A stretch of 40,859 nt of DNA, from positions 1 through 40,859 of the forward strand of contig VGIW01000022.1 of assembly GCA_016867715.1 (NCBI GenBank), written 5' to 3'. Every line of letters begins with the position of its first letter. Within the stretch, counting starts at the first letter, position 1. The notes beneath the pieces are model-generated. The model saw nothing but the letters and a program-made list of their open reading frames with translations, was not told where the DNA came from and made no database searches. Position numbers and translations under genes: made by a program. Positions 1-40,859 of this stretch are shown here, piece after piece. The stretch is from Candidatus Eisenbacteria bacterium. Its GTDB lineage: Bacteria > Orphanbacterota > Orphanbacteria > Orphanbacterales > Orphanbacteraceae.

Positions 1-2817
1 CATCCAAGAGCCGCCGCAGGCGTAGATCTTCCCGGTCTCCGCGTCCAGGCAGAGTTCGTGGACGTTTCCCGCCATGTCCTCGATCCCATCGGGCGTCGCA
101 CCTTCCGGGTAGACGCCGACCGGCGAGGTCATGCCCAAATATCCCGCATGCCAACAGTTGCACCGTGAAGGATCCGGCTCGTCTCCCCACGGGTAGAGCC
201 GTCCCTCCTTTCCCCGCGCACCCGCCTGCCACTCCGCGACGGTCGGAAGCCGATAGGTTCGCCCGTCGCGCGCCGCCCGCGTGAGCCAGCGGCAATACGC
301 CTCCGCCTCGAACCGCGCGATCCCCACGACCGGCTGGTTCGACTCGTTGTACGCAGGGTTCGTCCAGAAGTCCGGACGGCGGTTCTCCCCGCCGTTCTTC
401 TGGAGCCACTCCCAAGCCGCGTCTCCCGCCTCGTCGCCCATCCAGAACGCCCGGGTCCCGTAGCCTCCAGTCTCGACAAACCGCGTGAAGTGAGCGTTCG
501 TCACCGCGTACTTCCCGAGCAGAAACGCCGAGAGAACCTTCTCACGAGCCGGATGTTCCGACGGGGCGATCGTCGAGGACTTCCTGCCGGAGACACGCAA
601 GAGCCTCTTCCGGTCATCCTCGGAAAGACCGATGCGGTACGTGCCGCCCGGAACGAGCGCGAGCTTCGGAACGATCGGCCGGGCCGGCTCTTCCCACAAC
701 CGAGGATCCCCGAGCATGCCGAGAGCGCGTCCGAACACGACGCGCTCCAGAAGGCTCCGATCTCCCGAAACGACCTCATCGAGATAGACCCGCACGAGCT
801 CGGCGCGGGTTGCCTCGTCCTCGGGCGGCGAGCCGCGGTCGGCGAGGAGGGAAGCGGACAGTGCGGGGTTCCTGCCGAGAAGCCATCGATAGAAGTTCGC
901 GCGATGCTCCCCCTGAAGCAAGCCAGAAAGGAACCGGCAGGCGCCGATCCAATGCAGCTCCGCTCGGGCAGCCGGCGGCAGCGGCGCGAACTGATCCTGT
1001 GCGGTTCGCACGAAGTCGGCCCGTCGACTCCGCTCCGTTCGATGCGGCAGCTGCTCGGGCTTCTCCCCGCGCACAAAACGCCGAGCCATCTCTCCCGACG
1101 CCAGCACGTCCCGCCACAGCGCGTGCGTGAAGAACAGCTGCTCGTTCTCGTAGTCGGCCTGGATCAGTCCCAGCGCCGCGGCAGCCTCCAGCAGGCTGTC
1201 GCGGGGACCCGGACGCGGATCGGGAAGGAGGGGCAGCCCGATTGGAAGCCTCAGGTCCTTCGCGAGCTCATGGGCCCTTGCGCGAAGCGACGACCAGTCA
1301 ATCCGCATCTCTCCCCCGGATTCGAGCGAAGAGAGCGAGACGCGGCCGAGAACATGAAGGACGAGATCTCCGACGTCTTTCGCGCTCCACGTCTTCTCGG
1401 TCAAGGTCCTCCAGCCAAGCCCCTTCCCGTGTGATCGAAACTCCCGCTCGATCCGCTTGCGAAGGAGATCGAGAATCGCGAGGCCCGGATCGTCGGGGAG
1501 CGACTCCCCTTCTTCAAGAAGCTCCGCGATGACGCTGACGAAGAAGGGGCTTTCCCCCATCACCTCCGCCGCGGTTCCCGGCTCCGCAATCCAGGGCGGG
1601 AGGCTTCTCCCCAGCGCCTGTCCTTTCCGCGAGAGCCACTTCAGCAATCGCTCACGCCCCTCAGCGTCGAGGCGAGGAACGTGGACCTCGGTGAAACCCC
1701 ATCGCTCCCCCGCGCCGCGAGGAAGAGTCCCCGGACGCGCGCTGACTACGATGCGGTTACCGCGGTCCATCGAGCAATACCGTTCGAGAAACGCGCGTAC
1801 GGCTTGAAGGCGCTGTTCCCACTCCTTGCTCGGCATCTCGTCCAGTCCGTCGAGGAGGATCAGGCAGCGCCCATCTTCCAGAATCCTCGCAATCCGATCC
1901 CAAGGTCTCCCGTACCGGCCGAGGAACCCCTTGAGCCCTCCGGCCGCGAACCGCTCCATCGCGTCGACGCTGGGGTTTTCGCACTCGAAGTGCAACGCCT
2001 GGAGCCAGAGTGGAATGTGCGCATCCTGCTCCGCTCCACCGTCGATCCTCTCAACGAGACCGCGCAGTTTCGACTTCAGCTTGTTCGCCGCCTCCATCAG
2101 AAGCTTCTTCATCACCACCGTCTTGCCGCATCCGGAGGAGCCGACGAGAGCCGCGCGAGAATAAGGCGCCATCACTTTGGAGAAGGGGCCTGGGACGGAT
2201 CTCCTCTCGCTTGGCGAGCGCACTTCCCAAACAAGGTGAAGATCGGGCGCCTCGTCGACCGGCCGGCCGGCGGGGCCGTCCTTGAGAAGGCTGCTTTCGA
2301 GAAGCCTCTTCGGGTAGTCCCACAACCACTCGAGGTCCGGGAGCACGTTGTGAGCCAGCCGCACGATGCGCACTCTGAGGTTATCGATGGAGTCGAAAGG
2401 CTGCGCGGTGTGCTTCGTCTTCAACTTGTTGAAGTGTTCCGTTTGGAGCTTCGTCTTCTCGGCATCCTCCTTGGAAGCGCCGTCGATCATGCATTTGGAC
2501 GAATCCGGGTAGTAGACGAAGACCGGCTTGTCGATCTTGATCGCGAGATCGTACTCCAGCTGTGTATAGGACCTTCGAGGTCCGGACTGTTCTTTCGGTT
2601 CCGATCCATAGTGCGATCCCACGAGGCAGACGACGGCGATGCACTCCCCGATCCTCTTTTCGAGGGAGACGGGAAGAGGAGATGGGTCCGGATCGGAATA
2701 GTCCTGGACGTCGAAATCAAAGCCCGCTTGGTGCAGCTCTTCGCAGACCGCACGACGGTGGGTGCCGAGGTCGGCGGTAGTTGCGCTCACGAAGACGCGC
2801 GGCCGATCAGCCTCCAC
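1..2817 (-). CDS. DUF4062 - NACHT NTPase - formylglycine-generating-enzyme-like STAND protein (3' end outside window)
   Basis: At least 939 codons, open to the window edge. Residues 1-110 resemble DUF4062, a TIR-like fold: RVFVSATTADLG near residue 7, SYTQLEYD at 83-90. A NACHT-type NTPase follows, with Walker A GSSGCGKT at 226-233 (K232) and Walker B LLDGLDE around D323. Residues ~480-715 are probably a helical linker. From ~residue 715 comes an FGE/SUMF1-like domain: VPGGTYRIG near 723, YRLPTVAEW, DMAGNVHEL and CGGSW; any catalytic cysteines would lie beyond the edge. STAND NTPases typically sense a signal, oligomerise and trigger an effector domain; a conflict or signalling role is inference. 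There is no ATG. I chose GTG at 2817, with GAGGG 7 nt upstream and an in-frame stop at 2881-2883; TTG at 2838 is the alternative. The gene stands alone as far as the window shows. Confidence 0.88.
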   Translation of the reverse strand, partial: MEADRPRVFVSATTADLGTHRRAVCEELHQAGFDFDVQDYSDPDPSPLPVSLEKRIGECIAVVCLVGSHYGSEPKEQSGPRRSYTQLEYDLAIKIDKPVFVYYPDSSKCMIDGASKEDAEKTKLQTEHFNKLKTKHTAQPFDSIDNLRVRIVRLAHNVLPDLEWLWDYPKRLLESSLLKDGPAGRPVDEAPDLHLVWEVRSPSERRSVPGPFSKVMAPYSRAALVGSSGCGKTVVMKKLLMEAANKLKSKLRGLVERIDGGAEQDAHIPLWLQALHFECENPSVDAMERFAAGGLKGFLGRYGRPWDRIARILEDGRCLILLDGLDEMPSKEWEQRLQAVRAFLERYCSMDRGNRIVVSARPGTLPRGAGERWGFTEVHVPRLDAEGRERLLKWLSRKGQALGRSLPPWIAEPGTAAEVMGESPFFVSVIAELLEEGESLPDDPGLAILDLLRKRIEREFRSHGKGLGWRTLTEKTWSAKDVGDLVLHVLGRVSLSSLESGGEMRIDWSSLRARAHELAKDLRLPIGLPLLPDPRPGPRDSLLEAAAALGLIQADYENEQLFFTHALWRDVLASGEMARRFVRGEKPEQLPHRTERSRRADFVRTAQDQFAPLPPAARAELHWIGACRFLSGLLQGEHRANFYRWLLGRNPALSASLLADRGSPPEDEATRAELVRVYLDEVVSGDRSLLERVVFGRALGMLGDPRLWEEPARPIVPKLALVPGGTYRIGLSEDDRKRLLRVSGRKSSTIAPSEHPAREKVLSAFLLGKYAVTNAHFTRFVETGGYGTRAFWMGDEAGDAAWEWLQKNGGENRRPDFWTNPAYNESNQPVVGIARFEAEAYCRWLTRAARDGRTYRLPTVAEWQAGARGKEGRLYPWGDEPDPSRCNCWHAGYLGMTSPVGVYPEGATPDGIEDMAGNVHELCLDAETGKIYACGGSWM

Positions 2818-2980
2818 TCGGGAGCCCTCGCGCGGCAAGGTGGTCGGAAGCGCTCCCCCCTCGGGACCGGGCCGGCCCTGTCAGCGGACCGCGCGGAAGA
2901 GCCTTGCGCGGGTTCCCCGCTCCCTTGGAACGAGCACGCGACGGCCTGTAGCCTGGCGGATGCACGCATTTCTAACTGCC

Positions 2981-3135
2981 GACGCGGTTCGCGGCCTTCG
3001 AGGCCTCTCTTCCGTCGCCTCTTCCTAGAGCGTAGCTCCGGGCCTGCGCTTCCGGGAGCGGCTCGTACCGGTCGGCCTCTCGGCTCGCGCCCCGCACCTC
3101 GCAACGAAAACGCGTGCACCCTCCAGGCTGGGACC
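2981..3135 (+). repeat. Dispersed repeat, copy 1
   Basis: This segment matches 36834-36990 in inverted orientation. A 42-nt stretch (3047-3088) is identical to 36879-36920, and the rest is clearly similar but diverged. Internal self-complementary pieces (GCTTCCGGGAGC; in the other copy GTAGCTCCGGGGCTAC) could form short hairpins. It fills most of the 347-nt gap 2818-3164 between the NACHT gene and the citrate synthase gene. I see no other gene, RNA or terminator there. Confidence 0.85.
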
Positions 3136-3164
3136 GCCGCGCGTCTCTCAACAGGCCTTCGAAG

Positions 3165-4472
3165 TTACTTCACGTTCTCCGCGAGCCACTTCATGCTCAC
3201 CGACTTCGGCCGCGTGATCGCGGTCCCGACCGCGCGGTTCCAGATGAGCTGGGCGAGCATCCCCATCGCGCGCGAGACGCTGAAGAGAACCGTGTAGTAC
3301 TCGAACTCGGTCATGCCGTAGTGATAGAGGAGCGCTCCCGAACCCGCGTCCACGTTCGGATAGAAGTTCGCGATCGCGCCCTTCCCCTCCTTCACCCTCT
3401 CCTCGGAGAACTGCTGAAGCACCTTCGGCACCACGTTGAACACTCGGTCGACCGTGAGGAACACCGGATCCTCGGGGATGTACTTCTTGCCGAAACGATT
3501 GAACCCGATGAACCGAGGATCGGCCACCCGAAGGACCGCGTGCCCGTACCCCGGGATCACCTGGCCGGAGCGGAGCGTCTTGAAGGCGTACGCTTCGATC
3601 TCCTCCTCGTTCGGAACGCCGCGGAAGAGCTCGATCGTGTCGAGCACCCAACGGAGACATTCCTGATTCGCGAGCCCGTGGAGCGGGCCGGCGAGCCCGT
3701 TCAATCCGGCCGACACCGAGTAGTACGGATCGGAAAGCGCGGATCCCACCGTGTGGCAGGTGTTCGCGCTGACGTTTCCCCCCTCGTGATCGCAATGGAA
3801 ATGCAGATAGAGCCGCATCAGCTCGGCGAACTGTCCGTGCGGATCGGGAATGCCGAGCATGTTGGCGAAGTTGCCGCCGTAGTCGAGCCCCGACGTCCAG
3901 CGGATGTAGTCGCCCTTTTTGTAGCGCAGCCGATAGACAGCCGCGGCGAGCATCGGGATCTTGGCGAGGAGGTTGAGCGCGTCGTCGAGCGTCGCCTTCC
4001 AGTAGTCCTCCTTCCGCATCCCCTTGTCGTACATCTTTCGGAACGTGCTCTCCCTCTGCATCACGAGGATGCCCGTGTCGAGCATGCACATCGGATGGCT
4101 GTCGTCCGGCATCGCCTCGAGCACGTTGTACACGTATCCGGGGAGCCATGCGCGCTTGTCCATCTCCGCGCGGAAGGAGCGGATAAGATCGCTCTCCCGT
4201 TCGTGGATCTCGCCTGTGAGCAGGAGGACGAAGGTCTGTTCCGGCCAGAGATCCATGATGTCGAGAAGGAAATGGTCGCGGATGAAGAGGCCCTTGTTCG
4301 GGTCGACGACCGATGTGTCGCAGATCATCCCCTTCACGCCGCGCATCCCGCCGAAGGCTTGGGCCACGGTGACCTCGCTGATCACCTTCTGCCCCTTCTC
4401 CTTGAGAAGGTTGGCCCTCTCGGCGCGCCACTTTGGAACCAGCTCGTCCAGTCTCTCCTGCAGAGTCGCCAT
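3165..4472 (-). CDS. gltA: Citrate synthase, mitochondrial (Si) type
   Basis: Condenses oxaloacetate and acetyl-CoA to citrate, the entry step of the TCA cycle, in the cytoplasm. The 435-residue product follows the eukaryotic/mitochondrial subtype, not the E. coli type: DHEGGNVSAN (H229), GPLHGLANQE (H265) and YPNVDAGSG (D375) supply the conserved His/His/Asp residues, and VIPGYGHAVLR is also present. The start is ATG 4472, because AAGGGGG lies exactly 6 nt upstream. ATG 4478 would leave no spacing, and ATG 4574 would add an unconserved 34-residue leader. The gene is divergent from fusA across a 456-nt region with a good candidate promoter. It is monocistronic as far as seen. Confidence 0.95.
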   Translation of the reverse strand: MATLQERLDELVPKWRAERANLLKEKGQKVISEVTVAQAFGGMRGVKGMICDTSVVDPNKGLFIRDHFLLDIMDLWPEQTFVLLLTGEIHERESDLIRSFRAEMDKRAWLPGYVYNVLEAMPDDSHPMCMLDTGILVMQRESTFRKMYDKGMRKEDYWKATLDDALNLLAKIPMLAAAVYRLRYKKGDYIRWTSGLDYGGNFANMLGIPDPHGQFAELMRLYLHFHCDHEGGNVSANTCHTVGSALSDPYYSVSAGLNGLAGPLHGLANQECLRWVLDTIELFRGVPNEEEIEAYAFKTLRSGQVIPGYGHAVLRVADPRFIGFNRFGKKYIPEDPVFLTVDRVFNVVPKVLQQFSEERVKEGKGAIANFYPNVDAGSGALLYHYGMTEFEYYTVLFSVSRAMGMLAQLIWNRAVGTAITRPKSVSMKWLAENVK

Positions 4473-4626
4473 GCTCATCCCCCTTGCAATCGAACGGCTT
4501 TCGCTCCGATCCAACCGCTTGAACCCGGAGATTCCGGCGGGGCGTCCGGCCATCGGCAACGAGTGATCGGACACGAACTTGCGATCGGCCGACCGGGCCG
4601 GGCAAAGAGCCCATCCCCAACTTGAA

Positions 4627-4655
4627 CAATCTCAAACGCTTCGCCCTTCTGTCAA
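4627..4655 (-). promoter_or_regulatory. Candidate sigma-70-type promoter for gltA
   Basis: On the minus strand a perfect -35 TTGACA (4655-4650) lies 16-18 nt before a weak -10 (GAGATT or AGATTG, 4633-4627). The predicted transcript would start about 150 nt upstream of gltA. It lies in the 456-nt divergent gap 4473-4928, where I see no gene. That gap otherwise holds a weaker fusA-direction promoter and a short CCCGGG..CCCGGG palindrome near 4893. Confidence 0.4.
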
Positions 4656-4756
4656 GCGGATTCCCCGCGCTCTCGACCGCACGCCGAACAGGAGAACCCG
4701 CCTCGGAACGGAACGCCGCGCGGGAGCGACGCGGGATCGAGAAGCCGAGAAAAGAG

Positions 4757-4785
4757 TTGCGGAAGCGGACCCATAGCCGTATCTT
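4757..4785 (+). promoter_or_regulatory. Weak candidate promoter for fusA
   Basis: TTGCGG (4757-4762), a 17-nt spacer, then TATCTT (4780-4785), about 145 nt upstream of fusA. The match is modest (3/6 and 4/6), so position and direction are the main support. Confidence 0.25.
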
Positions 4786-4928
4786 ACAGGCTTGTTTTGC
4801 CGCCGGCCCCCGCGGGCCGCCGATGAACCGGCCGTCGAACGAACCCGGCTCCCTCACCCCAGCGATCGCAGGAGACCGAGGCCGCTCGAGCCCGGGTTTC
4901 CCGGGAGGACGGAGCGCGAGACGAGAGC

Positions 4929-7022
4929 ATGACGACGAACACCGATCGGGTCCGCAACATCGGGATCAGCGCTCACATCGACTCGGGGAAGACCACGCTC
5001 ACCGAGCGGATCCTCTACTACACCAAGCGCATCCACGAGATGCACGAGGTGAACGGGAAGGACGGCGTCGGGGCCACGATGGACTCGATGGAGCTCGAGC
5101 GGGAGCGCGGGATCACCATCCAGGCGGCGGCGACGAACGTCCGCTGGGCGGGCCGGCAGATCAACCTCATCGACACGCCGGGCCATGTCGACTTCACGAT
5201 CGAGGTCGAGCGCGCGCTTCGCGTTCTCGACGGCGCGGTGCTCGTCCTCTGCGCCGTCGCGGGGGTCCAATCTCAATCGATCACCGTCGACCGCCAGATG
5301 CGGCGCTACGGCGTCCCGCGCATCGCCTTCGTCAACAAGTGCGATCGCTCGGGGGCGGATCCGAGGCGCGTGGCCGAGCAGCTCCGCTCGAAGCTCGGCC
5401 ACAACGCCGTTCTCCTTCAGCTCCCGATCGGTTTGGAAGTGAATCATCGCGGTCTTATTGATCTTGTCTCGATGAAGGCGGTCTCTTTCGACGGCGAGCG
5501 CGGCGAGATCGTGCGCGAGGAAGAGATCCCGGCGGAAGTTCGCAAGGAAGCCGAGGCAGCACGCGAGAAGATGATCGACGACGTCTCGCATTTCTCCGAG
5601 GAACTCACGATCGCCGCCCTCGAGGATCGCGTCGGCGAAGAGCTGATTCATGAAGCGATCCGCCGCGGAACGCTCGCGATGAAGATGACGCCGGTTCTTC
5701 TCGGATCCGCCTACAAGAACAAGGGGATCCAGAAGCTCCTCGACGCGGTGGTCCGCTACCTCCCCACCCCCACGGACATTCGGAACGAAGCGCTCTCCCT
5801 CGACTCGCCGGTGGAACGGATCACCCTCTCGAACTCGCGCGAGGACCCCTTTCTCGCCCTCGCGTTCAAGCTCGAGGATCGGCCGTACGGGCAGCTCACC
5901 TACGTCCGCATCTATCAGGGCGTCCTCCGGAAGGGGGATAGCGCGGTCAACACGCGCACGAACCGAAAGGTCCGCATCGGGCGGATCGCGCGGATGCACG
6001 CCGACGAGATGGAAGACATCGGCGAGGCGGAGGCCGGGGACATCGTCGCGCTCTTCGGAATCGACTGCGCCTCCGGCGACACGCTTGCCGCCGAGGGCTA
6101 TCGGTACAGTCTCCTCTCCATGCACGTCCCAGATCCGGTCGTCTCACTCGCGGTGCGGGCGAAAGACCGCGATTCCCTCGACCGGCTCGCGCGCGCGCTT
6201 CTTCGCTTCACCCGCGAGGACCCCACCTTCCGGGCGCGCGTCGACGAGGAGAGCGGAGAGACGGTGATCTCCGGGATGGGCGAGCTGCACCTGGAGGTTT
6301 ATGTCGAAAGGATGCGGCGCGAGTATCAGGTCGAGACGGAGACGGGCCAGCCGCAGGTGGCCTATCGCGAGACGATCACCGCGAAGACGGATTTCGACTA
6401 CACGCACCGGAAGCAGACCGGAGGAGCGGGTCAGTACGGACGTGTGCAAGGCGCGATCGAGCCGGCGCCCGGAACGGAGTTCGAGTTCGTAAACGCCGTG
6501 CGCGGGGGGAACATCCCCTCCGAGTTCATCCCGGCGTGCGAGAAGGGATTCCGAGCGGAGACGGCCGAGGGCCGCCTCGTCGGCTTCCCGGTCACCGGAA
6601 TCCGCGTGACCCTCTCCGACGGCGCGCACCACAGCGTCGACTCATCCGAGATGGCCTTCCAGGCCGCCGCGCGCGGCGCGTTTCGCGAGGCTTACCCCCG
6701 CGCGAAGCCGATCCTTCTCGAGCCGATCATGAACGTCTCCGTGGAGGGGCCGGCCGAGTTCCAGGGAGAGATGCTGCGCACGCTCCTTCAGCGGCGGGGC
6801 GTCATCATCGGCACCACGGACGAGAACGAGTTCGTGCGGATCGACGCCGAGGTTCCGCTCGCCGAGATGTTCGGATACGTCACCTCGCTCCGATCCGCCA
6901 CTCAGGGAAAGGCGGAGTTCACGATGGAGTTTGCGCGCTACGCGCCGGTCCCGAGGGAGATCGCCGAGAAGCGCATCGAGGAGCTTCGGAAGAAGAAGGA
7001 GGGGAAGACGCATGTACCGTAA
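4929..7022 (+). CDS. fusA: Translation elongation factor G, mtEFG1/spdEFG1-like subfamily
   Basis: GTPase that moves tRNA and mRNA through the ribosome. The 697-residue protein is full length. It has P-loop AHIDSGKT (15-22), switch segment RGITI (60-64), DTPGH (82-86) and NKCD (136-139), then the usual domains II-V ending in a Lys-rich tail. The P-loop spelling and the [20 protein letters not shown] segment match mitochondrial EF-G1 and spirochaete/planctomycete spdEFG1 better than canonical bacterial EF-G. In those lineages this paralog is known as a dedicated translocase, with a second EF-G handling ribosome recycling. ATG 4929 starts at the conserved N-terminus; upstream GAGACGAGAG is only a weak ribosome-binding site. 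The last 11 nt overlap the next gene, so the two are probably co-translated. Confidence 0.96.
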
Positions 7023-7722
7023 GGACGTGAACGAACGAAGCCCCTTGAGGATCTTCGAGCGATCGATCCACGGGGGCCTCGGGCGCGGCAACCTCGGGGT
7101 GGTCATCGCCCGCGCCGGCGTGGGGAAGACCGCGTTTCTCGTGGATGTCGCCCTCGACGACCTCCTCCGCGGACGAAAAGTCCTCCACGTGGCGATCGGC
7201 CACGCGGTCGAGCACGCGCGGAGCTTCTACGACGAGACGTTTCGCGAGCTCGTGCGAACCGCCGATCTCGCCGACGCGGCCGCCGTGCGCCTCTCCGTCG
7301 AGAAGAACCGCCACATCCACTCCTACCAGCCGGGGACATTCACGGCCGCCAAGCTTTGCGCCGAGGCCCGTTTCCTCCGCGAGCACGCCGACTTCGCGCC
7401 GGATACTCTCGTGGTGGACAACTTCCCGTTCGCCGCGGCGGAGGAGCAGGATCTCGCCTCGATCCACGCGCTCGCCCGCGAGCTGAACGCCGAGGTCTGG
7501 TTTTCGGCTCTCTCGCACCGCGACACCCCGACGCGCACCGCCGGCTACCCGGACCCGCTCGTCCGGTTCGACCGCTTCCTCGCGGTCAAGATCTTCCTCG
7601 AGTCGTCGGGAGACTCGGTCCGCCTTCGAATCTTGAAGGATCACGAGAACCCGGACGTCGGCGATCTGTCGATCGAGCTCGACCCGAGGACCCTCCTCCT
7701 CAGGGAATCGGCGGAGCGCTGA
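7012..7722 (+). CDS. Small RecA/KaiC-like P-loop ATPase, function unknown
   Basis: A 236-residue protein with Walker A ARAGVGKT (33-40) and a Walker B strand TLVVDN (D136). The surrounding fold looks like the RecA/DnaB/KaiC ATPase core ([10 protein letters not shown] before the P-loop). It has no DNA-binding, membrane or signal segment. The start is ATG 7012, inside the end of fusA, with an excellent AAGGAGGGG ribosome-binding site ending 6 nt before it. The 11-nt overlap implies coupling to EF-G translation, suggesting a translation- or stress-related role, but no function can be assigned. A GC-rich hairpin follows immediately, so the pair probably forms a two-gene operon. Confidence 0.88.
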
Positions 7723-7726
7723 TCGG

Positions 7727-7759
7727 GCAGCCGCGGGGCGCCGCGCGCCCGCGGGCTGC
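7727..7759 (+). terminator. GC-rich hairpin after the fusA-ATPase operon
   Basis: GCAGCCGCGGG pairs with CCCGCGGGCTGC across a short loop, with one bulge, starting 5 nt after the ATPase stop codon. No T-tract follows, so it may slow or protect transcripts rather than act as a classical intrinsic terminator. Confidence 0.45.
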
Positions 7760-7772
7760 GAGCCGCAACCTA

Positions 7773-7801
7773 TTGACATTCCGTCGGAAACGTGGTTAGG
7801 T
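7773..7801 (+). promoter_or_regulatory. Candidate promoter for the secreted metalloprotease-like gene
   Basis: Perfect -35 TTGACA (7773-7778), a 17-nt spacer, then a poor -10 TTAGGT (7796-7801). It lies between the hairpin and the gene starting at 7850. Confidence 0.35.
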
Positions 7802-7849
7802 GTTGATGGTCCCCCTGACGCGCTTCACCCTCCCGCAGCGGGTGTACGA

Positions 7850-10222
7850 ATGACTCGCCTCTTCAGAAGATCCTCGGGCCCGCCCTGGGTCTATTTCGCG
7901 TCTTGGGCCCGGCTCCCCGTCGGAGCCTTCCTTCTCGTCTTGTTCCAGACCTCGTTCGCCGGACCGGCCTGTGCCGAGGAGGTCCTTCTTTTTCTTCATA
8001 TTTCGAATATCGATGACCTTTGGGATTTCGTCGACGAATGGGAGACCAAGGGGGCTCGTTTCCCCCACGTGTATCCGCCCGACGCCGTCGCAGGCGATGT
8101 CCCACCCGCATTGGAGAGTGCGATCCTCGAGGACCCGCGCGTCTTCGAGATGCATCGGAGACCGGTTGTCCGCCCGCCCGAGAAGGACGGCGGCCGGCGC
8201 GCGATCCTCCTCGACTCATGGCGGGAAGGGCTCCGCGCGGAAGATCTTCCCGTCTTCCCGGAAGCGAGAACCGAGTTCCGCTCGCTCGTCGTTCCCCCCT
8301 TCGCGCCGGGGAAGCACTCGCCCCCGTTCCCCGATATCGGATCGAAGGTCTATGGGCAGGCGTTCGGGGCGAACTTCATCCAAACCTCGGAGTGGATGCT
8401 CGGAAGGGTCGCCGTCGGCGTGATCCTCCCCGATTGCCCGGGCCACACGTACTCCGCGAGCGAGATCGCATCGGTCGTCGAGGCGGTCCGGGCGGCGATG
8501 GGCTTCTGGGCGTCCAACGTGAAGGTCCTCCCCGGCGTGCGCTTCGTGTACGAGATCCATCACGGCATCCCGACGGTGAAGGACTTCGCAGCCGCGCCGC
8601 CGAGAATCGACGAGGAGGTGTGGATCCCCGAGATTCTCGGCTCGCTCGGTTATCGACTTCGCATCGAGGGAACGACTGCGGGCCCGGTGTACGAGATGAT
8701 CGACTCGCTCCGGACGAAGCTCCGCGCCGAGTGGGGGATCTGCATGATCATCCCGAAGGTCCCGAGCTTCCGCGCGGCGTACACCTCCTACTCGCACTTC
8801 GGCGGACCGCTCCTCGTAGCCCCGGCGGGCATCAAGAAGGAGAGCGGCCGTCTCGTCGCCGGCACCGTCTGGCTTCCCCATCTTCTCATGCACGAGACAG
8901 GGCATCTATTCTGGGCGCTGGACGAGTCGTGCGAGAGCGGCTTCTGCTCCCCGTGCCATGTCGGCTCCGGATATCTCCACGTGAAGAACGCGAACAGCAC
9001 AAACCATGACTATTGGTGCGACCGCCACGTCGATTGCTGCATGGACATCCCCGGTCCGTTCGTCTGCCGGTACACGCTCGGACAAATGGGCATCCAAGAC
9101 ATCGACGAAGATCTCATCCCGGACGTTCTCGACACGCATCCGTACGTGGCGCTCGACTCCCTCCCCGACACGGTGGACACGATTGCCCCGCTCCTCACCG
9201 GCCTCGCCGCGGAGATCCCGATGGTGAACCGCGCGATCTACTCCGGCTCTGGAAAGGAGGAGGTCTCCGCGACGGTCTTTCCGCGGAACAACGTCACGTT
9301 CAACTCGATCGAGCACGTGATCTATCAAATCGACGGGATCGTCGGCGAGAACGGTCAGGATCTTTGGCTGTACGCGGACCCGCCGGGAGGCTGGGAGCGG
9401 GATACGACCTTCCAGCGCTTCGCCTTCCGGCCCGACTCGCTCACGGGGGGGGACCAGACGATCACGATTCGCGCGGTGAACACGATGGGGAACCGCTCGA
9501 CGTGGGGCGAGCAGCGCCTGCGTGTCTTCGTGAAGGCGATCGCCCTTCACGACTTCGCGGCGTATCCGGACTACGACGGAAATGTGCGGATCTCTTTCCG
9601 CGTGCGGGGCGGAACGTTTGGAGCGACCGCCGCCCTGTATCGAACCGATGCAGGCGGCGTCGAGACGCTGGCGCGGACCTTCCCGCTCCGGCCGAACGCG
9701 CCGGAATCGCTCGTCGATTCGCTTTCAACTCCGGGCGCAATCGTTCGCTACCGCCTCGAGATCTCCGCCCTCGGCAAGAGCTGGAACTACGAGACCGAGA
9801 TCATATCGCCCGCTCCTCTCGCGCGCGGGACCTTTCTCTCGCGCGTGACCCCGAACCCGTTCCGCGACCGGACGGTCATCACCTATCGCATCCCGCGCGG
9901 TGAACCGACGCACCGACCCTACGACGGCGGGAAACCGAATCCCGCGACGAACCCGCCCCCCACCGGCGATCTCGCGCCGCAACGCGCGGAAGCGGCCGGC
10001 GGACGGTACAAGATCGTCCGCGCGGAGATCGACATCTTCAACTTGGCCGGACGCAGGGTCCGCTCCTTCCCTCACATCCACTCCTACGAAGGGATCTACG
10101 CGGATCCGGTCGTTTGGGATGGGAGGGACGACGCGGGGAGGCGCCTCCCCGCGGGCTTCTACTTTATCCGCCTCCGCGCGAACGACGTCTGGGAATCGCG
10201 CAAGGTGCTTCTGTTGGACTGA
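7850..10222 (+). CDS. Secreted HExxH metalloprotease-like protein with FlgD-like C-terminal sorting domain (paralog A)
   Basis: A 790-residue exported protein. The signal peptide is about residues 1-42 (hydrophobic GAFLLVLFQTSFA, cleavage after ACA). HETGH at 348-352 is an HExxH zinc-protease motif; the following LFWALDE may supply a further ligand. Then come a Cys-rich stretch (six or more Cys, probable disulfides) and an acidic calcium-loop-like DIDEDLIPD segment. Ig-like repeats follow. The last ~100 residues (NPFRDRTVITYRIP, IDIFNLAGRRVRSF, WDGRDDAGR, GFYFIRL) form a FlgD-like module typical of surface or secreted proteins in FCB bacteria. Family and substrate are not recognised; protease activity is inferred from the motif. 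The start is ATG 7850, without a clear Shine-Dalgarno. A paralog follows 124 nt downstream. Confidence 0.88.
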   Translation: MTRLFRRSSGPPWVYFASWARLPVGAFLLVLFQTSFAGPACAEEVLLFLHISNIDDLWDFVDEWETKGARFPHVYPPDAVAGDVPPALESAILEDPRVFEMHRRPVVRPPEKDGGRRAILLDSWREGLRAEDLPVFPEARTEFRSLVVPPFAPGKHSPPFPDIGSKVYGQAFGANFIQTSEWMLGRVAVGVILPDCPGHTYSASEIASVVEAVRAAMGFWASNVKVLPGVRFVYEIHHGIPTVKDFAAAPPRIDEEVWIPEILGSLGYRLRIEGTTAGPVYEMIDSLRTKLRAEWGICMIIPKVPSFRAAYTSYSHFGGPLLVAPAGIKKESGRLVAGTVWLPHLLMHETGHLFWALDESCESGFCSPCHVGSGYLHVKNANSTNHDYWCDRHVDCCMDIPGPFVCRYTLGQMGIQDIDEDLIPDVLDTHPYVALDSLPDTVDTIAPLLTGLAAEIPMVNRAIYSGSGKEEVSATVFPRNNVTFNSIEHVIYQIDGIVGENGQDLWLYADPPGGWERDTTFQRFAFRPDSLTGGDQTITIRAVNTMGNRSTWGEQRLRVFVKAIALHDFAAYPDYDGNVRISFRVRGGTFGATAALYRTDAGGVETLARTFPLRPNAPESLVDSLSTPGAIVRYRLEISALGKSWNYETEIISPAPLARGTFLSRVTPNPFRDRTVITYRIPRGEPTHRPYDGGKPNPATNPPPTGDLAPQRAEAAGGRYKIVRAEIDIFNLAGRRVRSFPHIHSYEGIYADPVVWDGRDDAGRRLPAGFYFIRLRANDVWESRKVLLLD

Positions 10223-10346
10223 CCGGTCCGTCCCGCTCGAGGTCTTCGATCTCGCCCCTCGCGCCGAACATTGACGCCCAAGCCTCGCTCGCTTACGCTG
10301 AACGTGTTACGGGCGATCCGTTTCCTCCCCGGGCGGAGGCATGCAC

Positions 10347-12683
10347 ATGACCCGCGCTTCTTTCTCGCCTCCATCGCACTGTCTCCGACCGAAAGGCGTT
10401 CTCGTTTCGCTCTGCGCGCTCGCGGTTCTCCTCGCCCCGCCCGCGGTCTCGAGGGCGGACGAGCGCTCAACCGGCAACGCGCTTCTTCATCTTCGCGTCG
10501 GATCGATGGAGGAAGCGCGCGCTTTCATCGACGAATGGGAGGCGAAGGGCGCGCGTCTACCCCATGTCTATCCGCCGGACATTCTGATCGGCGATGTGCC
10601 AGAGAATCTCGCGCGCGCGATGGCGCGCGACCGGCGCGTGCGCGCGCTGTACCGGAAGCCCGCACTCCTGCGGGAAGCGGAGGATCCGCATCTTCGAAGG
10701 ATCGCGGATTCATGGAATCGGGAGCGATCGATCGGCTCATCGCCGGAAGAACCGGTCCTCTCCCCCGCCCTTCCGAGCCTCGCGCTCCCCCCGTATGTCC
10801 CGCGGGACTCCGAGCGAAAGCGGGGGGATCGCGGCGACGCTCCGGCGCGCTACGGCCGCGCGTTCGGAGCCGGCTACTACCAGACCTCGGAGATCTTCAC
10901 GGGGCGCATCGCGGTCGGCATCGTCCTCCCCGATTCGCCCGAAGCGGCCTACGCTGAGCACGAGGTCGAGGCGGTTCTCGACGCGGTGCGGGGAGCGATG
11001 CAGTTCTGGATCGACAAGGTTCCCTATCTCGGCGTGCGCTTCTACTACGACGTTCGGACCGGCGTCTCGTGCGCGAGGAACTTCGTCACGACCCAGCCCC
11101 GCTTTCTCGACGCCGAGTGGATCGGGGAGATTCTCGGACAGATGGGATACGAGGCGTCGGGCGATGATGCGGCCGCGCTTGTGTATCCGTACATCGAGGA
11201 TCTCCGGACCGGGTTCGGCACGGAGTGGGGGATCTGTTTCTTCATTCCAAAAGTTTCCGTGTTCAACGCGAACTACCTCACGTACGGAAGAACCGGAGGG
11301 CCCTATTCCGTGCTCCCCGCAGGAAGCCCGCGCGAGGGGAACCGATGGGTCGCCGGGAGGGCCTGGCTCTCGCACCTCGTGATTCGCGAGACCGCCCGGC
11401 TCTTCTGGGCCGAGAACGAGTACCGGGAAGGGGACGGCGCGGTCCCCTGCAACACGCGCTCGGGATACCTGGGCGCGCTCAACTTGAACAGCCGGTTGCC
11501 GGACTACACCTGTCTCGGCATGCGGCGCACCGCTTGCTGCATGGACAGCACGGAGGCGGCGGTCTGCCCGCACACGCTCGCGCACATGGGCCTTCGGAAC
11601 AGCGACGGGGACGCCGTTCCGGACATCTTCGACACCGATCCGATCGTCGAGCTCGAGCCGTTCCCCGACACGATCACGACCGTGCGCCCGACCGCCTCCG
11701 GACGCGCGCGCGTCGATGTCCTCCCGAACCGGGCGGGGAACGGAACGAGGAACGCGATCACCTTCAACACGATCGAGCACATCGACTATCGGATCGACGC
11801 GGCGCGCGATTCCCTCGGGCGCGAGCTCTGGATACGGGTCGATCCCCCGGAGGGTTGGGGCGACTCGACGAGCGTCCGTTTCGCGATCGCCCTCGATTCG
11901 CTGACCGCCGGAAGGCACCGCGTCGCGATCCGCGCGGTGAACACCGCGGGAAACGCCTCCGACCACGCCGGCGAGAGTACTTTCGACGTCTATGTCCGCG
12001 CGGTCGCGGTTCACGACTTCCGCGCGGAACCCGATTACGAAGGAATCGTGCGCGTCGCCTTCCGCGTCCGCGGAAAGACGCTGGGCGCGGAGGGTCGTCT
12101 CTATCGGCGGACCTCGGAGGGGAACGAGACGGTGCTCCATTCCTTCATGTTTCAAGAGGATGGCGATCACTCGCTCTTCGATGTCGGGACGAGGCCGGGA
12201 GAGAGCCTGGCCTACCGGCTCGAGGCCCGCCTCGACATGCTCTCCTGGACCTGGGAGACATCGATCCTCGGCCCCGCGCCGATCGAACGCGGGAGAAACC
12301 TCTCCCTCGCCGTCCCGAACCCGTTCCGCGACGCCACCGTGATTTCTTACTATGTGCCGAGGGGCGATTCGCTCGAGGAGACCGCGATCGATCGGGATCG
12401 GGACGGGATCCCCTACCCGATCGGGACCGAGAGCGCCCCCGCTCGCACGATGGGAACCGCGGTCCGTTACCAAGAGACGCGCGTTGAGATCGACATCTTC
12501 GACGCGGCGGGGAGGCTCGTCCGAAGCTTCCCCCACGTCCACTCGCACGAGGGCTTTTTCATCGACCCGATTCTCTGGGACGGGCGCGACGACTCGGGGC
12601 GCCGCCTCTCCGCCGGTCTCTACCTCGTTCGGATGAAGGCCGGGAAGATCCGCGAGACGCGCAAGGTGATTTTGCTTCCGTAG
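10347..12683 (+). CDS. Secreted paralog B of the metalloprotease-like protein; zinc motif lost
   Basis: A 778-residue exported protein, colinear with paralog A throughout. Shared features include DEWEAKGAR-PHVYPPD near the N-terminus, the Cys-rich middle, NSDGDAVPDIFDTDP (calcium-loop-like), Ig-like repeats and the FlgD-like C-terminus (NPFRDATVISYYVP, WDGRDDSGRR). The signal peptide ends near SRA|DE. The residues aligned with HETGH in paralog A read RETAR (347-351), so both zinc histidines are gone, while the flanking LFWA is kept. It is probably a pseudo-enzyme with a binding, inhibitory or structural role (inference). I chose ATG 10347 because GCGGAGG ends 7 nt upstream; ATG 10341 is only 1 nt from it. 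Confidence 0.88.
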   Translation: MTRASFSPPSHCLRPKGVLVSLCALAVLLAPPAVSRADERSTGNALLHLRVGSMEEARAFIDEWEAKGARLPHVYPPDILIGDVPENLARAMARDRRVRALYRKPALLREAEDPHLRRIADSWNRERSIGSSPEEPVLSPALPSLALPPYVPRDSERKRGDRGDAPARYGRAFGAGYYQTSEIFTGRIAVGIVLPDSPEAAYAEHEVEAVLDAVRGAMQFWIDKVPYLGVRFYYDVRTGVSCARNFVTTQPRFLDAEWIGEILGQMGYEASGDDAAALVYPYIEDLRTGFGTEWGICFFIPKVSVFNANYLTYGRTGGPYSVLPAGSPREGNRWVAGRAWLSHLVIRETARLFWAENEYREGDGAVPCNTRSGYLGALNLNSRLPDYTCLGMRRTACCMDSTEAAVCPHTLAHMGLRNSDGDAVPDIFDTDPIVELEPFPDTITTVRPTASGRARVDVLPNRAGNGTRNAITFNTIEHIDYRIDAARDSLGRELWIRVDPPEGWGDSTSVRFAIALDSLTAGRHRVAIRAVNTAGNASDHAGESTFDVYVRAVAVHDFRAEPDYEGIVRVAFRVRGKTLGAEGRLYRRTSEGNETVLHSFMFQEDGDHSLFDVGTRPGESLAYRLEARLDMLSWTWETSILGPAPIERGRNLSLAVPNPFRDATVISYYVPRGDSLEETAIDRDRDGIPYPIGTESAPARTMGTAVRYQETRVEIDIFDAAGRLVRSFPHVHSHEGFFIDPILWDGRDDSGRRLSAGLYLVRMKAGKIRETRKVILLP

Positions 12684-12710
12684 AGCCTTTTCGTGACAGA
12701 CACCTTTTTC

Positions 12711-12842
12711 GAAGGCTCGCTCAACGGGCCGACCTCCCCCTCGGGGACGCCTCCGAACGCGCCCCGCGCGTTCTCGGAAGGCTCGCTCAACGGGCCGACC
12801 TCCCCCTCGGGGACGCCTCCGAACGCGCCCCGCGCGTTCTCG
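12711..12842 (+). repeat. Exact 66-bp tandem duplication
   Basis: Two adjacent identical 66-nt units, 12711-12776 and 12777-12842, each beginning GAAGGCTCGCTCAACGGG. Each unit contains small internal stems (CCCCCTCGGGG, GCGCCCCGCGCG). Perfect identity implies recent duplication or ongoing homogenisation. Confidence 0.95.
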
Positions 12843-12939
12843 GCTCCAATCGCTCGGCCACCCGCCCCCCCGGTGCGGGAGCCTTCGGCTCCATCATCGA
12901 GGGGGCGGGTACCCGGCCTCGTCGATCAGGCCCCGAGAA

Positions 12940-12962
12940 GGAGGTCGGCCCGCCGAGCGAGC
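12940..12962 (-). repeat. Inverted partial copy of the 66-bp unit
   Basis: The reverse complement starts GCTCGCTCGGCGGGCCGACC and differs from the unit only at the two bases AA/GG. Similarity extends weakly further out (CTCGGGG). Together with the direct copies it could form a long stem in RNA or single-stranded DNA. Confidence 0.75.
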
Positions 12963-13001
12963 GAGAACGAGCCCTGGTTGTCTCCGTATCGGACAACGCC
13001 A

Positions 13002-13085
13002 CCACGGCGGGTGGGGGTCAAGACGGAAAGCCGCTCCCAACGTCTGGTTCTCGCCGTCCGACGACCGAACCACGGCGGGTGGCGG
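13002..13085 (+). repeat. Two copies of a CCACGGCGGGTGG motif
   Basis: CCACGGCGGGTGGGGG at 13002-13017 and CCACGGCGGGTGGCGG at 13070-13085. A third copy lies at 24824-24839 in another intergenic region, suggesting a dispersed short repeat. Confidence 0.55.
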
Positions 13086-13108
13086 CGGCAGGTATCCGCG
13101 AGAAGCGC

Positions 13109-14611
13109 CTAAGCCGCGTAGAGGGCGGTGTACTTCTCTTCCAGGTATTCCATGAGATAGGACGATCGGAGCGGCTCTCCCGTCACGACGCGGACGAGCT
13201 CGCCCGCGCGGTAGGTTCGGCCTCGCCAGTGGATTTCGCGGCGGAGCCAATCGAGAAGCAAACCGAACTCCCCTCTCCGGAGACAACCCTCGAGATCGGG
13301 AATCGCGCGTGCGGCCGCCCGGTAGAACTGCGCCGCGTAGAGGTTCCCGAGCGTGTAGGTGGGGAAGTAGCCGAGAAGCCCAGCCGACCAGTGGATGTCC
13401 TGAAGAACGCCTCTCGCATCATTCGGCGGCTCGATCCCGAGAGACGCGCGCATCTTCTCGTTCCAAATCGACGGAAGATCCGCGACCGCGGCCCGCCCCT
13501 CGACCAGATCGACCTCGATCTCGAAGCGGAGAAGGATGTGAAGGTTGTACGTCACCTCATCCGCCTCGACGCGGATGAGCGACGCCTCCGCGCGGTTTAC
13601 GTTCCGATGCCACGCGTCGAGCGTGAGACCCGCCGCGTCCGTGAAGCTCTCTTTGACTAGGGGAAGCGCGTGCTCCCAAAACGCGCGCGATCGTCCGACC
13701 ATGTTCTCCCACAGACGCGATTGCGACTCGTGAATTCCAAGGCTGACCCAATCGGCGCGCGGGGTTCCTTCGTGCGCAGGATCGAACCCCTGCTGGTACA
13801 GGGCGTGCCCTCCCTCGTGAAGGGCGCCGAAGATCCCGACGGTAAGATCGTTCTCGTCATAACGATTCGTGAATCGAACATCGTGCAAGGTTCCCGTCGT
13901 GAAGGGATGCGCGGAGACGTCGATCCGCCCCGCCTCGAAATCGTAGCCGATCATCCCAGCCAAGCGGCGCGCGAGCTTTTCCTGATCCGGAATCGGATAC
14001 GTCCCGCGGATCGGCTCGAGCGCGGCCCGGCGCGCGGCCTCAAGGATCCGCCCCGCCAGGGGAACGAGCTCCTCCTTGAGCTCGTCGAAGAGGGTCGCAA
14101 TCTCCGCCGTCGTCGCTCCCGGCTCGAACTCGTCGAGAAGAGCATCGTAGGGGGATCCCTCGTAGCCGATCGCGTCGGCGATCCGGCGTTTCAGAGCGAG
14201 GATCTTCTCGAGCCACGGTGCAAAGGACGGGAAATCCGATTCCTTGCGGGCGCGAACCCAGGCATCCTGTCCGAGCGATTGGAGCCTCGCGAGCTCCCGC
14301 ACGAGTTCCCCCGGCACCTTCCGCGCGCGCCCGTGCAGACGCCGAAGCTCGCGCACGTTCACGCGCGCGTCCGGATCGAGTCCTCCCTTCTCCGATTCGT
14401 CGAGAGCCGCGAGGAGCTCGGCCATCCGGTCCCCCGCGAGCCGGTCATGACGAACCCCGGCCAAGACCGCCATCTGCGACGCGCGCGCCTCCGCCCCCTT
14501 CGGCGGCATGAAGGTCTGCTGGTCCCAGCCGAGCAACTCCTCCGCGCACCCGAGGTCGTGAATTTCCTTTACCAATGAGGAAAATAATTCTAAACATTTC
14601 TCCGCGGTCAT
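13109..14611 (-). CDS. M32 family metallocarboxypeptidase (carboxypeptidase Taq type)
   Basis: Cytoplasmic zinc carboxypeptidase that removes C-terminal residues from peptides. The 500-residue length is normal for M32. Visible signatures are DQQTFMPPKGAEARASQ (30-46), HPFTTG (235-240), the zinc motif HEGGH (265-269) and HESQSRLWEN (294-303). The start is ATG 14611, with AAGAGG about 5 nt upstream; upstream in-frame codons are unconserved. The gene is divergent from an exported oligoendopeptidase F gene, so the intergenic region may control two peptide-degrading enzymes acting in different compartments. There is no signal peptide. Confidence 0.94.
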   Translation of the reverse strand: MTAEKCLELFSSLVKEIHDLGCAEELLGWDQQTFMPPKGAEARASQMAVLAGVRHDRLAGDRMAELLAALDESEKGGLDPDARVNVRELRRLHGRARKVPGELVRELARLQSLGQDAWVRARKESDFPSFAPWLEKILALKRRIADAIGYEGSPYDALLDEFEPGATTAEIATLFDELKEELVPLAGRILEAARRAALEPIRGTYPIPDQEKLARRLAGMIGYDFEAGRIDVSAHPFTTGTLHDVRFTNRYDENDLTVGIFGALHEGGHALYQQGFDPAHEGTPRADWVSLGIHESQSRLWENMVGRSRAFWEHALPLVKESFTDAAGLTLDAWHRNVNRAEASLIRVEADEVTYNLHILLRFEIEVDLVEGRAAVADLPSIWNEKMRASLGIEPPNDARGVLQDIHWSAGLLGYFPTYTLGNLYAAQFYRAAARAIPDLEGCLRRGEFGLLLDWLRREIHWRGRTYRAGELVRVVTGEPLRSSYLMEYLEEKYTALYAA

Positions 14612-14681
14612 CACATCCTCTTGTCCCGCGCGTGTCCGGCGCGCCGGAATCTCATCCGCCGGGCGACCCTCGCCTTCGGCC

Positions 14682-14710
14682 TTGATGATCGCCCGAGTCT
14701 CCGCTAAAGT
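14682..14710 (+). promoter_or_regulatory. Candidate promoter for the oligoendopeptidase gene
   Basis: TTGATG (14682-14687), a 17-nt spacer, then TAAAGT (14705-14710), each 4/6 to consensus. It lies about 78 nt before the GTG start at 14788, in the divergent gap. Confidence 0.4.
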
Positions 14711-14787
14711 CGAGAGGTTCGAAACATCGAGTCCCCTGAATGACGTCCGGTCCCCGAACGCGCGGGACAGAACCAAAGGAGATCATC

Positions 14788-16668
14788 GTGGTCGGAAAGC
14801 ACGCCCTTCTTCTCGCATCCCTCGTTCTTCTCGCCCTTCCGGCGGCGATCGACGCGCAGCAGGCGGCCCGCGAGCGCGCGGACATCCCGGAGAAGTACAA
14901 GTGGGATCTCACCAATATCTACGCGAACGAGGCGGACTGGGACACGGAGCTGGAATGGGTCGATTCGATGGTCCCCGAGGTCCTCGCCTTCCGCGGGAAG
15001 CTCGGCGAGTCCGCGGAGACCCTGCTCGCCTTCCACAAGAAGTCGGAGGAGATGGACCGCATCTTCTCGCGCCTCTTCGCCTATGCGGGCCTGAAAGCGG
15101 ACGAGGACGCGCGCGTCTCGCGCTACCAGGGTCTCCGCCAGCGAGTGCGAAGCGCCGGCGTCGCCGTGCAGGCGGCGACCGCCTGGGTGCAGCCGGAGCT
15201 TCTCTCGATCCCCGAGGAGAAGCTCCAGGGGTTCCTCGACGAGCTTCCCCGGCTCAAGGTCTACCAGCATTCCTACAACGATCTCTGGAGATCGCGCGAG
15301 CACATCCTCTCCGAAGAGGAGGAGAAGATCCTCTCGCTCGCCGGGGATCTCGCCGCGACTCCCCGCGACGTCTTCAACCAGATGACCAACGCCGACCTCA
15401 AGTTCGGAACGGTCGTCGACGAGAAGGGCGAGGAGATCGAGCTGACTCAGGCGCGTTACGGGACGCTCTTGGAAAGCCCCGACCGACGCGTGCGGAAGGA
15501 CGCCTATGACGTGTTCTACGAGGGTTACGGCCGCTACCTGCACGGAAGCGCGGCCGCGTTTGCCGGCGTGTTGAAGCGCGACCTCTTCTTCGCCCGCGCG
15601 CGCGGCTACGACTCGTGCGTCGAGGCCTCCCTCGACGACGACAACGTCCGGACGGAGATTCTCGAGAACCTGATCGCGACGGTGAGCGCGAACCTGGATC
15701 CGGTCAAGCGGTACTATCAGATCCGGAAGCGCGTGATGGAGCTCGACACTCTCTATACCTACGACACCTACGTTCCTCTCACCCCGGAGCTCAACGAATC
15801 GTACGAGTACGAGACCGCGGTCCAGATGATCGAGACGGGCCTCAAGCCGCTCGGCCCGGACTACGTGAAGGAGGTCGGAAAGGGATTCCGCTCCCGTTGG
15901 GTCGACGTGTACGAGAACGTCGGCAAGAGGAGCGGAGCCTACTCGTGGGGATCGAGCGCTCTCCCCCACCCGTTCATGCTCATGAACTACGAGGGGAAGA
16001 TCGAGGACGTGTTCACGCTTGCGCACGAGATGGGCCACTCGATGCACACGTTCTACACGGTCGCGACGCAGCCGCAGGTGTACAGCGGGGTTCCGCTCTT
16101 CACCGCGGAGGTCGCCTCGACCACGAACGAAGCCCTTCTCATGGACGATCTCTTGAGAAAGACCAAGGACCGCGACAAGAAGATCTTTCTGTTGAACTAC
16201 TACATCCGTCAAATTATGGGGACGGTCTACACGCAGGTCATGTTCGCCGAGTTCGAGACGATCGCGCACGGGATGGCGGAGAAGGGGGAGCCGATCACGG
16301 TCGAGTCGCTCGGCGAGGTGTACCGCGGTCTTCTCGAGAAGTATTCCGGAGGCGAGGTCGTCTATCCGGAGACGTCGACGACCGGTTGGGCCCGGATCCC
16401 GCACTTCTATCGCAACTTCTACGTCTACAAGTACGCGACGAGCTACGCCGCGGCGACCGCGATCTCGCAGAAGATCCTCAAGAAGGAGAAGGGGGCGCGC
16501 GAGGCGTATCTCGACTTCCTGAAGAGCGGCTCGAGCGACTACCCGATCGAGATCATCAAGAAGGCTGGCGTCGATCTCTCCTCGCCGGCGCCGATCCAGG
16601 CGACGTGCGATCTGTTCGCGCGGCTCGTCGACGAGCTGGATCGGGAGCTCGCGAAGAAGGGGATCTGA
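14788..16668 (+). CDS. pepF: Exported M3 family oligoendopeptidase F
   Basis: Zinc oligopeptidase cleaving short peptides. The 626-residue product has the M3B fold signature, with zinc motif HEMGH at 413-417. Downstream are EVASTTNEALL, the helix around YYIRQIMGTVYTQVMFAEFE, and a Tyr-rich active-site segment (FYRNFYVYKYATSYAAA). I chose GTG 14788 because AAAGGAG ends 5-6 nt upstream, and the product then starts with a clean signal peptide (hydrophobic ALLLASLVLLALPAA, cleavage near AIDA|QQ). Most PepF proteins are cytoplasmic, so an exported form is notable. The 3' end overlaps nth on the other strand by 113 nt. Confidence 0.94.
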   Translation: MVGKHALLLASLVLLALPAAIDAQQAARERADIPEKYKWDLTNIYANEADWDTELEWVDSMVPEVLAFRGKLGESAETLLAFHKKSEEMDRIFSRLFAYAGLKADEDARVSRYQGLRQRVRSAGVAVQAATAWVQPELLSIPEEKLQGFLDELPRLKVYQHSYNDLWRSREHILSEEEEKILSLAGDLAATPRDVFNQMTNADLKFGTVVDEKGEEIELTQARYGTLLESPDRRVRKDAYDVFYEGYGRYLHGSAAAFAGVLKRDLFFARARGYDSCVEASLDDDNVRTEILENLIATVSANLDPVKRYYQIRKRVMELDTLYTYDTYVPLTPELNESYEYETAVQMIETGLKPLGPDYVKEVGKGFRSRWVDVYENVGKRSGAYSWGSSALPHPFMLMNYEGKIEDVFTLAHEMGHSMHTFYTVATQPQVYSGVPLFTAEVASTTNEALLMDDLLRKTKDRDKKIFLLNYYIRQIMGTVYTQVMFAEFETIAHGMAEKGEPITVESLGEVYRGLLEKYSGGEVVYPETSTTGWARIPHFYRNFYVYKYATSYAAATAISQKILKKEKGAREAYLDFLKSGSSDYPIEIIKKAGVDLSSPAPIQATCDLFARLVDELDRELAKKGI

Positions 16669-17338
16669 GCGCTTCGAGACGGAACGCGGAGGGGCAATCG
16701 GGCGCGAGCGCGCACTGGTCGCAGGCGGGCTTGCGAGCGGAGCAGACGCGGCGCCCGTGCAGGATGAGCGCGTGCCCGAGAAAGGTCCATTCCTTCCTTG
16801 GGACGATCTCGATCAGATCCTCCTCGATGCGGACGGCGTCCTTCTCGTTCCGGCTTCGCCAGGTGAGCGCGAGGCGGTGCGCGAGCCGCCCGACATGCGT
16901 GTCGACGACGATCCCTTCGTTCTTTCCGAACCATGTGCCGAGGACGACGTTCGCGGTCTTTCGGGCGACGCCGGGGAGCCGCACGAGCTCCTCCATCGTG
17001 TCCGGCACCTCTCCTCGGTACTCCTCGACGATCCTCCGCGCCGCGCCGAGAACGCTCTTCGTCTTCTGGCGGAAGAAGCCGGTCGAGCGGATCTCTCCCT
17101 CGAAGACCGCGGGATCCGCAGCGGCGTAGTCGGCCGCCGTCCGGTACTTGGCGAAGAGACTGGGGGCGACGCGGTTCACCGTCTCGTCGGTCGACTGCGC
17201 GGAGAGGATCGTCGCGACGAGAAGCTCGAACGCGTTCTCGTGCTTCAGCGCGCAAGTCGCGTCCGGATAGAGACGGCGAAGCTCCCGCACGATCCTCTGC
17301 GCGCGCGCGGTCCGCTTTGCCTCGCTCTCGCTTGTCAT
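16556..17338 (-). CDS. nth: Endonuclease III (DNA glycosylase / AP lyase)
   Basis: Base-excision repair enzyme that removes oxidised pyrimidines and nicks abasic sites. The helix-hairpin-helix LPGVARKTA carries catalytic Lys127 and the GPD loop has Asp146 (VVDTHV). The C-terminal 4Fe-4S cluster ligands are Cys199, 206, 209 and 215, with the standard C-x6-C-x2-C-x5-C spacing. The protein is 260 residues, against about 211 in E. coli. The extra ~40 residues after the cluster are Arg/Pro/Ser-rich and read antisense through the end of pepF, so they are probably an unconserved extension. The start ATG lies 1 nt after the stop of the MoaD-MoaE remnant, indicating translational coupling. Confidence 0.95.
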   Translation of the reverse strand: MTSESEAKRTARAQRIVRELRRLYPDATCALKHENAFELLVATILSAQSTDETVNRVAPSLFAKYRTAADYAAADPAVFEGEIRSTGFFRQKTKSVLGAARRIVEEYRGEVPDTMEELVRLPGVARKTANVVLGTWFGKNEGIVVDTHVGRLAHRLALTWRSRNEKDAVRIEEDLIEIVPRKEWTFLGHALILHGRRVCSARKPACDQCALAPDCPSAFRLEALRSPSSRAPDPARRRAARTDRTSPGSAPARRDRRQPS

Positions 17339-17339
17339 C

Positions 17340-17594
17340 TCACGCGCCCCTCTCCGGCTCGACCCACGCCGATGCGCCGCTTCGACGGATCTCCTTCTTC
17401 CGGATCGGAACGCATGATTTCAACGTGTCGATCGCGTGGCGGCAGGCGGCGAGCGCCTCGCCTCGATGCGGAACCGCCGCGAGAATCGCCTTGACGTGAG
17501 CGCCGAGCGTCGCGCCGTCCGCGACCTCGATTCTCTCTCCCGGGACGCCCGCTTCGTCCGCCGCGGGTCCGAAGTAGCGAACAGTGACGACCAT
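17340..17594 (-). CDS. Internally deleted MoaD-MoaE fusion remnant
   Basis: An 84-residue product. Residues 1-38 look like the start of MoaD, the small sulfur-carrier subunit of molybdopterin synthase (VTVRYFGPAADEAGV, then an acidic/ATL segment). Residues ~40-82 look like the C-terminal third of MoaE, the large subunit (VPHRGEALAACRHAIDTLK, PIRKKE, WVEPE). The MoaD C-terminal Gly-Gly needed for thiocarboxylation and the first ~100 residues of MoaE are missing. The simplest reading is an in-frame deletion inside a moaD-moaE pair, leaving a non-functional chimera. It stays open and is coupled to nth (stop, 1 nt, ATG). A TACAAT -10-like box at 17655-17660 lies about 60 nt upstream. GCGAGG serves as a weak ribosome-binding site. 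Confidence 0.7.
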   Translation of the reverse strand: MVVTVRYFGPAADEAGVPGERIEVADGATLGAHVKAILAAVPHRGEALAACRHAIDTLKSCVPIRKKEIRRSGASAWVEPERGA

Positions 17595-17728
17595 CGTGTG
17601 GGCCTCGCATCGCGCCCGTCGTGGAAGCTCGACCTTCGACCGAGCGCAGGGGAGATTGTAGCACGAAGAAGAAGAGCGCTCGTCTCCGTGAAGCGAGAAG
17701 CGGACCGGCACGGCCTTTCGATCTCGAT

Positions 17729-19114
17729 CTAGCGAACCAAGATCAGCCGCTCGGTCGCCGCGCCCGCGCTGCCCGAGATGCGAAGGAAGTAGATGCCGGG
17801 GGGCGCATCGCGCCCCGCGTCGTCCGCGCCGTCCCAAGGGAGGGTCCCTTCGCGGCCGTTCGCGGCGAACGAGCGAACCACTCGCCCGCGCACATCATAG
17901 ATGGAAACGGATGCCGGGCCCCCGGAAGGAAGCGACCAGCGGACGCTCGCGCGCCCCGCCGCCGGGTTCGGAGAGACGAAGATGCCGAGCGCTCGCGCGG
18001 GGACGATTTCGCCCGCCGCGACGCCGGTGTATGTGTCGCACCCCTCGCCGAGCGCGCCGATCCGCCCGCAGGCGTGAAGGCTGAGACAGGGGGACGCGGC
18101 GTCGAGCGAGTAGTCCCCCTCCGAAGTAGGTGCGTCCTCGCTCGACCTCGGGTCACAGAAGAGAGGATCGGCGAGGGTTGTGTCGTTGTAGTAAGGCATG
18201 CCCCCCTGACATCGTACGAGACGCGAGTCGATCGCCGCGCAGCTCACATAAAGGTCGCCCCACACATACAAGCCTTCCGCCAGCGACGCGGAGTTGTCCC
18301 AGAAGATCGACCAGAGAACCCACACTCCGTCCGTATCGAGGAACATCCCTCCCCCGGTCCGCTCGGCGCGGTTCCCCGCGATCGTCGTGCGGGTCACAGC
18401 CGCGTAGCCCCCGCCGAACCCCGCATAGACGCCTCCCCCGTCCGTCGTCGCGCGGTTCCCGGTCACGAGGCATGTATCCAGCTGGACGTAATCGGTGGTT
18501 GAGACGCCGCCCCCCCACCCCGCGCTGTTTCCCGCGACCGTGCACCGAGTCAGCCAGGTGTATCCGGTTCCGATTCCCGCGATCCCCCCGCCGTTGTTCG
18601 CCGAGCACCTGAGGATCCGACAATCCCGGAGTTCAAGGTGCAGGGAATGTTGGATGCCGCCTCCGGCGCCCAACCCGCCCGCGATGCAATCCTCGATGAC
18701 GCACTCGCGGATCATCGGCCATGCCTCCTCGATCCGTATTCCTCCGCCCCCTCCCTCAAGCGCGTAGCCGTTCCGGATCGTGATCCTCTCGATCCGAGCG
18801 CTCGAGCCCTCGCCGCTGTGAAGGTGAATGCCGCGCCCCACGTTTTCGCAGTCGATGATCACCCCCTCGGGCCCGCAATCGGAACGGAGGACGAGGTTCT
18901 TCCCGCCGAAATCGAGGTTCTTGTTTCCGCTTCCCGTGTAGATCCCGTCGTGGAGGAGGATGGTGTCCCCCGCCGCCGCCGAGTCGATCGCCGCCTGAAT
19001 GGTCGGAGCATCCCCCGATCCGTCCGCGTAGACATTCCAGAGGTTCGAGAGGGCCGGGGCCGGACCGAGAAGAGCGAGAGCGAGAGGCAAGTGGATTGCG
19101 AAGCGGGAGATCAT
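17729..19114 (-). CDS. Secreted right-handed beta-helix protein with FlgD-like C-terminal sorting module
   Basis: A 461-residue exported protein. The signal peptide (FAIHLPLALALLGPAPA) is followed by WNVYADGSGDAPTIQAAID and GDTILLHDGIY, typical of pectate-lyase-like parallel beta-helices. Repeated coils then follow, with G-rich turns such as EGGGGGIRI, GAGGGIQ, NNGGGIAG and TDGGGVYAG. Residues ~370-461 form a FlgD-like / T9SS-like tail (VSPNPAAGRASVRWSLP, VSIYDVRGRVVRSF, WDGADDAGRD, GIYFLRI) like those of the proteins at 7850 and 10347. No catalytic residues can be named, so it could be a carbohydrate-active enzyme, an adhesin or a structural surface protein. The start is ATG 19114, with GGAGGTGG 4 nt upstream. 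Confidence 0.88.
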   Translation of the reverse strand: MISRFAIHLPLALALLGPAPALSNLWNVYADGSGDAPTIQAAIDSAAAGDTILLHDGIYTGSGNKNLDFGGKNLVLRSDCGPEGVIIDCENVGRGIHLHSGEGSSARIERITIRNGYALEGGGGGIRIEEAWPMIRECVIEDCIAGGLGAGGGIQHSLHLELRDCRILRCSANNGGGIAGIGTGYTWLTRCTVAGNSAGWGGGVSTTDYVQLDTCLVTGNRATTDGGGVYAGFGGGYAAVTRTTIAGNRAERTGGGMFLDTDGVWVLWSIFWDNSASLAEGLYVWGDLYVSCAAIDSRLVRCQGGMPYYNDTTLADPLFCDPRSSEDAPTSEGDYSLDAASPCLSLHACGRIGALGEGCDTYTGVAAGEIVPARALGIFVSPNPAAGRASVRWSLPSGGPASVSIYDVRGRVVRSFAANGREGTLPWDGADDAGRDAPPGIYFLRISGSAGAATERLILVR

Positions 19115-19299
19115 GCGCCACCTCCGGGAAAGGTTTCCAAATCGACGATTCTCGAGGCCGGCCCTGCGCAAGTTGCTTCCGAAGCAAAGCATACACCAAG
19201 AGAGAAGGGGAAGGCAAGAGGATCACGCCGTGCGGCGCCGGGCGCCCGAGGGAGAGCGAGAAGAAGGGTTCAACCGAAGCGGATTCGCGATCGGAAACG

Positions 19300-20325
19300 C
19301 TACGACGCTTCCCTCCGACCGACGAACGACGCCTCGACCGCCATCCTCGCCAGCGCGCGGACATCGCTCTCGGAAAGACCGAACGTGTCGATCGCGAGAA
19401 GGTACTCTTGTAAAAGGTTCGTTCCCGAAACGGTCGGGTTGTCGGTGGAGAGCGCGCAGCGCACCCCCGCGTCGAGGAACTTCGGAAGCGGGTGGTCCTC
19501 GATCCGCGGGATCGCGCCGGTCTGCACGTTCGATGTGAGGCAGACTTCGATCGCGATGCCGTCGGCGGCGATTCTCTTGAGGAGCTTAGGGTCCTCGGCC
19601 GCGCTCACCGCGTGCCCGAGCCGCTCGGGGCCGAGCATCTCGACCGCGTCCCAGACGCGCGCAGGCCCCTCGTCCTCGCCGGCATGCACGGTTTTGTGAA
19701 GGCCCATCGTCGCCGCGAGCTTGAACGGCTCGATGAAGAGAACAGGCGGGAAGGGGCGCTCCGGTCCCGCGATGTCGAAGCCGACGACCCCGAGATCGTT
19801 GTGAAACCGGTCGAGCTCGCCGATCACCTCGCGGAGGAGGATCTTCGCCATGTTTCCGCCGTGGCTCCGCATCGCGATCGCGACGATCCCCGCCCGGAAA
19901 TCGGGATGCGCCCGGATCGTCTCCCTCATCCCCTTTCGCACCGCCGAGATCACTTGGCGGGTCGTGAGCCCCGCCCGCCGGTGGATCACCGGGTTGATTC
20001 GAAGCTCGAGCGTCCGGATCCCCTCCGCGTAGGCGTCCTCCGCGATCTCGGTCGCGAGGCTCTGAATGTTGTCGTAGAACTGCGTGTATTGGAGCGGGAT
20101 GTGGAACTTGTCGAGATAGTCGAGAAGGGTTCGATCGGTCTTCGGGTCGTAGGTCAGCTTCGCACGGAACTCCTCGAAGTCGAGCCCCGGAATCGCCGAG
20201 TAGTACTTCTGCGAGAGACCCCAAAGAGTCTCCGGGCGGACCGCCCCATCGAAGTGGCGATGAAGATCGGCGAGCCCGAGAGAACGCAGGAACTCGATTT
20301 TCTCTTCACGCGAACGGTTCTTCAT
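19300..20325 (-). CDS. add: Adenosine deaminase
   Basis: Amidohydrolase-fold zinc enzyme converting adenosine to inosine in purine salvage. The 341-residue protein carries the metal ligands H22 and H24 ([15 protein letters not shown]), H214 and the catalytic Glu217 (VHAGEDE), H238 (LGHAVSA) and Asp295 (LSTDNP), in the family order. Adenine deaminase-type enzymes share this fold, so substrate is by similarity only. ATG 20325 has GGAGG 4 nt upstream. A TAGAAT -10-like box (20349-20344) lies just upstream, without a clear -35. The gene is divergent from glnS across 286 nt in which I see nothing else. Confidence 0.93.
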
Positions 20326-20611
20326 GCGGCCTCCCCGGTCTGCATTCTACAGGCTCGCCCCCGACGCCGGACGGCTTTCGAATCAAGATAGCAAAACCGG
20401 CGCCGCAAGGCTACGCCCGCACTTGCGGAAGATCGCTCCCCGGGATGCGGGTCGGCCGGTCGCCGTCGTGAACGAGCAGTCCGCCCTCTCCGCTTCCCGC
20501 TGGGAATCCGCGCGCCGGGGAGGTACACTCGTTCCTCACGCGGTCCCTTCGCGGAAAACCGACTTCCGCGAAAACCGAAATCGTGCGGCGCGAGACGAGG
20601 AAGAAGAAGAG

Positions 20612-22309
20612 ATGATGACGAGCGGACCGGCCCCGACGACTCATTTCATTCGAGAGATCATCGACGAGGACTTTCGCACCGGAAAGCACGCGCGGATCCA
20701 CACGCGCTTCCCCCCCGAACCGAACGGGTACCTCCACATCGGGCACGCGAAGGCGATCTGCCTTAACTTCGGGCTCGCGGCCGACTACCCGGGATCCCTC
20801 TGCAACCTCCGCTTCGACGACACGAACCCGACCAAGGAGGAAGAGGAGTTCGTCCGGTCGATCATCGAGGACATCCGCTGGCTCGGCTTCGATTGGGAGG
20901 ACCGTCTCTACTACGCGTCGGATTACTTCGAGAAGCTCTACGAGTGGGCGGAGGATCTCGTCCGCAAAGGGAAGGCGTACGTCTGCGATCTCAGCGCGGA
21001 CGAGATCCGCGAAAGCCGCGGCACGCTGACCGAGCCGGGACGGGAGAGCCCGTATCGGAGCCGTTCCGCTGAGGAGAACCTCGATCTCCTTCGCGGCATG
21101 CGCGCGGGCGAGTTCCCCGACGGGGCGCGCACCCTCCGCGCCAAGATCGACATGGCGCACGGAAACATGAACATGCGCGATCCGATCATGTACCGGATCC
21201 TCCGCGCTCGGCATCATCGGACGGGAGACGCGTGGTGCATCTATCCGACCTACGATTGGGCGCACGGACAGTCCGACTCGATCGAGGGGATCACGCACTC
21301 CCTCTGTTCGCTCGAGTTCGAGGATCATCGCCCTCTCTACGATTGGTTCCTCGATGCGCTCGGCGTCCATCACCCGCGGCAGATCGAGTTCGCCAAGCTG
21401 CGTCTTTCGTACACCGTCCTCAGCAAGAGGCGTCTTCGCCGTCTCGTCGAGGAAGGGGTCGTGGGCGGGTGGGACGATCCGCGCATGCCAACCCTAAGCG
21501 GTCTCCGTCGGCGCGGCTTCACGCCCGAATCGATCCGTGCTCTCTGTGACCGGGTCGGCGTCGCGAAGAAGGAGAGCGTGGTCGATCTCGCCCTCTTCGA
21601 GCATCTTCTCCGCGAGGATCTGAACAAGCGCGCGCGGCGCGCGATGGCCGTTCTCCGTCCGCTCAAGGTCGTGCTCGTCGACTACCCCGAGGGGAAGACC
21701 GAGGAGCTCTCCGCGGTGAACAACCCGGAAGATCCATCGATGGGAACGCGCCTCGTCCCCTTCTCGCGGGAACTCTTCATCGAGAAGGACGACTTCCTGG
21801 AGGACCCGCCGAAGGAGTTCTACCGTCTCGCTCCCGGGCGGGAAGTGCGCCTTCGCTACGCGTACTTCGTGAAGTGCATCGAGGTCGTGAAGGATCCGGC
21901 GACCGGCGAGCCGATCGAGATCCGCTGCACGCACGATCCGGCGACGCGCGGCGGCGACGCTCCCGACAAGCGGAAGGTGAAGGCGACCCTGCACTGGGTT
22001 TCCGCCCGCCATGCCGTTCCGGCGGAGGTCCGCCTCTACGATCATCTCTTCACGGTCCCCGATCCGACCGATGCCGGCGAAGGGAAGGACTTCAAGGATT
22101 ACGTGAACCCCGGCTCCCTCGCCGTGATCCCTTCGTGTCGAATCGAGCCGTCGCTCGCCGCGGCCGCACCGGGGGATCATGTCCAGTTCGAGCGCGTCGG
22201 CTACTTCGTCGTCGATGCGGTCGACTCGAAGCCGGGGAAGCCGGTCTTCAACCGGACCGTCACCCTCCGCGACGAGTGGGCGCGGATTCAGAAGCGGATC
22301 GGTACGTGA
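20612..22309 (+). CDS. glnS: Glutaminyl-tRNA synthetase
   Basis: Class I synthetase charging tRNA-Gln with glutamine in the cytoplasm. The 565-residue length fits bacterial GlnRS (E. coli 554). The HIGH motif is at 42-45 within [16 protein letters not shown], and the KMSKS loop reads VLSKR at 269-273. FDDTNP and [16 protein letters not shown] are GlnRS-specific. The C-terminal anticodon-binding barrels are present; there is no appended YqeY domain. The start is ATG 20612 (ATG 20615 is equally possible), downstream of an A/G-rich GAGGAAGAAGAAGAG tract; an upstream in-frame extension is unconserved. Having GlnRS means this organism need not rely solely on the Gat amidotransferase route. Confidence 0.95.
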
Positions 22310-22433
22310 TTCCTTTTCCGGATACCTTCTCCGGTCGAAGAGAGGGTTGGGCACCGAATCGGAGGAAGAAGGTGCGCGATACCGCTTCGAGATCTCTCGC
22401 GGCACCCATTGCGAGAGCACAGGTGGATCGGTT

Positions 22434-23538
22434 CCCGGTTTCCTTGGACAGGGGTTTGGGGGGATGATGGGGTGACCTCTAGGGGAGGGGGAGTTCATGG
22501 AGACCAACAAGAGGGAGACGGAGCGGGTCGGAACGGAGGGAGCCAGTAGGGCGACCGGAGTCCCGACCCGTCGGCAGCGGGAGGACCGGGGCCGGTGGAG
22601 TTCGCGGAAGAAGCGGGAGGTCGTGCTCCGGATTCTTGGCGGAGAAGACCTCGACGCGCTGTCGCGGGAGCTGCGTGTGGCGGGGCGACACTTTCGGCAT
22701 GGCGGAGCTCGTTTCATGGGGGGGACAGTCGAGGTCGAGGAAGCGGGGCCCCGAGGGTGCTCGGAGCGACGCGGACCTTCTTCTTGCGATTCGGGAGGTG
22801 TTGAGTTCCTCGCCGTGGGTGGGAGAAGGGTACCGGAAGGTGTGGGCGCGGCTCCGGTTCGCCGGCGTGCGGACTTCTCCTCGCCGGGTGTTGCGGCTCA
22901 TGCGGGAGAACGATCTCTTGTCCCCGACGCGGATGGGGCAGGCGCACGGCTCGAAGGCGCACGAGGGAACGATCGTCGTCGATCGTCCGGATGTGTTGTG
23001 GGGGACGGATGCGACGAGCGCGCGGTCACCGGAGAGGGGAACGCGGCGATCTTCTTCGTGATCGACCACTGCACGTGTGAGTGTCTGGGGATCCACGCTG
23101 CGCGTCGCGGCCCACGGTTCGAGGCCCTCGAACCGCTGCGGCAGGCGGTGCGAGAGGTCTATGGGCGGTACGCGAAGAACGTGGCGACCAGGTTGTCTCT
23201 CCGGCATGACCACGGGAGCCAATACATGTCCGACGATTTCCAGAACGACCTGGTGTTCCTGGACATCGCCTCGAGCCCGACGTTCGTCCGGGAGCCTGAG
23301 GGAAACGGATGCGTGGAGCGGTTCGTGCGGACGCTCAAGGAGCAGCTTCTCTGGCTGCAACGGTTCGAGATCGTCGAAGAGCTCCGCGTTGCGATCGAGG
23401 CATTCCGGGAGCGCTACAACCGGGAGTGGATCGTGGAGCGACACGGGTATCAGTCGCCGAGCGCGAAGCGCGCGGCGCTCAAGAGCGGAGCGGAGGTCGC
23501 GGCGTGATTACCCCGACTCTTGTGTCCAAGAAACCGGG
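22434..23538 (+). mobile_element. Degenerate IS3-like insertion sequence
   Basis: About 1.1 kb. It is bounded by imperfect inverted repeats: the left end from 22434 (CCCGGTTTCCTTGGACAGGG) and the right end to 23538 (reverse complement CCCGGTTTCTTGGACACAAG). The true ends may be the TGGACA/TGTCCA positions a few bases inside. It contains one broken transposase gene. No target-site duplication is evident. It sits between glnS and a low-GC lipoprotein gene. Confidence 0.7.
22497..23507 (+). pseudogene. Frameshifted IS3-family DDE transposase
   Basis: Homology runs through three reading frames. The helix-turn-helix start (RKKREVVLRILGGEDLDALS) is in the frame of ATG 22497. It moves to another frame at about 22683 (ATLSAWRSSFHGG) and changes again at a run of seven G at 22718-22724. 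That third frame carries a regulator-like segment and the first catalytic Asp (LWGTDAT). It returns to the original frame near 23020 for VIDHCTCECLGIHAA, RHDHGSQYMSDDF (second Asp) and REPEGNGCVERFVRTLKEQ (Glu). The part that usually links the helix-turn-helix to the integrase core is also shortened. With several indels, programmed frameshifting cannot restore it, so the element is dead. Confidence 0.8.
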
Positions 23539-23560
23539 TGCGCTACACGCATGATTATTC

Positions 23561-23590
23561 TTGACAGACAATTAGGCCTCACGATAGATT
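23561..23590 (+). promoter_or_regulatory. Promoter for the lipoprotein gene
   Basis: Perfect -35 TTGACA (23561-23566), an 18-nt spacer, then TAGATT (23585-23590, 4/6), in a locally AT-rich stretch. A second -10-like TACAAT is at 23601-23606. It lies just outside the right end of the insertion sequence, about 70 nt before the gene. Confidence 0.55.
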
Positions 23591-23660
23591 GCATTTAGGG
23601 TACAATGACGTGTAATTACTGATCATAGAAGGTCTACCTGGAGAGAAGTGGAGGTATGCT

Positions 23661-24686
23661 ATGCGAATACTCCCCTGCCGATGCTACGGGCTGATCGGAA
23701 TAATGGTCTTGCTCTGCGGATGTGGAGCTTCCTACAAAGTTATCGACTTCGAGAGGACCAATCCTGTTCGAATCGAAAAGAGCATTCAGGGGCTCGATGC
23801 AACTGCATGGATCGGGGATCGAGCACGGCCGAATGCCGCTATTGCTCTTCTCTCAATCGAGGAGAATCGAATCATCTATCAGAGCGAGGTGCGCGGCAAC
23901 TGGGTGATGGACTCCCTCCGGCCGGGTCGCATTCACCCCACAGAGACTTCCCAAGTTCGCGCTGGCCTTCTCAACACTGCCAGCCTGGACTGGGGCGTCC
24001 GCCAGATGGTTGAAGACAACCTGATTAGCTCACTTGTGTCCGGCGGTTTCCGCATCGTTGAGAGAGATCCGGAGATGGTCGCACACCTCCTATCTGAATC
24101 GAGCAGGACATACTCTCTCTTGGACTTCGAAAACCTCCCCTCGAGGCGACAAGGAAGGTCCCTTGTTGAGGGGAACCTAGTCGACGTTCTCGTGACGGAG
24201 AGCGGTAGTAGCACTCCGGCTCAGCGGGATGTGACCGTCCGTGATATTCAGATCCCAACCGACATCAACTCTGCAGATCTGATCCTCGCGTACCGTGTGC
24301 TTGAGTGTGGGGTAGTGTATCGAGCGATCCCAGAGGAGAGGATCAACGTCGAGAGGCTGGCACGTACAAGGCTTCATTGTCGTCTTGAGGATGCGAAGAC
24401 CGGTGAGATCCTCCACGCAGGCCTTCTTGAGTACGAAACAAGCGATATCGTCGCGGAGAAGGATCTGAAGAACCTGCAGACGATGCACTATAACTACTTC
24501 GGTTTTCGGATGCCGAACCTCGATGTAGAACAAGGAGTCGGCTCCCGAAGCGCACAAGCGGGCGAGCCGGTGATCCTCGGAATTACTCAAGAAACGGAGA
24601 ACTTGCGCAGTGGCCGCGAGGCGCGCATCGTCGGCGGCGTTATCGCGGCAATCGGCGCCGTCGCCCTCCTCGTAGGCTTGCTATGA
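23661..24686 (+). CDS. Putative lipoprotein, weakly CsgG-like, of atypical base composition
   Basis: A 341-residue protein with a short charged start, a hydrophobic stretch and a lipobox-like LCGC (Cys21), so probably a lipoprotein. The middle segment (RQMVEDNLISSLVSGGFRIVERD, then EMVAHLLSE) resembles CsgG/FlgO-type secretion lipoproteins; this is a loose match. The C-terminus ends in a hydrophobic segment (IVGGVIAAIGAVALLVGLL). ATG 23661 has GGAGG 6 nt upstream. The gene is about 50-55% GC by sampling, against ~65% around it, and its codon use is less GC-biased. This and the neighbouring insertion sequence suggest recent transfer. Function unknown. Confidence 0.8.
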   Translation: MRILPCRCYGLIGIMVLLCGCGASYKVIDFERTNPVRIEKSIQGLDATAWIGDRARPNAAIALLSIEENRIIYQSEVRGNWVMDSLRPGRIHPTETSQVRAGLLNTASLDWGVRQMVEDNLISSLVSGGFRIVERDPEMVAHLLSESSRTYSLLDFENLPSRRQGRSLVEGNLVDVLVTESGSSTPAQRDVTVRDIQIPTDINSADLILAYRVLECGVVYRAIPEERINVERLARTRLHCRLEDAKTGEILHAGLLEYETSDIVAEKDLKNLQTMHYNYFGFRMPNLDVEQGVGSRSAQAGEPVILGITQETENLRSGREARIVGGVIAAIGAVALLVGLL

Positions 24687-24766
24687 GGCCCTTTGGATGG
24701 CAGTTTCTTACAGTTCTATGATACACGGGAAGTCTGTTGGCATCGCTTGGAGTGCTTGACACTTCG

Positions 24767-24803
24767 GTACCTGATTCCCTACTTCCGTAGAGGATTCAGG
24801 TAC
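24767..24803. other. Strong 37-nt hairpin between convergent genes
   Basis: GTACCTGATTCC pairs with GGATTCAGGTAC (one mismatch). Inside it CTAC pairs with GTAG around a TTCC loop, giving 15 of 16 paired positions. It sits 80 nt after the lipoprotein stop and 102 nt beyond the stop of the opposing GH57 gene. Neither side has a T-tract, so it may be a factor-assisted terminator, an mRNA-stability element or a mobile-element end. Confidence 0.7.
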
Positions 24804-24905
24804 GCAGGAGGTCGAGACCACGCCCACGGCGGGTGGCGGCCACCGAGTGCGTAGGCGCGACCGGCGGATACACGAGTGGACTACTGCCGACAGGGAAATC
24901 GAGCA

Positions 24906-27344
24906 TCAAGTGCCGAGAAGCTCGGGTGCGAAGCCGAGGCGCTCGCCGAGCCTGCGTCCCGTTCGCCCCATCGGAACGCCCTCGTGTTGTTGATCGAGGA
25001 ACTCGTCCTGAAGAAATCCCGTGTCGCGGAGCGGAAAGCCCGACTCATCGAGCCCCTTCAGCACCGCGAGAACGCGCGCGGCTCTTTCTTCCGCGTCCCC
25101 CTCGCGCCTCCGCCGGAGCGCCCGGAGAAGCACCGCGCGGATTTCATCGTTGTCGGAAATCCCATCGAGCGCGACGCCGAGCCGATCCGCGTGAGCGCGC
25201 GCGGCGGCGAGCCTCGCAAAGACCGAATCGAGCGCGCGTCCGTCCTCCAGCGCGGCGGCGATCTCCCGAACGGCGGTTCGGAGCCGGCGCTCGATCGCCG
25301 GGAAGAGCAGACGACGGACCCATTCCGGCGCCGGGAGACACGCTCGCTCGAGAAGCGCGATCGCCGAGAAGAGCCTCTCGTCGAGAGGGTCGCTCGCCTC
25401 GAGGATCGCATCCCTCTCCTCCTCGAGGAGCTTCCCCGCCGTCGGCGCTCGGAGCTCGCTCGGAAGATCCTCGAGAAGGAAAGGAGACGGCGGGAGCGCG
25501 CGCTCGAGATCCTCAATCGTCTCCGCGCGGTCGGCCGCATCGACGGGAAGATCCTCGCCGCCGACCCACACGAGAAGACGGGCACGCGCATCGCGCGCGG
25601 CGACGAGCCGGAACGACTCCGGGCGAATATGAAGCGGATCGGAGAGACGGAGAACGCCGGAGAGGATCTCGAACCCCTCCGCGCGCCGCCGCTTCTCTTC
25701 GAAGAGATTCGCCTCGCGCCCGGCGAAAAGCCTCTCCGGGAAGGGCGCGCCGACGAGCCGCGCGGCCCCCCACGCGCCGGCCCACGCGGTCGACGAAACC
25801 CTCGCCCCCTTCACCCGATCGTCGAAGATGCTCTGCCCGTCCCCTTCTTCCGGCACATTGCTCCGCGCCGCGCGAAGCCTCCTTCGAAACTCCCGCTCGG
25901 CGGATGCCGCCCGTTCCGGATCGATCGCGCGGGCGAGATCGATCGCGTGCCCGGCGAAGAGGAGGTTCTGCACCGCCTCGATCCCCGCGAGGTCGTCGAA
26001 GAACCACCCGCAGCTCGTGAACATCCGGATCGCCCCGTGGGCGGTTTCGAGAACTCGATGCGCCCTGAGCGAGCCCTCCGGGCTTTCGAGCGCCCGATCG
26101 CTCCCCTCCCGCTCGAGAAAGCGCCGCCACGACTCCGGCGTCCGCTCGAAAAGAATCTCGGCGTAGGTCTCGAATGCGCGGCGCGGATCGCGAAAGAGAC
26201 GCGGGGCCTCTTCTTCGAAGAGCGCGAAGAGATCGTTCCTTAGATGAATCATCGATTCGCGAAGCGATCCCCGCCACTTCTGGTTCCATCCCTCGCGGTG
26301 CGCGATCTGGCACCCGCAGTCGCGGCTCCAGCGGCCGACCCCGTGGGTGCAGCTCCACGCGGTCCCCTCTCCTTTCATTCCCGGCGCGAGAAGAACTTCC
26401 TGTTCCGGAGGAACGCGGTGGAGGAACTCGCCCGGGTTCGTGACGCGAAGGCGGTTCCGCTCCGCCGCCGAATCGAAGAGCGCCGCGAGACACATGTCCC
26501 CGAACGGCTCGTGGTGGCCGTACACCTCGCCGTCCGTCGCGACGCACACGAGGCGCTGGAACCCGGTCGGCTCTCCTGCCGCCTCGACCATCCTCCTGGC
26601 GAGATCGTCCGCGCTCCAAAGATAGTGCTCGAAGCTGATGCCGACCGCGAGACCGCTGTCGTAGAAGAGAACATCCAAATGAAGCGCGCGGTCTTTCGGA
26701 TCGGGGAAGAGACGATAGGCGCGCCGGGGATCGATCGATCCCCCCGAAACGTCCGTCCAGTCGCCTCCCGCGAGCGGTCTCGTCTTCGACGCCTGATGCG
26801 GCGAGAGAATCACGAAGCGGACTCCCGCGCGCGCGAGATCGGCCGCGGTCTCCGCGTGGATCGCCGTCTCGGGGAGCCAGAGCCCCTCGCTCTTCCTTCC
26901 GAAGCGGCGCTCGAAGTCATCGAGCCCCCATCGAATGAGAAGCTCCCGATCTTCGCTCGGAAGGAGCGGAAGGATCGCGTGGTGGTATGCCTGCGCGATG
27001 GCGTTCCCGTGGCCCGAACGCCGATCGACGCTCCGTCGGTCCGCCTCGAGGATCCGCCGGTACGTGTCCGGATCCTCGCGCTCGAGATAGGTGAGGATCG
27101 TGGGACCGAAGTTGAAGCTGATCGACTCGAAGTTGTTGGCGACCTTCCGCACGCGCCCGAACCCGTCGAGGATGCGCGAGCGCGCGTTCGGGCGATAGCA
27201 TTCGGCGAGGATCCGCTCGTTCCAATCGTGGTACGGCCGCGCGCCCTCTTGCGCTTCGATCGCGAGAAGCCACGGGTTCTCGCGCGGGGGCTGGTAGAAA
27301 TGGCCGTGAACGACGAGAGCGATCTCCTCGGCGCCCTTTCGCAT
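24906..27344 (-). CDS. GH57 family glycoside hydrolase with C-terminal DUF3536-like region
   Basis: An 812-residue cytoplasmic enzyme of the GH57 alpha-glucan family. The N-terminal (beta/alpha)7 barrel starts with IALVVHGHFYQPPRENPWL. The presumed nucleophile is Glu159 (LWLPETA) and the acid/base Asp271 (VATDGEVYGHHEP). The remaining ~480 residues are helical and match the layout of GH57 proteins carrying DUF3536; this is recognition by pattern, not a search. Exact activity (amylase-like or branching-like) cannot be read from sequence. The start is ATG 27344, 5 nt after the stop of the upstream GH57 gene; much longer upstream frames just read antisense. It is the last gene of a glgA-GH57-GH57 operon. 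Confidence 0.88.
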   Translation of the reverse strand: MRKGAEEIALVVHGHFYQPPRENPWLLAIEAQEGARPYHDWNERILAECYRPNARSRILDGFGRVRKVANNFESISFNFGPTILTYLEREDPDTYRRILEADRRSVDRRSGHGNAIAQAYHHAILPLLPSEDRELLIRWGLDDFERRFGRKSEGLWLPETAIHAETAADLARAGVRFVILSPHQASKTRPLAGGDWTDVSGGSIDPRRAYRLFPDPKDRALHLDVLFYDSGLAVGISFEHYLWSADDLARRMVEAAGEPTGFQRLVCVATDGEVYGHHEPFGDMCLAALFDSAAERNRLRVTNPGEFLHRVPPEQEVLLAPGMKGEGTAWSCTHGVGRWSRDCGCQIAHREGWNQKWRGSLRESMIHLRNDLFALFEEEAPRLFRDPRRAFETYAEILFERTPESWRRFLEREGSDRALESPEGSLRAHRVLETAHGAIRMFTSCGWFFDDLAGIEAVQNLLFAGHAIDLARAIDPERAASAEREFRRRLRAARSNVPEEGDGQSIFDDRVKGARVSSTAWAGAWGAARLVGAPFPERLFAGREANLFEEKRRRAEGFEILSGVLRLSDPLHIRPESFRLVAARDARARLLVWVGGEDLPVDAADRAETIEDLERALPPSPFLLEDLPSELRAPTAGKLLEEERDAILEASDPLDERLFSAIALLERACLPAPEWVRRLLFPAIERRLRTAVREIAAALEDGRALDSVFARLAAARAHADRLGVALDGISDNDEIRAVLLRALRRRREGDAEERAARVLAVLKGLDESGFPLRDTGFLQDEFLDQQHEGVPMGRTGRRLGERLGFAPELLGT

Positions 27345-27349
27345 CCGTC

Positions 27350-29476
27350 CTATCCTTCCCGAACCGGCCGCGCGAAGTGAAGGAGGCTCGCGGTCCACTC
27401 CTCGCCGGCGGAGAGCGCGAGCCGCCAGCGCGGCACGATCATCGTGCATTGATAGACCGACTCGAACCCGCCTTCCGAGAGGGAGACGGTCCGAATCGGA
27501 AAGACCCAGATCGGCGCTTCGGTGTCCATTTCGATCCCCGCGAAGAGGCCGAGCCATTCGTCCTTCGCGCCGACCCGGCGGCACGGAGCGAGATCGAGAC
27601 GGCTCGCGAGAGGCCCCGCATTCCTCTCCTCGTGGACGAGAAAGCGGTCGGGCGCGTTCCCCGCAAGAAGAGCGTACGCGAACTCGACGGCGAAGAGCGC
27701 TTCGATCTTGGCTTTCCCCTCGTTCCGCACGCGGTAGCGAATCGAGAAATCGGACACGCCGGGGGCGATCTCCACTTCCTTCTGAACGAACACCGAATGC
27801 GATCCCCGTCCGCCGCGCACGTTCCCGAGACGCGTGAGATGCGCGCGCGCGCCGCTCTTCGTCTCCCGAACGTCGCACGCGTACTCACCCGAAGCGAAGT
27901 CGCCGAGCTCCGGCGGATCGCCCGACGCGATCTCGTCGAGCGATGCGCCCGTCCGAAAGAAACGATCGACGAGCGTCTCGCGCCGAACGGAGTCGTACAC
28001 GAGAAGCTCCGCGAGCCCCTCTTCCTTCGACACGACCCGGTGGTGGATGCTTGACACGTCGTTGGAATCGGCGTCCGACCCGCCGCGCACCTTCTCGTGA
28101 TACGCCTCCGGGCGGCGCGTCATCGTCGCGACGAGGTTGAAGCGGCGCTCGCGGTCGTCGATCGTGAAGATGTGCCCGCCGCGCCTCGGATGGATCGCAA
28201 GCACGAGCCGGTCGGACGAGAGACGTACCTCCTCGCTCCCGTCGAGATCGAGATCGACCCTCTCCGCCGCCGCCCACTCCTTCGTCCTTCGCGCCGCTCG
28301 CTCGGCGATCGTCTCCGCCGCGATCAGCTTTGCGTAGATCGCCGACCGAAGGTGCGGGAGGTAGAGCCCGCCGAAGACGCCGTGCCAGTAGGCGCAGTTC
28401 GTCTGCCCGCGGTAAAGTTCCTTCTCCGCTTCTCGCTTCTTCGCGTTCCCTTCCGGAAGCGCGGCCACGCGGCGGCTCGCGTCCGCCATCTTGCCGTGCA
28501 TCTCGGCCGCCTCCGGGTACTTCGCGAGAAAGATCCGCCATTGCCCGCCCCGGAAGAAAGGGGCCGCGCGTCGCGCAAGCTCCTCTCCCATCTCCTCGCG
28601 GAGCGCGTGGAACTCGATCTGCGCGCGCGCCGGGAGAGCCCACTCGGTCATCTCGCGATAGCTCGCGTCCGGGAGATAGACCTTCCCGCGCGGGGGAAGA
28701 TCGAGGGCATCGGAAAGCCTGATGAGACGGATCCACGAAGCGTTCTCCTCGAGCGCTTCGAGAAAGCGCGCGAGCCAGCCGTTCGCGTACACGTGTTCGT
28801 ACGTCCCCGGCCAACCGCCGAACTTCTCCGTGTCGTCCCCGTACACGATGAGACGATCCCCCTCTTCCGTCGCGAGCGAACGGAGCAGGCGGACCGTCTC
28901 CTCGACCGTCTTGAACGGAATGTGGTAGCGGAGCGCCTCGCTCAAGGGGAAGATCCGGATCATCCGTCCCCGATCCTCGGTCGTGAACGAGCCGAGCATC
29001 TCCTCGCCGCGAAGCCCCGCGAGCCGGAAGTGCGAATCATCGACCATCGAATAGTCGATTTCTGAAGCGGCGAGATCGTGGGCGAGGCACTGCTCCCAAA
29101 CCCGTTCGGTGAGCCACGCGCCCCGCGGTTTTCGGCCGAAGCGCTCCTCGAGATACGCGCTCATCGTGCGGATCTGCCCGGCGCGGTCGCGGTCGGAGAG
29201 CATGACGAGGATCGGCTCGCCGAACCCGCTTCCAAGAAGCTCGACCTGCCCCTTCTCCGCGAGCGCCTTCAAACGATCCAGATACTCGGGAGCGTTCTCA
29301 TCGAGCCACTCGAGAAGGATGCCGCTGTAGTGGAGCGTGAAGGGAATCGCCGGGTGTTTCTCCAGCTCATCGAGAAAGGGGAGATACGACTTCTCGTACG
29401 CCTCGCGGAACACGTGATCGAAGTTGCCGGTCGGCTGGTGCGCGTGGAGCGCGAGCGCGAAGCGGATCGTCTTCAT
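27350..29476 (-). CDS. GH57 4-alpha-glucanotransferase / alpha-amylase-like enzyme
   Basis: A 708-residue protein closely following the Thermococcus litoralis 4-alpha-glucanotransferase pattern, the enzyme that transfers maltooligosaccharide units between alpha-1,4-glucans. It begins ALALHAHQPTGNFDHVF. The nucleophile is Glu124 (GAWLTERVWE) and the acid/base Asp214 (VYGDDTEKFGGW), almost the same numbering as the archaeal enzyme. After the barrel and helical region comes a beta-sandwich C-terminal domain (from ~residue 430), also typical. Starting at ATG 29476, it lies 16 nt downstream of glgA and 5 nt ahead of the second GH57 gene, so all three are probably one transcript. It may process glycogen chains made by GlgA. 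Confidence 0.92.
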   Translation of the reverse strand: MKTIRFALALHAHQPTGNFDHVFREAYEKSYLPFLDELEKHPAIPFTLHYSGILLEWLDENAPEYLDRLKALAEKGQVELLGSGFGEPILVMLSDRDRAGQIRTMSAYLEERFGRKPRGAWLTERVWEQCLAHDLAASEIDYSMVDDSHFRLAGLRGEEMLGSFTTEDRGRMIRIFPLSEALRYHIPFKTVEETVRLLRSLATEEGDRLIVYGDDTEKFGGWPGTYEHVYANGWLARFLEALEENASWIRLIRLSDALDLPPRGKVYLPDASYREMTEWALPARAQIEFHALREEMGEELARRAAPFFRGGQWRIFLAKYPEAAEMHGKMADASRRVAALPEGNAKKREAEKELYRGQTNCAYWHGVFGGLYLPHLRSAIYAKLIAAETIAERAARRTKEWAAAERVDLDLDGSEEVRLSSDRLVLAIHPRRGGHIFTIDDRERRFNLVATMTRRPEAYHEKVRGGSDADSNDVSSIHHRVVSKEEGLAELLVYDSVRRETLVDRFFRTGASLDEIASGDPPELGDFASGEYACDVRETKSGARAHLTRLGNVRGGRGSHSVFVQKEVEIAPGVSDFSIRYRVRNEGKAKIEALFAVEFAYALLAGNAPDRFLVHEERNAGPLASRLDLAPCRRVGAKDEWLGLFAGIEMDTEAPIWVFPIRTVSLSEGGFESVYQCTMIVPRWRLALSAGEEWTASLLHFARPVREG

Positions 29477-29492
29477 ATGATATCGCCTATCT

Positions 29493-30974
29493 TCACCCGG
29501 AAACCGGGGCCGGCTCCGCGAGGAGCCTCTTGAAGAGCGTCTCGTACTCGCGGGCGCTCCTCTCCCAGGAGAAGTCCGCGGCCATGCCGGTTCGGACGAG
29601 CCGGAGCCACGCGCGCCGCTTGGGAAAGAGAGCGAACGCGCGCCGAAGCGCCTCCCCGAGGGCTTCCGCCGTCGCCTCTTCGAAGCGGAAGCCGTTCGCG
29701 GTCCCCGCATCGACCGTGTCCCTGTTGTGGTCGATCACGGTGTCCGCGAGCCCTCCGGTCGCGCGGACGATCGGCACGGTCCCGTACCGGAGGCTGTACA
29801 TCTGGTTCAGCCCGCACGGCTCATAGCGCGAGGGCATGAGGAAGAGATCGGCCCCCGCCTCAATCCGGTGCGCGAGCGCATCGTCGAACTTGAGGTGCAC
29901 GCTCACCTTCCCCTTCATCTTCTTGGCGAGCCCGCGGAAGATCGTGTGGTACCTCTCGTCGCCGGTTCCAAGGAGAACCAGTTGGAACTTCACGCGCCGG
30001 AGTCGAGGAAGAACGTCGACGACAAGATCGAGCCCCTTCTGGTCGGCGAGCCGCGTGATCATCCCGACGAGGGGGACTTCGGGATCGACCCGAAGCCCGC
30101 ACTCTTCCTGGAGCGCGCTCTTGCACCTCCGCTTTCCTCCGAGCCGGTCGATCGAGTAGCGCGCCGGGATGAGCGGGTCCGTCGCCGGATTCCAGACTTC
30201 GGTATCGATCCCGTTCAGGATCCCCCAAACACGATCCGCGCGCTCGGCGAGCACGCCCTCCATCCCCTCCCCGAACTCCGAAGTCCGGATCTCCTCTGCA
30301 TACCGGCGGCTCACCGTCGTGATCGCGTCGGCGAACACGATGCCCGCCTTGAGGAAGCTGACCTTTCCGTAGAACTCCAGGCCGCCGTGCGGGCGGTAAA
30401 GTTCCTCGGGAAGACCGGTCCACGCATAGTCCTTCGGAGGGAATACTCCTTGATACGCGAGATTATGAATCGTGAAGACGCTTCGGGCCTCGCGGAGCGG
30501 GCCTTCCGATCCGCGCTTCCGGGCGACGTATGCCGGAAGGAGCCCGGTCTGCCAGTCGTTGCAATGGACGATGTCGACCTTCTCCCCGATCCCCTCGGCG
30601 ATCGCCGCCGCAGCCTTGGAGAAGAAAGCGAAGCGGGCGGCGTTGTTCGGATAATCGCCTTCCGGCGTCCCATAAAGCCCCTCGCCGGCTTCGTAGTACT
30701 CGGGATGTTCCACGAGCAGAAAGCGGCTCTCCCCCTCCATCGGCGACTCGAAGATCCGCGCGGTCTCCTCGCTCCGCCCCATCGGGACGCGGACGGTTCG
30801 GTTGGCGGGACGGATCGGAAGGGACTTCTTCTTCACGGCGCCGTAGTAAGGGAGAATCACCGTCACCTGGTGCCCCTTCCGGGCAAGCGCGGGGGGTAGA
30901 GCGCCGGCGACATCGGCCAGACCTCCGGTCTTCGCGAACGGCTCGACTTCGGATGACACATAAACAATATGCAT
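29493..30974 (-). CDS. glgA: Glycogen synthase (ADP-glucose type, GT5)
   Basis: Extends alpha-1,4-glucan from ADP-glucose. The 493-residue protein has the N-terminal KTGGLADV motif (15-22) that binds the sugar nucleotide. HCNDWQT and TIHNLAYQG lie in the first Rossmann domain; ITRLADQKG and the C-terminal MPSRYEPCGLNQ motif lie in the second. ATG 30974 begins at the conserved IVYVSSEVEPFAK; there is no obvious Shine-Dalgarno. It heads the operon with two GH57 enzymes, replacing the more usual glgB/glgX/malQ neighbours. No glgC or branching enzyme of the GH13 type is in the window. Confidence 0.95.
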   Translation of the reverse strand: MHIVYVSSEVEPFAKTGGLADVAGALPPALARKGHQVTVILPYYGAVKKKSLPIRPANRTVRVPMGRSEETARIFESPMEGESRFLLVEHPEYYEAGEGLYGTPEGDYPNNAARFAFFSKAAAAIAEGIGEKVDIVHCNDWQTGLLPAYVARKRGSEGPLREARSVFTIHNLAYQGVFPPKDYAWTGLPEELYRPHGGLEFYGKVSFLKAGIVFADAITTVSRRYAEEIRTSEFGEGMEGVLAERADRVWGILNGIDTEVWNPATDPLIPARYSIDRLGGKRRCKSALQEECGLRVDPEVPLVGMITRLADQKGLDLVVDVLPRLRRVKFQLVLLGTGDERYHTIFRGLAKKMKGKVSVHLKFDDALAHRIEAGADLFLMPSRYEPCGLNQMYSLRYGTVPIVRATGGLADTVIDHNRDTVDAGTANGFRFEEATAEALGEALRRAFALFPKRRAWLRLVRTGMAADFSWERSAREYETLFKRLLAEPAPVSG

Positions 30975-31173
30975 ACGATCGACCGTTGCGCCCTCTGGGC
31001 GCGGTTTCTCTCCTCACGGGCACCGCGTGTCGACATCGAGGGGAAGCGCGGCCGGCGGGCGAGGAGAGCGTGTTTCCCGGGGAGTATGCCCGAGATCGCC
31101 GGGCCTGTCCAGACCGGCGCGGAAGGCGCGCGAGGGTTGGGAGGGGGTGCATAACGAATTGTGGAAAAAGAAG

Positions 31174-32082
31174 TTACAAGGGCGCGATCCGCGGAGTCTT
31201 CGCGAGGACTCGCCTTCGGAAGCGGGCGAAGGCGAGGCCGAGCCTCCTCGTGACCGGACCCGGCGCCGGAAGACGAAGAGACGCCCCGTTCACGCGTCCG
31301 ATCGGGAGAACCTCCGCCGAGGTGGCGGTGAGGAACGCCTCGTCCGCCTCCCGGATCTCGCCGAGCCGGACCGTCCTCTCCTCGATCGGAATCCCCTCTT
31401 CCCGCGCGACGGCGAGAACGACGCTCCTCGTGATCCCGGGGAGAAGGCCCCGCACCGCGGGCGTGACGAGCCGTCCGCGTTTCACGAGAAAGAAAGACGA
31501 GGAGGTTGCTTCCGTCACCCGCGCGCGCGGACCGCGCCCGCGATGAAGCACCGCCTCGTGCGCGCCCGCTTCGTCCGCCCTTCCTCTTGCGAGAACGCTG
31601 GCGAGAAGGTTCGTGCTCTTGAGGTGCGTTGAGAGCCAGCGTTCGTCCGGAAGGGTGACGACATCCGCCCCGCGCCGGCGGAGCGCGGCGGGGATCATTG
31701 GGAGATCGAGCCGGACCGCGAAGACGGTCCCGCGAAGACCGGGGGGCGGCGCGAGTCTCCGCGGCCCCTCCCCGCGTGTCCACTGGAGCAGGACGAGCCC
31801 GTCCGGTTTCTCCGAACGCGCGACGAGGCCGCGCACCGCGCGCGCGATCGCTTCACGTCCGAAGCGTTCCGGAAGGGCGATCGCCTTCGCCTCGCCGAAG
31901 AGACGGTCGAGATGTTCGTCGAGCAAAAAGATCTTGCGGCGGTAGAAGCGGACGACCTCGTAGAGCGCGTCCCCGTAGAGGACTCCTCGGTCGAGAACGG
32001 ACACTCGTGCGCCCGACTCGCTCACGAACCGCCCGTTCAGCCAGAACCGCTCGCGCTTCGCCGCGCGGGAGGACTTTCTCAA
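31174..32082 (-). CDS. Fold-type IV PLP aminotransferase (D-amino-acid transaminase-like)
   Basis: A 302-residue class IV aminotransferase. NGRFVSESGARVSVLDRG and YGDALYEVVR form the N-terminal domain. The PLP lysine is Lys155 (STHLKSTNLLAS) and the cofactor-binding Glu is 191 (VTEATSSSFFLV). LPGITRSVVL closes the active site. The closest pattern is D-alanine transaminase (Dat), but branched-chain aminotransferase or aminodeoxychorismate lyase (PabC) remain possible. The start is TTG 32082, after GGGGAAGG; there is no ATG near the conserved start. The lone 199-nt gap to glgA (30975-31173) holds nothing I recognise. Confidence 0.85.
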   Translation of the reverse strand: MRKSSRAAKRERFWLNGRFVSESGARVSVLDRGVLYGDALYEVVRFYRRKIFLLDEHLDRLFGEAKAIALPERFGREAIARAVRGLVARSEKPDGLVLLQWTRGEGPRRLAPPPGLRGTVFAVRLDLPMIPAALRRRGADVVTLPDERWLSTHLKSTNLLASVLARGRADEAGAHEAVLHRGRGPRARVTEATSSSFFLVKRGRLVTPAVRGLLPGITRSVVLAVAREEGIPIEERTVRLGEIREADEAFLTATSAEVLPIGRVNGASLRLPAPGPVTRRLGLAFARFRRRVLAKTPRIAPL

Positions 32083-32172
32083 TATCCTTCCCCGGAAGAG
32101 ACGCTCCGCCTTCGCCGCGCGATGAGTCTAGTCGAGGAAGCCCGCGGAGACAACAAGAGGAGCGGGGCGCGC

Positions 32173-32697
32173 TCAGGCTTCCGGATCGTGCCAGTAGACG
32201 CTGATCCGGCTGATTCGACCGCCGCCTGAATCGCATGCTTCGAAGGCGAGGGTGCTGTTCCCTCGTTCGTAGCGATACGTGCTCTCGGAGGGGCCTGCCG
32301 CGGGAGGTCCGAACACCTCAAGCAGATCGCAGAGACGTTTGCCGACAAAGTCGAGGAGCGGCTCGGAGACGCCGCGCGTCGCGAGGAATCTCTTCAGCTC
32401 TCGGCCGTCGCTCTCAGCGTCGGCGAGAACGGAGACGTACGTGATCCGCTCGGACTCCGTGTCGCAAATCACGCCGATGCTCTCGGAGCGGGTTCCATCC
32501 ACGCGGTAGCAGACAAGGACTCGACTGGTCTCCTCGTCGACGTGAATCCGGTCGCGATGCGCGGCTCCGAGAAGAGCGAAGAGACGCTCCCGCGTGTCTC
32601 CCGGCTCGAGACCGATGAACCGCCGACCTTTCATCATCGCGACCCCGCCCGAGCCCTCGACCCGCCCGGCGCCCGGCTCGTTGTCAGACCTCTTCAT
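32173..32697 (-). CDS. Small unknown protein, possibly a BamE/SmpA-like fold
   Basis: A 174-residue protein with no signal peptide or membrane segment. FIGLEPGDTRERLFALLGAAH, followed by alternating strands (RVLVCYRVDG, ESIGVICDTESERITYVSV), loosely resembles the helix-hairpin plus sheet of BamE/SmpA-type domains; this is a guess from pattern. Start choice is uncertain: ATG 32697 has TGAGGCGG close upstream, and ATG 32637 (MMKGRRF) is an alternative. Codon use fits its neighbours. It lies 90 nt before the aminotransferase and 119 nt after the Lon-like/FG-GAP gene, so it may belong to either unit. Confidence 0.6.
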   Translation of the reverse strand: MKRSDNEPGAGRVEGSGGVAMMKGRRFIGLEPGDTRERLFALLGAAHRDRIHVDEETSRVLVCYRVDGTRSESIGVICDTESERITYVSVLADAESDGRELKRFLATRGVSEPLLDFVGKRLCDLLEVFGPPAAGPSESTYRYERGNSTLAFEACDSGGGRISRISVYWHDPEA

Positions 32698-32816
32698 CCG
32701 CCTCACATGCTCTCCCGCGCATCCTGGAAAAGGAATAGGCTCCGAGCAAACGCTCTTCAGAAAGAAAGACGGAGCCGGAAGAGGGAAGCGTACCGCGGGC
32801 CGCGGAAGGCAGGCGC

Positions 32817-34982
32817 TCAATTCGAAACAGACGGCCGCCTGTCGATCGGACGCCACCCTTCGGCGGTGAGGAAGCGGGTCTCACACGCGAGCCGTTCGCT
32901 CTCAACATCGAGGTCCGCTTCGACCGCGTCGGGATGACTCTTGAAGATCAACCGGCGGAACGAGTCCGTAAACTGGACGCTCTCCAGAGACGGACGACTC
33001 GGCTCCGAGAAGTCGCACGCATAGAGAATGCTCCTCAAGGTCACTTCCCCCGCTTCCCCCCCGCCCTCCACGAAGATGCGGAAGACGCCGGGTCGATCCT
33101 CGACGACTTTCAGCACGTGCGCGCGCGTGTGAGAGAAGGCGTCGAGCGGGAAACGGATCGAAACGACGACTCCTTGGTCCCGGCTCTCCGGGTCCGTCAG
33201 CGACGGAATCTCGCCCGCAAACCGCGGTCCTTCCGGCAAGGAGAGCCGGGAAGAGCGGATCAGCGAGAGGAGTCCCATTCCCGTTTCGTTGTCCGTCCCG
33301 CATAAGAAAGCCGCCGGATCTCGGTCGACCGCTGCGGGATACACGCCCTCGATGTGCCCTTCGTTCCGCAGCATGCCGAGATGCTCTCCCGTCGCTCCGT
33401 CGATCCGATCGACGAAGCTGAGCGCGCGCAGCGGAACTTTGCGCAGCGTGAGGAGAGTCAGCGAACCGCCTTGCCGTTCCCCGGAATAGAAAGCGAGCCA
33501 CTGGAGTTCCTCGCAAGGAGCCGTCGGCGGGAAACCGAAGGAAGCCGCCGAATGCTCCCACCGCCGCGTCCCATTTCGGTCGAACGCGGCGAGGAGGTCG
33601 GTCTTGGTGGGGTTTCCTCGGTACATCGCCACGACCTCGTTCTTCCCGTCCCCGTCGAGATCCAAGACGGCGAGTCGCGTTCCGATCTTGTCGAAGGTGC
33701 AGCTCTCGACCATCTCCGGGCGCATGAGGCGGCCTTCGAGAACCGCCGTGTCCCTTCCGTGCGTGTTCGTGGCGACGATTCGATTCCCCTCCCATCGCGC
33801 GGTGACCGGGAGGTTTCTCTCAAAGACGAATTGTTGAACGATCAAAAATCCGAGAAGAGGAACGGCGAGCGCCGCGATGCCGACGAGAAGCGGGCTCATC
33901 GGGAAGCGCTTCGCCGCGGCGGCCGCTCTCTCCCGCACGTTCCTCGGCGCGGCCTCGACCGCATCCGGATCTCTCCAAAGCCCGGAGAGCGTCGAAACGC
34001 CGCGCACGCGAAGATGACGATTCGGATGCCGCTCCTCGATCACGCGGGCGGTTCTCTCCGCTTCCCCGAGCTGCTCCGCCGGCACGAAAAGCGCGTCAAC
34101 CGGACCGTGAAAGCACGCGGAGACTTTGGCGGCGAGCGTTCCCTCGTCGACCGGACCGACGCGGTCTCCCTCGACGACGCCGGTGAAAGCGGTCCGCGGC
34201 CGCACTCGCCCGCGCAAGGAGCCGACCCCGAGGGCGGAGTAGGCGGAAGCGCCGGCGAGGAAGAGGCCAAGCTCCGCGCTCCGTCCCTCGAGGCTCGCGG
34301 CGGCTTCGTCCCAATCGACGCGAAAGAGACACCTGCGAAGAGGCGGAACCGATCGGATTCCGAGCGAAGGGATCTGCGCGAAGACCTCGCGAAGCTCGCG
34401 CTCGCGCTGGCCGGGCACGCCCCGAAGGATGACCGGAGCGCTCCCCGGCGTGGTCCGAAGCATCCCCTCGACTCGAACCGTGATCGGAACGAGAAGACCG
34501 CAAGCGATGCCGCGGAAAAGGGGAGAGAGAGCCTCCGCGCCGCGCACCGAGGCGACGACGGGGACGAGGACGCGTTCCTCGAACCCACCGCGCGCGGAGA
34601 ACGCGGGAACGGTCCCGGTCCCCTTCCGCGATTGTGACGCGTCTCGCTCCGCGGCTTCGAACGCTTGCGCGGCTTCTTCGAGATCGCGCCTCCATCTTGC
34701 CTCCGCGGCGTGAGACGGGACCGGCCGCTTCCGGATCTCCTCGAGAACACGCCGGATCTCGTCCAGGGAGTCGCCCGAGAAGAGATGCGCCGGCGAGGAG
34801 GCAAGCGCCGAGGCGAGACCTTGCGCCGCGCGGAAACCGTATGCGCTCCACGTGGTCGCTCCGAGCGGGAAGACCGCGGCGAGAAAACGCGCCCGAAGGA
34901 GAAGAGCAATTGCGGGAGGCTGCCCGATCGCGAGGAGTTCCTCGACCTCCGCGTAGGCCTCGTGAACCTCCCTCGGATTCAT
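32817..34982 (-). CDS. Lon-protease-like (S16) domain - transmembrane helix - FG-GAP-like protein
   Basis: 721 residues. The N-terminal ~200 are helical. Residues ~225-335 follow the Lon/RadA ribosomal-S5-like domain. The sequence GRSAELGLFLAGAS aligns with the catalytic Ser loop of Lon (Ser235), and RTAFTGVVEGDRVGPV then an Ala/Lys helix align with TGE..GxVLPIGG. The catalytic Lys position appears to be Thr282, so peptidase activity is doubtful. A single transmembrane helix spans ~362-386 (PLLVGIAALAVPLLGFLIV). The C-terminal ~335 residues form a beta-rich, probably extracytoplasmic domain with an FG-GAP-like loop LDLDGDGKNEVVAMY (440-454). The start is ATG 34982. It is the third gene of an operon with a zinc-finger protein and an unknown protein. 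The architecture is new to me. Confidence 0.8.
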   Translation of the reverse strand: MNPREVHEAYAEVEELLAIGQPPAIALLLRARFLAAVFPLGATTWSAYGFRAAQGLASALASSPAHLFSGDSLDEIRRVLEEIRKRPVPSHAAEARWRRDLEEAAQAFEAAERDASQSRKGTGTVPAFSARGGFEERVLVPVVASVRGAEALSPLFRGIACGLLVPITVRVEGMLRTTPGSAPVILRGVPGQRERELREVFAQIPSLGIRSVPPLRRCLFRVDWDEAAASLEGRSAELGLFLAGASAYSALGVGSLRGRVRPRTAFTGVVEGDRVGPVDEGTLAAKVSACFHGPVDALFVPAEQLGEAERTARVIEERHPNRHLRVRGVSTLSGLWRDPDAVEAAPRNVRERAAAAAKRFPMSPLLVGIAALAVPLLGFLIVQQFVFERNLPVTARWEGNRIVATNTHGRDTAVLEGRLMRPEMVESCTFDKIGTRLAVLDLDGDGKNEVVAMYRGNPTKTDLLAAFDRNGTRRWEHSAASFGFPPTAPCEELQWLAFYSGERQGGSLTLLTLRKVPLRALSFVDRIDGATGEHLGMLRNEGHIEGVYPAAVDRDPAAFLCGTDNETGMGLLSLIRSSRLSLPEGPRFAGEIPSLTDPESRDQGVVVSIRFPLDAFSHTRAHVLKVVEDRPGVFRIFVEGGGEAGEVTLRSILYACDFSEPSRPSLESVQFTDSFRRLIFKSHPDAVEADLDVESERLACETRFLTAEGWRPIDRRPSVSN

Positions 34983-35013
34983 GCGGGCCCCCGCCTCGGC
35001 TTCGTGCGGCCGA

Positions 35014-35604
35014 TCAAGGAAGCACAAGTTGGATCCGACCGGACGGGATCTCGGAGAGGACCGCGTGCCCCGACTCGTCGAAGGGGACCTCTCCGCCCTC
35101 GAAGCGGAGAAGCGCGCGGCGATGCGATTCCTCCTCCCCGCCGGCGAGAAGAACCGCTGTTCGACCCGCTCCGCTCTCGTTCGTGAAGACGCGCACGAGG
35201 TAGAGACCGTCGCGGCTCGCGAACGAGCGGACCGCGCTCCCCTCGGCGCGGTCCGGACCTTCCGATGCGGGAGTCGCGTGTCGCGCGGCGAGGGAATAGG
35301 CGCCTTCGCGGTCCGGAGGTCCGACCCGGCGGGAGGGCCTCTCGGAGATCTCCTCCAACTCGATGACGTTCGGTCCGGGCGGAGCGGCGGCGAGAGCGGG
35401 GGAGATGTACTCCGCGGCCTCGGCGAGAACGCGGCGCTCCGTCTCGAGAAAGAGGGAGAGGAGATCGCCGCAGCGGAAGCACTCCCTCGCGTGATCGAGA
35501 AAGGCGGAGAGGTCGCTCGGGAGGCTTGTCTCACCCGACGCCTCCGCCGCCGCCCGGAGGATCGCCGCCCGCTCGATCCGTTCCTCGTCCCAACACCCGT
35601 TCAT
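35014..35604 (-). CDS. Zinc-finger (ZAS, H-x3-C-x2-C) anti-sigma-like protein
   Basis: A 196-residue protein. FLDHARECFRCGDLLSLFLE contains H38-x3-C42-x2-C45, the zinc-binding signature of ZAS-type anti-sigma factors. Unlike many of these it has no transmembrane segment. The C-terminal third (GLYLVRVFTNESGAGRTAVLL, then RALLRFEGGEVPFDESGHA) looks like a small beta-sandwich domain. Its ATG overlaps the upstream gene by 4 nt (ATGA), and the next gene starts 31 nt after its stop, so the three are almost certainly co-expressed. In typical systems a ZAS protein binds an ECF sigma factor encoded beside it; here the upstream gene is not a recognisable sigma factor. Confidence 0.78.
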   Translation of the reverse strand: MNGCWDEERIERAAILRAAAEASGETSLPSDLSAFLDHARECFRCGDLLSLFLETERRVLAEAAEYISPALAAAPPGPNVIELEEISERPSRRVGPPDREGAYSLAARHATPASEGPDRAEGSAVRSFASRDGLYLVRVFTNESGAGRTAVLLAGGEEESHRRALLRFEGGEVPFDESGHAVLSEIPSGRIQLVLP

Positions 35605-36755
35605 TTCGACCTCAAGGAAGTTCGTTCGCCCCTCATCGCGAGCCACCCGCGCAAGCGGCGCACCGTGTAGTCCAAACGTCTCTGATAGAGATCGCGATAG
35701 AGATCCTCGGTCACCCCGGGGAGAACTTCGCCGACGAGGCCCTTCTGCGAAAGCCCCGACCAGTACGGCCGCCCCATCCCGAAATCGCGGCAGACCATCT
35801 CCGCAGCGATCTCGGAAAGCGCGCCGAGACGGCCGTCGACGGGCGGGATGAAGGGCTTCCGCTCGTCCGCTTCCAGATAGAGACGCGCCTTCGCCTCGAC
35901 GGTCCGGACAACTCTTTCGACGAACAGCGACTCGGGGAGCCCTCCGCGCGCGAGGCGGACCTCGAGCGCCTGAGGAAGCGCGCCGGTTCGCTCGCCCGGA
36001 TGCGCCATCTTTTCGGTCGCGAGGGCATGAAACGCGCGCACGAGATCGAGAAGAAAGACGTAGCCTCCGTGCTCCTCGCAGGGAGCGAGGCCCGTTTCCA
36101 GGACGCGGACCGCGTCCCTTTCGTCTCGGCACCCCGCGCCGAGGAGATCGAGCACCTCCTCGGAGGAGACAGGACGGCGGCGAAGATCCGCCGAAGATCC
36201 CGCGACGATCCATCCGCGCGTGTCGCGAAGAAGCGCGAGCGCGCGGCTCGCCTCGATGTGGACGCGGAAGCGCCTCCAGACGCCGGCACACTCCCGGTTC
36301 CTCTCCTTCCACTCCGCATGCAACGCTTGCCGGCCAAGGCGCCGGAGGAGCGCGCGGAGAAGAAGCGCGAGGTCTTCATCGCGGGCGGCGCGCACCCATT
36401 CCGCGAAGGCCAGCGGCGGCTCCGAGACCTTTTCTCCGTTTCCCTCTCGCGCGCGCCGCACACCCTCAAGTCCCCTCGCGAGAAACGGGTAGGAGGATCC
36501 CCCCCCTCGCCGCTCCCGAAGGAGAAGGCTCACCGCGCGATCAGCGGCCCCGTCGACCGCATCGAGGAACTCCCCGCGAAAGAGATACGCCCAACCTCTT
36601 CGGTTCGACCTGAGGAACGATCGGAGATACTGGAGAGAGAACCGCGCGAAATCCTCGCGAGCGATCGTGGAGGGGTGAAGAAACAGCGCCCGGAGGAGCG
36701 CCGCCGAATCGCGCTCGAATCCGGACGGTCCCTGGCCGCGCGCCGACACGTTCAT
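35601..36755 (-). CDS. Unknown helical protein heading the ZAS / Lon-like operon
   Basis: 384 residues, predicted almost entirely helical, Arg/Leu-rich, without signal peptide or membrane segment. I do not recognise it. The N-terminal part (FARFSLQYLRSFLRSNRRGW, EFLDAVDGAADRAVSLLLR) could be compared with sigma-factor region 2. Its position directly upstream of a ZAS-type anti-sigma protein would fit a very divergent sigma factor, but I cannot see region 4. The start is ATG 36755, with GGAG 5 nt upstream (an upstream in-frame codon at 36782 is less likely). The last 4 nt overlap the next start (ATGA). Confidence 0.7.
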   Translation of the reverse strand: MNVSARGQGPSGFERDSAALLRALFLHPSTIAREDFARFSLQYLRSFLRSNRRGWAYLFRGEFLDAVDGAADRAVSLLLRERRGGGSSYPFLARGLEGVRRAREGNGEKVSEPPLAFAEWVRAARDEDLALLLRALLRRLGRQALHAEWKERNRECAGVWRRFRVHIEASRALALLRDTRGWIVAGSSADLRRRPVSSEEVLDLLGAGCRDERDAVRVLETGLAPCEEHGGYVFLLDLVRAFHALATEKMAHPGERTGALPQALEVRLARGGLPESLFVERVVRTVEAKARLYLEADERKPFIPPVDGRLGALSEIAAEMVCRDFGMGRPYWSGLSQKGLVGEVLPGVTEDLYRDLYQRRLDYTVRRLRGWLAMRGERTSLRSK

Positions 36756-36833
36756 GTGCGCTCCGCAATCCGACAGAAACACTACATGTCTCTTCCACCT
36801 CGAAGAGAGTTGAACCTCCGAGATGGCAAGGAC

Positions 36834-36990
36834 TGGGACCTGGATGATGGACGCGCTTTCGTCGCGAGGGTGCGGAGTGCGAGCCGAGAGGCCGACCGGT
36901 ACGAGCCGCTCCCGGAAGCGTAGCCCCGGAGCTACACTCTAGGAAGCGGCGACGGAACGGAGGCCTCGCAAGCCGCAATCCGCAACCGTA
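36834..36990 (-). repeat. Dispersed repeat, copy 2 (inverted relative to copy 1)
   Basis: Matches 2981-3135 in reverse complement, with a 42-nt identical core at 36879-36920. It occupies half of the 314-nt gap 36756-37069 between the unknown helical gene and sppA. The rest of this gap shows no gene; the few -10-like boxes towards 36780 are weak. Confidence 0.85.
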
Positions 36991-37069
36991 GTAGAAAACA
37001 CGTTCATTGTTCAGGTTACCACGAACCGATCGGCGAGGTCAAAAGGTCTTGCCGTCGGGTCGAAGCGTC

Positions 37070-39574
37070 CTACTCGTGCGCCGTGCGCCAGCCCTCCGGG
37101 ATCGCCTCGGGAGGCGTGAGAAGAACGGGCGCTCCCTTCCCCTCCGCCAGCGAGCGGAGATAGAGAAGGTCGTAGTCCTCCTCGCTTCCGGAAGCGGAAG
37201 CCTCCGCGAACGGCGAGAGGAGAAGCTCGAGCGGACCGCCCCCCATCTTCGGCATGCGGACGCGCGGCCGTTCCGGGTACTCGGCGAGGATGATCTCGGC
37301 TTCCGGTTCGATCCCCGCGAGCGCCTTCGCCTCCGCGATCGCGTCGGTGAGCCCGCCGATCCGGTCGACGAGCTTCCTCTGGATCGCGTCCTCTCCCATC
37401 CAGATGCGCCCCTCGCCGATCGGCCGCACCTCGGCCTCGGTCATCCCGCGCCCGGCGGCGACCATAGAAACGAAGTTCCCATAGAGCTCCATGAAGATGT
37501 CGCGGATCCTGTCCTTTTCTTCAAGAGTCAAGTTCCGAGTGGGGAGCCGGCCGAGCATCGGGAACCGGATTCCGGTGAAGAGATCCGAGTGCTCCCCGCG
37601 CTGCACGCCGTCCGCGGAGAACCCGGTCTTCTCCCCGACCCCCTCGTCCCAGAGCCATCCGCCGATGACGCCGATCGAACCCGTGATCGTGAAGGGGGTC
37701 GTGAGGATCTTGGTTCCGTCCATGCTGATCCAGTAGCCGCCGGAGCCCGCGACATCTCCCTGGCTCACCACGACCGGCTTCTCCTTCTCCTTGATCTTAC
37801 GCGTCGCCTCGGCGACAAGGTCGCTTGGGAGGGCGTCCCCGCCGGGCGAGTCGGCCCGAAGGACGACCGCGGCGACGTCGTTCTTCTTCGCGAGACCGCG
37901 CATGTGCTTCGAGGTCGCCCGTCCGCGAATCCCCTCGTCCATCGCGCACTCGCCGAGCGCGTAGACGAGCGCGACCGTCGGCGGGCGCCCCCACGGCTCG
38001 TCCGGATAGATCCTCTCCTCCGGCGGCGCCGAAGCGAGGCGGGCGCCGTCGCGGCTTTCCTTCAGCCAATCCTCGAGCGCATCCCAGCGCGCGACCGTGT
38101 CGACGAGGCCCTTCTCATACGCCCTCGCGGCGGTGAACATCGCCTGCTCGTCCACGAGCGCGTCGTAGGCGCCCGGCGTCATCTTCCGCCCCTCGCACAC
38201 GCCGCTCCGCAGCGCCTCGTAGACGACGTCGACGAGCCGCCCGAGCTGCTCGCGGTCCGCGTCGGACATGTCCTTCCGCGAGAGCGCCTCGAAAGCCGAT
38301 TTATGCGTGAAGAACCTCCACTCGTCCACGCCGATGCCGAGTTTGTCGAGAAGGCCGCGCATGTACGTTCGCTGGAGCGCGAGGCCGGGAAGAAGGAGCC
38401 GCCCCTGCGGATCGATGCTGAGCCGGTCGGCGACCGATGCGACGTAGTACTCGATGTTCCCTCCCCGATCGATATGCACGACGACCTCTTTCCCGGACCT
38501 CCGGATCGCGCCCAGCTTCTCCCGGAACTCCCAGGCGATCGACGGGGACATGCGCGTTCCCGCGAGGTTGATCGCGACCCCCCGGAGGGATTCCTCCTCG
38601 CGGATCCGATCGAGCGTGCGGGCGAGGTCGATCCAGGCGATCCTCTCCTTGTCGAACCAGATCGCCTTCTGATACGCGATCGTCTTGTTCTCGAGATCGA
38701 TCCTCGCGTACGACTTCTTGCCGAAGAGCTTTCGGGCCGAGGCAGCGAGCGGGAGCCCTCGGTGCGGCGGGTTCGTCCGGACGAGGTAGGTGGTCGTTCC
38801 GAGCTTGTCGTCCTGATCGTACGCGGGGAGGGCGTGGAAGCCGCTCCCGTCGATCGTGAGCCCGAGGTTCAGACTGTACGTCGGATCGCCGTCTTCCGCC
38901 TCCAGAAACTTCATTCCCAAATGAATCCCGCGCCAAGGACGAAGCTCGAACCCCGCGCCCCAGAAGCCGTCCTCGAGCCGGTCGGCGTCGGTCATCGAGT
39001 ACTCGCCGAAGAGGGTGATCCACGGCTTCGCGAGGGGGCGAATCCCGAAGTCGGCGATCCCGAGGCTTCGTTCCGATTGCGACGAGAAGACCCCCGAAAG
39101 ACCGAAGGAGAGACGCGGGTTCGGGCGAAGAATCGTCCCCGCGACGAACGCCCTCTCGCGTCCCGCGCGCCCTGCGTTCTCCCCCGCGAAGCGCCACGCC
39201 GCGCCGAAGTGGGCGCGGCGATCGCCGCCGGCGAGACCGAGCTGGAAGTCGTAAAGGCCGAACGTCCCCCCTTCGTCCTCGAGAAGACTCCTCTGCATCG
39301 CGAACCCGAGGCCTTTCCCGAACGAGAGCCCCCAGTTGTCCAGCTCTCCCTTCTCGATGTTCTCGTCGCTCCACCAATACGCGAACTCGCCCTCGCCGCT
39401 CGTCGCCCAGGATGCCGGGTTCGCGTACGCGCCGACCGCCCCGCCGCTCACGCTTGGGGATTGCGGGATGTACGCGGTTTGTCCGTGGTAGGCGAGGAGG
39501 GGAGATCGGATCTCTGCGGGAGCGCTCCACGCGCAGGCGAACAGGAGCCCGAGGACGACCGGCATTCGACGCAT
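37070..39574 (-). CDS. sppA: Two-domain signal peptide peptidase SppA fused to an N-terminal outer-membrane-barrel-like region
   Basis: 834 residues. The signal peptide (VVLGLLFACAWSAPA) is followed by ~250 beta-rich residues resembling FadL/PorV-type barrels (GGAVGAYANPASW, then alternating aromatic strands such as GEFAYWW, HFGAAWRF and ITLFGEYSM). From about residue 270 come two S49 domains as in long-form SppA. The general base is Lys425 (THKSAFEALSRKDMS) and the nucleophile Ser611 (DVAGSGGYWISM). E. coli SppA (618 residues) is an inner-membrane enzyme digesting cleaved signal peptides. Here the exported N-terminus suggests an outer-membrane or periplasmic location, so the substrate may differ. 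The start is ATG 39574; GGAGG lies 11 nt upstream. Confidence 0.9.
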   Translation of the reverse strand: MRRMPVVLGLLFACAWSAPAEIRSPLLAYHGQTAYIPQSPSVSGGAVGAYANPASWATSGEGEFAYWWSDENIEKGELDNWGLSFGKGLGFAMQRSLLEDEGGTFGLYDFQLGLAGGDRRAHFGAAWRFAGENAGRAGRERAFVAGTILRPNPRLSFGLSGVFSSQSERSLGIADFGIRPLAKPWITLFGEYSMTDADRLEDGFWGAGFELRPWRGIHLGMKFLEAEDGDPTYSLNLGLTIDGSGFHALPAYDQDDKLGTTTYLVRTNPPHRGLPLAASARKLFGKKSYARIDLENKTIAYQKAIWFDKERIAWIDLARTLDRIREEESLRGVAINLAGTRMSPSIAWEFREKLGAIRRSGKEVVVHIDRGGNIEYYVASVADRLSIDPQGRLLLPGLALQRTYMRGLLDKLGIGVDEWRFFTHKSAFEALSRKDMSDADREQLGRLVDVVYEALRSGVCEGRKMTPGAYDALVDEQAMFTAARAYEKGLVDTVARWDALEDWLKESRDGARLASAPPEERIYPDEPWGRPPTVALVYALGECAMDEGIRGRATSKHMRGLAKKNDVAAVVLRADSPGGDALPSDLVAEATRKIKEKEKPVVVSQGDVAGSGGYWISMDGTKILTTPFTITGSIGVIGGWLWDEGVGEKTGFSADGVQRGEHSDLFTGIRFPMLGRLPTRNLTLEEKDRIRDIFMELYGNFVSMVAAGRGMTEAEVRPIGEGRIWMGEDAIQRKLVDRIGGLTDAIAEAKALAGIEPEAEIILAEYPERPRVRMPKMGGGPLELLLSPFAEASASGSEEDYDLLYLRSLAEGKGAPVLLTPPEAIPEGWRTAHE

Positions 39575-39656
39575 GATTCCGTACACCTCCAGTCCGGCGC
39601 GCGGGGATGCCGCGACGCGGGAGGATGAGGACCGACCGATTTCGAAAGACCCGGAT

Positions 39657-39685
39657 ATTGTAGGCCGCGCAGCCGCTCCGTCCAA
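39657..39685 (-). promoter_or_regulatory. Candidate promoter for sppA
   Basis: On the minus strand TTGGAC (39685-39680), a 17-nt spacer, then TACAAT (39662-39657, 5/6), about 80 nt upstream of the sppA start. It lies in the 204-nt gap between the amidohydrolase and sppA, which otherwise shows nothing. Confidence 0.5.
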
Positions 39686-39778
39686 GCCGCTTGCGGAGGC
39701 GGTCCGGCCGGGTGTTTTCGGCGAACAACTCCCTCTACGCGATCGGAAGCCGGGGAGTTTCGCGCGCGGGCGGCCTTC

Positions 39779-40648
39779 TCAGGCGGGAAAGAGCGCGAGG
39801 CTGTTCGCGCCGAGAACGCGCTCCTTCCATCCGTCGGGGAAGGGAAGCGCGAGGAACTGGTCGATGTTCGTGCGGAAGTCGCGCACGCCGGGCCCGGGCC
39901 AGTCGCTCCCCCAGAGCACGCGATCGCCGAGATCGGGAAGGCGCGGGAAGCACTCGGCCAGCTTCCTCGGCGGGATCCCCGAAAGGTCGAGATAGATGTT
40001 CGGGTGTCGGCGCGCGACGAAGAACGCTTCGTCATACCAGAGAGGGCGCCCCCCGTGCGCGAGAAGGATCGGAAGGCGCGGGAAGTCGACCGCGACGTCG
40101 TCCACGTCGATCGGACGCCCGAGACGGCTCCGCGCCCCCGGGAAGACGCTCGTCCCGGTGTGGATCATCACGGGGAAGCGGCGCTCCTCGGCGCGGCGAT
40201 AGATGCGGCCGAGCGCCTCGAGGTCGTCGAGATACGCGTTCGCCGCATACCCCTGATGCGGCGGATGAATCTTGAGCGCGACGAAGCCGGACTCGATGAA
40301 GCGGTCGACGGTCCCCTCCGGGTCGCGCACGCGAAGCGCGTGGATGCCGGCGATCGGAAGAAGACGCTCGCGGGCCGCGGCGGCGTAGCAGAGCGAGAAG
40401 TCGTTCGACGCCTCGGTGAAACCGGTGACGTCCGGGCTCACGTCGTTGACGAGCCCGACCCGCTCGATCCCGGCGCGGTCCATCTCAGCGAGAAGAAGCG
40501 AAGGGTCCGCCTCGATCTGCCGGAGAAAGTCGAGATACCCCACCCCTTCCCGGCGGATCGCTTCCTCCACGCCGGGGCGGAGCTCGGCGAGCGGCTGCAC
40601 GTGGATGTGGATGTCCGTGATGCCGCGGGTGGCTTCGTTCGTGCTCAC
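39779..40648 (-). CDS. Amidohydrolase 2 family metal-dependent hydrolase
   Basis: A 289-residue TIM-barrel hydrolase of the Amidohydro_2 type. The first metal ligands are His14 and His16 (TDIHIHVQP). His163 (MIHTG), His198 (LLAHGG) and Asp249 (WGSDWPGPG) complete the metal site. ALKIHPPHQG (~124-133) is also conserved. Relatives include decarboxylases of aromatic acids and lactonases, so substrate cannot be assigned. I chose GTG 40648 because the conserved barrel starts 10 residues later. ATG 40738 would add 30 residues encoded partly by the right-edge repeat. No strong Shine-Dalgarno precedes either. Confidence 0.82.
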   Translation of the reverse strand: MSTNEATRGITDIHIHVQPLAELRPGVEEAIRREGVGYLDFLRQIEADPSLLLAEMDRAGIERVGLVNDVSPDVTGFTEASNDFSLCYAAAARERLLPIAGIHALRVRDPEGTVDRFIESGFVALKIHPPHQGYAANAYLDDLEALGRIYRRAEERRFPVMIHTGTSVFPGARSRLGRPIDVDDVAVDFPRLPILLAHGGRPLWYDEAFFVARRHPNIYLDLSGIPPRKLAECFPRLPDLGDRVLWGSDWPGPGVRDFRTNIDQFLALPFPDGWKERVLGANSLALFPA

Positions 40649-40706
40649 GGCGGGAGGATAGCAGAGGACCCGCTCCTCTCTCCACGAAATGCGATACGAT
40701 AGGAGT

Positions 40707-40859
40707 TCCGGTGCCAGGCTAGGCGGTTTCGGTGCCATGGCGGTTTCGGTGCCAGGCTACGCAACTCCGGTGCCAGGCGGTTTTGGGGGGTTTCGGTGCC
40801 AGGCTACGCAACTCCGGTGCCAGGCGGTTTTGGGGGGTTTCGGTGCCAGGGGGGGTTGG
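40707..40859. repeat. Tandem array of GGTGCCAGG motifs (REP-like), running off the right edge
   Basis: GGTGCCAGG occurs at 40710, 40748, 40769, 40795, 40816 and 40842, with a degenerate GGTGCCATGG at 40731. From 40748 the array has a 47-nt period (21 + 26 nt spacing) with near-identical units (CTACGCAACTCC between motifs, GGTTTTGGGGGGTTTC after). The composition and the GTGCC..GGC core resemble REP sequences mobilised by RAYT transposases. The array continues to the window end. Confidence 0.85.

Follow-up and report, generated by a model that had tools for sequence, protein, structure and literature searches.

A conserved three-gene module of a putative promoter-specificity factor, a zinc anti-sigma-like protein and a Lon-like membrane protein

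What might three tightly linked genes do together if the second encodes a small zinc protein resembling the inhibitors of sigma factors, the third a membrane protein with a Lon-like domain and the first a protein of a new family? The genes, which we refer to as A, B and C, lie in a stretch of 40,859 nucleotides (the "window"; contig VGIW01000022.1 of assembly GCA_016867715.1) from the 3.5 Mb genome of a Candidatus Eisenbacteria bacterium, whose family is represented by seven genomes in the collection. They run head to tail on the minus strand, the strand of all the features located below: gene A (35601..36755) encodes an all-helical protein of 384 aa, gene B (35014..35604) a soluble protein of 196 aa and gene C (32817..34982) a protein of 721 aa. 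The TGA stop codon of A overlaps the start of B as ATGA and 31 nt separate B from C, an arrangement that confirms the tight unit recognized in the first-pass annotation of this DNA. A gene for an S49 peptidase lies upstream of the trio, and genes for a 154-aa protein and a class IV aminotransferase lie downstream.

The assignment of B as a zinc anti-sigma-like protein, which had been made for the window from its letters alone, holds for the family. The zinc motif HxxxCxxC (H38-C45, HARECFRC, 35470..35493) is present in the window's B and in 32 of 33 members, the members tested have no transmembrane segment, and the C-terminal half is conserved and, as read from the sequence, of the beta type. 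Pfam gave no match for the window's B, and anti-sigma models were matched weakly by two members, in genomes G293 and G177. That B binds and inhibits a sigma factor is suggested by its place beside a genuine ECF sigma gene in G293 and in another genome, G002.

Protein C is predicted to consist of a helical N-terminus, a Lon-like (S16) peptidase domain (about residues 205-340; 33963..34370), one transmembrane helix (residues 364-387; 33822..33893) with basic residues on its N-terminal, cytosolic side, and an extracytoplasmic region resembling a beta-propeller or FG-GAP protein (residues about 393-715; 32838..33806). For the window's C, Pfam returned no match above its cut-off to the Lon-like domain and a weak FG-GAP match under the cut-off (E 0.004); the homologue in G002 matches Lon_C (1.7e-7) and that in G154 matches FG-GAP_3 (1e-8), both above the cut-off. 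The family profile of C matches Lon proteases in other genomes and solved Lon domains in the PDB (best 1.7e-5; MtaLonC 2.9e-5), and alignment with canonical Lon puts Ser235 (codon 34278-34280) and Lys286 (34125-34127) on the catalytic dyad. These candidate dyad residues are kept in 47 of 47 genuine members, and the G-x-S and TG motifs around them in all or nearly all of the 47, at an overall identity below 20%; the preservation of the dyad argues, on sequence grounds, that C is catalytic. No AAA+ domain was detected by Pfam in any C scanned. There is one strong transmembrane segment in C, and since its N-terminal side is richer in basic residues in every member, the Lon-like part should be cytosolic. 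In the structure model the outer part comes out as beta-rich at good confidence and resembles propellers of solved structure (best E 2e-5); the model is poor over the Lon region. Together with the Lon profile matches and the dyad, the single membrane helix and the propeller-like model bear out the initial description of C as Lon-like inside and FG-GAP-like outside. Three matches to the C profile (L179, L180 and L181) were removed because they look like histidine kinases (NLIRNGVEAVE, DNGIGMDE); they share an FG-GAP-like outer region with C.

Conservation of the trio had been proposed as a check, and single-protein and profile searches show it to be extensive. Within the window's genus we found a paralogue that is 41-44% identical and has the order A-B-C, and a split orthologue at 70-77%; within the same family, genome G005 carries the trio in the order A-C-B. 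The C profile reached further phyla (G177, with A-B-C, G303, G154 and G293), and in the phylum of G303 it found strong matches in 40 of 133 genomes, a few of which are not true C. All 30 loci of that phylum with enough flank hold A, B and C in order, as do G177, G001 and the window, so that the ordered trio recurs across three phyla, far above chance. A adjoins the zinc protein B in all readable A-type loci, with C between them in G005. Viral contigs gave no match to A. One genome, G514, carries four A-B-C modules (L153, L162, L163 and L169) with both classes of A described below, and its -35-like boxes, where the element was found, differ between modules.

In two genomes the place of A is taken by a genuine ECF sigma factor, in the order sigma-B-C in G293 and C-sigma-B in G002. 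Profiles built from A-type loci only, with the ECF-type loci left out, match the B proteins of these two genomes (4e-22 and 1e-12, respectively) as well as their C proteins (1.5e-40 and 1.6e-21), from which it follows that A and an ECF sigma factor are alternative occupants of one slot. In G002, the C homologue that adjoins the sigma gene (L025, contig C51, 4203-6395) has an in-frame TAA near position 5722, in the propeller region, which might reflect a degraded gene or a sequencing error.

The A proteins themselves constitute one homologous family of more than 30 loci, in which a main and a second class align at 99.7% probability. Their length of 350-390 aa is far above that of the neighbouring ECF proteins, and the members scanned have no sequence match in Pfam, NCBIfam or the PDB, sigma models included. 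Homology to ECF sigma factors was tried with hhalign, for whole proteins and by region, and rejected, the scores being no better than those of reversed or column-shuffled controls; there was a weak C-terminal signal (2% probability), and sigma regions 2 and 4 were undetected by profile. A helix with the pattern DLAxDxL resembles sigma region 2.2 by eye, a similarity that was not significant when tested. A fold search with the AlphaFold model of A, which was built from three sequences and is too uncertain (pLDDT 62), found no match. Since significant sigma similarity is lacking and this low-confidence model gave no fold match, the word "sigma" is applied to A by inference only. Distant matches to A in G252 and G190 were dismissed as chance, as their loci are those of HEAT-repeat and ribosomal proteins. 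The sole match from PADLOC, a weak one (0.0017), was in one second-class A, which lends no support to a role in defence.

A further clue to what A might do lies on the 3' side of C. Most A-type loci carry, after the C stop codon, the sequence TTTTC(T/C/G)ACAAA-N15-CTATT with a spacing of exactly 15 bases; for most members it can be written TTTTCTACAAA-N15-CTATT. When spacings from 8 to 23 were scanned, 21 of 41 loci scored at least 13/16 at spacing 15 and at most 8 did so at any other spacing, and 23 of the 41 beat dinucleotide shuffles at p<0.01. Among the 24 main-class loci, the information content per position is 1.27 and 1.48 bits for the two boxes but 0.14-0.20 for the flanks, and position 12 of the spacer, four bases 5' of the -10-like box, is always G. 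The second class has TTTTCTGCA where the main class has TTTTCTACA, and in genomes with several modules the -35-like box tracks the subclass of A: ACAAA accompanies main A and GCA second-class A. Where a genome has two kinds of A, as G423 does at loci L150 and L173, each comes with its own kind of element. The loci used to test the consensus are those in which it had first been spotted by eye, a circularity that the spacing control, leave-one-out scoring and genome-wide search lessen and do not remove.

Allowing one mismatch at most, the pattern occurs 25 times in 41 genomes; about 14 of these occurrences lie at the module, among them all five perfect matches. A reversed control pattern totals about 28, so matches elsewhere are taken as background. 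Leave-one-out matrices recover about 26 elements, to be read against 8 scores above the same threshold in reversed sequences, so that single weak matches mean little. Extra copies precede B, a second D-like gene (G427) or an ECF sigma gene (G461), the letter D being used for the next same-strand gene after the module. No such element was detected 3' of C in the ECF-type loci or 3' of B in G005. The window's copy, CTTTCTGAAGA-N15-CTATT, lies 3' of the C stop codon at 32734..32764 (-35-like box 32754-32764, -10-like box 32734-32738); written in full as CTTTCTGAAGA-GCGTTTGCTCGGAGC-CTATT (32764..32734), it scores 12/16 (p 0.01) and has the spacing of 15 and the spacer G. It scores weakly with the main-class matrix (3.8 bits), which could be as expected for a diverged A, and the same-genus orthologue L022 keeps this block inside a less conserved region.

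The idea that the first gene encodes a divergent sigma-like factor thus fares unevenly: the replacement of A by an ECF sigma factor in G293 and G002 and the dedicated bipartite element give it strong, if indirect, support, and the want of significant sigma similarity, and of a fold match for the low-confidence model, speaks against it. Upstream of A, the element is absent, giving no sign of autoregulation, and a comparison within loci of the regions upstream of A and of D found no similarity (p 0.48), so that A is apparently not transcribed from the promoter of D. Many of the regions upstream of A show instead a sigma70-like TTGACA-N17-TATAAT, 14 of 25 scoring at least 9/12, compared with 20% of shuffles.

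In most loci the product of gene D is secreted and ends in a tail of the FlgD_ig/type IX-like kind or in a dockerin (about 27 of some 36 readable loci by our own count). Genomes that have such tails have 46-131 of them, G177 yielded none, and in only 2 loci does a tail protein lie directly upstream. The D proteins share these tails and differ in their N-terminal domains. In the window, the gene in the D position (32173..32637) is the likely target by virtue of its place after the promoter-like element; it encodes the 154-aa protein mentioned above, which is 75% identical in the same-genus orthologous locus and, unlike D elsewhere, has no signal peptide as judged by eye. By eye this protein is possibly BamE/SmpA-like, and it has no library match. 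At L160/L201 (G427, contig C156), D is followed at once by a second, near-identical element and then by another gene on the same strand, as though D and its promoter had been duplicated. At L194 and L196 (G462 and G461) an ECF sigma gene follows D, and in G461 a strong copy of the element precedes it (L196:2908-2938), which suggests a cascade.

The reading that we put forward, at even chances, is that A, B and C form a transmembrane switch of the sigma/anti-sigma type, with C as the receptor and A firing the adjacent promoter of D. The propeller of C would receive a signal outside the membrane while the soluble zinc anti-sigma B holds A inactive; once C is engaged, its Lon-like domain would cut or degrade B, or pull it off A, and the freed A would direct RNA polymerase to the dedicated promoter just 3' of C, from which the neighbouring gene D is driven. 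We infer the individual steps (that the signal is extracellular, that C cleaves B, that B inhibits A and that A reads the element) and, with them, the control of an inside regulator by binding outside, as the first-pass annotation envisaged. Lon-like proteins lacking an ATPase may not act on folded substrates. MtaLonC is able to degrade unfolded proteins without ATP (PMC3391209), and by this analogy C could conceivably act on a small zinc protein like B. A bolder form of the proposal, possible but clearly at less than even chances, is that the A family represents a new class of promoter-specificity factors, either non-homologous to sigma70-type factors or diverged from them past recognition, which has taken over the ECF slot, with each copy dedicated to one adjacent promoter and governed by a receptor in the membrane that proteolyses the anti-sigma through its cytosolic Lon-like domain.

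Several other explanations might account for the same module. The Lon-like domain might be a non-proteolytic scaffold, a ligand outside altering the grip of C on B and the partners being exchanged; direct partner switching is common among anti-sigma systems and C was found to have no AAA+ unfoldase, but the Ser-Lys dyad and its G-x-S and TG motifs, kept through so much divergence, speak against a scaffold, and we think this rather improbable. Alternatively, A might be a DNA-binding activator or repressor that works with a housekeeping sigma factor and is not itself a sigma factor. Such a role would suit a protein without sigma similarity by profile or fold and much longer than the neighbouring ECF proteins; it accords poorly with an element whose two boxes are unlike each other, form no palindrome, keep a constant -35/-10-like distance and come with a G like that of an extended -10, and with the exchange of A for a real ECF sigma factor beside homologous B and C, and on this evidence we regard it as unlikely.

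The element might also belong to D and be read by a sigma factor encoded elsewhere, with A an adaptor or a substrate of C and its link to the element one of neighbourhood only. These genomes do encode many other ECF sigma factors. Yet within each genome the element occurs almost exclusively at the module, it is missing from the ECF-type modules, and its -35-like box follows the subclass of A in multi-module genomes, which together make this explanation very unlikely. The suggestion that the trio is an undescribed transmembrane signalling module is well supported; a clear unrelated fold for A, a trio that is not conserved and a lack of the Lon-like fold in structure models had been named as findings that would count against it, and none of them was made.

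In relation to known systems, the module is close to the pairs of ECF sigma factors and class I zinc anti-sigmas (ZAS, ASDI), in which a small HxxxCxxC protein is likewise ATGA-coupled beside a transcription factor gene; the modules of G293 and G002 have a true ECF sigma factor in that position. It differs from them in that A is not recognizable as an ECF sigma factor and the membrane sensor is a separate Lon-like protein, not the tail of an anti-sigma. Soluble anti-sigmas make up about 35% of those known and are enriched in zinc motifs (PMC7406223). C resembles LonC/MtaLonC in having a Lon-like domain with a Ser-Lys dyad and no ATPase function, but its helical N-terminus differs, it is anchored in the membrane with a propeller on the outer side, and its gene is a fixed partner of A and B in one operon; LonA and LonB have in the same chain the AAA+ ATPase domain that C lacks in our scans. 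The nearest functional analogue is SigI/RsgI of cellulolytic clostridia, where an alternative sigma factor under a surface-sensing partner switches on secreted, partly dockerin-bearing proteins (PMC4711584, PMC6056542). Each A-B-C module, by comparison, apparently serves one adjacent promoter. RsgI carries the sensor within the anti-sigma itself, whereas here the inhibitor and the receptor are separate and the receptor has a Lon-like domain.

The module is not described in the literature searched for these domain combinations, nor is it named in the curated family libraries searched. It would contribute a signalling design with a Lon-type protease-like protein as the extracellular sensor and a soluble zinc anti-sigma as its target, together with a family of factors that the curated libraries used do not recognize and that apparently defines its own promoter. 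The predicted promoter, predicted inhibitor and two predicted catalytic residues make the proposed chain directly testable in a laboratory host, and the module also offers a way to find the signals that control secreted surface proteins in uncultured phyla.
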